A DNA stretch of 64,000 nucleotides from Levilactobacillus brevis (lineage in GTDB: Bacteria > Bacillota > Bacilli > Lactobacillales > Lactobacillaceae): assembly GCA_003666485.1 (NCBI GenBank), contig CP032931.1, positions 1,674,001-1,738,000 on the forward strand, written 5' to 3'. The position numbers and the translations under genes were made by a program. The notes beneath the pieces are model-generated. The model was not told the origin of the DNA. It did no database searches and was given only the letters and a program-made list of their open reading frames with translations. Of the stretch, positions 1 to 64,000 are shown piece by piece. How positions within the stretch are numbered: the stretch's first letter is position 1; every line of letters starts with the position of its first letter.

Positions 1-96
1 TGATGCTTTTAAGTTGATTACGGATATACATTAGGATATACTATCTCTGGATTAAAGAAATCAGTAATCTTGAAGTAAAGTAAGGAGGACCTACTG

Positions 97-360
97 ATGC
101 AAGTAAAAATTACAAGGTGGGGTAATTCGCAAGGTATCCGCCTGTCAAAAAAGATTTTAGATAATGTTGGGATTACAGATCCGATTGGTCAAAAGCTGGA
201 AGTAAGTGTTGATCAAGACGAGATCATTATTAAGAAGGCACCAACAAAATCCAAATTAGCTGAACGTTTTGATGGATTTGATCTCAGCAACTACCGTAAA
301 GCTAATCAGGATTCAAAGGAGTTTGATTGGGGAGAAAGTGTTGGTAAAGAATTGCTCTAA
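97..360 (+). CDS. mazE: MazE-like antitoxin (AbrB/SpoVT fold)
   Basis: An 87-residue protein whose N-terminal half (KITRWGNSQGIRLSKKIL, residues 4-21) has the swapped-hairpin AbrB/MazE DNA-binding signature. The acidic C-terminal half (EFDWGESVGKELL) is the part that in MazE proteins wraps around and blocks the toxin. By family knowledge it neutralises the MazF RNase encoded just downstream and represses the shared promoter. The start follows a consensus ribosome site, AAGGAGG, with 8 nt spacing. It sits at the left of an AT-rich accessory segment. Family is clear; specific pairing with the next gene is inferred from adjacency. Confidence 0.88.
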   Translation: MQVKITRWGNSQGIRLSKKILDNVGITDPIGQKLEVSVDQDEIIIKKAPTKSKLAERFDGFDLSNYRKANQDSKEFDWGESVGKELL

Positions 361-418
361 AATAGTCTAACTTTTCGGCAGTTGAGCATATAGAAATCTA
401 AATTTAGGGGCTGGCATT

Positions 419-742
419 TTGTCATTTGAGCAAGGAGATATTTATAAGATGGAATTGAATCCAACACAAGGACATGAACAGAGAGGCTGGCGACCAGTAA
501 TGATTGTCTCAAACAATGATTTCAATCGGCTGACTGATATGGTAAAAGTTGTGCCAATCACAAGTAAGTCGAAGGCTTTTCCCATGCATTTGGATTTACC
601 CGATGAATTGCGTACAAAAGGGCAATTGCTTGTTGAGCAAGAAAGGTCAGTTGACTTAGCTTATCGTAAACATCGTTTTGTGGAGAAGTGCTCTAGGGGT
701 TTTCTGGATGAAGTGCTTGAGCTGATTGCGGAAACATATTGA
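419..742 (+). CDS. mazF: MazF/PemK-family endoribonuclease toxin
   Basis: A 107-residue protein of normal PemK/MazF length. It carries the family N-terminus (GDIYKMELNPTQGHEQRG, residues 6-23, followed by RPVMIVSNN) and the following VPITSK strand, which form the RNase active surface. Such proteins cleave mRNA at short sequence motifs and are held inactive by MazE. The start is TTG, preceded by AGGGG at a workable distance; an Asn-Pro-Thr loop and the E-Q-R-G segment are intact, so it looks functional. It lies 58 nt behind the antitoxin, a slightly long gap for a TA operon, with no terminator between them. Codon use is AT-rich like the rest of the island. Confidence 0.88.
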   Translation: MSFEQGDIYKMELNPTQGHEQRGWRPVMIVSNNDFNRLTDMVKVVPITSKSKAFPMHLDLPDELRTKGQLLVEQERSVDLAYRKHRFVEKCSRGFLDEVLELIAETY

Positions 743-854
743 AGATGAGCGATGCAATCACTTCTTAGTATTGGAATTACATATACTTAGATGAGGCCGA
801 TTGTATATTCCTTTGCTCCTCACCATTGGTAGCAGTCTGTATGAACTTTATCTG

Positions 855-1052
855 TCTACAAATTTAGGTGTACAAACGAGAGTGCCTGTAATACGGTCTT
901 GCCAGGGGCTAGGTGTCCTCAGAATTTCTGAAGTGAACAAATTAAAAATCAGCTATCTTTGAAATGATTTGTGCGCGATTTGTTACCTTCGTTTTAGCTA
1001 TAGTTTCATATCGCCCCAGTTAGAGCCATTCTCAGTCGTTTTGGGCAAACAA
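855..1052 (+). repeat. Left copy of a ~190-bp island repeat with TGTACAAA motifs
   Basis: This non-coding stretch is a diverged direct copy of 3554-3732. Shared blocks include AATTTAGGTGTACAAA (861-876 versus 3560-3575) and a block reading CTCAGAATTTCTGAAGTG, then AACAAATTAAAAATCA, with a few differences between copies. In this left copy the third motif has decayed (GATTTGTTACC). The whole interval 743-1253 holds no convincing gene. Besides this repeat it contains a long hairpin (next entry) and, at 1125-1147, a fragment matching the right half of the terminator at 3487-3526. I read it as the scar of an earlier integration or duplication at the tRNA-Leu site. Confidence 0.6.
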
Positions 1053-1114
1053 AAAATCCCTCCGTCATTGTCAGATGAATTTATATTATTTCATCTGACA
1101 ACCACAAAGGGATT
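1051..1114 (-). terminator. Long hairpin with minus-strand T-tract
   Basis: TTGTCAGATGAA (1068-1079) pairs perfectly with TTCATCTGACAA (1090-1101), and an outer pair AATCCCT/AGGGATT (1055-1061/1108-1114) extends the stem across a small internal loop. On the minus strand the stem is followed by TTTTTTGTTT, the form of a Rho-independent terminator. No minus-strand gene feeding it is visible now, so it may be a relic of a lost island gene. Confidence 0.5.
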
Positions 1115-1253
1115 ATAACAAATTGATGGGTAGGGTGGCTTTTGGGGATTTGACAAGATATGTTTTTCAGGTATATTTTATATAGACAGATTTGCATCAA
1201 TGAATTAAGCTAAATACTGTTTGTTATTTTTAATATGGAGTAAAATAGTAATC

Positions 1254-1904
1254 ATGAAAAAGAAAAAGCCAGTCTATATGGGCAAAAGGTATGACTACGT
1301 TGTTTATTTAAGTTATCCTGGAGAGGAACAGTTTGATGAATTAGGAAAACTGATATTGAATGATTACTTACACAAACACAGCAGTATAGAGAAAAATGAT
1401 TTAAATTTAAAAACGAACAGATTGAATGACTACTATGCATCTATATATATCATTAACAAGCAAGAACATGTAAAGAAGCGTATTCTAGTTGCGGCAAATG
1501 ATGGAGCATTGTTTCCTACGGTGGATTTAGCGATTGATGCGAATGAAAATGCGCAGTCTATTTTCGAAGAAGAAGGAGTTTACGGTTCCTATGGTATAAG
1601 GGATCGTAAGCTGTTGGATAATATCATCGAGAGTACAAAGCATTCTGTTTATTTCGGAGAAGATCAAATACCCTCGTTGCTTAGAAAAGCAGCTGTTTAT
1701 TGGTGGAAATTTGCACATTATCAGGTTTTTATGAATGGAAATAAACGAACGGGACTACTAGTGGCTAGTACATTTATGTATCTTAATTATATGATGTTAG
1801 ATTTCAATCAAGATAGAATGTACGAAATCTCGAAGGGTATCGCTAGAGATGAACTAACAGAAGATGATGTTTATGGATTTTTGTTGAAGAATACGAGAGC
1901 GTAA
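1254..1904 (+). CDS. Doc/Fic-family toxin-like gene, 3' end replaced by an IS insertion
   Basis: A 216-residue protein whose C-terminal half is a Fic/Doc domain: GIRDRKLLDNIIE (residues 114-126) and the nucleotide-loop motif FMNGNKRTG (159-167). Doc toxins modify EF-Tu and Fic enzymes adenylylate targets; both normally use HxF in this motif. Here the residue two before Phe159 is Gln157, and the nearest His is residue 155, so catalysis is uncertain. About 110 N-terminal residues precede the domain and are not recognised. The stop codon lies inside the left end of the IS256-type element. The pre-insertion frame continues at 3237 and would have given 227 residues. The start ATG has a weakly placed GGAG; an upstream TTG at 1221 is possible. 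Confidence 0.75.
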   Translation: MKKKKPVYMGKRYDYVVYLSYPGEEQFDELGKLILNDYLHKHSSIEKNDLNLKTNRLNDYYASIYIINKQEHVKKRILVAANDGALFPTVDLAIDANENAQSIFEEEGVYGSYGIRDRKLLDNIIESTKHSVYFGEDQIPSLLRKAAVYWWKFAHYQVFMNGNKRTGLLVASTFMYLNYMMLDFNQDRMYEISKGIARDELTEDDVYGFLLKNTRA

Positions 1905-1951
1905 AATATCTTGTGTAAATGCATAAAAGATTTCTGAATTGTATAGAAATA

Positions 1952-2010
1952 GGGAATGCCTTCCCTTATGATATTTAGTAACCACAGAAAACATCACAGG
2001 AGGCATTCCC
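1952..2010 (+). promoter_or_regulatory. Inverted repeat covering the transposase ribosome site
   Basis: GGGAATGCCT (1952-1961) and AGGCATTCCC (2001-2010) are perfect 10-bp complements 39 nt apart. The right arm overlaps the Shine-Dalgarno AGGAGG (1998-2003) and ends two bases before the ATG. A transcript entering from outside would fold and hide the ribosome site, the way many insertion sequences limit transposase expression from read-through. Confidence 0.6.
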
Positions 2011-2011
2011 C

Positions 2012-3184
2012 ATGAATGAACTTACCACAGAAATTATCGCTGCACTAGCCCAAAAGCAAGATTTGGACGAAATTTTTCGGCAACATTTGGAAACGGCCAT
2101 CAATGATTTAATGCACGAGGAACTTTCATCGTTCCTCGGTTATGAACCCTACGACCGCCAAGGTTTTAACAGCGGCAATTCACGCAATGGGCATTATCTG
2201 CGAACCTTTAAAACTAAGTATGGGGAACTAAACTTGAAGGTTCCACGCGACCGAAATGGCATCTTTAATACGCAAACTATTCCAAGCTATCAACGCCAAA
2301 CGGATGGTTTAGAAGCCACGGTTGTCCAGCTCTACGAAAAAGGGATTACCACTAGTGAGATCGCGGATTTGATTGAGAAAATGTATGGCGCTCATTACAC
2401 ACCACAAACGGTTTCAAACCTCACGAAGGTCGTTGACCAACAGGTCAACGCCTTCAAGACGCGCCCTCTAGCGAGCCGTTACGCAGTCATTTATGTGGAC
2501 GCAACATACTTACCTCTGCGCCGGGACTCAGTGGCTAAAGAAGCCGTGCATATCGCCATTGGCATTCGACCAAATGGGATGAAAGAGGTCCTAGCATATC
2601 AAGTCGCTCCAACTGAATCCAGTACCGTTTGGGAAGAACTTCTCGTGGACATCCAGCAGCGTGGTGTAAAAGAAGTCCTCTTATTCGTGGCCGATGGCTT
2701 AGTCGGCCTTACCAACACAATTGGTGACCACTTCCCTAAGGCTAAGCTCCAGCAGTGCCTGGTCCACGTCAGCCGGAACATTGAAGCTCACGTTCGAACT
2801 AAGGACCGACAAGAGGCCCTTAACGACTTCAAACTGATCCATCAAGCAGCTACCATGGACGACGCAAGACAAGCTTTAGCTGACTTCATAGACAAGTGGC
2901 AAAAGACGTATCAAAGAGTAACGGGCAAGCTAGAAAATAATCCTCATCTCTTGACCTGTTTCACGTTTCCAGCTGCGATACGCAGTAGCATCTACAGCAC
3001 AAATCTCATTGAGTCGTTCAACAAGAAGCTAAAACGGCAGACAAAGAAGAAAGAACAATTTCCAAATGAACCAGCACTAGAACGAGTTCTGGTCACAGTT
3101 ATTCGTGACTACAACGGCCAAAATTTTGAGCGAACGCATCGAGGTTTCAAGCAAATTCAGGATACGTTAGAATCCATGTATTAG
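2012..3184 (+). CDS. IS256-family (mutator type) transposase
   Basis: A 390-residue transposase, the normal length of the family. The catalytic triad can be placed at Asp163 (YVDATYLPL), Asp228 (VADGLVGL) and Glu334 (NLIESFNKKLK), with the Cys249-x2-His252 signature (QQCLVHVSRN) between the second Asp and the Glu. The N-terminal zone with SGNSRNGHYLRT and KYGELNLKVPRDRNG is the family DNA-binding part. All key residues are present, so the enzyme is predicted active. Expression is probably limited by the hairpin over its ribosome site. The gene ends 52 nt before the right end of the element. Confidence 0.95.
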   Translation: MNELTTEIIAALAQKQDLDEIFRQHLETAINDLMHEELSSFLGYEPYDRQGFNSGNSRNGHYLRTFKTKYGELNLKVPRDRNGIFNTQTIPSYQRQTDGLEATVVQLYEKGITTSEIADLIEKMYGAHYTPQTVSNLTKVVDQQVNAFKTRPLASRYAVIYVDATYLPLRRDSVAKEAVHIAIGIRPNGMKEVLAYQVAPTESSTVWEELLVDIQQRGVKEVLLFVADGLVGLTNTIGDHFPKAKLQQCLVHVSRNIEAHVRTKDRQEALNDFKLIHQAATMDDARQALADFIDKWQKTYQRVTGKLENNPHLLTCFTFPAAIRSSIYSTNLIESFNKKLKRQTKKKEQFPNEPALERVLVTVIRDYNGQNFERTHRGFKQIQDTLESMY

Positions 3185-3236
3185 AAGCTAGCTAATGGGA
3201 GAGGACTTCCATTTACACAAAAAATTTGACACTTCC

Positions 3237-3287
3237 AAGAATACACATCTAACATATGATCGATTGCTACAGAATTATTTGAAATAA
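3237..3287 (+). pseudogene. Severed 3' end of the Doc/Fic-like gene
   Basis: Joining the sequence left of the IS to this point across the single copy of AAGAATAC restores an open frame that adds HLTYDRLLQNYLK after the residues KNT and stops at TAA (3285-3287). The frame is kept exactly, which supports that this is the original C-terminus displaced by the insertion. It has no start of its own and is not expected to be translated. Confidence 0.8.
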
Positions 3288-3325
3288 AAGTCGGTCAGGC
3301 TTTTATTACGGAGGTATTTATAACA

Positions 3326-3475
3326 ATGGAAGAATTAAAACATGAAATCAGTAAGCCACTTGTTGTGAAAGAGAAAGATAATAAGCTAAGTGGCAAACAG
3401 ATAAAAGATGCTATCAGTGAAGTATTAAAGAATAAAGAATTAGTAGGAGCTTTAAGAAAGCTGTCCAAGGAATAA
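3326..3475 (+). CDS. Small 49-residue protein downstream of the Doc-like gene, possible antitoxin
   Basis: A 49-codon gene starting at ATG behind a strong GGAGGT site and ending in TAA just before a terminator. The product begins MEELKHEISK, is charged and predicted helical (KDNKLSGKQIKDAISEVLKN), with no recognised motif. Before the IS inserted it lay 38 nt downstream of the Doc-like gene, so the two were probably co-transcribed. A small partner encoded next to a Doc toxin is commonly the antitoxin, although Phd normally precedes Doc. I do not recognise the family; the function is only suggested by position. The IS now separates it from its presumed promoter. Confidence 0.65.
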   Translation: MEELKHEISKPLVVKEKDNKLSGKQIKDAISEVLKNKELVGALRKLSKE

Positions 3476-3486
3476 TCATATAGAAT

Positions 3487-3526
3487 GACGCCACTCTATC
3501 CCATTGCGGGTAGGGTGGCTTTTTTT
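3487..3526 (+). terminator. Rho-independent terminator of the Doc-like operon
   Basis: GCCACTCTATCCC (3490-3502) pairs with GGGTAGGGTGGC (3508-3519) around a 5-nt loop and is followed by seven T. It closes the small gene upstream. Its right arm also occurs as a fragment at 1127-1138. Confidence 0.88.
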
Positions 3527-3553
3527 GGATGCTAAAGTTATGTAATTTACTCG

Positions 3554-3732
3554 CCTAGAAATTTAGGTGTACAAATGAATGTGTTTGTAATGCTGTCATA
3601 TCAAGGGATTGAGACCCCTCAAAATTTCTGAGGTGTACAAATTAAAAATCAATCGTTTTTGAGACGATTTGTGCACGATTTGTACACATCATTTTCGTTT
3701 TAAACCGTTTTCAGCTATTTTAGCAAAATAAA
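3554..3732 (+). repeat. Right copy of the island repeat; putative integrase arm-site region
   Basis: This copy preserves three TGTACAAA motifs: GGTGTACAAA at 3566-3575, GGTGTACAAATT at 3632-3643 and, inverted, ATTTGTACAC at 3678-3687. It lies between the island genes and the 3' end of tRNA-Leu. Several near-identical short sites in direct and inverted orientation beside a tRNA 3' end is the layout of an integrase attachment region. No integrase gene is in the window and no duplicate of the tRNA 3' end was seen on the left, so the reading as an attachment arm is inference. The interval 3476-3789 holds no gene. Confidence 0.5.
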
Positions 3733-3755
3733 AAACGCTGATTTCTCAGCGTTTC
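3726..3755 (-). terminator. Terminator of tRNA-Leu
   Basis: On the minus strand AACGCTGA-GAAA-TCAGCGTT is followed by TTTTATTTT. It lies about 35 nt downstream of the tRNA 3' end and would end its transcript. Confidence 0.85.
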
Positions 3756-3789
3756 AAGTGGTTCTAAAGCGAACCGTCTTGTTAAATGA

Positions 3790-3873
3790 TGCCCCGAGCA
3801 GGATTCGAACCTGTACTTGATCTCTCAAACAGCGACCTGAACGCTGCGCGTCTGCCAGTTCCGCCATCGGGGC
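3790..3873 (-). tRNA. tRNA-Leu(CAG)
   Basis: Read on the minus strand, an 84-nt class II tRNA. The acceptor stem GCCCCGA pairs with TCGGGGC, discriminator A. The anticodon loop is TTCAGGT, giving anticodon CAG (reads CUG, Leu). A long variable arm and the T-arm with GGTTCGAATCC are present. CCA is not encoded. Its 3' end faces the accessory island, the usual geometry for tRNA-directed integration. Confidence 0.96.
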
Positions 3874-3925
3874 AACTCAACAACAAGTAATATATTACAC
3901 TAAAGTTCTAGAAAAGGGAACCCCT

Positions 3926-4219
3926 TTATTCAACTTTTTTTGAATTTGGAAATTTAACGGCAGTACCGTAGCCGTGAACGACTAAAAATTTCGGCGCCAC
4001 GTTCATGCGAACGACCTCTGTATTGAAACGAACCTCGATCAGTCCGTCGGCATCCGTCTCTTGGGCCTGCTTCATCAGGTCTTGTTTGACCTCATCAAAT
4101 AGGCCGTCGAACAGTGAAAATTCATCTGGCTTTTCCGACCGCAGCATTTTACTAGCCGTTGCCGTTAAAATCCCTTGAATGGCGTGGGTTCGGTTCAACC
4201 CACCAGTTGTCATAAACAT
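3926..4219 (-). CDS. YbjQ/UPF0145-like small protein
   Basis: A 97-residue protein ending in a segment (ADGLIEVRFNTEVV, then LVVHGYGTAVKF) that resembles the C-terminal strands of the UPF0145/YbjQ heavy-metal-binding-domain family. The middle (EVKQDLMKQAQETDA) is the helix that precedes them. The start ATG has AAGGGGG 8 nt upstream. It begins 2 nt after the VanZ-like gene stops, so the two form one operon on the minus strand. Biochemical role in the family is not established. Assignment is by overall pattern and moderately sure. Confidence 0.6.
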   Translation of the reverse strand: MFMTTGGLNRTHAIQGILTATASKMLRSEKPDEFSLFDGLFDEVKQDLMKQAQETDADGLIEVRFNTEVVRMNVAPKFLVVHGYGTAVKFPNSKKVE

Positions 4220-4221
4220 GG

Positions 4222-4734
4222 TTAATCCCCCTTAATATTCTTCGACCACCAGTACTGTGCCAGGGCGGTCAGGGCCGCGCCAATGACGATGCCAGTACAG
4301 TTGGTAATGACGTCGTTGATGTCGACCCAGCGGCCCAAGTGCACGAGCCAATTGCCGATTGCTTGACCGGCTTCCAGGCTGAGCCCGGTCGCCAGTCCCG
4401 CTAGCAACCACTGGGGCCAACGCAAACGCGGCCAATTGAGCCGCAGCAGGCATCCCTGGGGCACGGTCATTAAAATGTTCAGCCAAAATGACGTATCGAT
4501 ACTGCCACGTCCTAGCGGCTGGAGCACCCAGATGCCCCCGGCAATCCAGTGGGTCGTGATGACGGCAACGGTGTCGCTCCCAAACGAAAAGGCAATGGGG
4601 GTCCAGGTTAACAGGCTTAGCCCCCAACAACCCAGCCACCACCACAGTCGGCGATAGTGTCGGTGGTGGAGCGCGTTTAGACTGAGACCGAGCCAAATCA
4701 GACTCACGATCACTGTCGGAACCCAACGACTCAT
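4222..4734 (-). CDS. VanZ-family membrane protein
   Basis: A 170-residue protein with about four to five hydrophobic segments. It has the VanZ signature near the C-terminus, GRWVDINDVITNCTGIVIG, matching the family pattern R-x-x-D-x-x-D-x-x-x-N-x-x-G. VanZ-like proteins are linked to teicoplanin and lipoglycopeptide tolerance, but most chromosomal members are of unknown role. A GAGGGGG ribosome site precedes the ATG. It heads a two-gene minus-strand operon and is transcribed divergently from the UvrA paralogue, with a 166-bp shared upstream region. Confidence 0.82.
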   Translation of the reverse strand: MSRWVPTVIVSLIWLGLSLNALHHRHYRRLWWWLGCWGLSLLTWTPIAFSFGSDTVAVITTHWIAGGIWVLQPLGRGSIDTSFWLNILMTVPQGCLLRLNWPRLRWPQWLLAGLATGLSLEAGQAIGNWLVHLGRWVDINDVITNCTGIVIGAALTALAQYWWSKNIKGD

Positions 4735-4900
4735 GGCGACACCCCCTCAATGTTTCCAGTATACCGGGTCCACGGGTGAGGGACAATGGTCAGGACCACT
4801 TTTTTTAAATCAACCAACCGTTTGAAATTCGCTTGGCTTGTGTTCTCTGGGATTTAGCGGGAAAATTGAGTCAGCATGAATTTGAGGAAGGGGAAACGGT

Positions 4901-7420
4901 ATGGAACCAACGAAATTACCAACCAAAATCAAGGTACGGGGTGCCAAGGTCAACAATCTCAAGGACCTCGACGTGGACATCCCGCTCAATAAATTTGTCG
5001 CCATCACGGGCCGTAGTGGCTCCGGCAAGTCCTCACTGGCGATGGGTGTGCTCTATGCGGAAGGGGCCCGGCGTTATCTCAACGCGCTGTCGACCTTCAC
5101 GCGGCGCCGCATTAATCAAATGGGGAAGGCGGCTGTCGACTCGGTTGAATACTTGCCGTCCGCACTGGCCTTACGCCAACGGCCCCAGGTCCCTGGTGTG
5201 CGGTCGACGGTCGGGACCATGTCGGAGAGTTTTAACATCTTACGGCTGGTCTTTTCCCGGTTGGGGTCGCCCGTTTGTCCCAACGGTCATCAGGTGCCGC
5301 CAACGCTGGACGTTGCGGAAAATGACGGGTACGTGACCTGTCCGACCTGTGGCGTCACGTTTCGGGCTCCCGGTGCCGAAGACTTTGCCTTCAACTCTGC
5401 AGGGGCTTGTCCGACCTGTGGCGGCTTGGGCCAGGTCCGGCAACTGGACGCGTCGCTGATCATTAAAAATGAAGACCAGACACTGGAAGAAGGCGCGGTG
5501 GCTTCGTGGCATTTGCCTGGCCGAAACTTTATGCCCATCGTGGCCAACGCCATTGGGATTCCCATTGACGTCCCGTACAAGGACCTCAGTGAAGCCGATA
5601 AGCAACGCGTGCTGCACGGGAAAAAGCAGTTTGTGGCCATCGACATTCCCAGCAGCAAGGGGAAAATCTTTCACATGGATAAGGCCGTTTATGAGAACGC
5701 CTTCGCCGCGGTTGAGGACAGCATGGCCACCAGTAAAAATGAACGAACGATTGCCAAGCTCAATAAATTTTATACGTTTGACACCTGCCCGGACTGCCAC
5801 GGGACGCGGTTGAATCCCAAATTACTGAAACAAACATTAAACGGTAAGAATATTGCGGAAGTGGCTGACCTGCCCATCAATGAGTTGCGTGAATTTGCGA
5901 CGACCATCGTGGACTGGTTGCCAGAGCGGATGCATAAGTTGGGTAGCGACCTGGTCGCCGAATTGCGGCTGAGTCTCCAGCCAATGGTCGACCTGGGGCT
6001 GGATTACCTGACGTTGAGTCGGCCCGGCGATACGCTGTCGACCGGTGAGCTACAACGGATTCAATTGGGCCGGACACTGCGGAGCGCCACGACCGGGGTC
6101 CTTTACGTTTTGGACGAGCCCTCGGTGGGTCTCCATCCCGCCAACGTCACTGGACTGATCAAGGCCTTTCATGGACTGGTGGCTCAGGGCAATTCGGTGG
6201 TCGTGGTCGATCACGATACGCGAATCATCGGGGCTGCCGATTATGTGATTGAAATCGGTCCGGGCGCCGGTAAGACTGGCGGGACCGTGGTGGATGAAGG
6301 GGCGGTCGACCAAGTTGCCCACAGTCCACAGTCTCTGATTGCGCCGTTTCTCAACGGGACGGCCACCTTACGCGAGCGACCGGTATTAGATGACAAGGCG
6401 CTGTGGCAAAAGGGCCAGCTGGCGATCGAGGTCCAACATCGATTCAACATCGACGACGTGGCCGTGAAATTCCCTAAGAACCGGCTGACCACGGTCACGG
6501 GGATGAGTGGGGCTGGCAAGACCACGCTGGTGCTTGATAGTCTGATTCCGGCCATTGAGGCCGACGTGGACCACCGGACCTTGCCACACCACGTCACCCA
6601 TTTAGACCGGGCGGGAATTCGCCACGTGGTCAAGGTCGATTCGGTACCCGTGGGGAAAAATGTCCGCTCCACGGTGGCCACCTATACAGATATTTTGGAC
6701 CGGTTGCGCAAGCTCTTTGCGGCCACACCTGAAGCACAGAGCCACGGTTATACCAACAGTCGTTTTTCTTACAACGTGAAGGCGGGGGCCTGCCCAATGT
6801 GTGGCGGGACCGGTCAAATTTCGCTGGACGTCCAGTATTTGCCGGACATCACGGAAGTTTGCCCGCAGTGTCACGGTCAACGGTACAATCAAGCGACCCT
6901 GGCGGTGAAATGGCACGACTACAGCATTGCCGACGTCTTGGCCTTGTCCGTGGATGAGGCGTTGCCCGTATTCGCCGAAGAGGCAGGCATTGAGCAGACC
7001 CTGCAGACGCTCCACGATATGGGATTGGGCTACCTGTTATTGGGCGAGAGCACGCCGGCGTTGTCCGGCGGCGAGGCCCAACGACTCAAGTTGGTCTCAC
7101 GGATCGGCAAACGGCAAAACGGCACGTTGTTTATCTTTGACGAGCCCACGGTGGGCTTACACCCGCTGGACATCCAACAGCTGGTCAAGGTCTTTGATCA
7201 ATTGCTGCAGCAGGGGGCCACGGTCATTGCCATCGAACATGACCTGGACCTGATCGCCAACGCCGACTACGTGATCGACATGGGGCCCGGCGGCGGAATC
7301 AACGGCGGACAGTTGGTTGCCACGGGCACGCCCAAGACGGTGAGCGAAACGCCGGGGAGTGTGACGGGCAAGTATCTCAAGGCTCAGCTGGCACTATTTC
7401 AGCAACACACGAAAAAATAG
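4901..7420 (+). CDS. UvrA-like excinuclease ATPase paralogue
   Basis: An 839-residue tandem ABC ATPase. The first half has Walker A GRSGSGKSS (~37-45), signature LSTGELQRIQLG and Walker B LDEPSVGLHP. The second half has Walker A GMSGAGKTT, signature LSGGEAQRLKL and Walker B FDEPTVGLHP. Zinc-binding CxxC pairs occur as CPTC, CPDC, CPMC and CPQC. It is about 100 residues shorter than housekeeping UvrA (~940-960), as in UvrA2/DrrC-type paralogues that have been linked to tolerance of DNA-binding drugs. It stands alone, without uvrB. The exact role (repair accessory or drug tolerance) cannot be told from sequence. Confidence 0.88.
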   Translation: MEPTKLPTKIKVRGAKVNNLKDLDVDIPLNKFVAITGRSGSGKSSLAMGVLYAEGARRYLNALSTFTRRRINQMGKAAVDSVEYLPSALALRQRPQVPGVRSTVGTMSESFNILRLVFSRLGSPVCPNGHQVPPTLDVAENDGYVTCPTCGVTFRAPGAEDFAFNSAGACPTCGGLGQVRQLDASLIIKNEDQTLEEGAVASWHLPGRNFMPIVANAIGIPIDVPYKDLSEADKQRVLHGKKQFVAIDIPSSKGKIFHMDKAVYENAFAAVEDSMATSKNERTIAKLNKFYTFDTCPDCHGTRLNPKLLKQTLNGKNIAEVADLPINELREFATTIVDWLPERMHKLGSDLVAELRLSLQPMVDLGLDYLTLSRPGDTLSTGELQRIQLGRTLRSATTGVLYVLDEPSVGLHPANVTGLIKAFHGLVAQGNSVVVVDHDTRIIGAADYVIEIGPGAGKTGGTVVDEGAVDQVAHSPQSLIAPFLNGTATLRERPVLDDKALWQKGQLAIEVQHRFNIDDVAVKFPKNRLTTVTGMSGAGKTTLVLDSLIPAIEADVDHRTLPHHVTHLDRAGIRHVVKVDSVPVGKNVRSTVATYTDILDRLRKLFAATPEAQSHGYTNSRFSYNVKAGACPMCGGTGQISLDVQYLPDITEVCPQCHGQRYNQATLAVKWHDYSIADVLALSVDEALPVFAEEAGIEQTLQTLHDMGLGYLLLGESTPALSGGEAQRLKLVSRIGKRQNGTLFIFDEPTVGLHPLDIQQLVKVFDQLLQQGATVIAIEHDLDLIANADYVIDMGPGGGINGGQLVATGTPKTVSETPGSVTGKYLKAQLALFQQHTKK

Positions 7421-7426
7421 GTAACT

Positions 7427-7466
7427 AAAAAGCGCATCGCCGAAAAAGTTGGCGGTGCGCTTTGCG
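7427..7466. terminator. Bidirectional terminator between convergent genes
   Basis: AAAGCGCATCGCC (7429-7441) and GGCGGTGCGCTTT (7451-7463) form a 13-bp stem with one wobble pair, around a 9-nt loop, with A-rich and T-rich flanks. It serves the UvrA-like gene on one side and the small minus-strand gene on the other. Confidence 0.85.
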
Positions 7467-7470
7467 TTGA

Positions 7471-7707
7471 TTACATTTTCTTAGAAACGGTGTAGCGTTC
7501 TTTGGTCGAGGGTTCCGACTTATCTGTTAGCTGTTGCTCTGCTAAAAAGATATCAAATGATGGTTCCCCGTGTTCGCTCTTGACGACCAGGACGTGGCCG
7601 GATTTGTCATGACGTTCCTGATAAATCTGAGCTTGCTGCACAGCTTCATGATAATCATGAAAGTTACCAATTGAATCTCCTGGGTTGAAAAGGACTACTT
7701 CATCCAT
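7471..7707 (-). CDS. Hypothetical 78-residue protein
   Basis: A 78-residue soluble protein with no recognised domain. It contains YHEAVQQAQIYQERHDKSGH, a probable helix, followed by LVVKSEHGEPSFDIFLAEQQL, probable strands and a helix. A ribosome site AAAGGAA precedes the ATG. It lies 68 nt downstream of the dipeptidase on the same strand and ends at the shared terminator, so it may be co-transcribed with it. Unknown function. Confidence 0.7.
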   Translation of the reverse strand: MDEVVLFNPGDSIGNFHDYHEAVQQAQIYQERHDKSGHVLVVKSEHGEPSFDIFLAEQQLTDKSEPSTKERYTVSKKM

Positions 7708-7775
7708 CTAATCATTCCTTTCGCTGCTAGCTGCTAATTTCATTATAGCGCATTTATTCTGAAAACGATACCAAA

Positions 7776-9185
7776 TTACAATCCGGCGTCCATGGTGAAG
7801 GTCAATGCCGACTGGTCCGCGTTGGCCTGGACGAGCTTGCCAATCTGTTCTTGCATGAGCGTGGCAAACGTGGCTGCCGTGGTGGCGTTGAATGCCCCTA
7901 GACCGGGCGCTGCCGTCGTAGTCTGCTGATCGCCGATTTGCAAACGGTGGTAGCCGGCGATTTGCGTTTGCTTGAGAAAATCGGCGAGGAGTTTGCGGTT
8001 TTGATGGTAGTGTGCCTCACTTAGTACGTCGAGCAACTTGTTGGCCCAGTAAGGGTTCTTTTGATTGTAGTCGTGATTGTCCGCGCTGTAGGCCGCGCCA
8101 ACCTGGTCACCTTGGGCGTAGAAGGGCAGGTAGGGGCTAAATGCCGGGTTGCCCAGGCATTGCCAAATGACGCCGGCCAATGCGAGCTGCACGTTGCGGC
8201 GAATCTGCAGGACGTGGGAGTTTTGCGTCCGGGACAAGCCAACCGCCCGGAACTGGTGCTTTTCGGCTTCGGTACCCTTGCCCAGCGGATCATACGGCGT
8301 CTCTTGGTAATGAGAGCCTAAAAATTCTTGGACAGCCGCGACACTAATTTTCTGTTCGGCGTGGCGGATGAAGGGCAGGTCTTGGCTAGTTGGATTCTCA
8401 AAGGCGCTGGGCGTAAACAGCTTGTGGCCGTACCAGACCCGTGGCGTGTTGTAGTGGGCATCGTCGCTAGTTTGTGTGCCAAAGATGTGGCGGGAGTTGA
8501 AGCGGTTGCCATCTGGGTTCAGCCGGTTGGCCTGGACGAAGTGGCGAATGCCCTGTGAGGTCATGAAGTTTTGCGGTTCGTCGAAGTTGATGTCTTCAAT
8601 CGCTAACTGGTTGGCAACCACGGCGTAGGCATCGTCCGGAATCCGTTGGGCGACCCAGTGATGACCACTGACGATCTCCATGTACCAGACCTCATCGCTG
8701 TCGCTGAACAACACGCCGTTGGTTTCGGCAGCCCCGTTGGTCGTGACTAGGTCACCGAGCCGTTGGACGCCAGCCTGGGCGGAGTCGACGTAAGGGAGGA
8801 CGACGGTTACCATGGCATCTTCGGCAATGCCATCGGTTACCAGCGGATCGACGCCCAGGACGCGAGAGTTGGTGTAGGCACTCTCAGTCGCGCTCATGGC
8901 CACGTTCTTTTCGTTGATTCCACTCTCTTCGTAGAACCCCTCACTCGGGTCGGTATCGGGCATGGCCGTGTAATGGTACGCCTTTTTGGGTAAAGTCGTG
9001 GCGAAATGGTTGCCCTTGGAAACAAAGTTAAGGTCGCGCGGTTCGTTAGCCGCGTGAATTTGCGCGCGTTTGGGCCAGATGGCCACGAAGTTGTCTTCGT
9101 TGCGGGCAATCAGCGTACTGCCATCGATGGTAGCCAGTTTGCCGGCTAGAAAGGACGTGCACGCCGCATGAGTTTGACGGGTCAT
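7776..9185 (-). CDS. pepD: C69-family dipeptidase (PepD type)
   Basis: A 469-residue peptidase of the N-terminal-nucleophile C69 family. The catalytic Cys is residue 9 (TRQTHAACTSFLAGK), followed by the family block DGSTLIARNED. Lactobacillus PepD enzymes are cytosolic broad-specificity dipeptidases in the proteolytic pathway. In some members the N-terminal residues are removed to expose the Cys. The start chosen is the ATG directly downstream of AAGGAGG; an in-frame ATG 17 codons upstream has no ribosome site. No signal peptide. Upstream lies the long structured intergenic region shared with the Crp/Fnr-type gene. Confidence 0.92.
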   Translation of the reverse strand: MTRQTHAACTSFLAGKLATIDGSTLIARNEDNFVAIWPKRAQIHAANEPRDLNFVSKGNHFATTLPKKAYHYTAMPDTDPSEGFYEESGINEKNVAMSATESAYTNSRVLGVDPLVTDGIAEDAMVTVVLPYVDSAQAGVQRLGDLVTTNGAAETNGVLFSDSDEVWYMEIVSGHHWVAQRIPDDAYAVVANQLAIEDINFDEPQNFMTSQGIRHFVQANRLNPDGNRFNSRHIFGTQTSDDAHYNTPRVWYGHKLFTPSAFENPTSQDLPFIRHAEQKISVAAVQEFLGSHYQETPYDPLGKGTEAEKHQFRAVGLSRTQNSHVLQIRRNVQLALAGVIWQCLGNPAFSPYLPFYAQGDQVGAAYSADNHDYNQKNPYWANKLLDVLSEAHYHQNRKLLADFLKQTQIAGYHRLQIGDQQTTTAAPGLGAFNATTAATFATLMQEQIGKLVQANADQSALTFTMDAGL

Positions 9186-9295
9186 GAAAAATTCCTCCTT
9201 AAAGTAGTTAACTAAAGCTTGCAAGCGCAGAAACATTTGCTAATACACAGCTGACAAGGATTCTGGACATTAGATTAGCGAAACCAGGAGCCTAC

Positions 9296-9488
9296 GTCAG
9301 CCAGGGTTCCGCCTGCTATGGGGAACACCTCCAGACTGAGGGGCGGTCTTCCGGTTCGCTTGAAAGCCTGACAGAACCAGTCAGTCTTTCAAGTCGTCCC
9401 ACGCTGTAGGCTGAGAAAAAACCTCAGCCAACGCCGTCGACACAGCTGGCTACACCCTGGCTGCCTCCGGCAAGTTAGTACTTGCCAG
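9296..9488 (+). repeat. Structured element B, copy 1
   Basis: About 190 nt closed by an outer stem CAGCCAGGGT (9298-9307) with ACCCTGGCTG (9454-9463). Inside are a nested hairpin CTTGAAAG/CTTTCAAG (9359-9366/9386-9393) with CTGAC/GTCAG within it, and a hairpin GGCTGAG/CTCAGCC (9409-9415/9423-9429). A 3' hairpin GGCAAGT/ACTTGCC (9469-9475/9480-9486) follows. The inverted second copy at 16713-16912 keeps the loops nearly unchanged but uses different paired bases in several stems. Unknown function; either a structured RNA or a mobile palindromic element. Confidence 0.8.
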
Positions 9489-9546
9489 TAACACTGCGTT
9501 GGATTTCGTAGAGCTAATTGGCAAAGCAGCTGCTACCGTGGGCTAA

Positions 9547-9753
9547 GCCAGTTATTACTGGCAAGAACTTTTGTAGCCGAGAGTGAGCTAAATTTGGACT
9601 CAGCCGTGGGAGTTTTCAAGTGAATTGCTTGGAAACTGGCGTCTTCGAGACGTGATTTTCGGCTCGAAGCGAGGTTGAAGACCGACTTTTGGCTTCGACC
9701 GGTCCTTCCCACAGCGTCACGGTCCAAATTTGGCGAACGGTAAGGCGGCCAGC
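9547..9753 (+). repeat. Structured element A, copy 1
   Basis: About 207 nt with a long closing helix GCTAAATTTGGAC (9587-9599) to GTCCAAATTTGGC (9722-9734), then GTGGG/CCCAC (9606-9610/9708-9712). A variable hairpin AGTTTTCAAG/CTTGGAAACT (9611-9620/9628-9637) follows, then GCGTCT/AGACGT (9639-9644/9648-9653). Conserved flanks are ACTTTTGTAGCCG on the left and GGCGGCCAGC on the right. Copy 2 at 16316-16536 has the same order of helices with compensating substitutions. I do not recognise the family. Confidence 0.82.
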
Positions 9754-10172
9754 GCGGACAAAGTTGCGTTCAAAAACTAACTTGTCGCTATAGGCCCTGT
9801 AGGCACAATGAATCTGGCTACTTGTAATCTTTAAGTAAGACTAGTTGCCATTACTATAGCACAATTGTGGGGCTAATCAGTCGGAGGTATGTCGGTTTTT
9901 GGGTCGCGAGGCATTCGTTACCGATAAATCAGCAAAGTTTGCTAGAATAGAGAGTGAGTGTTGACTGTTAAACTGACAGTGATTTTTGTCGACGAGGTCT
10001 GGCTGATGGGGGCTTGCCAGCGGTCCTGAATTAGAGTTAATTGTCGCCCAATGGTTACCGTCCACCAAATTGATTGAAGAGTCATCAGCTTGGTAGGTGG
10101 TAGGCGGCCAGCACACGCTGTCTTGTAGCAGCGATGAGTTAAGCGAAGCGTATTAAAAAAGGAGATGCCAGT

Positions 10173-10871
10173 ATGGCACATGAACATCATCACGAATCAA
10201 TCGAACAGGAACTGGAGTGTGTCTCACAGGTCCCAATCTTTCAGCGGTTGGCAGCTGACCAATTGACGTCGGTCGCCCAGGTCACGCGGCCCGTTTTGGC
10301 GAAGAAGGGTAGAACCGTCTTCAGTACGGGCGAAGTGTCCCAGACGTTGTACATCGTGAACGTGGGTCAGGTCCGCCTCTATCATTTGACAGAAGACGGC
10401 CACGAACAGGTCTTGCGGGTCCTGAATCCGGGCGACTTTATTGGCGAAATTGCGTTGTTCACGGATGAAATTCATTCGTCCTACGCGGAAGCCACCAAGG
10501 ATAGTGAATTGTGCACCATCTCGCGTGCCTCCCTGACGGCGTTGATCAAGGACATGCCGCAGTTGTCCATGGCCTTATTAGGCGCTCTAGCGGATCGCTT
10601 GAAGACCGCAGAACGGCAGGCGACCTTACTAGCCATTCCGGATGCCTTGCCGCGTTTGGCGGGATATTTACAAGAAATCAGTGGCCATCAAGCCGGTGTG
10701 ATCGACCTGCCAATGAGCAAGCAAGACCTGGCAGCTTACCTGGGAATGACGCCCGAATCCTTGAGCCGCAAGCTACGACAGCTAGTCAAGGACGGGGTGA
10801 TCGAGACGATTGGTCGCCGACAAGTAAAGGTTTTGGATAGCACGGAACTGGCCGCAGTCGCCCCAGAATAA
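10173..10871 (+). CDS. Crp/Fnr-family regulator, FLP type
   Basis: A 232-residue transcription factor with an N-terminal cyclic-nucleotide-like beta-barrel (residues ~25-135, GDFIGEIALFTDE) and a C-terminal Crp-type helix-turn-helix (MSKQDLAAYLGMTPESLSRK, ~175-195). It has only two cysteines, Cys16 and Cys114, the arrangement described for the Lactobacillus casei FLP protein. There a reversible disulfide, not an iron-sulfur cluster, controls DNA binding under oxidative conditions. No FeS cysteine cluster is present. It is transcribed alone, divergent from the dipeptidase, after the long structured intergenic region. Target genes are unknown. Confidence 0.88.
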   Translation: MAHEHHHESIEQELECVSQVPIFQRLAADQLTSVAQVTRPVLAKKGRTVFSTGEVSQTLYIVNVGQVRLYHLTEDGHEQVLRVLNPGDFIGEIALFTDEIHSSYAEATKDSELCTISRASLTALIKDMPQLSMALLGALADRLKTAERQATLLAIPDALPRLAGYLQEISGHQAGVIDLPMSKQDLAAYLGMTPESLSRKLRQLVKDGVIETIGRRQVKVLDSTELAAVAPE

Positions 10872-11016
10872 TGGCGGGGTTAGCTATCCCTTAAGAATCC
10901 TTAATAATATGGTATTCGCCAAATAAATTTGCTAAAATAATGGGTGTTGTGTTTCATTTACTTTAATGGACGACTAAATTAGACTTTAAATTAATTAGGA
11001 AAAAGGGGATACGCAC

Positions 11017-12900
11017 ATGTGTGGATTCGTTGGCTACGTGAATCAAAAAGATGTTCCGACTAACACCATCAATAGTATGGCAGATCGGATTAAGCACCGG
11101 GGGCCGGATGATGAGGCTTATTTCCACGACGAACAGGCCGTGATGGGGTTCCGTCGGCTGTCGATCATTGACTTGGCCCATGGGAAGCAACCGATGTACA
11201 ACCGGGACCAAACGAAGGTATTGACCTTTAACGGTGAAATTTATAACTATCAAGAAATTCGGGCCGACTTACAAAAGTTGGGCTACGAATTCCAAACGGA
11301 CGTGGATTCTGAAGTGCTGATTCACGGGTACGACGCTTGGGGTCCAAAATTGCTGGACCGGTTACGGGGGATGTACGCCTTTGTGATCTATGACAAGACG
11401 ACCAACGAAGTCTTTGGCGCGCGTGACCACTTTGGTATCAAGCCACTTTACTACTATGACGATGGCGACACCTTCTTATGGGCGTCAGAAATCAAGGCGT
11501 TCTTGGAACATCCAAACTTCAAGAAGGAATTCAACGAAGCGCTCTTGCCAATTCACTTGAGCTTTGAGTTCATTCCATCACGAGACACCATGTTCAAGAA
11601 TGTCTACAAGGTCTTGCCTGGCCAATACTTCATTCACCACGCCAACGGGGAAACGGAAACGCACCGTTACTTCAAGTTCAACTACGATCACATTGACAAC
11701 AGCCAAACGGTCGAAGAAGATGCCAAGAAGATTCGCGGTATCGTTGATGAATCCGTCAAGGCCCACATGATCGCCGACGTGGAAGTGGGGAGTTTCTTAT
11801 CTAGTGGGATCGACTCCTCTTACGTCTTGAACGAAGCCTCCAAGTTAAAGCCAATTCAATCCTTCTCTTTAGGGTTCAAGAACTCCAAGTATAGTGAGTT
11901 GAGTTGGTCAACGGAATTTGCCAAGGAGATCAAGCAAAAGAACACGCCATTGTACATGACCGGTGACGATTACTTTGATATCTTGCCAACCATCATGTAC
12001 TACATGGATGAACCACTGTCCAACCCATCAGCGATGCAGCTGTACTACCTGTCCAAGGGGACGCGGAAATCCGTGAAGGTGGCCTTGTCTGGTGAAGGGG
12101 CCGATGAATTCTTCGGGGGCTACAACACCTACCTGGAAGCCATTCCATTTGAACGTTACCAAAAGTGGGTGCCAAAGGGCATTCGCAAGATGTTGGGTGG
12201 CATCGCGGAGAAGTTCCCACGGTTCCATGGCCGTCGGTTCTTAGTCCGGGGCGCCCAACCACTGAGCGAACGGTACTACCGGGTCAACTACGTCTTTGAC
12301 TACCATGATCGCAACAAAATCTTGAAGAACCCGAGCCTGAACCAAGACGCTGGGGCCTACACCAAGCATTTGTTCGATGACGTGAAGGGCTTAGACGAAA
12401 TGACGCAGATGCAATACTTTGACATCAACACCTGGTTACCTTATGACATCTTGCACAAGGCCGACCGGATGAGTATGGCCAACTCGCTTGAAGTGCGGAC
12501 GCCACTGGTCGATAAGGAAGTTGCCAAGTTTGCGGCCACGATGCCCGTTAAGACGCGGATCCACGCCGATGAAACCAAGGTTTCTCTGCGGACCGCAGCT
12601 GAGGCCGAATTGCCAGAACGGGTAGCGAAGAAGGAAAAGATGGGCTTCCCATCCCCAATCGCTACTTGGATCAAGACGGAACCTTACAAGTCACGGATCA
12701 TCGAAGCGTTCAACTCCGACGTGGCTCACAAGTTCTTCAATACCGACGCATTGATGGAAATTCTGCACGAACATATCAATGGGAAATCCAGCATGCAAAA
12801 GATCTTTACCATTTACACGTTTATTCTGTGGTATGAAGTTTACTTCCCAGAAGACACGACGGCAAAGACGGTCGATTTGGTTCGGCGCACGCAAGTTTAA
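11017..12900 (+). CDS. asnB: Glutamine-hydrolysing asparagine synthetase (AsnB/AsnH family)
   Basis: A 627-residue two-domain enzyme. The N-terminal class II glutamine amidotransferase domain starts directly with the nucleophile Cys2 (MCGFVGYV) and has RLSIIDL and FNGEIYNY. The C-terminal ATP-pyrophosphatase domain has LSSGIDSSYV and LSGEGADEFFGGY. It converts aspartate to asparagine using glutamine and ATP. In lactococci and L. casei a paralogue (AsnH) amidates the D-Asp side branch of peptidoglycan. The next two genes make and attach D-Asp, so the AsnH role is plausible. Sequence alone cannot separate the two substrates. Length and motifs are complete. Confidence 0.9.
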   Translation: MCGFVGYVNQKDVPTNTINSMADRIKHRGPDDEAYFHDEQAVMGFRRLSIIDLAHGKQPMYNRDQTKVLTFNGEIYNYQEIRADLQKLGYEFQTDVDSEVLIHGYDAWGPKLLDRLRGMYAFVIYDKTTNEVFGARDHFGIKPLYYYDDGDTFLWASEIKAFLEHPNFKKEFNEALLPIHLSFEFIPSRDTMFKNVYKVLPGQYFIHHANGETETHRYFKFNYDHIDNSQTVEEDAKKIRGIVDESVKAHMIADVEVGSFLSSGIDSSYVLNEASKLKPIQSFSLGFKNSKYSELSWSTEFAKEIKQKNTPLYMTGDDYFDILPTIMYYMDEPLSNPSAMQLYYLSKGTRKSVKVALSGEGADEFFGGYNTYLEAIPFERYQKWVPKGIRKMLGGIAEKFPRFHGRRFLVRGAQPLSERYYRVNYVFDYHDRNKILKNPSLNQDAGAYTKHLFDDVKGLDEMTQMQYFDINTWLPYDILHKADRMSMANSLEVRTPLVDKEVAKFAATMPVKTRIHADETKVSLRTAAEAELPERVAKKEKMGFPSPIATWIKTEPYKSRIIEAFNSDVAHKFFNTDALMEILHEHINGKSSMQKIFTIYTFILWYEVYFPEDTTAKTVDLVRRTQV

Positions 12901-12904
12901 TTTA

Positions 12905-12976
12905 ACCGGCCCGTCAACGTGACGGTGCCGATCATGATCAAGGTTGCTATTGGACTCGTCCGCTAACAACCTTGAT
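12905..12976 (+). terminator. Two hairpins downstream of asnB
   Basis: A GC-rich hairpin GGCCCGTCA-acg-TGACGGTGCC (with one bulge) is followed by a second stem ATCAAGGTTG (12937-12946) with CAACCTTGAT (12967-12976). The T-tract after the second stem is poor (TGTGTTTACTT). It may attenuate rather than stop transcription into the D-Asp ligase gene. Confidence 0.45.
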
Positions 12977-13041
12977 TGTGTTTACTTAGCAATTTTTGTT
13001 TCAGAGAAATCAAGTACGTTGTGAAGGGACTTTAATTCGTT

Positions 13042-14298
13042 ATGGAAACCAATGGAGTAAAATTCACTCCCGTTTTATTGGGGAGCGACTTTAACGTTTA
13101 CGGGATGGCGCGGTCATTTTATGAGCTGTATCACCAACCCGTTCAGGCCTTTGCCAGCATTCAGCTCGCACCGACCCGCTACACCAAAGTTGTTAACTTG
13201 GAATTGATTCCGGGATTCGATGAGGACCCCGTGTGGATCGAAACCATGCGCAAGCTGAAGGAACGCTACGCTGACCACCCAGAACCCGTAATTTTGATTG
13301 GGTGCGGGGATGGCTACGCCGAGCTGATCAGTAAGCACAAGGCTGAGCTGGAAGATGTGTTCATTTGTCCGTACATCGACTATGATCAGTTGCGGCACCT
13401 GAACAACAAGGAAAACTTCTACAGGGTCTGTGACCAATACGGCTTGCCATACCCGGCAACGCGGATCATCACCAAGGCTGAAGCCACCAGCGACCAACCG
13501 GTAGAACAACCCTTCGATTACCCGGTCGCCTTGAAGCCAGCCAACAGTGTAGAATGGTTGGATGTGCATTTCGAGGGCCGCAAGAAGGCGTTTCGGATTC
13601 GGTCCGAGGCAGAATTCCGTGACATCTTGCAAAAGATCTACGCCAACGGCTACCAGTCCGACCTGATCTTGCAAGACTTCGTGCCCGGGGATGACAGCAA
13701 CATGCGGGTGTTGAACGCCTACGTGGACCGCAACCATCACGTCAAAATGATGTGTCTCGGTCACCCGTTGCTGGAAGATCCCGCACCATCGGCCATTGGC
13801 AATTACGTGGCTATCATTCCGGAATACAACGAGACCATTTACCACAACATCCAGAAGTTCTTGGAATCCATCAATTTCACTGGCTACGCCAACTTCGATA
13901 TGAAATACGATGTGCGTGACCAGTCGTTCAAGCTGTTTGAAATCAACCTGCGGCAAGGGCGGAGTAGTTTCTTCGTGACGCTCAACGGCTACAACCTCGC
14001 CGATTGGGTCGTGAAAGACTACGTCAAGGACAGCCTTAAGGACGCGCCAACGGTCTACGGCAACCAGGATGAAAGTAAGCACGCCTTGTGGCTGGGGGTA
14101 CCGGTCAAGGTCTTCAAGCGTTATACGCGAGAAAATGCCGACAAGGAACGCGCCCTCAAGCTGATTGCGGCGGGCAAGTATGGCACGACGTATCGTTACG
14201 ACCAAGACATGAACCTGAAGCGGTGGGCCTTGATCCAATGGATGCAACACAATTACACGGTTAATTTTAAGAAGTATTTCGCAGAAAATAAGGGGTAA
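13042..14298 (+). CDS. ATP-grasp D-aspartate ligase (Aslfm type)
   Basis: A 418-residue ATP-grasp enzyme with the nucleotide-binding segment YPVALKPANSVEW and the metal-binding block FKLFEINLRQGRSS near residue 300. It fits the Aslfm family, first described in Enterococcus faecium, which joins D-aspartate through its beta-carboxyl to the epsilon-amine of Lys3 in UDP-MurNAc-pentapeptide. An adjacent aspartate racemase supplies the substrate, which strongly supports the call. The enzyme is cytosolic with no membrane segment. It starts at ATG 141 nt after asnB and ends 5 nt before the racemase gene. Confidence 0.85.
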   Translation: METNGVKFTPVLLGSDFNVYGMARSFYELYHQPVQAFASIQLAPTRYTKVVNLELIPGFDEDPVWIETMRKLKERYADHPEPVILIGCGDGYAELISKHKAELEDVFICPYIDYDQLRHLNNKENFYRVCDQYGLPYPATRIITKAEATSDQPVEQPFDYPVALKPANSVEWLDVHFEGRKKAFRIRSEAEFRDILQKIYANGYQSDLILQDFVPGDDSNMRVLNAYVDRNHHVKMMCLGHPLLEDPAPSAIGNYVAIIPEYNETIYHNIQKFLESINFTGYANFDMKYDVRDQSFKLFEINLRQGRSSFFVTLNGYNLADWVVKDYVKDSLKDAPTVYGNQDESKHALWLGVPVKVFKRYTRENADKERALKLIAAGKYGTTYRYDQDMNLKRWALIQWMQHNYTVNFKKYFAENKG

Positions 14299-14303
14299 CT
14301 ACC

Positions 14304-15014
14304 ATGCAAAAATTCTTTACGATTATTGGTGGAATGGGCACCATGGCGACCGAAAGCTATCTACACCTGTTAAATCAGCGGACGCCCGCCCATGCCGATC
14401 AGGAGTACTTGAATTATATTTTGGTCAACCACGCCACGGTACCGGACCGGACGGCCTACATTTTGGATCACAGTCAGCCCAATCCGTTGCCAAGCCTGCT
14501 GGAGGATATCCACCAGCAGAGCCAGCTGGGCCCAGCGTTTTTCACGTTGCCATGCAACACAGCGCACTACTTTTATGATGACCTGCAGGCGGCGACCGAC
14601 GTGCCACTGCTGCACATGCCCCGCGAAACGGTGAAGGAGATCTTACGCAAGTATCCGAACGCCAAGCGCATTGGGATCACCGGGACGCAAGGGACCATCA
14701 CGGATAAGGTCTACGAACATGAGGTGCTGGCCGCGGGCTTGACGCCGGTGTTGCCGACCGATGAGATCGAAGCGGAGACCATGGACTTGATCTACGATAA
14801 CATCAAGGAAAAGGACCACGTGGACCCCGTGCTCTATCACCGCATTTTAAAGCAAATGATTGACGAGCAGGGCGCCGACATTGTCATTCTCGGCTGCACC
14901 GAACTGTCATTGGCCCAGGAACGAGAACCCGAAACTGAGTTGCCGATAGTGGATAGCCAATCTATCCTGGTCGACCGGACCTTGGAATTGGCCTTGAAGA
15001 TGCGAGAAGCCTAA
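14304..15014 (+). CDS. racD: Aspartate racemase
   Basis: A 236-residue cofactor-independent racemase of the Asp/Glu family. The two catalytic cysteines are in place: Cys84 in LPCNTAHYF and Cys198 in LGCTELS. The N-terminus IGGMGTMATE is the substrate-binding loop typical of aspartate rather than glutamate racemases. It makes D-Asp for the ligase encoded 5 nt upstream, forming the peptidoglycan cross-bridge. It is the last gene of the operon, followed by a strong terminator. Confidence 0.9.
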   Translation: MQKFFTIIGGMGTMATESYLHLLNQRTPAHADQEYLNYILVNHATVPDRTAYILDHSQPNPLPSLLEDIHQQSQLGPAFFTLPCNTAHYFYDDLQAATDVPLLHMPRETVKEILRKYPNAKRIGITGTQGTITDKVYEHEVLAAGLTPVLPTDEIEAETMDLIYDNIKEKDHVDPVLYHRILKQMIDEQGADIVILGCTELSLAQEREPETELPIVDSQSILVDRTLELALKMREA

Positions 15015-15020
15015 CTAAAA

Positions 15021-15070
15021 ACGCGACGCCGCAACTTTCCGAATGGGAGGTTGCGGCGTCGCGCTTTTTT
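15021..15070. terminator. Strong GC-rich terminator after racD
   Basis: GCGACGCCGCAAC (15023-15035) pairs with GTTGCGGCGTCGC (15050-15062), followed by GCTTTTTT on the plus strand and preceded by an A-run that serves the minus-strand dehydrogenase gene ending at 15081. Confidence 0.93.
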
Positions 15071-15080
15071 GATGGGACAC

Positions 15081-16097
15081 TTAATCGTTGACATCAATGA
15101 CGACTTTAAGGGCTGTTTTGTCGGTGTTGGCCCGGTGAAAGGCCTGCTCGCTCTCGGCTAGTGGATAGTGGGCAGAAACGATGTCAGGAAAGAGGTTAGC
15201 TGGCTTGACAACGTTCGCAATGGCTTCTTGAATATCCGTGGCGGTGTAGATGGCTGAACCAATCAGACTGATTTCGTTCATGGCCAGAAATTGCGGCTTG
15301 AACGTGACGGGTTCGGCCCCCAAGGCAACGACCACAAATTTAGCGTCGAACTTAGCCTGGGCGATGAAATCGGTCATGAAGCTAGGAAGGCCGACACAGT
15401 CGATATAGGTGTCAACGCCGATACGTTCGTCACCCATGAGGCCGCTACCGGTACCGAATAGGGCTTTCAAGGCAGTCGGCAGATCGGTCTTAGCCGAATT
15501 GATCACGTGGGCCCCTAAACGCTTAGCAAAAGCCAGTCGTTGGTCGTCGATATCCACAACGGCAACTTGGGTGATCCCTTGCTCCAACAGCCCTGAAGCA
15601 CTGGCCAGACCAACTGGCCCAGCCCCAAAGATACAGAAGCTTTGATTGGGTGTGGGGTGAACGATGTTCTTACCGTGAATGCCGACAGCGTAAGGTTCGA
15701 TGACAACGGCCCGGTCAAAGGCTAGATCTTTTGGCAAAAGAAAGACGTTGTCGTTCAACACGGCATTCTTAACGAGATTTAACTGAGATAGGCCCCCAGC
15801 CATTGCCAACTGACTGGTTGATCCCTTGGCACGACTGGGGTTGACGAAGACGTGGTCGCCGGCCTGAATGCCTTGCACGTTAGCCCCGACCTCGGCGACT
15901 TCACCCACAAATTCGTGGCCGAGTGCGCCTCCCTTGCGAATACCAATCTCATCGCCACCGAGATTGTAAGCATGGAGGTCAGAGCCACAGATACCGTTGC
16001 GCATGACCTTGAGTACCAGGTCATCAGCGGTTGGCTGGGGGACTGGGAGCTCTTCTACTGAAATGTCATGAATACCATGGTAAATAACGCCTTTCAT
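15081..16097 (-). CDS. Zinc-type medium-chain dehydrogenase without structural zinc lobe
   Basis: A 338-residue MDR-family oxidoreductase. Catalytic zinc ligands are visible as Cys37 (GICGSDLHAY) and His61-Glu62 (ALGHEFVG). The NAD(P)-binding Rossmann motif is FGAGPVGLASA. The four-cysteine structural zinc loop that usually follows residue ~85 is absent; the region reads FVNPSRAKGSTSQLAMAGG. Substrate is not predictable; relatives are annotated as sorbitol, butanediol or threonine dehydrogenases. The ATG used has AAGGAG at 8 nt; an in-frame GTG three codons upstream overlaps that ribosome site. It is a single-gene unit. Confidence 0.82.
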   Translation of the reverse strand: MKGVIYHGIHDISVEELPVPQPTADDLVLKVMRNGICGSDLHAYNLGGDEIGIRKGGALGHEFVGEVAEVGANVQGIQAGDHVFVNPSRAKGSTSQLAMAGGLSQLNLVKNAVLNDNVFLLPKDLAFDRAVVIEPYAVGIHGKNIVHPTPNQSFCIFGAGPVGLASASGLLEQGITQVAVVDIDDQRLAFAKRLGAHVINSAKTDLPTALKALFGTGSGLMGDERIGVDTYIDCVGLPSFMTDFIAQAKFDAKFVVVALGAEPVTFKPQFLAMNEISLIGSAIYTATDIQEAIANVVKPANLFPDIVSAHYPLAESEQAFHRANTDKTALKVVIDVND

Positions 16098-16214
16098 TAC
16101 GTTCACTCCTTCACATATTCTTATCTTTAGGATAATTGATTGCAGGTTGAAAGTCTAGTTAAGCGTCGGTTGGCTAGCGTGCTTGCTAATGGCATTAATG
16201 CTACTTGCGTTAAT

Positions 16215-16248
16215 TCAGCCAGTAGAGGGATGTCTCGCTATTGGCTGA
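16215..16248 (+). repeat. Reduced element B (outer stem only)
   Basis: TCAGCCAGTAG (16215-16225) pairs with CTATTGGCTGA (16238-16248), followed by CTCTGGC. This matches the closing stem and right flank of element B (CTGGCTGACTCCGGC in copy 2) but the ~150 nt interior is missing, replaced by a 12-nt loop. Confidence 0.55.
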
Positions 16249-16315
16249 CTCTGGCTATCAATGATGGTGCAATAATCCACAGATTGCAGTGAGTTAGGTG
16301 GTACTGAGGGCCAAA

Positions 16316-16536
16316 CCAGTTGTTGATTGGCAATCACTTTTGTAGCCGGAGTCCGCCAAATATGGGTTCAGCCGTGGGAGTTACCTAAACGGCATGACTT
16401 TTCATGCCGTTTAGGTAACTGGCGTCTTTGAGACGCGGTCTTTCGGCTCGAAGGCGAGGCGTCGAGACCGATCTTTGGCTCGACCCGTCCGCCCACAGCG
16501 TTCCGACCCATATTTGGCGGACGGTAGGCGGCCAGC
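16316..16536 (+). repeat. Structured element A, copy 2
   Basis: The closing helix is 17 bp, GTCCGCCAAATATGGGT (16351-16367) with ACCCATATTTGGCGGAC (16506-16522). GTGGG/CCCAC follow (16374-16378/16492-16496). The variable hairpin is a perfect 19-bp stem, AGTTACCTAAACGGCATGA (16379-16397) to 16402-16420. Then come GCGTCT/AGACGC (16422-16427/16431-16436) and a stem beginning GGTCT and ending AGACC. The order equals that of copy 1 while the paired bases differ in the outer helix and variable hairpin. Confidence 0.85.
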
Positions 16537-16599
16537 CCTACTGTGTGGCTGTATGCAACTAGTTTTATCACGGCAACTTGTCGCCTGAATTTGAATGTA

Positions 16600-16632
16600 A
16601 AAAAGAGATTCGCAACCAAGGGCGCGAATCTC
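16600..16632 (-). terminator. Minus-strand terminator downstream of element B copy 2
   Basis: On the minus strand AGAGATTCGC and GCGAATCTCT form a perfect 10-bp stem with a 10-nt loop followed by TTTTTTAC. It would end a transcript coming from the DUF1516 gene through element B copy 2. Confidence 0.88.
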
Positions 16633-16712
16633 TCATATTAACAAGTCTTTAAGTGGAAGTCGAAATGTGGAAATCGACTAGAACAATTACGGTAATCTCT
16701 GATTTACACCAC

Positions 16713-16912
16713 GGTAACTGATAAGCACCAGCCCGCCGGAGTCAGCCAGCAGTGGAGCCAGCTGTGTCGGCCTAGTTAGCTGGCGTTTCTGGCCAGGTTA
16801 CTAGGCGGGACGACTTGAGAGACTGGCGGTTTTTGACAGGCTTTCAAGCGAACCGGAAGACCGTTTCTCAGTCTGGAGGTGTTCCCCAGAGCAGGCGGAA
16901 CTGCTGGCTGAC
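16713..16912 (-). repeat. Structured element B, copy 2 (inverted)
   Basis: The reverse complement aligns with copy 1 over its full length. The outer stem is GTCAGCCAGCAG (16741-16752 on plus) with CTGCTGGCTGAC (16901-16912), 12 bp perfect. The second hairpin is GCCTAGT/ACTAGGC (16770-16776/16800-16806) around CTGGC/GCCAG (16780-16784/16792-16796). Blocks such as GGTCTTCCGGTTCGCTTGAA and GGGGAACACCTCCAGACTGA are identical between copies, although they are mostly unpaired. Confidence 0.82.
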
Positions 16913-16953
16913 GGAGGCAATCTGGCCTCGCAAATCGCTAATCTGGTCGGCGC

Positions 16954-17295
16954 CTAATGAAAGGCCAAGGTCAATCCCAGGCCGACCGTCAGTAAGGCGA
17001 TGACGCCTAAAATCCAGTAAACCAGGTGCGGGGTGTCACGTTCCATTTTACGGCCAAAGCTGATTTCAATCAGGGCAATCGTCCCAATGCCGAGAATAAA
17101 TTTCAAGCTGATCAGCACGGGTGCGTGGCCAAAGGTACGGATGCTGAGGACGACGCCACTGATAATCATGACCAGATACGCGAGTCGCGCCAGGATTAGA
17201 AACTGCGTCGCTCGTTTCTCCGAGTGTCTCGTCAGACCAACGATGACTAAAATGGTTAAAATGATCCAGGTCCAAAAATGTAGCGCTAACCACAT
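16954..17295 (-). CDS. DUF1516 (YisL-like) membrane protein
   Basis: A 113-residue integral membrane protein with four hydrophobic segments, starting MWLALHFWTWIILTILVIVG and ending VIALLTVGLGLTLAFH. The WxxW-like start followed by LARLAYLVMIISGV and LKFILGIGTIALIE is the pattern of the UPF0344/DUF1516 family (B. subtilis YisL). Function in the family is unknown. A GAAGGAG site precedes the ATG. Its 3' region carries element B copy 2 and a terminator. Confidence 0.8.
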   Translation of the reverse strand: MWLALHFWTWIILTILVIVGLTRHSEKRATQFLILARLAYLVMIISGVVLSIRTFGHAPVLISLKFILGIGTIALIEISFGRKMERDTPHLVYWILGVIALLTVGLGLTLAFH

Positions 17296-17358
17296 ACCAA
17301 CCGCTCCTTCGCGTACGAATATACATTAAGCGTACCATACTCCCTTGGGAAAGGGGTA

Positions 17359-17889
17359 CTAATTTCTCCGCTGATAGACCAATTCTGCGAGCGGTCCTAA
17401 ACGATGGGCGCTCAGCAGGGTGAACTGCGCTGGGTTCGTTAGGTCGCCAAAGAGGCGCTTGCCCTGACCCAATAGAAGTGGGGCGAGCTGCAAGTAGAGG
17501 GTGTCGACCAGATTGGCGGCGAGCAAGGGCGTAAGGATAGCTTGGCCACCAACGATCCAGGTGTCACCAGGCTGTGTGCGAAGGGCTTGCGCCAGGTCGA
17601 CGACGTCTCGTTGGGTGAAGGTCGTGAGCGGCAAATTCGGCCGGTTCTGGTGCGTTAGGACGTAATTGTGCATCTGTGGATTGGCGGGGTTAAATGGCGC
17701 GTCAGGCGCTTGCTGAGCGACATAGTCGTAGGTCACGCGACCCATAATGGCGTTAGTCATGTGTGAGAGCACGTCGGTACCGGCGTCGGCGGGGATGCCG
17801 GAGAGGTGTGTGAGCCAATCTAAGTTGTCGTCGGCAGTGGCCAGGTAGCCATCAAGTGAGGTGGCGCCGTAGAAAATGACTTTTCCCAT
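17359..17889 (-). CDS. Dihydrofolate reductase-like (RibD C-terminal domain) protein
   Basis: A 176-residue protein with the RibD_C/DHFR-like fold signature. MGKVIFYGATSLDGYLATAD is the first strand and loop, then WIVGGQAILTPLLAANLVD, then LQLAPLLLGQGKRLFGDL. Members reduce pterin- or riboflavin-pathway-like substrates with NADPH, but isolated homologues (YyaP/YwjB type) have no assigned substrate. AAGGAGG precedes the ATG. A terminator separates it from the upstream amidase gene, so it is its own unit. Confidence 0.85.
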   Translation of the reverse strand: MGKVIFYGATSLDGYLATADDNLDWLTHLSGIPADAGTDVLSHMTNAIMGRVTYDYVAQQAPDAPFNPANPQMHNYVLTHQNRPNLPLTTFTQRDVVDLAQALRTQPGDTWIVGGQAILTPLLAANLVDTLYLQLAPLLLGQGKRLFGDLTNPAQFTLLSAHRLGPLAELVYQRRN

Positions 17890-17917
17890 GAGTGAATCCT
17901 CCTTAATCTAGGTAAAC

Positions 17918-17950
17918 AAAAGGCCCGAAGTTGCGTAACTTCGAGCCTAG
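17918..17950 (-). terminator. Terminator of the amidase gene
   Basis: On the minus strand AGGCTCGAAGTT and AACTTCGGGCCT form a hairpin with a 4-nt loop followed by TTTGTTT, directly after the amidase stop codon. Confidence 0.88.
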
Positions 17951-17953
17951 TGA

Positions 17954-19222
17954 TTAAGCGTTACCGTTCAAGCCAGCTGCTTGGATCCAGTAAGGCTTGT
18001 CGTTTAAAATGATGCGGTACCAGTTCGAACCGTCGCTAGCCTTGTAACCCGCTTTGTTGACGGTGACCTTCGTGCCGGCTGGAAATGCAGTCGTGTTGCC
18101 GGTCGTCTTGGACAGGTAATTTGAGTTCAGCACGTGGTTGTACAGCTTGTAGTTGGTGTTCGTGTTCAGGGTGTAAGTCCCACTGGCATCACTGTAGGTG
18201 ACCTTAGGGAACTTCAGCACCTTGTTGTAGACCCAGTACTTGGCCGTTGAATTCTTGCCGAAACGAATCCGGTACCAAGTGCCACTCCAACCGCCTTTTT
18301 TCACGCCACGAGAATCGACGTAAACCTTGGCGCCACGGTGATCTGCACTTAAGCGACCCCAACCGATCTTGTAGGCACCACTGGTCCCCTTAACGTGGTT
18401 GTAGACCGTCCACTTGGTGTAATTATTGGCCAGCGTGGCCGTTTCATTGTTTCCACCGTGGTTGTACTTAACGGTCTTCTTTGGCTTAGCCGGTGTGTGA
18501 TCGTTGGAATCACTGGAGTCAGTGGTCGTATCCGTATCCGTTTCTGGTGCCGTCGTGCCGCCCAGTTCAGCGTATTGTGTCTTCACCAGGTTGACGAAGT
18601 CCGTCATGGTGTACGTAGTCCCAAAGTAAGCGCTGGCGTTAGCCTTCCAGTAGCCATCCGGGTCGGTATGGTTGGTTCCGCCCAAGAGCAGCGACACATC
18701 GTGGTGAGACAGGATGGTCGTGTCCCGCTTAGGTGTCAACCCGTATTGCTTCAAAATGTACGCCGTATAATAGGCGGCGTTGTTCAATTCTGAAGCAAAG
18801 GCCGCTTTACTGTGAACCTCGACTTGTTCGAATTGCACGTAGCGCGCGTTGGCAATGGGGCCAGCTCCCCAGCACAAGTAGTTCGTGTTGGCGATGTTGA
18901 TGATGTTGCTGGCATCCACGAAGGTGTGGACGAACGCATTTTGGTAGTTGTTCTTCATATAAGTGATTTCATTATAGATCGTGGAATTGGGATTAGCCGT
19001 TTCGTGGACCACGACGCCTTCTGGTTTGCCGTTACGGTAGCTATACTTTGGAAAACCAGACCAAATCTTCTTAGTGATCGTCGGCGTTGCGTAATGTTGG
19101 TTCGCAATGTACGAATTGATCGAATTGGCGCTGGCCGTCACAGCGTTGCTGCCCCAAAAGAGGCCCAAGCATCCTGCGGTAAGAGCGATTCCCCGAACCG
19201 CCCAACGTTGCCATTTTTTCAT
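17954..19222 (-). CDS. Secreted N-acetylmuramoyl-L-alanine amidase with wall-binding repeats
   Basis: A 422-residue exported hydrolase. Residues 1-~33 are a signal peptide (KKWQRWAVRGIALTAGCLGL... to SANS). An Amidase_2 domain follows, with zinc ligands suggested by GVVHETANPNS and SHHDVSLLLGGTNHTDPDGYW. A Thr/Asp linker leads into two to three GW/SH3-like modules (KWTVYNHV, WYRIRFGKNSTAKYWVYNK, NWYRIILNDKPYWIQAAGL). It is expected to cut the MurNAc-L-Ala bond in cell walls, acting in turnover or autolysis. The ATG has AGGAGGAG upstream. No holin or phage genes are adjacent, so it is a chromosomal autolysin rather than an endolysin. Confidence 0.88.
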   Translation of the reverse strand: MKKWQRWAVRGIALTAGCLGLFWGSNAVTASANSINSYIANQHYATPTITKKIWSGFPKYSYRNGKPEGVVVHETANPNSTIYNEITYMKNNYQNAFVHTFVDASNIINIANTNYLCWGAGPIANARYVQFEQVEVHSKAAFASELNNAAYYTAYILKQYGLTPKRDTTILSHHDVSLLLGGTNHTDPDGYWKANASAYFGTTYTMTDFVNLVKTQYAELGGTTAPETDTDTTTDSSDSNDHTPAKPKKTVKYNHGGNNETATLANNYTKWTVYNHVKGTSGAYKIGWGRLSADHRGAKVYVDSRGVKKGGWSGTWYRIRFGKNSTAKYWVYNKVLKFPKVTYSDASGTYTLNTNTNYKLYNHVLNSNYLSKTTGNTTAFPAGTKVTVNKAGYKASDGSNWYRIILNDKPYWIQAAGLNGNA

Positions 19223-19584
19223 ATTGTCTGCTCCTCCTATAGAAATTAAGTATGACTTAAAACAGAACTGATTCAACGACTCGATTATAACTTATTTTCG
19301 GCAGAGATGCGTACGCGTGTTCTACTTGGCAAAACGTGGGGTTGTTCGGAAATTCATCAAAAAATCACATTTTCTTCGCATTTATCAGGCCAATGGTCGT
19401 GTTGTAGTCCGATTATTCCTGAAACGCCTGTAAAAGTTCGGCTTTCTCATTTTGTTTCAATCATCTTACAATTCGATTGCAAATCCATGGAAAGCCGTTA
19501 CCAGCCGAATGGGGGTGACTTTACTTGCCTCAGGGGGTAAACTTGACTATAATGATATTTTGCATACGAAAGGAGCGACGAACA
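19223..19584. other. 362-bp intergenic region between amidase and DUF2187 gene
   Basis: Divergent upstream region. Apart from the promoter at 19525-19553 and the two ribosome sites no structure stands out. A 77-codon frame inside it lacks a ribosome site and shows no protein-like composition. Confidence 0.6.
19525..19553 (+). promoter_or_regulatory. Promoter of the DUF2187-type gene
   Basis: TTGCCT (19525-19530), a 17-nt spacer and a perfect TATAAT (19548-19553), 32 nt before the start codon. A good SigA-type match. Confidence 0.7.
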
Positions 19585-19815
19585 ATGGCTGAGACTAAAG
19601 AAATTAAGATTGGCGATTACGTTGCGGCAAAGAAATTTGGTCCCTTGGAACACGATTTCACGGGGGAAGTTACCAAAGTGTATGATAATTCAGTTTTGGT
19701 AGAGATTCGTGACTACGATCCTGCCGATAAAACGGCCGTCGGTGACATGAATAACCGTGCCGTTGTGCGGAAGTCCGCTGCTAAGATTACGGGAAACAGT
19801 GCGGATAAAAACTAG
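19585..19815 (+). CDS. DUF2187-like small KOW/SH3-fold protein
   Basis: A 76-residue protein. IKIGDYVAAKKFGPLEHDFT and GEVTKVYDNSVLVEI give a small beta-barrel pattern resembling DUF2187 proteins of Bacilli. The role is unknown; the fold suggests RNA or protein binding. AAAGGAG precedes the ATG and a consensus promoter lies directly upstream. The tail (SAAKITGNSADKN) is likely disordered. It is followed by tRNA-Gly without a strong terminator. Confidence 0.75.
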   Translation: MAETKEIKIGDYVAAKKFGPLEHDFTGEVTKVYDNSVLVEIRDYDPADKTAVGDMNNRAVVRKSAAKITGNSADKN

Positions 19816-19853
19816 TTTTTTCAAACTTTTTTGAATTTATTTGCAAAAAGATA

Positions 19854-19890
19854 ATGACAACTCACAAATGGTATGCTATACTCATTTGTG
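19854..19890 (+). promoter_or_regulatory. tRNA-Gly promoter embedded in a perfect inverted repeat
   Basis: ATGACA (19854-19859), 17-nt spacer, TATACT (19877-19882), 13 nt before the tRNA. The -10 box is enclosed by CACAAATG (19863-19870) and CATTTGTG (19883-19890), a perfect 8-bp inverted repeat that could be an operator. Confidence 0.6.
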
Positions 19891-19894
19891 TTGT

Positions 19895-19965
19895 GCGGGT
19901 GTAGTTTAGTGGTAAAATTCAAGCTTCCCAAGCTTGCGTCGCGGGTCCGATTCCCGTCACCCGCT
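19895..19965 (+). tRNA. tRNA-Gly(CCC)
   Basis: A 71-nt tRNA. The acceptor stem GCGGGTG pairs with CACCCGC, discriminator T. The D-arm has AGTTTAGTGGTAAAA, anticodon stem CAAGC/GCTTG, loop TTCCCAA, so anticodon CCC (reads GGG). The T-arm is CGGGTCCGATTCCCG. CCA is not encoded. Confidence 0.96.
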
Positions 19966-19974
19966 TTCGAATGG

Positions 19975-20000
19975 GGCGGCCTTCTAGGTCGTCTTTCTTA
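19975..20000 (+). terminator. Terminator-like hairpin after tRNA-Gly
   Basis: GGCGGCCT (19975-19982) pairs with AGGTCGTC (19986-19993), using two wobble pairs, followed by TTTCTT. The tract is short, so read-through into the argS leader is possible. Confidence 0.6.
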
Positions 20001-20004
20001 TTAT

Positions 20005-20210
20005 TCGAAAGTGTTAACCGTCAATGCAAAAGTACACGAATCACTTCTTGTCAGCGAGTCCGGGAGGCTGTGAGCCGGATCAAGAATATTGGTGGAACGG
20101 GGCAAAGGCGACATTTAAATGAACTTTTAAAGTGGACTTTTAAGTCAATCAGAGTGGTACCGCGGGTCATCTCGTCTCTTACAAATAATTTTGTAGGGGA
20201 CGTTTTTTAA
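20005..20210 (+). promoter_or_regulatory. T-box riboswitch (tRNA-Arg) leader of argS
   Basis: The T-box sequence AGAGTGGTACCGCGGGT starts at 20151. It precedes a terminator CGTCTCTTAC/GTAGGGGACG plus TTTTTT (20173-20208). In stem I the S-turn halves AGTA (in CAAAAGTACACG) and GAA (in GGTGGAACGGGG) face each other across CACGAAT/ATTGGTG. The codon after GAA is CGG, an Arg codon, matching the downstream gene. Uncharged tRNA-Arg should favour the antiterminator and switch argS on. Confidence 0.9.
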
Positions 20211-20276
20211 TCCCGTGAACCAAATGGTGTAGACTAGGACTATCAACGTCATTCAAGAAAGTAGGAGGAATACAGG

Positions 20277-21968
20277 ATGGATTACAAACAAACGGTGACC
20301 GCAGCGTTAGCCACGGCTTTAGACGGCCAATTGACGGCAGATGAGATTGCAGCCAAACTCGAACGGCCCAAGACGTCGGACAAAGGGGACATGGCGTTTC
20401 CCACCTTCACGTTAGCGAAGACCCTGCACCGCGCACCCCAACAGATTGCGCAAGACCTGGCCGAGAAGCTAGATACGACTGGCTTTGAAAAGGTGGAAGT
20501 CGTGGGTCCTTACCTGAACTTCTTCTTTGACAAGGGCGCTTATAGTGAAGCAACCTTGCATACGGTCTTGACGGCTGGTGCCAACTACGGGACTAACGAA
20601 GACGGCAATGGCGGCAACGTGCCCATTGATATGTCTTCACCTAACATCGCCAAGCCAATGTCCATGGGCCACTTGCGTTCAACGGTAATTGGGAACTCCA
20701 TTGCGGAGATCTTGACGAAGAACGGGTACCACCCCATCAAGGACAATCACTTGGGTGACTGGGGGACGCAATTTGGGAAGCTGATCACGGCTTACAAGCT
20801 GTGGGGAAACGAAGAAGACGTTAAGAAGGATCCTATCAACAAGCTGGTCGAATACTACGTGCGTTTCCATAAGGAAGATGTCGACAAGCCAGAATTGGAC
20901 GACGTTGCGCGCGAGTGGTTCAAGAAGCTTGAAGACGGCGATCCAGAAGCCCACCACCTGTGGGAATGGTTCCGGAAGGCGTCCCTGCAAGAATTCAATG
21001 ACGTTTACGATGAATTAGGCGTGAAATTTGATACCTACAACGGGGAAGCCTTCTACAACGATAAGCTGGCTGAAGTCGTGCAGATCTTGAAGGACAAGCA
21101 TTTGCTGGTGGAATCACAAGGTGCCCAAGTGGTTGATCTGAGCAAGTACGACCTGAACCCAGCCTTGATCTTGAAGAGTGATGGCGCTTCGCTGTACATT
21201 ACGCGGGATATCGCCACGGCACTGTACCGGGACCGGACTTACCACCCAGCCAAGAACCTGTACGTGGTCGGGTCTGAACAGACGTATTACTTCAAGCAAT
21301 TGAAGGCCGTCTTGAAGGAAATGGGTGTGCCATCCGCGGATGACCTCCACCACGTGCCATTTGGCTTGATCACGGTTGATGGCAAGAAGCTGTCCACCCG
21401 TTCTGGCCGCATCATCTTGTTGGCCAAGGTCTTGGAAGAATCCATCAAGTTGGCTGGCGAAGAAATCAACGAAAAGAACCCTGATCTGGTAAACAAGGAA
21501 GAAGTTGCCAAGCAGGTTGGTGTCGGGGCCATCGTCTTCGGTGATCTGAAGAACGAACGGACCAACAACATCGACTTCGTCTTAGCCGATCAGCTGAAGT
21601 TCGAAGGTGAAACGGGTCCTTATGTCCAATACTCCCACGCCCGGGCCGAAAGCATCTTGCGCAAGGCCGGCAACGTTGACGTACAGGCTGCCGGGAACCA
21701 AGTGGCTGATCCCGAAGCTTGGGACACCATCAAGACGTTGGCTGATTTCCCAGCTATCGTTAAAATGGCTTGCGACGAACTGGAACCATCCGTGGTTGCC
21801 AAGTACGCGATTCGCCTAGCAAAGACCTTCAACAAATACTACGCGCATTCCAAGATCTTAACGGAAGACGCTGACTTGCCAGCTCGTTTGGCTCTGGTCA
21901 AGGCGGTCTCCACGGTCTTGAAAGAAAGCTTGCGGTTATTGGGTGTACAAGCACCAGACGAAATGTAA
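20277..21968 (+). CDS. argS: Arginyl-tRNA synthetase
   Basis: A 563-residue class I synthetase of normal length for Bacilli. It shows the N-terminal additional domain, the catalytic-fold signature SPNIAKPMSMGHLRSTVIGN (the HIGH-type motif in its ArgRS form MGHLRS), the KMSKS-loop equivalent KKLSTRSGR, and the C-terminal anticodon-binding domain with YVQYSHARAESILRKAG. It charges tRNA-Arg in the cytoplasm. Expression is controlled by the T-box leader upstream; the start ATG follows AGGAGG. A strong terminator follows, so it is monocistronic. Confidence 0.97.
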   Translation: MDYKQTVTAALATALDGQLTADEIAAKLERPKTSDKGDMAFPTFTLAKTLHRAPQQIAQDLAEKLDTTGFEKVEVVGPYLNFFFDKGAYSEATLHTVLTAGANYGTNEDGNGGNVPIDMSSPNIAKPMSMGHLRSTVIGNSIAEILTKNGYHPIKDNHLGDWGTQFGKLITAYKLWGNEEDVKKDPINKLVEYYVRFHKEDVDKPELDDVAREWFKKLEDGDPEAHHLWEWFRKASLQEFNDVYDELGVKFDTYNGEAFYNDKLAEVVQILKDKHLLVESQGAQVVDLSKYDLNPALILKSDGASLYITRDIATALYRDRTYHPAKNLYVVGSEQTYYFKQLKAVLKEMGVPSADDLHHVPFGLITVDGKKLSTRSGRIILLAKVLEESIKLAGEEINEKNPDLVNKEEVAKQVGVGAIVFGDLKNERTNNIDFVLADQLKFEGETGPYVQYSHARAESILRKAGNVDVQAAGNQVADPEAWDTIKTLADFPAIVKMACDELEPSVVAKYAIRLAKTFNKYYAHSKILTEDADLPARLALVKAVSTVLKESLRLLGVQAPDEM

Positions 21969-21987
21969 GCCTAAAACTGAAATCAAT

Positions 21988-22018
21988 GAGGACTCTCTGT
22001 CATGGGGAGTCCTTTTTT
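21988..22018 (+). terminator. Terminator of argS
   Basis: AGGACTCTC and GGGGAGTCCT pair around a short loop and are followed by six T. Confidence 0.9.
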
Positions 22019-22137
22019 GTTGTTCGGGTATTGATTCAATTCCTAGTTTGAAAAAAATGAAATAATGTGTCGCTAGGAACAAGACTCGTGAGCCGTGGTA
22101 ATCGCGACTGTTAGCCAATTCGTTCGTAAATAGCTTA

Positions 22138-22217
22138 CCCATAAACCGTATATTAATATTTTTATAACCGATAAAGTTCTGGTTTTAATTGACACAGGTT
22201 AAGATTCTTGCTAAAAT
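22138..22217 (+). promoter_or_regulatory. purE operon promoter with possible PurR half-sites
   Basis: TTGACA (22189-22194), exact 17-nt spacer and TAAAAT (22212-22217) form a near-consensus promoter 30 nt upstream of the purE start. Upstream, ATAAACCGTATATT and TATAACCGATAAAG, with their CCG cores 22 nt apart, each match the lactococcal PurBox pattern AWWWCCGAACWWT at about 10 of 13 positions. The promoter is well supported; the PurBoxes are tentative. Confidence 0.6.
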
Positions 22218-22246
22218 TGGCCTAAATTACGGGAAGAGGGATGATG

Positions 22247-22729
22247 ATGACGAAGATTGCGGTAGTCATGGGGTCGATTTCGGATTGGCCGGTCATGCAG
22301 TTGGCCGTCCAGCAATTAGCTGATTTAGGAGTGACCTGTGAACGACGAATTATTTCCGCGCACCGGATGCCAGCGACGTTGCAAAGCTACGGGGAACAGG
22401 CCCGCGAACGGGGAATTCAGGTCATTATCGCTGGGGCTGGTGGGGCGGCCCATTTACCGGGGATGCTCGCAGCTAACACCGTTGTGCCGGTGATCGGGGT
22501 GCCAATGCAATCACAGGCGCTCAACGGACTAGATTCGTTGTTATCAATCGTCCAAATGCCGGCTGGCGTTCCGGTAGCCACCATGGCCATTGGGCGTGCC
22601 GGGGCTAAGAACGCGGCATTGATGGCCGCGCAAATCGTCGGCTTACAAGAGCCACAAATCCAACAAGCGCTACAAGACTTTCGTCAGGCGCAACAACGGG
22701 AGGCCCAGCAAAGTGAACAAGAACTCTGA
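22247..22729 (+). CDS. purE: N5-carboxyaminoimidazole ribonucleotide mutase
   Basis: A 160-residue class I PurE. It has the N-terminal phosphate-binding loop MGSISDWPVM, the active-site segment SAHRMPATLQSYGEQA and the GAGGAAHLPGMLAANTVVPVIGVP block. It moves the carboxyl of N5-CAIR to C4 to give CAIR in purine synthesis. Three ATGs occur in a row; the third has the best spacing to GAAGAGGG and is used here. It is the first gene of a nine- to ten-gene operon in which most genes overlap. Confidence 0.95.
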   Translation: MTKIAVVMGSISDWPVMQLAVQQLADLGVTCERRIISAHRMPATLQSYGEQARERGIQVIIAGAGGAAHLPGMLAANTVVPVIGVPMQSQALNGLDSLLSIVQMPAGVPVATMAIGRAGAKNAALMAAQIVGLQEPQIQQALQDFRQAQQREAQQSEQEL

Positions 22730-23840
22730 GGTCATTTTACCGCCAGCAACGATTGGGATTGTGGGTGGTGGCCAGTTGGGGCGCATGCTCACGATCAGTG
22801 CCAAACAAATGGGGTATCGTGTGGGCATTTTAGACCCCACGACCGACTCCCCGGCGGGTCAGGTTGCTGACTTTCAAATCATTGCTGATTACCGTGATCA
22901 AGCGGCCTTACAAACACTGGCCCGCAAGTGTGCAGTCTTAACGTATGAATTTGAAAACGTTGATGAACAGGCGTTGCTAGCGGTCCAAACGCTGACCAGC
23001 TTACCACAAGGCGTGCAGTTACTACACATCACGGGGAATCGGCTACGGGAGAAACAGTTTCTAGCAGCGCTGGGTATCGCAGTGACACCCTTTGCACCGG
23101 TGCCCGACCAAGCGGCGTTACCCGCAGCCTTGGCTCAGGTGGGGACCCCGGCCATTTTAAAGACGGCGGCGGGCGGTTATGATGGGCACGGCCAGATGGA
23201 CCTTGATGAGGCGACCTTGCCATTTGACGTCACGTCACTGACGACACATTCTTGTATCTTAGAAGCACGGCAGGTCTTCACTTGTGAGGTCGCCATGATG
23301 GTCGCTCGCAGTGCCAAGGGGGATGTGGTGACCTTTCCGCTGGTAGAAAATCAGCACCGCCATCACATTTTACACACGACACTGGCGCCGGCTCGAGTTG
23401 CCCCCGCAGTTCATCAGCAGGCCAAAGCCATGGCGACAAAGATTGCCACAGCCCTGGAATTGCGTGGCGTGTTGGGCATTGAATTCTTCGTGTTACCAAA
23501 CGGTGAATTGCTGGTCAATGAACTGGCACCACGGCCGCATAACTCCGGGCATTACAGCATTGAGGCGTGCAACATTTCGCAATTTGAGGCCCACATCCGC
23601 AGCATCTGTGGGTTGCCGTTGCCCGAAATCGAACAATTGCGTCCGGCGGTGATGCGCAACCTCTTGGGTGAAGACCTCACCTTGGCCCGACAAGCGCTCA
23701 CGACGCAACCGGACTGGCACTTCCATGATTACGGTAAGACGCAGATCAAGCCACAGCGAAAGATGGGCCATGTGACCTGTTTAACCGATGATTTTTCAGC
23801 GACACTCGTTGCATTCGCTAATTTGAAAGGGGACCACTGA
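22713..23840 (+). CDS. purK: N5-carboxyaminoimidazole ribonucleotide synthase
   Basis: A 375-residue ATP-grasp enzyme that makes N5-CAIR from AIR, bicarbonate and ATP. IGIVGGGQLGRMLTISAKQM (residues ~13-32) is the N-terminal nucleotide fold, ILKTAAGGYDGHGQ the ATP-grasp lid, and NELAPRPHNSGHYSIEAC the metal and substrate site. The start is GTG behind GGGAGG, 17 nt inside the end of purE, indicating translational coupling. It works with PurE as the bacterial two-step carboxylation. Confidence 0.95.
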   Translation: MNKNSEVILPPATIGIVGGGQLGRMLTISAKQMGYRVGILDPTTDSPAGQVADFQIIADYRDQAALQTLARKCAVLTYEFENVDEQALLAVQTLTSLPQGVQLLHITGNRLREKQFLAALGIAVTPFAPVPDQAALPAALAQVGTPAILKTAAGGYDGHGQMDLDEATLPFDVTSLTTHSCILEARQVFTCEVAMMVARSAKGDVVTFPLVENQHRHHILHTTLAPARVAPAVHQQAKAMATKIATALELRGVLGIEFFVLPNGELLVNELAPRPHNSGHYSIEACNISQFEAHIRSICGLPLPEIEQLRPAVMRNLLGEDLTLARQALTTQPDWHFHDYGKTQIKPQRKMGHVTCLTDDFSATLVAFANLKGDH

Positions 23841-23842
23841 AC

Positions 23843-24583
23843 GTGATTGAAAAAGGGGAGTTATGTTACACCGGTAAGGCTAAGGCCATGTATGCAACCA
23901 ACGATCCCGATGTGTTGTGGGTCGAATACTTGGACCAGGCGACAGCGCTGAATGGCAAACGAAAAGTGGCCATCGCCCAAAAGGGACTCTTGAACAATCG
24001 TATTTCCAGTCTGATCTTTCAGGACCTCGCCGCGCACGGGATTCCCAACCACTTTATCTCGCAAACCAGCGATTACGTCCAATTGGTCCGACGAGTGACC
24101 ATGTTGCCGTTGGAGGTCGTGGTGCGTAATGCCGCGTCTGGTAGTTTTGAGCGCAAGTTTGGCGTGGCCCATTTGACCCGGTTGACGCCGCCCGTCTTGG
24201 AGTTCTTTTACAAGAGCGACCAGTTGGACGATCCCGCCATCAATGACTCACAGATCCACGCGTTAAAACTAGCCACACCGGCAACCTTAGCGGAAGTTCG
24301 GCGGCAGGCCTTACGCGTCAATCAGCGGCTAAGCGAGATTTTTGCAGAAATGGGCATTCAGCTGGTTGATTTCAAGCTTGAATTTGGCTTAACGGCGGCG
24401 GGGGAAGTCCTGTTGGCCGATGAGATTTCACCAGATAGTTGTCGGCTGGTCGATCAAGCGACCCACCGCTCACTGGATAAGGACGTCTTTCGGCATGATT
24501 TGGGAGAATTGACACCGGTATATCAAGAAGTCTTGAACCGCCTGGCAACAATTGAAGGGAGTGCCACGCATGTATCTCGTTAA
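23843..24583 (+). CDS. purC: SAICAR synthetase
   Basis: A 246-residue enzyme of normal length that condenses CAIR with aspartate using ATP. Family blocks are YTGKAKAMYATNDPDVLWVE (N-terminal strand-loop), PLEVVVRNAASGS, LVDFKLEFG and the metal site LLADEISPDSCRLVD. The start is GTG, 2 nt after purK, preceded by GAAAGGGGA. The end overlaps purS by 14 nt. Confidence 0.96.
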   Translation: MIEKGELCYTGKAKAMYATNDPDVLWVEYLDQATALNGKRKVAIAQKGLLNNRISSLIFQDLAAHGIPNHFISQTSDYVQLVRRVTMLPLEVVVRNAASGSFERKFGVAHLTRLTPPVLEFFYKSDQLDDPAINDSQIHALKLATPATLAEVRRQALRVNQRLSEIFAEMGIQLVDFKLEFGLTAAGEVLLADEISPDSCRLVDQATHRSLDKDVFRHDLGELTPVYQEVLNRLATIEGSATHVSR

Positions 24584-24827
24584 GGTAACCGTCACGTACA
24601 AGCAATCCATCTTAGATCCCAAGGGAGAGGCTATCAATGATGCCTTACAACGTCTGGGGTACGGCAATGTCGAATCCGTTGAATTAGGGAAGTATTTTGA
24701 GTTGCGGGTAACCAAAAGCGACCGGCCCATCGCAGAGCAGGTAGCGGAAATGTGTGACCGATTACTGGCCAACGTCAATATGGAAACGTACCATTACGAA
24801 ATCACAGAAATGGGGACACCAGCATGA
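24570..24827 (+). CDS. purS: FGAM synthase subunit PurS
   Basis: An 85-residue protein of standard PurS size. It starts [20 protein letters not shown] and contains [21 protein letters not shown], the dimerisation strands. It is the small bridging subunit that lets ammonia pass from PurQ to PurL in Gram-positive FGAM synthase. The ATG chosen has AGGGAG upstream, and its stop overlaps the purQ start as ATGA. Confidence 0.95.
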
Positions 24828-25501
24828 AATTTGCCGTGATCGTTTTCCCGGGGTCCAATTGCGACGAGGATATGACCAACGCTTTACGCGACGTGTGTCA
24901 CTGTCCCGCTGATCTGGTTCCCGCGACGGCCACGAGTTTGGCGGGCTACGATGCGGTGGTCTTACCAGGTGGGTTTTCGTATGGCGACTACCTGCGTAGT
25001 GGTGCCATTGCACGCTTTGCGCCCGTGATGACGGCGGTCAAGGCCTTTGCCACCGCGGGCCACCCGGTTTTGGGAATTTGCAATGGCTTTCAGATTCTCA
25101 CGGAGGCGGGGCTTTTGCCCGGGGCGTTGCGCGCCAACCGGTCATCACAGTTTATTTGTCGATCCAGTCGGTTGGTCGTGCGCAATCCACATACGCAGTT
25201 CACCACGGCTTATGCGGCCCAACCAGCTATTCAGCTACCCATCGCGCATGGTGAGGGCAACTATTATTGTGATGAGGCGACCTTGGCAGATCTACGAGCC
25301 CACCACCAAATCGTGTTTGAATACGAGGACAATCCCAACGGTAGCATGGCGAATATTGCGGGAATTATGAATCGCCAAGGAAACGTGTTGGGAATGATGC
25401 CGCACCCTGAGCGGGCGGTGGAACAGCTACTCGGGTCCGTCGACGGACTAGGGATATTTGACTCACTCATTGCAAATTACCGGGAGGAAACGCATGCTTA
25501 A
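24824..25501 (+). CDS. purQ: FGAM synthase glutaminase subunit PurQ
   Basis: A 225-residue class I glutamine amidotransferase. The nucleophile is the Cys of [18 protein letters not shown], and the His-Glu pair lies in [10 protein letters not shown] near the C-terminus. [15 protein letters not shown] is the typical start. It releases ammonia from glutamine for PurL. It overlaps purS by 4 nt and purL by 8 nt. Confidence 0.96.
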
Positions 25502-27722
25502 GACCAGCGCATTAACACCAGAAGAAGTCCAATCGCGTCGTGTGTACCGGGAATGGGGACTGACGGACGCGGAATATCAGCGGTTATGTGATCAAGTCCT
25601 CAAACGTTTGCCCACGCAGACCGAGGCCGGGTTATTCTCGGGGATGTGGAGTGAACACTGTTCGTATAAGAACTCCAAGCCTGTCTTGAAAAAGTTTTGG
25701 ACGCAAGGGGACCAGGTGATTGCGGGTCCTGGCGAAGGTGCTGGCATTATCGATATTGGGGATGGCCAAGCCGTGGTCTTTAAGGCGGAGAGTCATAACC
25801 ATCCCTCAGCCATCGAGCCTTATGAGGGCGCCGCAACCGGTGTGGGCGGTATTATCCGGGATATCTTTTCCATGGGAGCCAAGCCCGTCGCCATTTTAGA
25901 TAGCCTGCGATTTGGCGAGCTGACGGAACCACATACCAAGTATCTGGTCTCACAAGTGGTGGCAGGAATTGGCGGCTACGGCAACTGTATCGGGATTCCC
26001 ACGGTTGGTGGTGATACCGGCTTTGACGCTTGTTACCAGCATAATCCGCTGGTCAACGCCATGTGTGTCGGTATTTTGGATCAGGCCGATATGCAAAAGG
26101 GCCAAGCCACCGGCGTTGGGAACCGCATCATTTACGTGGGTGCTAAGACTGGTCGGGACGGCATTAGTGGTGCCTCGTTTGCCTCGGTCGAGTTCCGCGA
26201 TGACCGGGAAAGCCAGCGTTCGGCAGTCCAAGTAGGCGATCCGTTTATGGAAAAGTTACTGATGGACGCGTGTTTGGAAGTCATTCACCAACATCGCGAG
26301 GTCCTAGTCGGCATTCAGGATATGGGAGCCGCCGGTCTGGTGTCCGCTTCAGCCGAAATGGCTTCTAAGGCCGGGAGTGGCTTGGAATTAGACTTGGATT
26401 TGGTTCCCCAGCGTGAAGCAGGGATGTCAGCCTTTGAGTTAATGTTATCGGAGTCGCAAGAACGCATGCTCCTGTGCGTCAAGGCGGGCGCGGAAGCTGA
26501 AATCACGGCTGTTTTTGCCCGTTACGGCTTGGACGCGGTTGCCATCGGAACCGTGACGACTGGTCATCAATATCGGTTATGGCATCATCATGAACTGGTG
26601 GCGGACGTGCCCGTCGACGCGTTGGCAACGGATGCACCCGTTTATCAGCGGGAAAGTCGCCAGCCTGCTCGGTTAGCGGACCAGGACGGCGAGCAATTCC
26701 GACCACAGATAACGGATGCGGAGGCGACGCTGAAACGCTTGTTGCAACAGCCGACCATTGCGTCTAAACGCGCCCTCTACCAGACGTATGATTCCCAGGT
26801 GCAGACCAATACGGTCGTTCAACCGGGTTCGGATGCGGCCGTGATTCGGCTTCGTCAGACGGATAAGGCCTTGGCTTTGACGACGGACGTGAATGGACGT
26901 TACCTCTACTTGAATCCCCGCGTGGGTGGTGAAATGGCGGTGGCCGAGGCGGCGCGAAACATTGTGGCGTCGGGCGCGCAACCACTGGGAATCACCGACT
27001 GCTTGAATTTTGGCAATCCGGAAAAGCCCGAACAATTTTATGAACTGGACGAAGCTGCACAAGGTATCAGTCGGGCCTGTCGTAAGTTGAACACGCCGGT
27101 GGTGTCAGGCAATGTGTCCTTGAACAATGAGTCGAATGGTCAGGCCATTTATCCCACGCCAATGATTGGCATGGTCGGCCTGATTCGCCGGCATCAAGAC
27201 ATCACAACACAAGACTTTAAGCAAGCGGGGGACCTGGTCTACGTGATTGGGGCAACGCAAGGCGACTTTAATGGGAGTGAACTCCAGAAGCTTTTGACGG
27301 GGGAAATCAGTGGTGCGCTGTTTGATTTTTCACTGACTATCGAAAAACAACATCAGGAACTTCTGTTGGCGGCAATCCAAGCTGGACTCGTGGCCAGTGC
27401 GCACGATGTATCCGAGGGTGGCCTGCTCACGGCCATTGCGGAGTCGTGCTTTGGCCATACCCTCGGCGTGACGTTAACGGCCGACTTGCCGACTGCCCAC
27501 TTGTTTGCGGAAACACAATCACGCTTCGTAGTTTCCGTTACACCAGCCAATCAGGCGGCTTTCGAGACGCTCATGGGTACCGCCGCAACGTATTGGGGCC
27601 AGGTGACGGCGGATGATCACTTGCACGTACAAGCGACCGACCAGCTGGTCCAAGTTAGGGTCAGTGAAGCCAAGCAACTATGGGAGGAGGCGATACCGTG
27701 CCTACTGAAATCAAAGGACTAA
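25494..27722 (+). CDS. purL: FGAM synthase large subunit PurL
   Basis: A 742-residue small-type PurL, which lacks the fused glutaminase of the enterobacterial enzyme and depends on PurS and PurQ. Visible blocks are [39 protein letters not shown] and [20 protein letters not shown] in the first ATP-binding half, and [16 protein letters not shown] in the second. It converts FGAR to FGAM. The start ATG has GGGAGG 6 nt upstream, inside purQ. Confidence 0.96.
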
Positions 27723-29134
27723 ATGAAGAATGTGGCGTCTTTGGTGTTTGGGGTGCGGCCAATGCGGCAACCCTGACATATTTTGGGTTGCATGCGCTAC
27801 AACACCGCGGTCAAGAGGGGGCCGGAATCACGGCCAATGATTACGGGAGCCTGCAATCAGAACGGGGTCTAGGCTTATTGGCTGATGTCTTTCGGGATCC
27901 ACGCCGATTGGCACGACTGACGGGGACGGCCGCGGTGGGTCACGTGCGTTACGCCACGGCCGGTAATCACGGCTTGGAAAATATTCAACCACTAGCCTTT
28001 AATTTCAGTGATGCCCAGTTTGCATTAGCACACAATGGCAATCTGACCAATGCACAGACGCTACGACGAGAATTAGAAGCAACCGGGGCCATCTTTCACG
28101 CCAGTTCGGATAGCGAGATCTTAATGCACCTGATTCGTCGGAGTACCGCATCGACGCTGGACGAACAGCTAAAAGTTGCCTTACGCCAGGTCCACGGCGG
28201 TTTTGCGTACCTCTTGTTGACGAATGACAGCTTGTACGCGGCGTTAGATCCCAATGGTTTACGACCACTAGTGATCGGTCAGCTACCTACTGGTGGCTAC
28301 GTCGTCTGTAGCGAAACGTGTGCACTGGATACGGTGGGAGCCGAGTTCTTACGGGACGTTCATCCGGGTGAACTGGTCACTATCAACGACCAAGGCTTGC
28401 ACATCGACCGGTATACGACCGAGACGCAGTTGGCCATCTGTGCGATGGAATTCATTTATTTTGCCCGACCAGACTCGAATATTTACGGGGTCAATATCCA
28501 TTCGGCCAGGAAGCAAATGGGCCGGCAATTGGCTAGCGAACAGCCAGCAGACGCCGATATTGTCGTCGGCGTGCCCAATTCCTCACTCTCGGCGGCTTCC
28601 GGATATGCGGAAGCCAGCGGATTACCCTACGAAATGGGGTTAATCAAGAACCAATATTCCGCGCGGACGTTTATCCAACCGACTCAAGCCTTGCGTGAGC
28701 AGGGGGTTCGCATGAAGTTGTCAGCGGTGAAAGGTGTCGTGGCGGGGAAACGGGTAGTCTTGATCGATGATTCCATCGTACGTGGAACGACTAGTCGCCG
28801 TATCGTGAAGCTCTTGAAGGACGCGGGTGCCGCTGCGGTACATTTGCGGATTGCCTCGCCGCCATTGCGGTATCCTTGTTTCTACGGAATTGATATCCAG
28901 TCAACTAAGGAACTGATTGCGGCCCAGCAGACCATTGGTGAAATGCAGCGGACGCTGGGGGCTGACTCCTTGGCCTTTTTAAGCGAACGTGGGGTCATTG
29001 ATGCCGTGGGCTTGTCCACAACGGCGCCGTATGGCGGGTTGTGTATGGCTTACTTTAACGGCGATTACCCAACGCCGCTCTACGATTATCAAGCAGAATA
29101 TGATGCTGAGGCACAAGCTAATCAACAGTCATGA
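27698..29134 (+). CDS. purF: Amidophosphoribosyltransferase
   Basis: A 478-residue enzyme for the first committed step of purine synthesis, PRPP plus glutamine to phosphoribosylamine. A short propeptide ([11 protein letters not shown]) precedes the nucleophile Cys12 (CGVFGVWG), as in B. subtilis PurF, where it is cleaved. The PRPP loop is [20 protein letters not shown]. The start is GTG behind GGAGGAGG, 25 nt inside purL. Confidence 0.96.
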
Positions 29135-29152
29135 AAGAAAAGAGGTGGGGTA

Positions 29153-30178
29153 ATGAGTGACGCGTATAAGAAAGCCGGTGTCGATCTGACTGCCGGGTAC
29201 GACGCCTTAAAGACCGTAAAACAATTAAGTGGTAATGACCAGCTAGGCGCGTTTGGCGGCCTGTTTCCCCTAGCCAATCAGGATCTCACAGCGGACCCCG
29301 TGTTAGTGGCGGGCAGCGATGGCGTGGGGACCAAGTTGTTGGTGGCCATTGCGGCGCACCAACACGCGACGATTGGCGTCGATTTAGTGGCGATGTGCGT
29401 CAATGATGTCCTGGCCCAGGGCGCGCAACCGCTATTTTTCTTAGATTATTTGGGCCTTGGTAAGACTGAGTCTGCCCGGGTCCAAGCCATCTTGACCGGC
29501 GTGGTCAGTGGGTGCCGCCAAGCGGGTGCGCAATTGATTGGCGGCGAGACTGCGGAAATGCCCGACATGTATGCGCAAGACCATTATGACTTGGCGGGAT
29601 TTGCGGTCGGCATTGCCAATCGGCGAGACCTGTTGACGCCAGCCAATGTTCGTCCCGGCGACGTGTTGATTGGCCTACCGTCGAACGGCTTGCACGCCAA
29701 CGGTTTCAGCTTGGTGCGAGACATCCTGTTTAAACAGCACGATTTTTCTCTGACCGACGTCTTACCTGAACTGGGACATTCACTCCAAGAGGAACTATTG
29801 CGGCCAACGCGCATTTACGTCAACAGTGTCCTACCGCTATTGGCTCAACAACACGTGGCCAGCATCGCCCACATTACGGGCGGCGGTCTGATTGAAAATG
29901 TCGCCCGTGCGCTACCGAAAGGATTGTGCGCGGAATTAACGGTCGGGAGTTGGCCCGTTCCAGCCATTATGTCGTTACTCGGACAGCTGGGGCAGCTAAC
30001 CCCACAAGACTTGCGGGAGACCTTTAACTTGGGCCTCGGTATGGTACTAGTGGTGCATCCCGAACATTTAGCCGCGACGTTGCACCAACTAGCTGCGGTT
30101 GATCAGCCCGCCTATCAGGTTGGTCAGGTAGTGACTGGGACGACGCCGGTGGTCTTCAAGGAGGTCGCGCATGGTTAA
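29153..30178 (+). CDS. purM: AIR synthetase
   Basis: A 341-residue PurM. It starts YKKAGVDLTAGYDALKTVKQ, has VAGSDGVGTKL (ATP site), MCVNDVLAQGAQPLFFLDYL and LIGGETAEMPDMY. It closes the imidazole ring, FGAM to AIR. AAAGAGGTGGGG precedes the ATG. Its end overlaps purN by 8 nt. Confidence 0.96.
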   Translation: MSDAYKKAGVDLTAGYDALKTVKQLSGNDQLGAFGGLFPLANQDLTADPVLVAGSDGVGTKLLVAIAAHQHATIGVDLVAMCVNDVLAQGAQPLFFLDYLGLGKTESARVQAILTGVVSGCRQAGAQLIGGETAEMPDMYAQDHYDLAGFAVGIANRRDLLTPANVRPGDVLIGLPSNGLHANGFSLVRDILFKQHDFSLTDVLPELGHSLQEELLRPTRIYVNSVLPLLAQQHVASIAHITGGGLIENVARALPKGLCAELTVGSWPVPAIMSLLGQLGQLTPQDLRETFNLGLGMVLVVHPEHLAATLHQLAAVDQPAYQVGQVVTGTTPVVFKEVAHG

Positions 30179-30749
30179 ACGCTTGGCCGTCTTTGCGTCG
30201 GGTAACGGGACCAATTTCACCGCGTTGTGGCAGGCCATCCAAGACCGACAGTTACCAGCCAGCATCGTCTTACTGGTCTGTGATCACGCCGATGCACCCG
30301 TGTTGCAACGTGCCGCGGCCGTTCAGGTGCCGGTGTTTTGTGTTGATTTTAAGGCGTATCCCGATAAGGCTAGTGCCGAGACTGCCATCTTAACGCAGCT
30401 CCGCGCGGCTCAAGTCACGGCCATCTTATTGGCGGGATACATGCGCCTGATTGGCCCGACGCTGTTGGCTGCCTACCCGCACCACATTGTCAATTTGCAT
30501 CCGGCACTGTTGCCCCATTTTCCTGGGCGGCACAGCATTGTGGATGCCTTGGCTGCTGGGGCAACAACCACTGGCGTCACGATTCATTTTGTGGATGCCG
30601 GGATTGATACGGGGCAGGTCATTGATCAGCGGACGGTCGCCATCTTACCTACGGATACGTATGACACGTTAGCGCCGCGCATTCACGCGGTTGAACATCA
30701 ATTTTACGCGGACACATTACAGCAATTGTTAGCACAGCAGCGCATTTAA
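30171..30749 (+). CDS. purN: Phosphoribosylglycinamide formyltransferase
   Basis: A 192-residue folate-dependent GAR transformylase. LAVFASGNGTNFTALWQA binds phosphate. The catalytic Asn-His-Asp set is in IVNLHPALLPHFPGRH and the later VDAGIDTGQVIDQ. It formylates GAR to FGAR. In most Firmicutes the next gene is purH; here purD follows directly after about 30 nt. Confidence 0.95.
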   Translation: MVKRLAVFASGNGTNFTALWQAIQDRQLPASIVLLVCDHADAPVLQRAAAVQVPVFCVDFKAYPDKASAETAILTQLRAAQVTAILLAGYMRLIGPTLLAAYPHHIVNLHPALLPHFPGRHSIVDALAAGATTTGVTIHFVDAGIDTGQVIDQRTVAILPTDTYDTLAPRIHAVEHQFYADTLQQLLAQQRI

Positions 30750-30781
30750 GCGCCAGTCGATGACAAGAAAGTAGGGATATG

Positions 30782-32059
30782 ATGGCAAAAGTCTTGATTG
30801 TAGGTAGTGGCGGACGCGAACACGCCATTGGGCGGGCCATGCTGGCCAGTCCACAGGTGACGGCAGTTTATTGTGCCCCTGGTAACCCGGGAATGACCTT
30901 GTCAGGTATCCAAACCGTGGCGATTGCGGAAACGGACTTCGCGGGGCTGGTCGCCTTTGTACACCAGGCGGCGATTGCCTTGACCTTTGTGGGCCCCGAA
31001 GCACCGTTAGCGGCGGGAATCGTTGACTACTTCGAAGCCGAAGACCTGCCCGTATTTGGCGCCAATCAAGCAGTGGCCCAGTTGGAGAGCTCCAAGGTCT
31101 TTGCGAAGGCGTTCATGCACCGTCACCAGATTCCCACGGCGGGGTACGCCGTTTTTCATGACGCCACAACCGCGCTGACCCATAGCCAACAGGCCCCGCT
31201 CCCTCAGGTGATCAAGGTCGATGGCTTGGCGGCCGGCAAAGGGGTCACCGTGGCACAAACGCAAACGGCCGCTACTACGGCAATTACCGCGGCATTTGCG
31301 ATCACGGATACCGTCCTGATTGAAGATTTCATGGGCGGTTTTGAATTCTCCCAAATGGTGTTGGTCGGTGGCGATAAATTTTGTCTGTTGCCGACCGCGC
31401 AAGACCATAAGCGATTGCGCGACGCCGAAAAGGGGCCGAATACTGGGGGGATGGGGGCCTATTCGCCGGTTCCACAAATCACGCCCGTCATTCGCCAACA
31501 GATGATTGACCAGGTTATCTTACCCACGATTAATGGTCTTAAAGCAGATGGGTTGACGCTAAATGGCGTCATCTACGTGGGCGGTATTCTCACGTCCAAG
31601 GGAATTCAAGTGATCGAGTACAACTTGCGGTTAGGCGACCCGGAGACACAGATTCTGTTGCCACAATTGCGCGGGGATTTTTACCAGGTTATTGTCGACT
31701 TATTGCATCACCAACAACCCACGTTGACCTGGCAGACGACGGCCACCTACTTAGGAGTGGTCTTAGCGGCGCCGGGCTATCCCGAACACGCGCAAATAGG
31801 GGTTGCGGTTCCCACGTTACCCACGGCCGATTACGCCAGTGTCAGTGGCACGCCGCAGCACTTGGTCAGCGCTGGTGGGCGGGTGATGATGGTTATCGCC
31901 CACGGCGCGACCCTGGTGGCGGCTCAACAACAGGCCTATGCGCAATTGGGACAGCTGGCCACGGGCCAACTCCAATTCCGGCACGACATCGGCTGGCAAG
32001 GCCTACAAGCGATGCCGCCAAAAATGTCGCCCGCGGATGGCCCAGCCAGTGAGGCGTAA
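30782..32059 (+). CDS. purD: Phosphoribosylamine-glycine ligase
   Basis: A 425-residue ATP-grasp GAR synthetase. It shows [17 protein letters not shown], the ATP-grasp loop [16 protein letters not shown], the block [20 protein letters not shown] and the metal site [12 protein letters not shown]. It adds glycine to phosphoribosylamine. Two adjacent ATGs are possible; the second has better spacing to GTAGGG. It is the last gene of the operon. The tail [15 protein letters not shown] is longer than usual and likely disordered. Confidence 0.95.
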
Positions 32060-32224
32060 GCCGCTGCGTTAGGTGACTTACCTGATCTCGGTAAAATGAG
32101 GCAAGGGTCTTTGCGTTCAAAACGAATATTTGGTACACTTGCTTTATAAATATGCAGAGGCATGTGGCTTAAATCCGGATCCTTTGCTATACTTAATGCA
32201 ATTTTATGCGGGAGGGCCGTCGCC

Positions 32225-32692
32225 ATGAAAAAAAGTATTCGCCAAGCGCGCATTGAGCAACTCATTAATCAGTACCCGATTGGAACGCAAGAAGAATTGA
32301 TGGAACATTTGGAAGAAGTGGGTATTCAAGCGACTCAGGCCACCATCTCCCGTGATATTCGCGAAATGCAGATCGTTAAGGCGCAGGATGGCCACGGCCA
32401 CTTGCGCTACACCATCTTTAAGGCGGGCAACCGCAGTGAAGAAGAACACTTGCGAGAAACCATTAACGAAGTCGTGACGGGATTAACGCGGGTCGAGTTT
32501 GTGAATATTTTGAAAACGCTGCCGAGTAACGGCAATCTGCTGGCCGCCATCTTTGATGATTTGAACTTGCCGGAGATTGCTGGGACCTTAGCGGGACACG
32601 ATACGATCTTTATCATCAGTCCCAGTGCCGAGGTGGCAGAAAAGTTGCACGATGAGATTGCCGGTGAGATGAATCCGGAAATCGTACATTAA
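32225..32692 (+). CDS. argR: ArgR/AhrC-family arginine regulator, atypical ligand site
   Basis: A 155-residue regulator with an N-terminal winged helix (ATQATISRDIREMQIVK, residues 36-52) and a C-terminal oligomerisation domain. In typical ArgR the effector site reads PGNA and GDDT. Here the corresponding segments are PSNGN and GHDT (His125-Asp126), so direct arginine binding may be changed or lost. In L. lactis and L. plantarum two ArgR-type proteins act together and one of them is likewise degenerate. ATG lies behind GGGAGGG. A possible -10 TATACT lies at 32188. A terminator follows. Confidence 0.88.
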   Translation: MKKSIRQARIEQLINQYPIGTQEELMEHLEEVGIQATQATISRDIREMQIVKAQDGHGHLRYTIFKAGNRSEEEHLRETINEVVTGLTRVEFVNILKTLPSNGNLLAAIFDDLNLPEIAGTLAGHDTIFIISPSAEVAEKLHDEIAGEMNPEIVH

Positions 32693-32707
32693 TAGGTAGC
32701 GTGAACG

Positions 32708-32748
32708 TGGCGGACGCGGTCGGTAATCAACGACTGGGTCCGCTTTTT
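32708..32748 (+). terminator. Terminator of argR
   Basis: GCGGAC (32710-32715) pairs with GTCCGC (32738-32743), with an inner GTCG/CGAC, followed by five T. Confidence 0.75.
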
Positions 32749-32858
32749 CGGGTAGCCGCGCGGTTAAGGGTTATTAAAGATTCAGTGGAAATGTGGTGTG
32801 ACGGCTGGACTATGCTAAAATAGGTCTAATACAATTGAGATAAGAAGAGGCTATTTCT

Positions 32859-34949
32859 ATGAATAACCAAGAACCTAATCAGAATTTTTGGTCAGGCTTC
32901 AAAGCCCACTTCAAACGCTTCTGGCGGCGATACCAACTGACCCGTTGGTTGATCGTGGTTGTCTTGACCATCGTCTTAGTGGGGAGTGGTTACCTGACGT
33001 TTATGGCGAAGACCGCCAACGTGGGGGATTTGAAGGCCGCGCTGGAGAACCCAACGCAAATTTATGACCGTAGTAATAAAAAGGCGGGGACCCTGTATTC
33101 GCAAAAAGGGACCTACGTGGCGTTACGAAAGATTTCGCCCAACGTCCAAAGTGCCGTGATCTCCACGGAAGACCGGAATTTTTACCACGAATATGGTTTC
33201 TCGGTAAAAGGTTTTGGGCGGGCGTTTTTCCTGTACGCGAAGAATAAACTGTTGCGGAAAAACTACATCAGTGGTGGGGGCAGTACGTTGACCCAGCAAC
33301 TGGTGAAGAACGCGTATCTGACGCAAGAGCAAACGTTCACGCGGAAATTTAAAGAGTTGTTCCTATCAATTGAAGTCGAAAATGTCTACAGCAAGAAGGA
33401 TATTTTGTCCATGTACCTGAACAACGCCTACTTCGGCAACGGGGTTTGGGGGGTGCAGGATGCGGCCGAGCGGTACTTTGGCAAGGACGCCGCTGATTTG
33501 ACCGTTCCGGAATCGGCGACCTTGGCGGGGATGTTGACCTCACCGAGTGCTTACAATCCGGTGGATCATCCCCAAGCGTCGCGGTCACGCCGTAACGTGG
33601 TCTTGGACTTGATGGCTGAGACTGGCGCCATTTCCAGTGGTCAGGCCAAGCAGTATCAGGCGACCGCGATGACGACCAACGACGCCTACAATTACAAGAA
33701 CACGTATAAGTACCCGTACTTCTTTGATGCCGTCATCAACGAGGCCGTCAGCAAGTATGGGTTGACCGAATCCGAAATCATGAACAAGGGGTACAAGATC
33801 TACACGACCCTGGATCAGGCCAACCAGACGCAAATGCAGACGCTGTTTAAGAACCCAAGTTACTTCCCGGCCAATGCGGCTGACGGGACCAAGGTTCAGG
33901 CAGCCTCAATCGCGATCGATCCGGACACGGGTGGCGTAGAAGCCGTCGTCGGTGGACGGGGCAAGCACGTTTTCCGGGGCTACAACCGGGCAACGCAGAT
34001 GCAGCGACAACCGGGGTCGACCATCAAGCCACTGTCGGTATACACGCCGGCACTGGAAAATGGCTATTACTATGACTCCGAATTGACGGATAAGAAGAAA
34101 TCCTACGGGACCAATCACTATTCACCGAACAACTATGGCAACCAGTACAGCGGCAAGGTGCCGATGTACCAGGCGTTGGCACAAAGTAAGAACGCACCGG
34201 CCGTGTGGTTATTGAACAAGATTGGTGTCGACAAAGGGTACGAGTCGGTGAAGAAGTTCGGCCTACCCGTGACCAAGTCGGATAAGAACCTGGCTCTGGC
34301 TTTGGGTGGATTGAAGACTGGGGTCTCGCCGCAACAACTGGCCCAGGCCTACACGGCGTTTGCCAACAACGGGACCATGTCCTCAGCCCATTACATTCGT
34401 AAGATCGTGGATGCGTCGGGCAACGTGGTCGTTGACACCTCAGATAGTAAGGCCAAGACGACCAAGGTCATGTCCAGCAAGACCGCTAAGCAGATGACCA
34501 GCATGATGATGGGCGTCTTCAACTACGGAACTGGGGTCAGCGCCAAGCCGTATGGCTACACGATTGCCGGTAAGACCGGGAGTACCGAAGCCGATGGTGA
34601 TTCCGATGCGACCCGGGATAAATGGATCGTCGGTTACACGCCAGACGTGGTGGTGGCGACCTGGGAAGGCTTTGACAACACCAGCAGCAAGCACCATTTG
34701 GAAAACGTCAGTGGCACTGGCGAAGGTCCCCTGTATCAAGCTGAAATGCAAGGCATCCTGCCCAATACCAAGGGTACCGCGTTCAACACCAAGGATGCCT
34801 CGACCATTGCCAAGGCGGCCAACAACAATAGCGGCACCGACGCTACCGATATCTGGGATTCCGTACAAAAAGGCATCGACAATGCTGGCAAATCGTTTAA
34901 CAACGCGGCCAACACGGTCAAGTCCTGGTGGAATTCCATCATGAATTAG
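32859..34949 (+). CDS. Class A penicillin-binding protein (PBP2A/PBP1A family)
   Basis: A 696-residue bifunctional murein synthase. It has a short basic cytosolic tail and one membrane helix (residues ~28-50, WLIVVVLTIVLVGSGYLTF). A GT51 glycosyltransferase domain follows (ISTEDRNFYHEYGF, GGGSTLTQQLVKN, KELFLSIEVE), then a transpeptidase domain with Ser387 in GSTIKP and K572-T-G-S in AGKTGSTEADG. It polymerises lipid II outside the membrane and cross-links stem peptides. The C-terminal ~60 residues are Asn/Ser/Ala-rich and probably unstructured. It is a stand-alone gene. Confidence 0.93.
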   Translation: MNNQEPNQNFWSGFKAHFKRFWRRYQLTRWLIVVVLTIVLVGSGYLTFMAKTANVGDLKAALENPTQIYDRSNKKAGTLYSQKGTYVALRKISPNVQSAVISTEDRNFYHEYGFSVKGFGRAFFLYAKNKLLRKNYISGGGSTLTQQLVKNAYLTQEQTFTRKFKELFLSIEVENVYSKKDILSMYLNNAYFGNGVWGVQDAAERYFGKDAADLTVPESATLAGMLTSPSAYNPVDHPQASRSRRNVVLDLMAETGAISSGQAKQYQATAMTTNDAYNYKNTYKYPYFFDAVINEAVSKYGLTESEIMNKGYKIYTTLDQANQTQMQTLFKNPSYFPANAADGTKVQAASIAIDPDTGGVEAVVGGRGKHVFRGYNRATQMQRQPGSTIKPLSVYTPALENGYYYDSELTDKKKSYGTNHYSPNNYGNQYSGKVPMYQALAQSKNAPAVWLLNKIGVDKGYESVKKFGLPVTKSDKNLALALGGLKTGVSPQQLAQAYTAFANNGTMSSAHYIRKIVDASGNVVVDTSDSKAKTTKVMSSKTAKQMTSMMMGVFNYGTGVSAKPYGYTIAGKTGSTEADGDSDATRDKWIVGYTPDVVVATWEGFDNTSSKHHLENVSGTGEGPLYQAEMQGILPNTKGTAFNTKDASTIAKAANNNSGTDATDIWDSVQKGIDNAGKSFNNAANTVKSWWNSIMN

Positions 34950-35038
34950 CCAAATGTGGGTGGGATGAAAGCGCCTAACATGGTACAATAGACTTTGTAT
35001 TGTAAATGGGCGTCAAAACCCACTGAGGAGGAAATGAC

Positions 35039-35383
35039 ATGGCCGACAAAATGGCAGAATTGGGCGAACAAGTAACCCAAGCACTCAAAGATTCAGAACA
35101 ATTTCAAGCACTGCAATCAGCATTCAACGAAATGAAGGCTGACACCGACACCTACAAGTTGTTTAAGGACTTCCAAAAGATTCAATTGGACCTGCAACAA
35201 AAGCAGATGTCTGGCCAACAATTAACGGACGACGAAATGAAGCACGCCCGTGAAGTGGCCGACCAAGTCGGGAAGATCGATTCTATCAAGAACTTGATGG
35301 AAGCAGAACGTGGGGTCAACTCTATGTTAAACCAATTAAACAAAACGATTACGCAACCCATTCAAGATATTTACGCGGGTTAA
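35039..35383 (+). CDS. YlbF/YmcA/YheA-family protein (UPF0342)
   Basis: A 114-residue all-helical protein. LGEQVTQALKDSEQFQALQS followed by FKDFQKIQLDLQQKQMSGQQ is the signature of the DUF964 group, most like YheA. B. subtilis YlbF and YmcA form a complex with YaaT that affects RNase Y activity and phosphorelay output; the YheA branch has no assigned role. GAGGAGG precedes the ATG. It lies between the PBP gene and a strong terminator. Confidence 0.85.
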   Translation: MADKMAELGEQVTQALKDSEQFQALQSAFNEMKADTDTYKLFKDFQKIQLDLQQKQMSGQQLTDDEMKHAREVADQVGKIDSIKNLMEAERGVNSMLNQLNKTITQPIQDIYAG

Positions 35384-35395
35384 GGATTTGTTGAT

Positions 35396-35446
35396 CGTCG
35401 GCGCAACCACTCATTTTGGTGAGGTCGGTGCGCCGGCGTTTTTTTT
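35396..35446 (+). terminator. Terminator before yhaO
   Basis: CGTCGGCGCA pairs with TGCGCCGGCG (inner ACC/GGT also possible) over 35396-35438, followed by eight T. Confidence 0.9.
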
Positions 35447-35470
35447 ATTAAAAAGATGAGGGGGATTATC

Positions 35471-36688
35471 ATGAAATTTATTCACGCGGCAGACTTGCAT
35501 TTAGATAGTCCTTTTCTGGGACTGACGGGTCTACCCAGCAATCTATTGGCCAGCGTGCGCCAATCGACCTTTACGGCGGCGACCCAGGTCTTTGACCAGG
35601 CACTGGCCCAGCAGGTGGACTTCGTAGTCTTGGCTGGCGACCTCTTTGACCGTGCGGAACAAAGCGTTACGGCCCAGGCCTACTTGTTTCAGCAGTTCGA
35701 CCGCCTGAACCAGGCCCAGATTCCGGTCATTGTTAGCTTTGGCAATCACGATTACCTGGCTGACCAGCACCAAACGGTCGCTTACCCAGCTAACGTGACG
35801 GTACTGGGCAGCACGGTGACGACGAAGACCCTGACCTTGCGCGACGGTGAGACCGTGGCCATCAGCGGGTTCAGTTACCCGCAACGGTGGGTACCGACTG
35901 ATCCGCTCCCGGACTTTCCGGTGCACGCGGCCACGGATTGGCACATTGGCATGCTTCACGGCGCCGTGGCCACAGGCAGTGATGATCACTATGCCCCCTT
36001 TACCGTGGCGGACCTGTTAAGCAAGCGCTACGACTACTGGGCACTCGGCCACATTCATCACCGGCAAGTCCTCAACCAGCAGCCACCGATCCTGTACGCG
36101 GGCAACACGCAGGGACGTGCCATCAACGAGACCGGCGAGAAGGGCGCTTACCTGGTGACCAGTGATCACGGGCAATTGCACCCACAGTTCTTTGACACGG
36201 CGGCCATCCTGTGGGCCACGGCGACGTTGGATGTCCAGGGTACTACGTCACTCACGGCATTGGGCACGCAATTGACAGCCTGGTTGGCGGCCCAACCGGC
36301 CGAAACCCCAACACTCACGGCGTTGACGGTGACTCATTTGGCGTTAGCACCTGGCGACCTGGCCAGCTTACGGCAAGGGGAGTGGCTACAGCTGTACCTG
36401 CGGACCCACGCCCGCCAGTTGAAGGCGGCCCAACGCTACCTCGTGGCACTGACACCGGCAATCCCGGCCCAGCCACTAGCCGCCCCGCAGTTGGATCAAC
36501 AGTACTGGGACCAGGGGGCCGACACGGTTTTCACACCGGAAAATCTACAGACGACCTTTGGCAAATTGGCACAGGAACCAGCCCTCGCGGCGTGGTTCGC
36601 CAATCAAAATAGACCAGCAGAACTACAGCAACAGGCCGAACAAATGCTAGCCGAACTCATGGGAGAGGAGGACCACGATGCATCTTAA
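35471..36688 (+). CDS. yhaO: YhaO-like metallophosphoesterase (SbcD family)
   Basis: A 405-residue calcineurin-like phosphoesterase. Metal ligands appear in FIHAADLHLDSP (DxH), VLAGDLFDRAE (GDxxD), SFGNHDYLADQ (GNHD), and later IGMLHGAV and ALGHIHHRQ (GHxH). SbcD/Mre11-like enzymes are DNA end nucleases that work with a coiled-coil ATPase, which is the next gene (11-nt overlap). The ATG with GAGGGGG is used. In B. subtilis yhaMNO encode the same three proteins. Confidence 0.9.
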   Translation: MKFIHAADLHLDSPFLGLTGLPSNLLASVRQSTFTAATQVFDQALAQQVDFVVLAGDLFDRAEQSVTAQAYLFQQFDRLNQAQIPVIVSFGNHDYLADQHQTVAYPANVTVLGSTVTTKTLTLRDGETVAISGFSYPQRWVPTDPLPDFPVHAATDWHIGMLHGAVATGSDDHYAPFTVADLLSKRYDYWALGHIHHRQVLNQQPPILYAGNTQGRAINETGEKGAYLVTSDHGQLHPQFFDTAAILWATATLDVQGTTSLTALGTQLTAWLAAQPAETPTLTALTVTHLALAPGDLASLRQGEWLQLYLRTHARQLKAAQRYLVALTPAIPAQPLAAPQLDQQYWDQGADTVFTPENLQTTFGKLAQEPALAAWFANQNRPAELQQQAEQMLAELMGEEDHDAS

Positions 36689-39299
36689 CCGATTAACGAT
36701 CTATGGATTTGGCCATTTTCACGATCGGACGTTTGACCTCTCCGCTGGTCTCAACTTTTTATTGGGGGCCAATGAGGCGGGCAAATCGACTCTGACCCAA
36801 TTCATCACGGCCATCTTCTTTGGCTTCCCGACCAAGAAGCACCCCGCCTTGCGGTATGAACCACTGGATGGCAGCCGGTTTGGCGGGGAGATTGCGTTTA
36901 CCCAAGCCGGAATCGATTACTTGGTCAGCCGCACCGATGGGCCACACGGCGGCAAGGTCACGTTGCGGGATACCAGTCACGACTTGGACTTGCCGGCCGC
37001 CAATCTGGCACGACTCCTGGCGCCGGTGGATGGCCAACTCTTCGCGAGCGTTTACGCCATCAATGAACCGCGGCTGGGGACCGTGTTTTCGGCTTCCAAG
37101 CAAGAATTGATCGACCGCCTACGTCACGTGGGCGCAGTGGGGAGCGACTTTTGGCTCCAACAGGCTCATCACCTGGAACAAGCGGCCGAGTCGCAATACA
37201 AGCCGCAGGGGCGCAATCCACAATTAAATCAGCAGCTGCGCGAACACCGCGAGCTCACGGCCAAATTGGCTAAGGCGGACGCTGCCTACGAAACCTACTG
37301 GCAACTCTTACAGCAACAGCAAACGCTACGCCACACCCAGGCAGCCACGCAGCAGGCACTGGCACATCAGCGGGCCGTCACGGCACAATTGACGCAACAA
37401 GCCGCGTTGTGGGCGACCTATACCGAGTGGCAACGGCTAGGAGCCGATGATCAGGTCACCGCCAGTGGGTTTACTCCCGATGATGCGACACGCTTGGAAC
37501 AGCTACGTGGGCAGGTCACGGCGAGCGGCCAAACGTTGGCCCAGGATCAACAACACCTCCAACAGCTCCAACAGGAATCTCAGCTACCACCGTTATTCCA
37601 AGATTACTTGCCAGTGGCGAGTCAGGTCGACCCTCTGTTGGCCCAACTGCCCGCCATTACGCAGGCGGACCAGGACCAACAGCGTTTGGCGGCCAGTCAG
37701 CGTGACCTAGAATCACGTGCGGCGGCGTTGGAGCACCAATACGCCACCCAGGGCCAAATGCCGCGACCATTTTCGTTGGCCACGACTCAACAGGTCAGCG
37801 CCTTACAGGAACGCTTGACGGCGGCCAATCTGAAACGCCGGCGCCTCCAACAACAATTGAATCAACTGAACGAGCGGTTCCAGCGTGAACAGCCGACGCG
37901 TCGCCAGCAAAAGAATCCGTTGGCCGACAAGCAGATCGTTTGGCTGGCAATTGGGCTGGTCGTCTTGGTGGGGTCGATGTTTCTGCCCGGTACTCTGTTC
38001 AAGTTAGTCGGGGCCCTGTTCGGCGTGGCCGTTGGGTATTATGGCGTGTTTCTGGTGGACAGCAGTACGCCCGCCAGCCGCGAATTGGAAACGTTGACGG
38101 CAGACATCCGCGACAGTCAGGCGCAGCTACGAGAGGGTGGCCAGCTGGTCGATGAGTTGAACAACCAGTTAGACGCCATCGCGTCCGCCCGTGGCTTGGG
38201 TGATTTGCCGGTGGCCCAGTGGTCGGCAGCCCAGGCGGCAATCGGCGAATGGGAGCGGCTGATCCAGCAGTTAGAGACTACGGGACAGCAGTTGACCAAG
38301 GCCCAACAGACCGTCGCCACCTACCTGGCCGCCGTGACGCAGGCGTTGCCGGCAGTGGCCGGGGATGACCTGGCGACGATTCAGCCGCAACTGGCACAAC
38401 TACAGACGCTCAAGCAATCGCTGCGGCACCAAGAGGGCGACCTGGCGAGCACCACGGCGCGTCTTCAGGCGGATCAAACAGCCGTCGATCAAGCGCGCCA
38501 GCAGCTCACCACCTTTCTTAGTACTCGCAATCTGCGCAGCGTTGAGGCGTTTTATCAGCGCTACCAGACGCAGCGAGAGCAGACCAACCGCCAGCAACAA
38601 CGGACGGCCTTGGCGGAACAGTTGGGCACGAATTTAACGGCCTTACGGCAGGTCGCCGATCACGCGACACTGACGGATCAGCTGACCCAAGCACAGGCGC
38701 AACAAGCGGCTACGCAACAGCAGCTGGACCACACGACGACGCAACTGGCGACGCTAGCGGGGCAACTCGACCATTTGACGGCCAGTGGAACCCAGGCGAC
38801 GTTACGGCAAAAACTGGCGAACTTGGAGACGCAAATGGTGGCCACGACGCAGGATTGGTTGGTCAAACGCCTGACCAGTCAGTGGATCGCGGCGACCTTG
38901 GCGGCGGCTTCGGGGGACCGGTTGCCCCAAATCGTCGCCCAGGCCAGCAATTATTATGGCAAATTGACGGAAAACCGGTATACTGAAATTGAACTGACAG
39001 CGACCACGTTACGCGTTCGACGGCACGATGGCGACTGGCGCGACGTGGGCCAACTTTCGCGGGGGACCGCCGAACAATTGGACTTGGCAGTCAAGCTGGC
39101 CTTTGCGGTGGTTATGAACCAGCAGGTCAAGATGCCCCTGGTGATCGACGACGGCTTCGTCAACTTCGATGCCCAGCGGCGGCAGGCGGCTTATGCGTTG
39201 TTAGCAGAAATTAGTCAAACGTTACAGGTTATTTTCTTAACAGCAGATTCGACCGTTGAACAGTTGACGACGGGGAATTTGATTCGATTGCATGAATAG
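36678..39299 (+). CDS. yhaN: YhaN-like SbcC/RecN-type ATPase with central membrane segment
   Basis: An 873-residue ABC-type ATPase. The Walker A LGANEAGKSTLTQF is at residues ~31-44. Long Gln-rich coiled coils fill ~165-400 and ~455-720. The C-terminal signature is LSRGTAEQLDLAVKLA and Walker B MPLVIDDGFVNFD. In the middle (~415-455) two hydrophobic stretches, IVWLAIGLVVLVGSMFLPGT and LVGALFGVAVGYYGVFLV, form a probable membrane hairpin where SbcC has its zinc hook. It probably forms a DNA-processing complex with YhaO at the membrane. Confidence 0.9.
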   Translation: MHLNRLTIYGFGHFHDRTFDLSAGLNFLLGANEAGKSTLTQFITAIFFGFPTKKHPALRYEPLDGSRFGGEIAFTQAGIDYLVSRTDGPHGGKVTLRDTSHDLDLPAANLARLLAPVDGQLFASVYAINEPRLGTVFSASKQELIDRLRHVGAVGSDFWLQQAHHLEQAAESQYKPQGRNPQLNQQLREHRELTAKLAKADAAYETYWQLLQQQQTLRHTQAATQQALAHQRAVTAQLTQQAALWATYTEWQRLGADDQVTASGFTPDDATRLEQLRGQVTASGQTLAQDQQHLQQLQQESQLPPLFQDYLPVASQVDPLLAQLPAITQADQDQQRLAASQRDLESRAAALEHQYATQGQMPRPFSLATTQQVSALQERLTAANLKRRRLQQQLNQLNERFQREQPTRRQQKNPLADKQIVWLAIGLVVLVGSMFLPGTLFKLVGALFGVAVGYYGVFLVDSSTPASRELETLTADIRDSQAQLREGGQLVDELNNQLDAIASARGLGDLPVAQWSAAQAAIGEWERLIQQLETTGQQLTKAQQTVATYLAAVTQALPAVAGDDLATIQPQLAQLQTLKQSLRHQEGDLASTTARLQADQTAVDQARQQLTTFLSTRNLRSVEAFYQRYQTQREQTNRQQQRTALAEQLGTNLTALRQVADHATLTDQLTQAQAQQAATQQQLDHTTTQLATLAGQLDHLTASGTQATLRQKLANLETQMVATTQDWLVKRLTSQWIAATLAAASGDRLPQIVAQASNYYGKLTENRYTEIELTATTLRVRRHDGDWRDVGQLSRGTAEQLDLAVKLAFAVVMNQQVKMPLVIDDGFVNFDAQRRQAAYALLAEISQTLQVIFLTADSTVEQLTTGNLIRLHE

Positions 39300-39309
39300 G
39301 AGGGCTAAC

Positions 39310-40287
39310 ATGGCGGCAGCAAAACAATTATTAGATTACGGTGTCGATGAGGCGGTTGACCTCTTCGTGTTGTTAAAGTCGGCGGATGTCCGCACGGCGA
39401 AGAATGGCAAGCAATACATTGCCCTGGTCTTTGAGGACCAGTCGGGGGAGATCTCCGGCAAATACTGGGACGCCTCACCGGATGATATTGACAACTACGT
39501 GGCTGGACGCGTCGTGCATTTGCAAGGGAAACGGGAAAATTACCAGACGCATCCGCAAATCAAAATTTTCCATCTGCGTTTGACCCATCCGGGGGAGCCC
39601 AATGATCCCAACAGCTTCATCGAACAAGCCCCCATGTCGCGGGCGGCGATGGAAGAGTACATCACCCAAACGGTTTTTGAGATCACGCAGCCGACCTGGA
39701 ACCGGTTGGTCCGCAAATTGCTTCAAGAATACGCGGACAAGTTCTACACTTATCCCGCGGCTAAAAGCAATCACCATGCCTTTCAGGGTGGGTTAGCGTA
39801 CCACACGATTTCAATTTTGAAATTAGCCCATTCAGTGGTCAAACAGTATCCGGACCTGAACGCACCATTATTGTTCGCCGGTGCCATCCTGCACGACTTG
39901 GGCAAGACGATTGAGCTGTCGGGGCCTAAGTCCACGGTCTACACGCTGGCGGGTAATCTGATCGGCCACATCGTCTTGATCGATGGGGAACTGGTCCGGG
40001 CCTGTGACGCGTTGAAATTAGATCCGCAGGCTGAAGACGTGTTGTTACTGCGGCACATGATTTTGAGCCATCACGGGTTGCTGGAATACGGCTCACCCGT
40101 CCGGCCGGCATTGCGGGAGGCCGACGTCTTACATCAATTAGACGAATTGGACGCCTCCATCATGATGTTGGACACGGTCGTGGAACACACGGCGCCGGGC
40201 GAATTCTCCGAGCGGGTCTTTGCCTTGGACGGCCGGCGTTTCTACCGACCAACGACGACCACACCCCAGCCACCAACAACGGATTAG
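39310..40287 (+). CDS. yhaM: 3'-5' exoribonuclease YhaM
   Basis: A 325-residue enzyme. The N-terminal OB-fold nucleic-acid-binding domain (DLFVLLKSADVRTAKNGKQY, WDASPDDIDNYVAG) is followed by an HD phosphohydrolase domain with metal ligands in HHAFQGGLAYH and AGAILHDLGKT. YhaM degrades RNA and DNA from the 3' end and trims mRNA ends in Gram-positives. The ATG with AGGAGG is chosen, 10 nt past the yhaN stop. It is last in the yhaONM operon. Confidence 0.93.
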   Translation: MAAAKQLLDYGVDEAVDLFVLLKSADVRTAKNGKQYIALVFEDQSGEISGKYWDASPDDIDNYVAGRVVHLQGKRENYQTHPQIKIFHLRLTHPGEPNDPNSFIEQAPMSRAAMEEYITQTVFEITQPTWNRLVRKLLQEYADKFYTYPAAKSNHHAFQGGLAYHTISILKLAHSVVKQYPDLNAPLLFAGAILHDLGKTIELSGPKSTVYTLAGNLIGHIVLIDGELVRACDALKLDPQAEDVLLLRHMILSHHGLLEYGSPVRPALREADVLHQLDELDASIMMLDTVVEHTAPGEFSERVFALDGRRFYRPTTTTPQPPTTD

Positions 40288-40307
40288 CGAAAATAGGGGA
40301 CATAACG

Positions 40308-40384
40308 AAAGCCTGCTGACGATTTACGTTGGCAGGCTTTTACTAGAGCCAAAAAAGCACCGACCCCAACAGGCCGGTGCTTTC
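40308..40384. terminator. Two back-to-back terminators between yhaM and prsA
   Basis: AAAGCCTGCTGAC/GTTGGCAGGCTTT (40308-40341) ends the yhaM transcript with a T-run on the plus strand. GCACCG/CGGTGC at 40357-40362/40375-40380 is preceded by six A, which is a T-tract for the minus-strand prsA gene. Confidence 0.9.
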
Positions 40385-40397
40385 AGAAACGTATTTA

Positions 40398-41315
40398 TTA
40401 CTTAGATGAAGACGAGCTCTTAGAACTTGAGCTAGTTGACAGGTAGTCGGAAAGGATGTTCTTCAAGTCGTTATCCTTGATAGAAACGTTACCCTTCTTC
40501 AAGACCTTGGCAACCACGTTGTGCAGAACGGTACTATCGTTCATGTCGTTGTCGATGATCTGCTTCGTCAATTCAGCCTTGTGTTCCTTGATCGTGCCCT
40601 TACCAGGGTTCTTCAACATCAAGATGACGTGGTAACCGTATTGCGTCTTAACAGGCGTAGCGGTGTATTCGTCAGTTGACAACTTGAAGGCAGCCTTCTT
40701 AAAGGTTGAGTCCAGGGAGGTGTCCGTGCTATCAAAGGCACTCAACTTACCACCCTTGTTCTTAGTCGCCGTATCAGTCGAGTACTTCTTAGCCAACTTC
40801 GTGAATTCGCTAGTCAAGTCGCTCTTCTTGGTATCCTTCAAATCACTGATGACCTTTTGGGCAGTGGCTTTCTTAGAAACTAAGATGTGAGCCACAGTGA
40901 CCTTAGGTTCGTAGCTCTTGAATTGCTTCTTGAGTTGCGCGTCAGTAACCGTGACGTTGTCCTTAACAGCTTCCTTCAACAGTAAGTTCGAACGAATTTC
41001 AGTCTTTAAGCTGGATTCCGTCATCCCACTTTGGGAAAGAACGCTCTTGAATGATGAACCGTATTGTGATTTGTAGGTGTTGAATTGCTTGTTGACAGCG
41101 GACTTACTTACCTTGCTGCCGTATTGCTTTTCCAAGACCTTGTTCAAGATCATTTGTTGCAAGACTTGCTTACCAGAAGAGGTACCCTTTAAACTGCTGT
41201 AGTACGCACTTTCGGTAATCTTACCACCATTAGTAGTGGCAACGGTTTGGCTGCCACAACCGGCAAGCGTTACGGTCAGTAACAAGCCAGCAAAGGCGAT
41301 AAACCATTTCTTCAT
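40398..41315 (-). CDS. prsA: PrsA foldase lipoprotein
   Basis: A 305-residue exported lipoprotein. The signal peptide ends in the lipobox LAGC with Cys20 as the lipidated residue. A parvulin-type PpiC domain occupies the centre ([34 protein letters not shown]), flanked by helical N and C lobes. The C-terminal ~14 residues are nearly all Ser and Lys. It helps proteins fold outside the membrane and could assist the large adhesin at the end of the window. The start is not certain: the ATG used has GAGGA only 2-3 nt away, while an in-frame ATG six codons upstream has no ribosome site. Confidence 0.93.
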
Positions 41316-41427
41316 ATTCCTCAACACATCCATTCATCAAAATTGGTGCAAGCACCATACTTGCATATCATAACACAAATAGTGGCAAACCCAAAAAGGT
41401 CAGCAAAGCTTTACAAAAAGTTCAAAA

Positions 41428-41748
41428 TTAATCGGTATTTTGCCGATCGAGCACTTCTTGAATGGCTGACAGACGGGGAGCAGTTTTAAACGCAAACTTG
41501 TCCACTTCCGTTTGAATATCATCCAAAACGGGTTGGGCCGCGGTGAGCGCGGTAGACAGTTTAGCGGCTTTTTGCGTCACGTTATTTTTAGCGTCACGCA
41601 CGTCGGTCAGTTGCTTGGTGGTGTGGGTGACCTGCTGCTTGACGCGGTTGCCCCAGGTGACGGGGTCCTGTTCAGTCAGTGTTAGGTAAGCCACCAAACC
41701 AACGCCTACCCCGAGGGCAGTGCCGGCGAGAAAACGACCAAGTCCCAT
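41428..41748 (-). CDS. Small membrane-anchored protein downstream of HIT gene
   Basis: A 106-residue protein with one N-terminal hydrophobic helix (LAGTALGVGVGLVAYLTL), followed by a helical domain rich in Lys, Thr and Gln. It resembles YtxH-like or gas-vesicle-protein-like stress proteins in layout, but no firm family match can be claimed. It begins a few bases after the HIT gene stop, with GGAGGGG inside the junction, so the two form one operon. A second ATG is used because it has better spacing. Confidence 0.7.
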   Translation of the reverse strand: MGLGRFLAGTALGVGVGLVAYLTLTEQDPVTWGNRVKQQVTHTTKQLTDVRDAKNNVTQKAAKLSTALTAAQPVLDDIQTEVDKFAFKTAPRLSAIQEVLDRQNTD

Positions 41749-41751
41749 CAT

Positions 41752-42210
41752 TTACCCCTCCAATTGTGCCTTGATCTTAGCCTGAATGGCTGAGTAGGCT
41801 TCCGGCGTGTAGTTGTCAGAATTGTCCTTGAAAATCATCTTGAAGTCATCGTGGTCCGTGTAGCGCGGTACCAGGTGAATGTGAGAGTGGAAAACGGATT
41901 GGTAGGCCACTTGCCCGTTGTTGTTTAAAATGTTCATGCCTTTGATTGCCGGGTCAGAATCTTTCACTGCTCGAGCAATTTTGGGAATCCGATAGAACAC
42001 AGCGGCGGCCAAATCGGCGTCGTAAGCGAAGATGTCCTTGACGTGGGTCTTGGGAATCACCAGCGTGTGGCCGGGCGTCCCTTGCGAGATGTCCAAAAAG
42101 GCCTTGACGATGTTGTCTTCGTAAACCGTGTAGCTGGGAATTTCGCCAGTCAAAATTTTGCAGAAAACACAGTCGTCAGCGTAGTGTGGTTCGAGGGTCA
42201 TTTGATCCAT
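41752..42210 (-). CDS. hit: HIT-family nucleotide-binding protein (Hint type)
   Basis: A 152-residue protein with the histidine triad HSHIH (His108, His110, His112) in QSVFHSHIHLVPRY. Cys14 and Cys17 (CVFCKIL) may bind zinc with a later His. Members hydrolyse AMP-lysine-type or AMP-NH2 substrates. It lies head to head with the ecsAB operon, the conserved hit-ecs arrangement of Bacilli. The ATG with AAGGAG is used. Confidence 0.93.
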   Translation of the reverse strand: MDQMTLEPHYADDCVFCKILTGEIPSYTVYEDNIVKAFLDISQGTPGHTLVIPKTHVKDIFAYDADLAAAVFYRIPKIARAVKDSDPAIKGMNILNNNGQVAYQSVFHSHIHLVPRYTDHDDFKMIFKDNSDNYTPEAYSAIQAKIKAQLEG

Positions 42211-42235
42211 GAAAACTCCTTCTTTCGGTTCAATT

Positions 42236-42532
42236 TCATCTATTATACACCACCACAGCGACCAGTTCATCTGTCACTGTTAATTGATGATGCACGTTGA
42301 CCACTAGAACGGTAAAGAACAATGGTTGCGTCAACCAGAGGAAAACAGGCCCAGTCTGAGCGGCGGGATTCTCCTCGATTTGAATCATTGTAGTCCCGCC
42401 AGTTTCTAAAGTCGTTTGGCTGATACCACTAGCTGCGAGAAAATTGCTACCGCAGCCTAGACTTTCACGTAACGGTAAGGCGGCAAGGAGGAATAATCCA
42501 AGTAATGGTACCGCCTGAACCAGCACCCACAA
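42236..42532 (-). CDS. Possible small hydrophobic protein (TTG start), hypothetical
   Basis: A 98-codon frame between the divergent hit and ecsA genes, starting TTG. It encodes two hydrophobic stretches, WVLVQAVPLLGLFLLAALPL at the start and PVFLWLTQPLFFTVLVV later, and reads like an exported or membrane protein rather than a shadow. There is no convincing ribosome site and its start overlaps the ecsA promoter region. If it is not real, 42211-42603 is a 393-bp intergenic region holding the ecsA -10 box TATAAT at 42562-42567 and a GCTGCG/CGCAGC hairpin near 42433-42458. Confidence 0.35.
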   Translation of the reverse strand: MWVLVQAVPLLGLFLLAALPLRESLGCGSNFLAASGISQTTLETGGTTMIQIEENPAAQTGPVFLWLTQPLFFTVLVVNVHHQLTVTDELVAVVVYNR

Positions 42533-42603
42533 GATAACAGCGAACCCACTGCCACCTATGGTATAATGGAGCGGTTAATTTAAAGGAAATGAAGGGATGT
42601 TTA

Positions 42604-43338
42604 ATGGCTTTAGAAGTCAGCCATGTTGTGGGAGGGTACTCCCAAATTCCCGTCTTAAAAGATATCAGTTTTGACGTTAAAGACGGTGAACTCGTGGGTC
42701 TGATCGGGTTGAACGGGGCCGGGAAATCGACGACCATCAACCACGTCATCGGCCTGCTCACACCACATAAAGGCAAAATCAGTATCAACGGCGTTACGAT
42801 CGACCAGGATAGTCAGGCGTACAAGCAACAGATTGCCTATATCCCTGAAACGCCAGTGCTTTACCAGGAACTCACGCTGCGTGAGCATTTGGAAATGACC
42901 ATGATGGCCTATGACCTGGACCAAAAGGTGGCCTGGGACAAAGCCCACGATCTTCTAAAGACGTTCCGGTTGGCCAACAAATTGGATTGGTTCCCCGCCA
43001 ACTTCTCCAAGGGGATGAAGCAAAAGGTCATGATCGTCTGTGCCTTTTTGACCAACGCCAAGTTATTTATCATTGATGAGCCGTTCTTGGGTCTGGACCC
43101 ATTGGCCGTCAACGACCTGTTGAACTTGATCGAGCAACGCAAGCAGACGGGGGCCAGCATCTTGATGTCGACGCACGTCTTGGATACGGCCCAACGGTAC
43201 TGTGACCGCTTCGTGCTGTTGCACGACGGTCAGGTCAAGACTGAAGGGACCCTCAGCGAGTTGCAAGCCGCTCTTCCGGAAGCGGGGGAATCGCTGAATG
43301 ATATTTACCTTTCAATGACGAAGGTCGACCGCGCATGA
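42604..43338 (+). CDS. ecsA: ABC transporter ATP-binding protein EcsA
   Basis: A 244-residue ABC ATPase with Walker A GLNGAGKST (residues 35-43), signature region FSKGMKQKVMIVCAFL and Walker B LFIIDEPFLGLDP, then the H-loop STHVLDTAQRYCD. EcsAB of B. subtilis is needed for normal function of intramembrane protease RasP and protein secretion; the substrate is unknown. The ATG has GAAGGGA upstream and an extended -10 (TGGTATAAT) lies at 42559-42567. It overlaps ecsB by 4 nt. Confidence 0.94.
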   Translation: MALEVSHVVGGYSQIPVLKDISFDVKDGELVGLIGLNGAGKSTTINHVIGLLTPHKGKISINGVTIDQDSQAYKQQIAYIPETPVLYQELTLREHLEMTMMAYDLDQKVAWDKAHDLLKTFRLANKLDWFPANFSKGMKQKVMIVCAFLTNAKLFIIDEPFLGLDPLAVNDLLNLIEQRKQTGASILMSTHVLDTAQRYCDRFVLLHDGQVKTEGTLSELQAALPEAGESLNDIYLSMTKVDRA

Positions 43339-44561
43339 CGGACCTATTTAAGACCCGACTGCAGCGCCATCTCCGGGAAATGGCCAAGTATTTGCGGTTG
43401 GTGTTCAATGATTTTTTCGTCTTCGCGTTGCTGTTCTTCTTGGGGGGCCTGGGTTGGGGCTACTCCAATGTGTTGAAATCACTGAAAAGTGGCCTCTGGT
43501 GGGCGCCGTTCGTGGCGCTGCTGGTCTTAGTCATCGTTGCGCAGATCGGTCGGTTCGCCACGTTGATTGAGGATGCCGATCGGGTCTTCTTGTTGCCACG
43601 CGAACGGGCGATGCACGCCTATTTGGTGGCAGCTCGGCGTTATAGCCAGTTCTTAGCCCAATGTACGCAGCTGATTGCCTTGTTCATCTTGGCACCGTTT
43701 CTCAGCGTCGCGCTGGGCTGGACGTTGCCGCAGGTGCTGGTCTTGGCCGTATCCCAGGTCGTCTTGAAGGATAGCCTGTTACGACTGGACCTCGCCAGCG
43801 TCTATCAGATTACCGGGCAACGACGGATGAACCAGTGGCCATTCAAATGGTTGCTGGCCATCGTGGTGGTTGCCAGTGGGGTTTGGCTGAGTCCTTACGT
43901 GGCGCTGATTCTAGCGCTAGTCGCCGATGTTGCCGTGGCCGTGTGGGAACGCCAACACTGGCAGATTCAGCAGATTCGGTGGCGAGAACAGATCAAGATC
44001 GAAGATAACCGGATGCTGGGCATCTATCGCTTCTTCAACATGTTTACCGAAGTGCCGATGGTCTCTGGGACAATCAAACGGCGGCGGTATCTGGACTGGT
44101 TATTCAAGGGCATCAAACGCACGCACAGCCAGACGTATCTGTACCTATTCAGTCGCGGCATGGTGCGGGGCACCGACTTTAGCGGGTTGGTGGTGCGTCT
44201 GACCGTGATTGGGATGTTACTCCTGTACTTCGTGCGTGGCCAATGGTTGCCCGTGATCTTAGCGGCATTGTTCATCTACCTGATTGGCTTTCAACTGTTG
44301 CCGTTCTTCCAGCAATACGACGACGTGGTCTTCACGCACGTCTATCCGGTCTTGCCGGCATTACGGCTCAAGAGTTTCGTCAAGCTGGTCACGCTGATTT
44401 TGAGTACCACGGCGCTCCTGCTATGGGTGGTCGTCGTGATTGCCAATCCGCAGATCATGACTGCCGGCATCACGCTGGTCGTCGAGGTCATCGAAGTTTG
44501 GTACCTGGCCAGAATCTACACGCCGCACCGGTTAGCGCGGGCGGATAAAAATAAGGCTTGA
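43335..44561 (+). CDS. ecsB: ABC transporter permease EcsB
   Basis: A 408-residue membrane protein with about seven to eight hydrophobic segments, such as FVFALLFFLGGLGWGY, FVALLVLVIVAQIG and LVTLILSTTALLLWVVVVIA. The N-terminal cytosolic stretch TRLQRHLREMAKYLRLVFND is typical for EcsB. It is the membrane partner of EcsA, whose gene it overlaps. Function follows the EcsAB system. Confidence 0.92.
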   Translation: MTDLFKTRLQRHLREMAKYLRLVFNDFFVFALLFFLGGLGWGYSNVLKSLKSGLWWAPFVALLVLVIVAQIGRFATLIEDADRVFLLPRERAMHAYLVAARRYSQFLAQCTQLIALFILAPFLSVALGWTLPQVLVLAVSQVVLKDSLLRLDLASVYQITGQRRMNQWPFKWLLAIVVVASGVWLSPYVALILALVADVAVAVWERQHWQIQQIRWREQIKIEDNRMLGIYRFFNMFTEVPMVSGTIKRRRYLDWLFKGIKRTHSQTYLYLFSRGMVRGTDFSGLVVRLTVIGMLLLYFVRGQWLPVILAALFIYLIGFQLLPFFQQYDDVVFTHVYPVLPALRLKSFVKLVTLILSTTALLLWVVVVIANPQIMTAGITLVVEVIEVWYLARIYTPHRLARADKNKA

Positions 44562-44622
44562 CGTGGCCGCCATTTCCCCATAGAATTAATATTAGCTGAC
44601 AAATCGAGGAGGGGTGGCACGC

Positions 44623-45402
44623 ATGGCACTGGATTTTAGTGACGGTTGGAGCTTGTATCCGCTGGGCGGTAATACGGGCACGGCTTATATGGGCACCAAG
44701 GCGTCAGAAAAAGTGTTCTTAAAACAAAACGCGTCACCGTTTCTAGCAGCGCTCTCCATGGAGGGCATCACACCGCGGCTCGTCTGGACCAAACGGTTGG
44801 CGACCGGCGACGTGATGACGGCGCAGGAATGGCTAAACGGCCGCACACTGCAGCGTAGTGAAATGCGCGAGCAGCGGGTCGCCCGGTTGATTCACCGGGT
44901 CCATCATTCCCACTTGCTGCATGATATGTTATTAAAAGTCGGCGGACGATTTACCACGCCCGCCCAGTTGTTAACCCGCTTACAGCCAGCCCTAGCCGCT
45001 GACTTACGCCAGCATCCGCTGATCCAATCGGCGTTTGCGACGTTACAAAGCGAGCAACCACAACTGCCCAAGACGCACTATGAAGTTTGTCATGGTGATT
45101 TAAACCATAAGAATTGGTTGTTATCCGACCGCCAACGGCTGTACCTGGTCGATTGGGATGCGGACCCTGCCTTTGATCTGGGGGCCTTGCTGTGCGAATA
45201 CGTGCCATTGGAAGAATGGCAGCGTTGGTTACAGGACTATGGTGAGACGACGACGGCTGATTTGACCGCGCGGGTGAATTGGTATGCCCGGGTCCACTGT
45301 CTCAGTGTGATTGCGGAAAGTTTTCACCAACAGCGTTTTCAATTAATGAACCAACACTTAATTTTACTAGAGAAACTGACGCGAGAGTCAGTCACTGATT
45401 AG
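44623..45402 (+). CDS. APH/choline-kinase-like phosphotransferase (YtmP type)
   Basis: A 259-residue kinase-like protein. The Brenner motif is VCHGDLNHKNWLL (catalytic Asp) and the metal motif LYLVDWDADPAFDLGALLCE. The N-terminal lobe starts WSLYPLGGNTGTAYMG. The gene lies directly before trmB, as ytmP does in B. subtilis. The substrate is unknown; relatives include thiamine and choline kinases. GAGGAGGGG precedes the ATG; an in-frame GTG three codons upstream overlaps that site. Confidence 0.85.
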   Translation: MALDFSDGWSLYPLGGNTGTAYMGTKASEKVFLKQNASPFLAALSMEGITPRLVWTKRLATGDVMTAQEWLNGRTLQRSEMREQRVARLIHRVHHSHLLHDMLLKVGGRFTTPAQLLTRLQPALAADLRQHPLIQSAFATLQSEQPQLPKTHYEVCHGDLNHKNWLLSDRQRLYLVDWDADPAFDLGALLCEYVPLEEWQRWLQDYGETTTADLTARVNWYARVHCLSVIAESFHQQRFQLMNQHLILLEKLTRESVTD

Positions 45403-45403
45403 A

Positions 45404-45447
45404 ACAACGTCGGCGGGAGCGGGGGTGAACCTTGCGCCCGCCGTTGT
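45404..45447 (+). other. GC-rich hairpin before trmB
   Basis: ACAACG-T-CGGCGG (45404-45416) faces CCGCCGTTGT (45438-45447). No T-tract follows, so it is not a terminator. It stands directly upstream of the trmB ribosome site AGAGGAGG and may stabilise or process the mRNA. Confidence 0.5.
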
Positions 45448-45468
45448 GATTAGAGGAGGAATTTTACC

Positions 45469-46116
45469 ATGCGTGTGCGTAATAAACCGTGGGCCAAGGA
45501 CTACGTGGCCGAACATCCCGACAAAATGGTCGAGCAACCGGAGGCCTTGATGGGCAACTGGCAAAGCCGCTTTCCGAGCGAACAGCCACTGTTTGTGGAA
45601 ATCGGGACGGGGAAGGGTCAGTTCATCGTGGAAATGGCTCGGCAACATCCTGACCGTAACTTTATCGGGATTGAGATCCAATTTTCCGTAATTGCGGCGG
45701 CGTTGAAAAAGGTCGTGACCAGTGAATTGACCAACATTCAACTGGTCCACACGGATGGCGAGGCCATCAATACGTTCTTTGCGGCCGGCGAAGTGGCGGG
45801 CCTGTACCTGAACTTCTCTGATCCGTGGCCGAAGAAGCGCCATACCAAACGCCGCTTGACGTCACCCGTGTTCTTAGCCCATTACGCCGACGTCTTACAG
45901 CCAGAAGGGTCCCTGCAATTCAAGACCGATAACCGAGGCTTGTTCGAATACTCCCTGGGGAGCCTGAACAACTTCGGCATGGTCTTCGATGGTGTCTGGT
46001 TGGACCTGCACGCCGCAACGGATGGCGTCGAGGATATCCAGACGGAGTATGAGCAAAAGTTCTCCGCCAAGGGACCGATTTACCAGGTGATCGCACACTT
46101 CCCGACTGAAAAGTAA
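45469..46116 (+). CDS. trmB: tRNA (guanine-N7)-methyltransferase
   Basis: A 215-residue SAM-dependent enzyme that methylates G46 of tRNA. SAM motif: FVEIGTGKGQFIVEMA; acidic loop NFIGIEIQFSVI; and the signature NFSDPWPKKRHTKRRLTSP that contains the catalytic Asp and binds tRNA. Length is standard. AGAGGAGG precedes the ATG. Confidence 0.96.
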   Translation: MRVRNKPWAKDYVAEHPDKMVEQPEALMGNWQSRFPSEQPLFVEIGTGKGQFIVEMARQHPDRNFIGIEIQFSVIAAALKKVVTSELTNIQLVHTDGEAINTFFAAGEVAGLYLNFSDPWPKKRHTKRRLTSPVFLAHYADVLQPEGSLQFKTDNRGLFEYSLGSLNNFGMVFDGVWLDLHAATDGVEDIQTEYEQKFSAKGPIYQVIAHFPTEK

Positions 46117-46180
46117 GGTTGGGGTAGTTTCTTGGTGTGACTGACCGATGCTGGTCGCTGTTCAAAATTGATAAAAATTC

Positions 46181-46211
46181 GAGTCTGGCGGATCTGCCAG
46201 GCTCTTTTTTT
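46181..46211 (+). terminator. Terminator of trmB
   Basis: GAGTCTGGC (46181-46189) and GCCAGGCTC (46196-46204) with a 6-nt loop, followed by seven T. Confidence 0.92.
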
Positions 46212-46361
46212 ACAATCTTTTGCGGTCATGGCGGCCATCGCTGGATCCATATTTACCAACCAACTAGCCTGCCAGGGTCAACGCAGCTAGTAAAATTTTT
46301 GCCCGCAATTTAAAATAATCTCGCCTCGGTTACGGAGTTGTTCTGTAAAGGGGGAGTGACG

Positions 46362-47456
46362 ATGTTGATTGCCAAGCTTGAATCGGCGTTGGTGGATGCC
46401 AAGAATGCGCAACGGAGTGGGAGTTACGTGTGTCCGGCGTGTGGGCACCGTGTCGTGTTGCATCGCGGGACCCGGGTCCAGCCGTACTTTGCCCATCGCC
46501 CCGCGGCACCCTGTACCTTTCCAGGGGAGGGCGAGACGGCCCAGCATGTGATGGGCAAACGCCAACTGGCCGCCTTCTTTGCGGACTGGGGGACCGTGAC
46601 CTTGGAGCGCGTCTTACCAACGATTCAGCAACGGGCCGACTGTTGGATCGCGCATCAGCCCCGCGCGATTGCCCTGGAATTTCAGTGCAGTCCCATCAGT
46701 CGTGAGGATGTGGCGGCTCGCACGCAGGGGTATCGGGACGTGGGGGCGTATCCGTTTTGGTTATTGGGCAAACGCTATGCGCAGCAGCGGCTAGGCTGGC
46801 GTCTGATCGACCGCTTTGCGGGATGGTTGAAGGGATGGGGATTGTGCCTACTCTTCTGGGATGTGGACCGGCAACAGGTGCGCGTTGACCACCACATTTG
46901 CCAAGCCGCGACAGGCGAGTATCAGTGCCAACAGACCTGGGTAGGGTCCCTGGCGGCGTTGGTGCAAGGACCTCACCGGCGGCAGTGGTGGCCCGAACCG
47001 AACTTGGCCCGGTTTCGCTGGGAACTGGACCGGGATTTGCGGCGTTCCTCAGACACGTTGAAACCCTTGCAGACGGCGGTTTATTTGACCGGCCACCATC
47101 TAGCGGGCTTTCCGGAAAGCCTGGTGACCACACAGGTGACGCCGCCACTATTTGGGCGGGGCGTGCTCCTGTGGCGCATCGTGGTGGCGGCTTGGCTATT
47201 TGAACACGTGCTTTTTTCGTTTGCCACGGCCCAACGCTTGGGCGAGGAAGCGTTCCGGCTAGTCGGTGGGGCGACCGCGGCTGTGCGGTTTCAGGTGCCC
47301 CTGGTGGTGACTCACGCACTGGAGACGCTGTTGACCGATCTGGTGACAGCCCGGTTTTTAAAACGAGAGACCAATGGCTGGCGGGTAATGGCCCAACCGC
47401 AGTGGGCGGCGGATTATACCGCTTGGTTAGAAAATGATGAGAAAAAGTTGGGCTGA
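46362..47456 (+). CDS. coiA: CoiA-like competence protein
   Basis: A 364-residue CoiA-family protein. It has an N-terminal zinc-ribbon-like CPACGHRVVLHRG (with later C in CTFPGEGETAQH), then a nuclease-like core VLPTIQQRADCWIA, IALEFQCSPIS and VGAYPFWLLGKRY (D-E-Q-type residues). CoiA is made during competence and promotes recombination of incoming DNA in streptococci. In many lactobacilli it lies before pepF, as here. The ATG has AAAGGGGGAG upstream. Confidence 0.9.
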   Translation: MLIAKLESALVDAKNAQRSGSYVCPACGHRVVLHRGTRVQPYFAHRPAAPCTFPGEGETAQHVMGKRQLAAFFADWGTVTLERVLPTIQQRADCWIAHQPRAIALEFQCSPISREDVAARTQGYRDVGAYPFWLLGKRYAQQRLGWRLIDRFAGWLKGWGLCLLFWDVDRQQVRVDHHICQAATGEYQCQQTWVGSLAALVQGPHRRQWWPEPNLARFRWELDRDLRRSSDTLKPLQTAVYLTGHHLAGFPESLVTTQVTPPLFGRGVLLWRIVVAAWLFEHVLFSFATAQRLGEEAFRLVGGATAAVRFQVPLVVTHALETLLTDLVTARFLKRETNGWRVMAQPQWAADYTAWLENDEKKLG

Positions 47457-47521
47457 TTTGCCATCTTGCCAGGTTAAAGTGGTAAAATATTGCTATGCAA
47501 TGTTAAAGGAGGATGAGAAAT

Positions 47522-49330
47522 TTGAAACAAATTCCAAAACGCTCAGCCGTACCGACGGCTTTGACCTGGGACCTAACCCCAATTTTCCCCGATGACGCGG
47601 CTTTTGCCACGGCACTGACGACTGTTAAGGCGCAAGCCGACCAAGTGGCACAGATGAAGGGGCAGTTAGCCAAGAGTGGCGCGGACCTTTACCAAGTGAC
47701 GACGGCTTACCTAGACTTGAACCGGCAGCTCGAACGGCTGTACGTGTATGCCTCCCTGAAGAATGATCAGGATACGGGCGACGCCGACGCGCAGGCCTTG
47801 ATGGGCCAGGCCGAAAATCTGGTGGCGACGGTCAGTGCCGCGGTCTCCTGGTTTGAACCTGAAGTCCTGGCATTAGACGCGGACGCCCTGCAAAAGCTGA
47901 TCGATTCGGAGCCAAAATTGGCGGCCTATCAACATCTCTTTGATGTCTTGGGCAAGCAACGGGCACACACGTTGTCGGCGACTGAAGAAAAGCTCTTGGC
48001 GGGAGCCAGCGACATTTTTGCGGCCTCTTCCAAGACCTATAGCGTGCTCAGCGATGCCGACTTGAAGTTCCCGGTCGTCCAAGACGAAGCGGGTAACGAT
48101 GTCCGCTTGTCAGAGGGCCTTTACGGCGTCTTGTTGGAGTCCACGACCCCAGCCGTACGTGAACAGGCGTTTAAGGCGCTTTATAGCGTTTATCAGCAGT
48201 TCCGGCATACCTTTGCTTCAACGCTGGCTAGCGAGGTCAAGACGCACAATTTCAACGCTCAGGTGCGACACTATGCCAGTGCCAGAGATGCGGCGATGAG
48301 TGCCAATAACGTGCCAGCAGTGGTGTATGACACCCTGGTTCAAACGGTCAATGACCACCTGGACTCGTTGCACCAATACGTCAACTTGCGTAAGGAAATT
48401 CTGGGGCTACCCGAATTGCACATGTACGACCTGTACACGCCGATCACCGGGGAGCCTAGCCTGCGCTACACCTATGAGGAAGCCCAACAAGAGGCATTAA
48501 AGGCCTTGAACGTGTTAGGCCCCGATTACGTGGCCAACGTCCAGAAGATGTTTGACGGTCGCGCCATCGACGTGGTGGAAAATGAAGGGAAGCGAACCGG
48601 TGCCTATTCTGGGGGGATGTATGATACCAAGCCATACATCCTGTTGAACTGGCAAGACAGTTTGGAAGGCCTGTTCACGCTGGTCCACGAAATGGGTCAC
48701 AGCATGCACAGCCACTATACCCGGACGAATCAACCGTACCAGTACGGCGATTACTCCATTTTCGTGGCGGAAATTGCCTCGACGACGAACGAAAACCTCT
48801 TGACGGATTATCTGTTGAAGACGCAGACTGATCCACAGGTACGGGCATATGTCTTGAACCATTATCTGGACGGCTTCAAGGGCACGGTCTACCGGCAAAC
48901 ACAATTCGCTGAATTCGAAGACTACATTCACCAACAAGCAGCGGGTGGGCAAACGTTGACCGCAGACTTCATGAGCAAGTTCTACGGTAACCTGAACCAC
49001 CGCTACTATGGCGATGGGGTCATCTCGGATCCACAGATTGCGGATGAATGGACGCGAATCCCGCATTTCTATTACAACTACTACGTCTATCAGTACGCCA
49101 CCGGGTTTGCGGCGGCCACCACGCTGTCGCAACGCATCTTGAGCGGTGACGCCGCCAAGCGTGATGCGTACCTGAACTACCTGAAGTCAGGAAGCTCAGC
49201 CTTGCCACTGGACGTCATGAAGCGCGCGGGCGTGGACATGACCCAACCAGATTACCTCCAGACGGCGTTCAAGACGTTTGATGAACGGCTGGCCGAATTT
49301 AGTCAGTTGGCCCACGAGCTGAAAAAATAG
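47522..49330 (+). CDS. pepF: Oligoendopeptidase F
   Basis: A 602-residue M3B zinc metallopeptidase that cuts peptides of about 7-17 residues. The zinc motif HEMGH is at residues 389-393 (LVHEMGHSMHSHY), with a Glu ligand in IFVAEIASTTNEN. A start ATG at 47513 would touch the AAAGGAGG ribosome site, so the TTG at 47522, with 8 nt spacing, is preferred. Cytosolic. It is followed by a strong terminator. Confidence 0.95.
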   Translation: MKQIPKRSAVPTALTWDLTPIFPDDAAFATALTTVKAQADQVAQMKGQLAKSGADLYQVTTAYLDLNRQLERLYVYASLKNDQDTGDADAQALMGQAENLVATVSAAVSWFEPEVLALDADALQKLIDSEPKLAAYQHLFDVLGKQRAHTLSATEEKLLAGASDIFAASSKTYSVLSDADLKFPVVQDEAGNDVRLSEGLYGVLLESTTPAVREQAFKALYSVYQQFRHTFASTLASEVKTHNFNAQVRHYASARDAAMSANNVPAVVYDTLVQTVNDHLDSLHQYVNLRKEILGLPELHMYDLYTPITGEPSLRYTYEEAQQEALKALNVLGPDYVANVQKMFDGRAIDVVENEGKRTGAYSGGMYDTKPYILLNWQDSLEGLFTLVHEMGHSMHSHYTRTNQPYQYGDYSIFVAEIASTTNENLLTDYLLKTQTDPQVRAYVLNHYLDGFKGTVYRQTQFAEFEDYIHQQAAGGQTLTADFMSKFYGNLNHRYYGDGVISDPQIADEWTRIPHFYYNYYVYQYATGFAAATTLSQRILSGDAAKRDAYLNYLKSGSSALPLDVMKRAGVDMTQPDYLQTAFKTFDERLAEFSQLAHELKK

Positions 49331-49437
49331 GTGTCACTAAGTACTAACGAAATTGCGGACCGTTTTGTGACCCGCTGTGAGGAAGCTTAAGGATTTCTTA
49401 CGAAAAAGACCGCGACTGGCTAAATATTTGCTTCATA

Positions 49438-49487
49438 AAAAGCGTTAGTTATCTTACCGAAAGGCTGATAACTAACGCCTTTCTATT
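49438..49487 (+). terminator. Terminator of pepF
   Basis: GCGTTAGTTATC (49442-49453) pairs with GATAACTAACGC (49467-49478), followed by CTTTCTATT. Confidence 0.88.
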
Positions 49488-49556
49488 GGAAAAAATGGGG
49501 AATTGCTGATAATTAAAGACATTATGATAGGGTAGTGTAGCGAAGGGGGCTCGCTA

Positions 49557-51131
49557 ATGAAACTAGCCAATAAGAAGTTAGTCATACTAGCTATTTTTAC
49601 AGCAGTATTGGCTGGACTAGCAACGCCGTTTAATGCAGCGATGTATTCATTTATCTTCAAGATTATTGAAACTAAACATCTGAATTGGATCGTTCCGTTT
49701 GTCGTTGTGATTATCTTGGGATTTGTTGTGTTTAGTATCGCCACATATTTCAATACAGTAGTCATCAATAAAAATGTGGTGGTTATTAATCAACGTCTCA
49801 AGGCATGCTTATTACAAGGACTGTTACTACGTCGTACAGTAAATGATAAAAATTTTGTCACTCAGAATCTCTCATTTTTCATGAATGACTTGAAACTACT
49901 TGAAGACAATTATATCCGTCAGTTATTTTCTTTAATCAGTGTTGCGGTAACTTGTGTCGTGACATTAGCCTATTCTCTGGCCAATAGTGTGTCATTAACA
50001 CTGATCTTCGTTATCTTCATGGCATTTCCAACGGTGATTCCCAGACTCTTTCGTCAGCGCATCACGCAGCGTACGGCCAACTGGTCCCAGCAAAACGGAC
50101 GTTGGTCTAGTATTTTGAAGGATGCCTTGAAAGGCGCATTGGCGATTCGCCAGTACCGTGCGGGTAAGGGCATGGCGCACAAAACAACGACGGCCATTAA
50201 TCAAGTTGAGCACGCCAACGCGGAAATGAAAAATGAGATAGCTCTGTCCAATGCGGTGGTGGATGCAATTTTTTACGTCTGTACATTGATTCCAATTGGT
50301 ATTGGAATATATCTAACGATTTTGGGTCATGTTAGTTTGTCCGAATTTGTAGCGATTCAGTATTCATCAAATTGGATTATTAATAGTGCCAACCAGGTAG
50401 TCAATAGTTTTAATACGCTTAACAGCACAGTACAGATTCGACAACGAATCCACGAAACTTTAAAACCAATGGATGCAGTTACCCCGGCAGAAAGTTCGTT
50501 TGACAAGTTAGTATTACGTGATGTGAGTTTTAGTCGAGGAGAGACGCCAGTATTGATGGCGATTAATTTACAGGTTTCTCGAGGGGAAAATATTTTGATT
50601 CAAGGTGAGTCAGGAAGTGGAAAGACGACACTACTTCGCCTGATTGATGGGGCGTTGACACCGACCAGTGGTCAAATTGTCATCAATGACCAGCGAGTTA
50701 GTCATTTTGGCGGTATGAGTACCGTTAACCAGACGCCAATTGTCTTCAACGATACGCTACGGTTTAATTTGACTCTGGGGATGTCCTTCCCGGATGATGT
50801 CATTCGTCAAGCCTGTCAGGAAGCAGGACTGGCGTCAGTAATCAATCGAGATGGTTTAGACTATCAGATTGGTGATGAGGGTGAGAACCTATCTGGTGGG
50901 CAGATCAAGCGACTAGAGATTGCACGGGCTATTCTATTTGACCGTGGACTGATCCTCATTGATGAGGGGACGGCTTCACTGGATGAGCAGACTTCTATTG
51001 CGATTCATAAAACAATCCTGCGTTTACAGAAAACAATTGTAGAAGTTGATCACCATATTCCGCCCGAAGTATTGCCATTATTCGATCGAGTATATACGCT
51101 CCATGATGGACGGCTGATAGCCAATCATTGA
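49557..51131 (+). CDS. Half-size ABC exporter (fused permease-ATPase), lower GC
   Basis: A 524-residue exporter half. Residues ~1-290 hold six hydrophobic segments (LVILAIFTAVLAGLATPF, WIVPFVVVIILGFVVFSIAT and others). The C-terminal ATPase has Walker A GESGSGKTTLLRL, signature LSGGQIKRLEIARA and Walker B LILIDEGTASLD with switch His in EVDHHIPPE. It should work as a homodimer or with a second half not encoded here. Composition is visibly more AT-rich than the flanking pepF and degV genes, and it sits alone between two terminators, which suggests lateral gain. Relatives include bacteriocin or drug exporters; the substrate is unknown. Confidence 0.88.
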   Translation: MKLANKKLVILAIFTAVLAGLATPFNAAMYSFIFKIIETKHLNWIVPFVVVIILGFVVFSIATYFNTVVINKNVVVINQRLKACLLQGLLLRRTVNDKNFVTQNLSFFMNDLKLLEDNYIRQLFSLISVAVTCVVTLAYSLANSVSLTLIFVIFMAFPTVIPRLFRQRITQRTANWSQQNGRWSSILKDALKGALAIRQYRAGKGMAHKTTTAINQVEHANAEMKNEIALSNAVVDAIFYVCTLIPIGIGIYLTILGHVSLSEFVAIQYSSNWIINSANQVVNSFNTLNSTVQIRQRIHETLKPMDAVTPAESSFDKLVLRDVSFSRGETPVLMAINLQVSRGENILIQGESGSGKTTLLRLIDGALTPTSGQIVINDQRVSHFGGMSTVNQTPIVFNDTLRFNLTLGMSFPDDVIRQACQEAGLASVINRDGLDYQIGDEGENLSGGQIKRLEIARAILFDRGLILIDEGTASLDEQTSIAIHKTILRLQKTIVEVDHHIPPEVLPLFDRVYTLHDGRLIANH

Positions 51132-51145
51132 AACCGAAATAATGA

Positions 51146-51192
51146 AAAGACTGTGCGTCATCTCCGTAACGGGAAATGACACACAGCCTTTT
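51146..51192. terminator. Bidirectional terminator between ABC exporter and degV
   Basis: AGACTGTGCGTCAT and ATGACACACAGCCT pair (two wobbles) over 51149-51188, with T-runs on both strands. Confidence 0.85.
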
Positions 51193-51204
51193 TTAGGTTC
51201 TAAC

Positions 51205-52065
51205 TTAGTAAGATTGCCAATCACGTTGCCACAGCAGGCCCATGGTCTTCTCACCGGTGTGGACGCTGATAGCGGGGCCAAGTTGACTCTGGACCACGCG
51301 GATTTCGGGAAATTGGTCCGTCAAATCTGCTGCCCAGTCGTCGGCGAGTTCGGCGTTGTTGGCGTTGATGACGGTGACCAGCAGGGGATAGTCGACCTGG
51401 GCCAACGTGGCTTGGAGCTTGTCGGTCATGTAGTGGAAAGCCTTCTTCATGGTCCGTTCTTTGCCAATGGCGATGATCTTGCCTTCGTCATTGAAGGTAA
51501 GCAGCGGTTTGATGTTCAGTAGGTTGCCAATGATGGCTGACCGATTACTCAAGCGACCGGTCCGGGCCAGGTGACTAAGGTTGTCCACGGCAAAGTAAAC
51601 TTCCATGGTATCGCGCAGGTCCTCCAGTTGGGGGACGATGTCGGCCGCGGAATTGCCGTTGGCGACCAATTGGCCGGCCAGCAAGCACAGGTTGGCCTCG
51701 CCCGCACTGGCGACTAATGAGTCGACCGGGTAGATCTTAGCCTTAGTGTAGGTGCGGCAGAACATCTTCAGGTTGCTCATGAACGAGGTGATGCCGCTGG
51801 ACAGGTGAATCGAAATGATCTCATCATAACCTTCGCCAGCCAGACGGTCGTACGCTTCCTCAATCTGGCCCAAAGAGACCTGAGCCGTAGTCGGCAGCTC
51901 CTGGTCGGTTTTGAGGTAGTCGTAAAATGTTTTTAGGCTTAAGTTGGACTCAGCATACTGCTGGTCGCCCAGAATCACGGTGATGGGCAGAACCACGATG
52001 TGAAATTGCTTGATCTGTTCAGGGGTGAGATAAGAGGCGGTGTCCGTAACAATAGCTGTTCGCAT
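51205..52065 (-). CDS. DegV-family fatty-acid-binding protein
   Basis: A 286-residue DegV protein. MRTAIVTDTASYLTPEQIKQ is the N-terminal lipid-head site (TDTAS). IISIHLSSGITSFMSNL holds the second conserved Ser pair. NLSHLARTGRLSNRSAIIGN is the family middle motif. Such proteins are FakB-like and present fatty acids to the kinase FakA for phosphorylation. The ATG with GAAGGG is used, since the longer upstream frame lacks a ribosome site and reads into the repeat element. Confidence 0.92.
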   Translation of the reverse strand: MRTAIVTDTASYLTPEQIKQFHIVVLPITVILGDQQYAESNLSLKTFYDYLKTDQELPTTAQVSLGQIEEAYDRLAGEGYDEIISIHLSSGITSFMSNLKMFCRTYTKAKIYPVDSLVASAGEANLCLLAGQLVANGNSAADIVPQLEDLRDTMEVYFAVDNLSHLARTGRLSNRSAIIGNLLNIKPLLTFNDEGKIIAIGKERTMKKAFHYMTDKLQATLAQVDYPLLVTVINANNAELADDWAADLTDQFPEIRVVQSQLGPAISVHTGEKTMGLLWQRDWQSY

Positions 52066-52445
52066 AAATTTTCCCTTCAGTTCAACAAAATAGTTGGGTT
52101 CATCATACCATATCAGCCGCAAATCTGGTAGTGAAAGTCCTGATATTTCAAGAACGAAAGGGTAAAACTTTGGGTTCCCAAAAGGTGGGGAATTCATGCC
52201 CAATAAAAAAACGAGTTTGGGACAAAATGTCCAAGCTCGTTGGTATCTCTGAACATATATTGCTGAAACCTGGGCCAAAAGGCAGCTGGTTCCGCTTAAA
52301 ACTGATAAGCAAACAATCCAAACCCAGGATTATTCGCTTATCAGCCTTAATGCTCGCCAGCTAATCACCTTTTGTCCCACTCTCGTGACATGATCTCGGT
52401 AATTTGGTGACTGAATTAACGTGACGTAAAACGATTCAGCAGGGC
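52066..52445. other. 380-bp interval between degV and the spxH-like gene
   Basis: No gene. It contains the degV ribosome site and the 174-bp palindromic element described in the next entry. The left ~145 bp should hold the degV promoter; I see no clear -35/-10 pair. Confidence 0.6.
52212..52385 (-). repeat. 174-bp MITE-like structured element ending in a terminator
   Basis: On the minus strand it begins CGAGAGTGGGACAAAA and ends with TTTTGTCCCAAACTCG, giving 16-bp imperfect terminal inverted repeats. Inside, AGCTGG/CCAGCT and GCTGATAAGC/GCTTATCAG pairs nest. The last part, ACGAGCTTGGAC-attttGTCCCAAACTCGT followed by TTTTTTT, is a terminator for the spxH-like gene. I recall similar intergenic sequences in other lactobacilli, but only one copy is in this window. 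Confidence 0.6.
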
Positions 52446-53096
52446 TTATAGTACATGAAGATTAGACTGATTGTTCGCCAGCATTAATGAGGTCGCCTGT
52501 TCATTAGTTTGATAATTAGGTTCAGCCATTAACATTTCTTTCGTGGCCACACCTTGGCTCTCACAGACGTCACACAGGGATTCGTAGGTCACGTCGTTTA
52601 AGAGTAAGCCGCAATCGGAGACGTCACAGTTGAAGATGACGGCGGAAGAGGATTGTTCGATCTTCATTTCCGCGGCCAACTTTTGGTCCGTTTGGAAGGC
52701 TTGTTTCGCCAAGTCTGATTGGCAGTCTTCCGTGAACATGTCGAGGTCTAGACGGCACTTTTGCGCCATTTCTAGCGTCAGTTTCTCTGAGAAGCTCTGG
52801 TGCTGGCTGACGACGGCGTCCTGCATGTTGAGCAGGAATTTCCGCCCCTTGCGCTTACCTTGGAACAGGGCCGCCTTGTAGGCCAAGATGGCCTGGTAGG
52901 TGACGTTGAACCGGGCATTGCGCTCCGCCAAGGTCGGCCGGGGCGCCAGGGATTGCGCGATAATTTGTTGGTTCAGCAACGGCACAAATTGAAATGACAC
53001 CTTGCTATTCAGATGATCGGCCAACCGCATGATATTTTGCTCAGAGCGCATACAGCGCGCGCCGAGAGGGTTGACGAACAAATAGACTTCTAACAC
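52446..53096 (-). CDS. spxH: SpxH/YjbH-like ClpXP adaptor (DsbA-fold)
   Basis: A 216-residue thioredoxin-fold protein of the YjbH/SpxH group, which delivers the stress regulator Spx to ClpXP. It starts with GTG behind AGGAGG: MLEVYLFVNPLGARCMRSEQ. The usual CxxC at the first helix has kept only the second Cys (GARC). Further Cys residues lie in FNCDVSDCGLLL and CDVCESQ. The family member in B. subtilis works without thiol chemistry, so loss of the first Cys may be tolerated. It lies divergent from relQ, with which it is linked in many Bacilli. Confidence 0.82.
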   Translation of the reverse strand: MLEVYLFVNPLGARCMRSEQNIMRLADHLNSKVSFQFVPLLNQQIIAQSLAPRPTLAERNARFNVTYQAILAYKAALFQGKRKGRKFLLNMQDAVVSQHQSFSEKLTLEMAQKCRLDLDMFTEDCQSDLAKQAFQTDQKLAAEMKIEQSSSAVIFNCDVSDCGLLLNDVTYESLCDVCESQGVATKEMLMAEPNYQTNEQATSLMLANNQSNLHVL

Positions 53097-53420
53097 ATTG
53101 CTTCCTCCTATATCTGTCTTAGTTGGCAATCAGCAAGGGTCGCCGAACAAAAAGTAACAATACCACTACATTACCAAATTTTCAAAAAATAGCAATTGGA
53201 ACGTTTGTTTGAGGTGAAGACCGTTCATTTAAAACGCAACCTTATCATGCAACATTTTTCCGCTGAGGTAAAGCTAAACGCCTCGCAAAAGTTCGGGAGC
53301 GCCCCAACGGTCTGATAGTGAAGAAATTAACAAGTTAATGAGGTAATTACTCTCAGTTGCCAGAAAAATATGGTAAAATCGAAAGATGAGCACTGTAATC
53401 AAGGTTGGGGGATAGTCATT

Positions 53421-54077
53421 ATGGTAACGAACTGGGATCAATTTTTATTGCCCTATCAGCAAGCCGTTAGTGAGCTAAAGGTGAAGCTGCGCGGCATCAG
53501 AAAGCAATTTGAAAATCAAAATGAACGTCCACCCATTGAATTCGTCACCGGGCGGGTCAAGCCGGTACCCAGTATCAAGGAAAAGATGACGCGGCGCCAC
53601 GTGGCCGAAGACCGGCTGGAACAAGACATGCAAGACATTGCCGGGTTACGGATCATGTGTCAATTCGTTGAGGACATTTACCAAGTCGTCGACCTTCTGC
53701 GGCAACGCACCGACCTGACGATTCTGGAAGAACGGGATTACATTCACAATGAAAAGCCGAGTGGTTATCGATCTTATCATATTGTTATCGAGTATCCCGT
53801 TCAGCTAGTCTCCGGCGAAAAGAAAATTTTAGCGGAGATTCAGGTGCGGACACTGGCCATGAATTTCTGGGCCACCATTGAACATTCATTAAATTACAAA
53901 TACCAGGGCGCCTTCCCCGAAGCACTGAGCGATCGGCTGCAGCGGGCGGCAGAGGCGGCTTTTAAACTGGACACGGAAATGTCCGAGATTCGTGAAGAAA
54001 TTCAAGAGGCTCAGCAGTATTCGCCAAAGAGTGATGGTGATACGCACGCGACACCTCATCAAAATAAGGAAGAATAA
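53421..54077 (+). CDS. relQ: Small alarmone synthetase RelQ (GTP pyrophosphokinase)
   Basis: A 218-residue single-domain (p)ppGpp synthetase. The RelA/SpoT synthetase signatures are [50 protein letters not shown] and [20 protein letters not shown]. No hydrolase domain. It transfers pyrophosphate from ATP to GTP or GDP under cell-envelope stress. It is first in a relQ-nadK-rluD-like operon, the common order in Bacilli. The start ATG lies behind TGGGGGA; its stop is 1 nt before nadK. The upstream region (53097-53420, 324 bp) is AT-rich, holding both divergent promoters without clear boxes. Confidence 0.93.
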
Positions 54078-54078
54078 C

Positions 54079-54879
54079 ATGAAGGTTGCCATTTTTAGTA
54101 ATAATGGACCGGCGTCACAGAAGGTGGCTACGGCGCTACATCAGGGCCTGCTGACTGCCGGGGTGACGCTCGACAGTCTGAATCCAGACGTGGTCGTCAC
54201 GGTGGGCGGTGACGGGACGCTGCTCTCGGCGTTTCACCACTACAATGACCGGCTGGACAAGGTCCGTTTCGTCGGGATCCATACGGGCCATCTCGGCTTT
54301 TATACCGACTGGCGAGACTTTGAGGTCCAAGAACTCGTGGACAGTTTGGCAAAAGATAATGGTCAAAGCGTCAGCTACCCGTTGCTGTCGATTCAGGTCG
54401 ACTACGCGGATGGTACCCACCCGGATCAGGCATTGGCTTTGAACGAATCCACCATCAAGAAGGTCTCCGGGACCATGGTGGCCGACGTCTACATCAAGGG
54501 CGAACTCTTTGAAAGTTTTCGGGGGGATGGCCTGTGTATTTCAACGCCGACCGGCTCAACGGCTTACAACAAGTCCGTGGGTGGGGCGGTCTTGAATCCA
54601 CGGTTCAACGCGGTCCAAATGGCAGAAATCGCGTCGATCAACAACCTGGTCTTTCGGACGCTGGGTTCGCCGCTGATTATTCCGGCTGACGAGTGGATTC
54701 GCATTGAACCCACTGATCCCACGGACAATGTCTTGATGTGTGATCAGCTGGGCATCGAAGGGCGGCCTATCAAGGCCATCTCTTACCGAATTGCTCGGCA
54801 ACGGATCGCCTTTGCAGAATACCGTCACACCCACTTCTGGCAGCGGGTCGAGGCGTCCTTTATTGGGCGGGAGAAATGA
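54079..54879 (+). CDS. nadK: NAD kinase
   Basis: A 266-residue NAD kinase. The catalytic [10 protein letters not shown] is at residues 43-52, and LNESTIKK and [19 protein letters not shown] bind NAD. It makes NADP from NAD with ATP or polyphosphate. AAGGAAG precedes the ATG; the start is 1 nt after relQ, and the end overlaps the next gene by 4 nt. Confidence 0.96.
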
Positions 54880-55778
54880 TGACGCACTTTGCCTGGCGTG
54901 TGACGGGAGATAGTCCCATACACGTGCGAACGGTGCTGATGGCCCATGGGGTCACCCGCACCTTTTTAAAACAAGTGAAATTTCACGGTGGGGTCATCAC
55001 CCTGGACGGCCAAGAAGTCCGGGTGATTGCGATGGCTCAACCCGGTCAGGTCGTGGGGCTACAATTGCCACCAGAGCCGACGAATCCCAACGTGGTCGCC
55101 TCATTTAAGCCCCTGGAGATTCTTTACGAAGATCCCCATTTCCTGGTGGTCAATAAGCCCGCGGGGATGGCGTCGGTGCCGTCACACCTCTATCCAGATG
55201 ATACACTGGCGAATCGGGTCAAGGGGCACTTGATCACGATTCAAGCGCCCAGCACGGTGACCCACATTGTCACACGATTAGACCGCGAGACCAGTGGGGC
55301 CGTCCTGTTTGCCAAACACCACTTTGCTCACTCCATTTTGGATAAGCAACTGAAGGATGGCCAACTGGATAAACGCTACATTGCGCTGGCAGAAGGTCAG
55401 GTGACCCCAACCCATCAGCTGATCGATGCCCCGATTGGGCGTGAACCAGGGTCGTTCATCAAACGCACGGTTAGAGACGATGGTCGCGCCGCTCAGACAG
55501 AACTGTGGGTGCGGGGGCAAACGCACGCCGCAACGCTATTAGCCATAAAATTGCATACTGGCCGAACGCATCAGATCCGGGTACATTGCCGGTGGATCGG
55601 CCATCCCTTGATTGGTGATTGGTTGTATGGCAAACAAACTAATCCGTGGATTCATCGCCAGGCCTTGCACTGCGCGCGGTTGCGCTTCTTTCAGCCATTC
55701 TTGGATGAATGGGTGACTTGCTACGCGCCACTGCCGCAAGATATGGCCGCTGTGATTGAACATGAGATAATTAACTAA
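54876..55778 (+). CDS. RluD-family pseudouridine synthase
   Basis: A 300-residue RluA/RluD-type enzyme. The catalytic Asp136 is in [35 protein letters not shown] is the second conserved block and [15 protein letters not shown] the strand before the active site. The N-terminal S4-like part is weak. It isomerises uridines in rRNA or tRNA; the target is not predictable. Follows nadK with ATGA overlap, and a terminator ends the operon. Confidence 0.93.
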
Positions 55779-55791
55779 ATAATCAATGCTT

Positions 55792-55825
55792 AGGCCCGCT
55801 AACTTCCAAGTTGGCGGGCCTTTTT
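55792..55825 (+). terminator. Terminator of the relQ-nadK-rluD-like operon
   Basis: GGCCCGCTAACTT and AAGTTGGCGGGCC pair (one wobble), directly followed by TTTTT. Confidence 0.93.
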
Positions 55826-56618
55826 GCTAGTCTGAGCGAACCAACACTTTCAGGTTTATACGTCGCTCAGATGTTGATGGTGAGGGATGGGAGTCGTGAA
55901 AGTGCTTATTGAAAACTGATACGCGTGCGTCTACCCGGTCGGAAACAGGCCGAACCTTAAAAATAAATAGCGGGTTAAGTAGTTAAATTGACGAAATAAG
56001 TGATGTTACACTTCGTAAGTTATGTGAGTAAACATCGGTGAATCTTAAAATTAGCTAAACTACTTTCTTGATTTTTTGACCTATATATGGCCAGAAAACA
56101 ACGCGTGAAGTTGGCAGAACTAGACAGAAATTTTAATCAAATTGTAATGATTTGGTGATGGTAACAAGACGAGATAATTGCGACACATAATAGTATGCCT
56201 GTCCAGATGGACGAATTGAAAATAAAATATTAAAATCTCATGGCCAACAAGTCCTGATATAAAAGCGTTCCTAAACTGATGCAAGCAGGCAAATAGTGAT
56301 TGCCATCATTTTTAGTGAATGGGGGTTGTCAGTGAAATTAAAATGACAATCATATGTGAATCAGTTAACATTAGAGCCGAATAAATTTAGTTTCTGTCCA
56401 TACCGGTCATAAATTTATCTTTAAAACAGTGCGCATGTTGAATCTGTGATAGAATAACCATTGTTAGAGAACTGGTTTATAGGGGATGCTCTTTTACTAA
56501 GAAAATATGTATAGGCCGCTCTAAGTAAAATTACTAATTGTTTAGTCAATTTAATCGGTTTGGGAGTCGTGATTGTTAATCAACTATCACAGATATTACT
56601 TAAGGAGGACGATTAAAA
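55826..56618. other. 793-bp AT-rich region upstream of the adhesin
   Basis: No gene. Near its left end TCTGAGCGA and TCGCTCAGA (55830-55872 region) form a 9-bp inverted repeat. The rest is far more AT-rich than the upstream genes. At the right end TGATTGTTAATCA (56570-56582) is a small perfect palindrome, overlapped by GTGAT/ATCAC (56569-56573/56586-56590). It lies just before the adhesin ribosome site TAAGGAGG (56601-56608) and is a candidate operator or mRNA stem. I could not assign a promoter. Confidence 0.55.
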
Positions 56619-59600
56619 GTGAAATTCATGCGGAATAAAGCTTTTAATGGTGACCCTAAATTGCGATACAAAATGTACAAGGTAGGGAAGACTTGGGTTT
56701 TCGCTGCATTGGCATCCTTCTCGCTTTTAGGTGCTGGCACGTTATCTGCTCATGCGGATACGACTAATCAAGTAGATACGACAACCAGCAGTACCACCAC
56801 AACGTCGTCTGCGGCTAGTGCAATCGGATCTAGCGCAGACTCACAGGTTTTAGAAAGTTCAACCAGTAGTGCTTCAAGTGTCGGCTCGTCTAGTGCGAGT
56901 GTCGCCAGTTCATCGGCGGCCAGCTCCAGTGCTAGTAGTTCGGCGAGTACCGCAACCACTACTAATAAGGTAGTCGCTGAATCTACTTCAGTTTCGGGCA
57001 CTAGCAGTTCAGCTGCCTCATCATCAACTAGTACCAGCAGCACCAGTGCCACGGTAACCAGTGCAGCAGCGACGAGTGCCAGCAATGTTACGTCGACGAC
57101 TGATGCAGCGCGTGTGGCTGCCAGTGCGGCCGCAACCATTTCAACTGATACAACGCTGACTTCTAATGTAACGAAGACAGTTACCAAGGTGGCGACCACC
57201 AAGAAGACAATCGTGACGCCAGCCGCTACGAGCGCATCGTTAACGACGTCTTCCAACAGCGCAGCGTCTTCAACGGCGTCCGTCATTGATAGTTCAGCTG
57301 CCAGCGCGGCCACGAGTTCTGCGACTGCGGCATCATCTTACGCAACCGCTGCATCGAGCTATGCAAGTCTAGTGGATACACTGGATACGCAGACGGCAAA
57401 CAGTGCGGCGCAAAGTACCTATTCAGCCGCTGTGACTGCTGCAGATTTAGCGGTCCACTACAATAGCCTGGCTAACATGTACTTAGACGCAATGGATACC
57501 ACAAGTGGTAGCGGAGTAACGTCTCTGGCACAAAAATACGGGGAAGCTTCCACGGCAGCGATGTCATATGTTGCCGCAACCTCTAAGTATGCTGATCAAA
57601 CGTCGAGTGCCGCAACTGCTGCGAGATCGGCTGCGGCTGCTGGATTGGCAGACCTAGTAAGTAGCGTGAATAGCGCCACGTTCTCGGCCGCAACTTCAGC
57701 CAGCAACGCAGCGTCATCCGCCTCTGCGGCCGCAAGTAGCGCTTATAACGCAACGCAGTATGACACGAACAATACCGAAGCGGTTGCTGCTTACTCAACG
57801 GCGAACAGTGCGGCTGGCGACGCGGCAGATGCTTCGACGTTGGCTAACACGTTAGCGAGCGCTGCGCAAGCACAGTACGTGTTGGCTAGCACGGCTGCCA
57901 CAAACTATGATTACGAAACAGCCAGCACGGCTCTGGTAGCGGCGACGAAATTAGCGAGTCAAAGTGCGGATGCCTATGACGCCGCTAGCACCGCACAATC
58001 TACCGCAGAATCAGCAGCGACGAAAGCGACGGCGATTGCAGTAGAAGATTCTGCCACTAAGGCGTCTTCAAGTGCACTGGTTGCTGCGGGGTATGCCAGT
58101 GCGGCGAGCTCAATGGCCGTTGAAGCGGGAACCTACAAAGGGGATCAGGCCTCTGCCTACGCAACCAACGCATCGTCATTTGCCAATCAAGTGAATTCAT
58201 CGGCAACCTTAGCTAGTTCTGCAGCGGCAGCAGCTACTGCAGCAACTAGCGCCGCCGATGCCGCTTCACTAGCGCGTGTTGCCAGTTCAGCAGCGTCTGA
58301 AGCAGCAATCTCCTTGCAAGGGGCCTCAAGTGCCGCTTCGCTAGCCGCTGCTTATGACACGGATGCGGAGAATGTGCCAGCAAACACTGATGAAGATACA
58401 GGTGAGATGGCGGCAACGACCACAACCATTACATCATCAACAACTGCTGTGACGGTTGATGGTGGTGTGACATTGACGAATACCATGGACTTAGGGTCAT
58501 ATGCAACAAGTTCAATCCTAGGAACGAGTTATCATTCGTACAACTCGCTTACTGAAGGAACCTATACGTGGTACGTCTCAACTGATGCCAAAACGTGGAC
58601 TGTAGCGTCATCAGCCTCGTCTACTTCGCAGACTGGAACGTATTTACCAACGTACAGTGCAGCAGGGACTTACTATTACTACTTGAACGTAAGTGGTACC
58701 AAGAAGGCCAGCTGGGGAATCACATCTAGTCATTCAGCGACCTTCTCGACAAACTCTAATGTCATCACTGTCGTTGTTTCAGATGAAAAGGGTAACTACA
58801 CGAACCAAGCCGCTGATGCCGCCAATGCAGCAAATTCGGCGGCAGCGCTAGCATCATCCATGGCAAGTAGCGCAACCTCGGCTTATACCGAATTGGGCGC
58901 GACGACTGACTTGAACGCTTCCGTGACGATTAAGTCGTACGCTTCATCAGCAGCCAAACAAACAGCAGATACGTCGTCATACGCTGCCTTAGCTTCACAA
59001 GCAGCCAGTGCGGCAAATGCTGCCAGCACGTTAGCGGCCTCAAATGAAGCGGGTCATGACTATGAAGCGGCTTCTGCAAATGCGTCAGCAGCAATCGTTG
59101 CCCAGAAAGAGGCTAATTCGTACGCGTTGCAAGCGAGTTCAGCAGCGACGTTGGCTTCATCATACGTTGCGCTGACCTACAATGCGGCGCAAACCCAATC
59201 CTCAGCAGCGGCTTACTTGGCATCAAGTTACGCTGCGGCCGCTTCTTCAGCCGCTAGTACAGCTGTCGTTCAAGCTGAGATTGCGAATTCAAATGCGGCG
59301 GATGCAGCGAATGCGTTTGCTTCAGATCCAACCTACCAAGACGCTGCTTCGGCGGCTAATGCGGCTGCGATTACGGCTAACTCAGCGGCATCAGAGAATG
59401 CCAGTTTAGCAGTTTCAACGGCTGATTTAGCTGCTTCATATGCAGACGATGGCGATTTAAACAATGCTTCGCAGGCGGCAGCCGATGCGGCAACTTATCT
59501 TAGCTGGGCAACTGAAGCAGCAAGTTCCGCGGCAAGTTCCGCTAGCTTGGCAACAAAAATTATTGTTGATGGTCAGTCATCTGCCGTGAGTGTGACTGCC

Positions 59601-62600
59601 GCTTCGACAGCAGCGATTGATTCAGCTGCTGCTTCCACTGCACAGGCAGCAAGTTCGGTTGCAAATTCATTGGTTTCAGCAATAAAGACCAACACTAGTT
59701 TGGGTAGTTCATATACTGCTGCAGCAGCGAGTTACGCTCAGGATGCACAGTACGCTGCTGCGACAGCTGATGCTGCGACGTCTGACGCCAATAGCTATAT
59801 GGCATTGGCATCTGCTGCTGTGGCCGCTGGAAACTTTGCCACGGCGAGTGAATATTCAACGGCAGCTGATGATGAGCTTGCAACCGCTGCTGAGATGGCG
59901 GTGAACGCCACGACAGCAGCAACGGCTGCTAGTGAGGCAGCTAGTTATGCAATTCAATACTCAAATGATATTAGTACCGGATATTCTTCTCCAACCGGTG
60001 ATGCTTGGGTATTGTGGGGCATTACAATGACGAATGGCTTCACGCAACAGCCAACGGCTTTGACTTCAACAATGTCAGGTGATACGGTCACGCTCACCGC
60101 AACAGCTAAGACAGGGCTAGTAGCGATAAACGTTTCCAATTCGGCAACATGGTATGCGCAAGTCAATGGCTCTTGGATGAAGGTTGGTACGGCTGCCTCT
60201 TCAGGAACGTTGACAGACACTGATGGCACAACAATTGGGACTTACAAAATTGTCAATAATACGAATTGGCTGAGTGGAGCAGCAACTTCATCAAGCACGT
60301 TGCAATTCACGACCAGTTCTGATTTTACAGGGACAATTGTCTTTCAATCCCGGAACCAATTTATTGGGACCAACGTGTTCGCATATTCCAGTAACTTGGC
60401 CGAAGTTGACGTTTATAGTAATGAAATTCCAGCAACTGGGATCTCGATTACTGGCGATGATTACATTTTGAATAATTCCTCAACGGCAAATAGTGGCTCT
60501 TATAAAGCGACGACAAATCCAGGAAATGCTACGGGTAACATCGTTTGGTCAATCAGTGATTCCAGCATCGCAACAATTGATCAAGATGGGACCGTGACGC
60601 CAGTAAATTCCAGTTCGACCGGAACGGTTGTTGTTACGGCAACTATCACCAACTCTGATGGAACGACCTATTCTGCTTCTAAGACGGTGACCATCGGAAG
60701 TGGGTTAGTTGATCAAACAGTTAGTGCAGGGGACTCTCTAACCTGGATACCAGCAACAAACTCAACAGGTTCGGGTTCAACTAGTGTGTCCTATCAGTGG
60801 TATTATTCATCAGTTGCCGGTACTCAGGGGACTGCTATTGATGGACAAACAAGTGCAAACTTGCAGTTAGATAATGTTACGGCAGCACAAGCGGGTTATT
60901 ATACGTTAGTTGTCAAGAGTGGGACGGCTTCAGTATCTCTTGGTCAAGGCTATTTAACGGTTAATGCCACGCAAACAGCCGGAGCATCGTCATCAGCTAG
61001 TCTGGCAACAGATGCTGCTAGCACGGCGTCAGATTACGCTAGCGTCGCAAACGACTATAGCGATGTGGCTTCGCAATATGCAAGTAAGGGATCAGATGCA
61101 AGTTCGTATGCTGGACAGGCATCGACTGCAGCATCAACAGCTACTTCAGCAGCCTCCGCTGCACAATCGGCTGCCGATGCCGCTAACTCAGCATATGCTG
61201 CAGCTTCTTCGGCTGAAGCGGGAGCAGATAACTCAGCGGCGCAAAGCTATGCAAGCCAGGCATCACAAGCAGCTTCTGCAGCACAAGAGGCGAAGGATCA
61301 GGCTTCCAGTGCCGCTGCCGACGCAAAGTCATATGCTAACATGGCGATTTTAGCTGATACTGATTCTGATAGCGACAGTGATAGTGAGTCTGATTCAGAC
61401 AGTGATTCGGACTCCGACAGTGATTCAGATTCGGATAGCGACTCAGACTCGGACAGCGACTCAGATTCCGACAGTGATTCCGATTCAGATAGTGATTCTG
61501 ATTCAGACAGTGATTCCGACTCCGATAGTGATTCTGATTCCGACAGTGATTCGGACACCGATAGTGATTCCGATTCGGACAGTGATTCTGACTCAGATAG
61601 CGACTCGGATTCAGATAGCGATTCAGATTCTGACAGCGACTCGGATTCAGATAGCGACTCCGACTCGGACAGTGACAGTGATTCGGATAGTGACTCAGAC
61701 TCGGACAGTGATTCCGACTCAGATAGCGATTCCGACTCGGACAGTGATTCCGACTCCGATAGTGACTCAGATTCGGATAGCGACTCAGATTCTGACAGCG
61801 ACTCAGATTCTGACAGCGACTCAGATTCTGACAGCGATTCCGATTCCGATAGTGACTCCGATTCAGATAGCGACTCAGATTCCGATAGTGACTCAGACTC
61901 GGACAGTGATTCGGACTCAGATAGTGATTCGGACTCCGACAGTGACTCCGACTCGGACAGTGATTCTGATTCCGACAGTGATTCGGACTCGGACAGCGAC
62001 TCAGACTCGGACAGTGATTCGGACTCAGATAGTGATTCGGACTCGGACAGCGACTCGGACTCAGATAGTGATTCGGATTCCGATAGTGACTCTGATTCAG
62101 ATAGCGACTCCGACTCAGACAGTGATTCCGATTCAGATAGCGATTCCGATTCAGATAGCGACTCGGACTCAGATAGTGATTCTGATTCCGATAGTGACTC
62201 TGATTCAGATAGCGACTCCGACTCAGACAGTGATTCGGACACTGATAGCGATTCTGACTCAGACAGCGACTCCGATTCCGACAGTGACTCAGATTCCGAT
62301 AGTGACTCAGACTCGGACAGCGACTCGGATTCCGATAGTGACTCAGACTCCGATAGTGATTCTGATTCCGACAGCGACTCGGACTCAGATAGTGATTCGG
62401 ACTCAGATAGTGACTCCGATTCCGACAACGATTCAGACTCAGACAGTGACTCCGATTCCGACAGCGATTCAGACTCAGATAGTGATTCCGATTCAGATAG
62501 CGACTCCGACTCAGATAGTGATTCGGACACCGATAGCGATTCAGACTCAGACAGCGACTCGGATTCCGATAGTGACTCCGACTCAGATAGCGATTCCGAT

Positions 62601-64000
62601 TCCGACAGTGATTCGGACTCAGATAGTGATTCGGACTCAGATAGTGATTCCGATTCCGACAGTGATAGCGATTCCGATTCCGATAGTGATTCAGATTCCG
62701 ATAGTGACTCAGACTCGGATAGCGATTCAGACACGGATAGTGATTCCGATTCCGACAGTGACTCAGATTCTGACAGCGATTCCGATTCCGATAGTGACTC
62801 AGATTCTGACAGCGACTCAGATTCCGACAGTGATTCCGATTCTGATAGTGATTCGGACTCCGACAGTGATTCGGACTCCGACAGTGACTCAGATTCAGAT
62901 AGCGATTCCGACACCGACAGTGACTCGGACTCAGACAGTGACTCCGACTCAGATAGCGATTCTGATAGCGACTCCGACTCGGATAGTGACTCAGATTCCG
63001 ACAGTGATTCAGATTCTGATAGCGACTCCGATTCCGACAGTGATTCGGACTCAGATAGTGATTCTGATTCCGATAGTGATTCGGACACCGACAGTGACTC
63101 AGATAGTGATTCTGATTCCGATAGTGATTCGGACACCGACAGTGACTCTGATTCTGATAGCGACTCTGACTCGGACAGCGACTCAGACTCCGACAGTGAT
63201 TCCGATTCCGATAGTGATTCCGACTCGGACAGTGATTCGGACTCAGATAGTGACTCTGATTCGGATAGCGATTCCGATTCGGACAGCGATTCAGATTCCG
63301 ATAGTGATTCAGACTCAGACAGCGACTCAGATTCAGACAGTGATTCGGACTCTGATTCGGATAGCGACTCAGACTCCGACAGCGACTCAGATTCAGACAG
63401 TGACTCAGATTCAGACACCGACAGTGATTCCGACTCAGACAGTGACTCCGATTCGGATAGCGACTCTGATTCTGACAGCGACTCCGACTCGGACAGTGAT
63501 TCCGACTCGGATAGCGACTCCGACTCCGACTCGGACAGTGATTCAGATTCCGACAGTGATTCAGACTCGGACAGTGACTCCGACTCAGATAGTGATTCAG
63601 ACTCCGACAGCGACTCTGATTCTGACAGTGACTCAGACTCGGATAGTGATTCTGATTCCGACAGTGATTCGGACTCGGACAGTGATTCGGACTCAGATAG
63701 CGATTCTGACTCCGACAGCGACTCCGATTCCGACAGCGACTCAGATTCAGATAGTGATTCCGATTCAGATAGCGATTCAGACTCAGACAGTGATTCGGAC
63801 ACCGATAGCGACTCGGACTCAGATAGCGATTCCGATTCTGACAGTGACTCAGATTCTGATAGCGATTCCGATTCTGACAGCGATTCAGACTCAGACAGTG
63901 ATTCGGACACTGATAGCGACTCGGACTCAGACAGCGACTCAGATAGCGATTCCGATTCTGACAGCGATTCAGACTCAGACAGTGATTCGGACACCGATAG
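56619..64000 (+). CDS. Giant serine-rich surface adhesin with SD repeats (partial, runs off the window)
   Basis: At least 2,460 residues, no stop reached. It starts GTG behind TAAGGAGG. The KxYKxGKxW-type signal motif KMYKVGKTW is at residues 18-26, with cleavage likely after AHA46. Then come a Ser/Thr-rich zone (~47-230) and long Ala/Ser helical repeats (~230-590). A beta-rich module follows (~594-724), then a second Ala-rich zone (~728-1110) and another beta module (~1115-1268). Next are a BIG2-like domain (~1269-1361, [20 protein letters not shown]), an Ig-like module (~1363-1449) and a third Ala-rich zone. From residue ~1580 on there are Ser-Asp repeats. By family knowledge it is exported by SecA2/SecY2, glycosylated on Ser and anchored to the wall by an LPxTG motif expected beyond the window. 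Confidence 0.9.
61356..64000 (+). repeat. Ser-Asp repeat region built from an 18-nt unit
   Basis: Over 880 residues of alternating Asp and Ser. At the DNA level Ser codons follow the order TCN, TCN, AGY, so the real unit is GAYTCNGAYTCNGAYAGY, 18 nt, with occasional 6- or 12-nt shifts. Rare changes are TCN to ACN (Asp-Thr), one AGC to AAC near 62426 and one early Glu codon at 61386. The array continues past the window edge. Confidence 0.95.

Follow-up and report, generated by a model that had tools for sequence, protein, structure and literature searches.

A dispersed family of inverted folded modules in Levilactobacillus brevis, probably a nonautonomous MITE-type transposon

In REP/BIME elements, palindromic units are arranged as inverted pairs beside gene ends, and the bcr1-type repeats of Bacillus cereus are structured mobile intergenic repeats of ~150 nt, for which we know of no two-module inverted arrangement. 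According to the accessible text of one report, REPs measure 20 to 40 bp (PMC3733652). The BOX, RUP, and SPRITE repeats of Streptococcus pneumoniae are described in the accessible part of another as dispersed, structured, slow-moving, and judged to be parasitic; they become thinner in S. mitis and are almost absent from other streptococci, with the exception of BOX-like elements in S. suis (PMC3049150). Bacterial MITEs such as QMITE2 and MITEAba12 are, in the portion of text available, short, noncoding, intergenic elements with terminal inverted repeats (TIRs) and target duplications (7 to 9 bp for QMITE2), for which structured transcripts are expected, and MITEs in general are usually AT-rich (PMC10969869).

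Here we analyzed a window of 64,000 nucleotides of Levilactobacillus brevis (CP032931.1, positions 1,674,001 to 1,738,000) that contains two copies of a structured repeat. This element has the traits just listed for MITEs, apart from the AT-richness, in common with them. It differs from them by a core of two homologous, inverted, folded modules with strong compensatory covariation that is conserved between genera, and by being GC-rich (54 to 60% GC for the half-elements in the window), with no parent IS found in the transposase loci covered. Like BOX, RUP, and SPRITE, the lactobacilli family consists of dispersed structured repeats, but, compared by the descriptions in that partial text, those occur in other bacteria and over a narrow range, whereas this family was found in 8 sampled genera. 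It shares with REP/BIME the inverted pairs of palindromic units adjoining gene ends but has units of ~190 nt, target duplications, and no correlation with a Y1 transposase. It also resembles the bcr1-type repeats as a structured mobile intergenic repeat, from which we set it apart by description and not by sequence. No earlier account of the element in lactobacilli was found in the literature covered, to which most subscription journals did not belong, nor in the accessible parts of PMC2267715, PMC2527527, and PMC10969869.

Two related modules and their conserved fold

The original prediction had placed two inverted copies of a structured element, B, at two loci that also carry an element A, thought to be unrelated. 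A covariance model (R1), built from 63 copies including the two window copies themselves, located B copy 1 at 9287 to 9474 on the plus strand (206 bits; E = 5e-48) and B copy 2 at 16732 to 16921 on the minus strand (213 bits; E = 1e-49). Both copies were thus found where predicted, and they align end to end with ~80% identity; their inverted arms are 81% complementary over 150 nt. The same model recovered both A copies of the window on the minus strand, one at 9573 to 9749 as the inverted partner of copy 1 (28 bits; E = 2e-5; placed at 9567 to 9753 by nhmmer with an A profile) and one at 16342 to 16532 at locus 2 (47 bits; E = 5e-10), which contradicts the supposed lack of relationship. As judged from these model matches, A and B are homologous and belong to one superfamily.

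At locus 1, the two inverted halves are separated by a spacer at 9475 to 9572 that lies between the covariance model hits and has the spacing typical of the family. Copy 1 is part of a nearly complete unit with decayed ends, and at locus 2 the B and A modules are oriented alike and have no recognized ends. The inverted arrangement prevails in the genome: for 52 of 75 B copies the nearest neighbor is an inverted A downstream, mostly 55 to 105 nt away; 15 copies have no neighbor within 500 nt, 4 are followed by an A in the same direction, 2 are followed by an inverted B, and 2 have a same-direction A upstream. Of 64 pairs of full halves that adjoin each other at a distance below 450 nt, 57 were in +- order, none in -+, 4 in ++, and 3 in --. 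In 20 loci of other genomes (three other genera account for 19 of these), we found 14 pairs in plus-then-minus order, 5 single modules, and 1 same-direction pair.

We drew a B structure of 59 pairs by hand, guided by a G-test with APC, on an alignment of 63 full copies (1 of 64 was left out because of a long deletion). In it, an outer stem is followed by a stem that contains conserved mismatches and then by two successive three-way junctions. In the 63 copies, 93.7% of the pairs are standard, compared to a mean of 84.6% after shuffling of the 3' letters and 28 to 47% when the structure was slid along the alignment, although the structure is favored over its slid versions by having been drawn from the same alignment on which it is scored. 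Changes on both sides were found in 38 of the 59 pairs, and the covariation score was 0.257 versus 0.101. Individually, B copies 1 and 2 fold with z values of -6.3 and -4.7, and for neither was any of 200 shuffles as stable. The B model is quasi-palindromic: its reverse complement is matched by it as well.

Between copies 1 and 2, both sides of the outer stem and of the distal hairpin have indeed changed, as had been pointed out; across the family, the distal hairpin occurs in two alternative versions and as mosaics of both. Two long blocks described as identical and single-stranded-looking are identical in the two copies, but family-wide they take part in covarying helices and are not single-stranded. 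Covarying helix columns inside them are 41-116, 44-72, 45-71, and 79-108, and their partners are columns 36 to 41 with 116 to 119, 44 to 46 with 70 to 72, and 76 to 89 with 98 to 112. The distal hairpin occupies columns 120 to 156 of the alignment of full copies (A2), and in its mosaics both arms of one segment are swapped together, for instance in L094, L071, and L093.

A match to a known Rfam family, which would have spoken against the original prediction, was not found: a search of the whole window with 4227 families at the gathering score returned two tRNAs and nothing for B, and at E values up to 5 no credible family for B appeared at four element loci. Near another B copy (L052, 4350 to 4567), a T-box-like match reached 63.7 bits, against a gathering score of 93 bits.

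The prediction further read the RNA on the minus strand from 16912 to a terminator at 16600 to 16632. The pairing data disfavor this strand. On it, A-C mismatch cells outnumber G-U cells by 89 to 21 in B, by 76 to 35 in A when its structure was drawn by hand, and by 62 to 31 in a third set, the copies from the 20 loci of other genomes. Only pairs that are at least 75% Watson-Crick were tallied (60% for the third set), and 4 of the 39 rows of the third set were dropped as self reverse-complement matches; of the 35 kept, 2 belong to the genus of the window. When independent gains were counted on trees, the ratio of A-C to G-U was 191:81 (79:21 for B, 55:32 for A, and 57:28 for the third set). 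Because an A-C on one strand is a G-U on the other, the reverse complement is the better folding strand, for each half separately, a conclusion that we hold with moderate confidence. With the RNAalifold pairs only, A gave the opposite sign (45 G-U versus 36 A-C). In addition, unpaired B columns show 11.5% G-to-A versus 4.1% C-to-U changes (5.6 versus 5.9% in A columns), and mutation may account for part of the B asymmetry. At well-paired positions, G-U makes up 0.6 to 3.2% on either strand, whereas 36 tRNAs of the same genome have 5.1% G-U and 0.4% A-C, and by this control the elements are less RNA-like than tRNAs. The hairpin with a T-run at 16600 to 16632 on the minus strand, read directly from the sequence, lies downstream of a minus-strand ORF (16954 to 17295). 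It is more simply explained as belonging to that gene than as the end of a B RNA and is probably its terminator.

Terminal repeats, target duplications, and unoccupied sites

Copies resembling copy 1 have ~90 nt in common on each side, with an inverted repeat at the end. This TIR (CTAAAGGTTGCAAG) is followed by one half, a spacer of ~90 nt, the inverted half, and the inverted TIR. The TIR motif TAACTAAAGATTGCAAG occurs at 33 genome sites with at most 2 mismatches (reversed control, 0). Within 150 nt inward of the TIR, a B or A match, in some cases a fragment, was present in 20 of 23 fetched loci, usually at 69 to 90 nt, and no such match was present in the remaining three (L278, L279, and L286). 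The exact 14-mer was found in 6 of 35 genomes of the genus and 21 times in the window's own genome. Starting instead from 57 B/A pair entries, which list three B copies twice, a clear TIR (at least 13 of 17 bases, where shuffled 150-mers gave 7 to 12) on at least one side was seen in 7; in most copies, the TIR is lost or was never present.

Units with two halves are about 560 to 755 nt long. In the window's own genome, units with two TIRs measure 605 to 749 nt between the duplications, and shortened ones measure 356 to 487 nt. The window unit is ~623 nt long, with a left TIR at 9209 to 9225 on the plus strand (TAACTAAAGCTTGCAAG; 16/17 match to the motif) and a decayed right TIR at 9821 to 9835 on the minus strand (CTTGTAATCTTTAAG; 14/17), and the ORF list has no entry of at least 100 aa from 9236 to 10173. 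A further unit may have left a decayed remnant at ~9956 to 10160, between copy 1 and the next gene, where pieces resembling the spacer and the outer end of A can be recognized by eye.

The 8 bases outside the TIRs of nine two-TIR units agree at 8/8 positions in three units, at 7/8 in two, and at 6/8, 5/8, 3/8, and 1/8 in one each. Five of the nine therefore carry an 8-bp target duplication matching at 7 or more positions, whereas random 8-mers from the window, which were not matched for A+T content, reach at least 7/8 at a frequency of 0.0004. The window unit itself is the one with 3/8 agreement and has no intact target duplication. TIR-bearing units also exist outside this genome. One of 595 nt in L. 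tongjiangensis (L162) is flanked by a shared 7-mer, GTAGTGA; one in L. angrenensis (L137) has ACGTTTAA on both sides (8/8); and one of 563 nt in another genus (L235) has the shared 7-mer ATGGTAA, all three duplications having been read by eye. Among 13 pairs in other genera, the TIR was clearly present only in L235.

Of the named relatives, L. angrenensis gave the best protein match. In the alignment with L137, the stretch at ~9206 to 9830 of the window is absent from the matching place. The gap between the genes at copy 1 measures 991 nt in the window, against 440 nt in L. angrenensis, and that at copy 2 measures 848 against 251 nt; in L. angrenensis neither gap is entirely clean, and remnants seem to be present. 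In 27 of 29 related loci the copy 1 gap was measurable, with lengths of 137 to 1208 nt; elements are present in each of the five gaps above 600 nt and in one of 545 nt.

Copy number, genomic setting, and candidate transposases

A profile search gave at least 75 or 76 distinct B copies in the window's own genome, depending on how duplicates were removed, 64 of them near full length. Each of two BLAST queries hit at least 40 places, and 46 sites matched a 19-base motif when up to 3 mismatches were allowed (reversed control, 0). We fetched 68 stretches of DNA around copies and 23 around TIR sites. These 487,004 nt of own-genome DNA hold 195 half-elements (A and B together), 162 of them at least 140 nt long, a count that is not an estimate of density because the DNA was picked for the presence of elements. 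Among the matches listed, all covariance model matches in this genome lie on the largest contig. The genes flanking a copy converge in 23 of 73 cases, diverge in 3, and run in one direction in 47 (convergent versus divergent, P = 9e-5, with crude ORF picking). The same crude picker made 37 of the 73 overlap an ORF of at least 80 aa, presumably spurious in large part. We take the neighboring genes to be those of a C69 peptidase, a CRP, and an ADH.

Copies in other genomes were confirmed by the covariance model search that the original prediction had suggested, and the element is dispersed over the chromosomes of many lactobacilli that ferment food. The model matched 32 of 35 genomes of the genus and was without a match in 3; in 17 of the 35 it gave at least 74 matches, which may include A and reverse-strand self matches. 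Across the bacterial family, 56 of 301 genomes in 8 of 40 sampled genera had a match. A search of the order found 17 of 395 genomes, of which 16 belong to the same family and one outside it is marginal (E = 6e-4). At E values up to 0.01, 15 of 80 named loci matched, including one from Secundilactobacillus. The copy 1 unit had no BLAST hit among 72,556 plasmid records or 50,697 phage records.

An end of the IS200/IS605 type, a match to which would likewise have spoken against the original prediction, would imply single-strand transposition without target duplication, and a subset of units carries duplications. A Y1/RAYT driver was rejected because Y1_Tnp does not correlate with the element over 35 genomes: it is absent from the B-rich genomes G002, G003, G009, G021, and G030 and present in the B-free genomes G012 and G025. 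An ISL3- or IS256-type parent was rejected on the TIR for the loci fetched, no site matching it better than 11/14 in 20 transposase loci (10 of 11 ISL3-type and 10 of 20 IS256-type matches). In 26 distinct gaps of 300 to 4000 nt between elements, the longest ORF was host-like by reading in most, and four gaps contained no ORF of 80 aa. At one locus (L063), the 2148 nt that separate an inverted A and B half contain, beside other ORF pieces, a transposase of 298 aa (DDE_Tnp_1_3; E = 1e-24; ORF at ~1273 to 2170, ~763.5 to 764.4 kb in the genome), and no TIR better than 11/14 was found there. This locus, the sole such case seen, is possibly an autonomous relative, or it may reflect the chance insertion of an IS.

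Two further features of the window were observed. An IS256-type transposase gene lies at 2012 to 3184; six places in the genome have an identical score, and the IS may have been recently active. At 61236 to 64000, a long array of 18-bp units (at least 142 register copies) probably codes for a repetitive surface protein.

A probable mobile element with a maintained fold

We consider it likely, with a probability of roughly 0.78, that the family is a nonautonomous, MITE-type transposon of Lactobacillaceae with a conserved two-module folded core that is moved in trans. A complete unit would consist of a 7- to 8-bp target duplication, a 14-bp TIR, ~75 to 90 nt, a folded module (B or A), a spacer of ~90 nt, the homologous inverted module, another ~75 to 90 nt, and the inverted TIR. 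An 8-bp target duplication is a hallmark of DDE transposases, and from the TIR together with the duplication we infer that a transposase of this type would drive transposition. Units would survive mostly next to the 3' ends of genes, and the modules would keep their two-junction secondary structure by compensatory change. The fold may be maintained because propagation involves reading it as a folded strand, probably as RNA and then as the reverse complement of the predicted strand, or alternatively because it makes insertions next to genes tolerable. What speaks against the MITE reading is that the modules are far better conserved than expected of a decaying MITE core, that the 20 fetched transposase loci yielded no autonomous partner with the TIR, that most B/A pairs, those of other genera included, have no recognizable TIR, that the half-elements are GC-rich, and that the L137 site is not entirely clean. 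A bolder version, in which the outward-reading strand of each of the two inverted modules would give rise to a folded RNA and the spread of the element would depend on these RNAs, seems quite unlikely to us; it is drawn by analogy with omegaRNA and bridge-RNA systems, but here there is no linked protein gene.

The original prediction took conserved loops with covarying stems as the mark of a functional structured RNA. The covarying, conserved fold is borne out, but a dedicated host RNA is not, since dispersal, TIRs, target duplications, and the unoccupied site argue for a mobile element instead. One could still picture a structured RNA that serves the host, as a 3' UTR stabilizer, a terminator-like element, or a regulator, and that spread by duplication, mobility being only the origin of the copies. 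The two-sided changes in 38 of 59 pairs, a pairing asymmetry that singles out one strand, the position of the copies mainly next to gene 3' ends, and the matches in 32 of 35 genomes of the genus all suit such an RNA. We nevertheless find it unlikely in view of the diverse genes in the gaps between neighboring elements, the uneven number of matches (at least 74 in 17 of the 35 genomes and zero in 3), and the presence of TIRs and target duplications.

The low G-U fraction (0.6 to 3.2%, against 5.1% in tRNAs) and the quasi-palindromic model, which matches its own reverse complement, would also fit an architectural element acting at the DNA level, such as a cruciform or a gyrase or nucleoid-protein site kept between convergent genes, and the copy 1 unit had no plasmid or phage hit. 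Against it stand the strand-specific mismatch asymmetry and the patchy presence across genera, with three species of the genus lacking a match, and we regard it as very unlikely. The missing plasmid and phage hits would also fit REP/BIME-like elements that a Y1 (RAYT/IS200-type) transposase moves in the form of single-stranded hairpins, and the inverted pairs and hairpins do resemble BIMEs. That explanation is largely refuted: the presence of Y1_Tnp does not track the element, target duplications exist, and the asymmetry, with A (by its hand-drawn structure) and B each read in their own orientation, goes the same way in both and so does not mark one strand of the unit.

On this chromosome, compensatory mutation preserves a complex fold in well over a hundred half-elements, and that fold recurs in several genera of lactobacilli, which is not expected of ordinary decaying MITEs. 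The covariance model can be used for masking and annotating such repeats. The family is also a warning that covariation alone in dispersed repeats is no proof of an RNA that serves the host. Whether the spread of a bacterial transposon requires a folded module of RNA or DNA can be tested concretely on this element.
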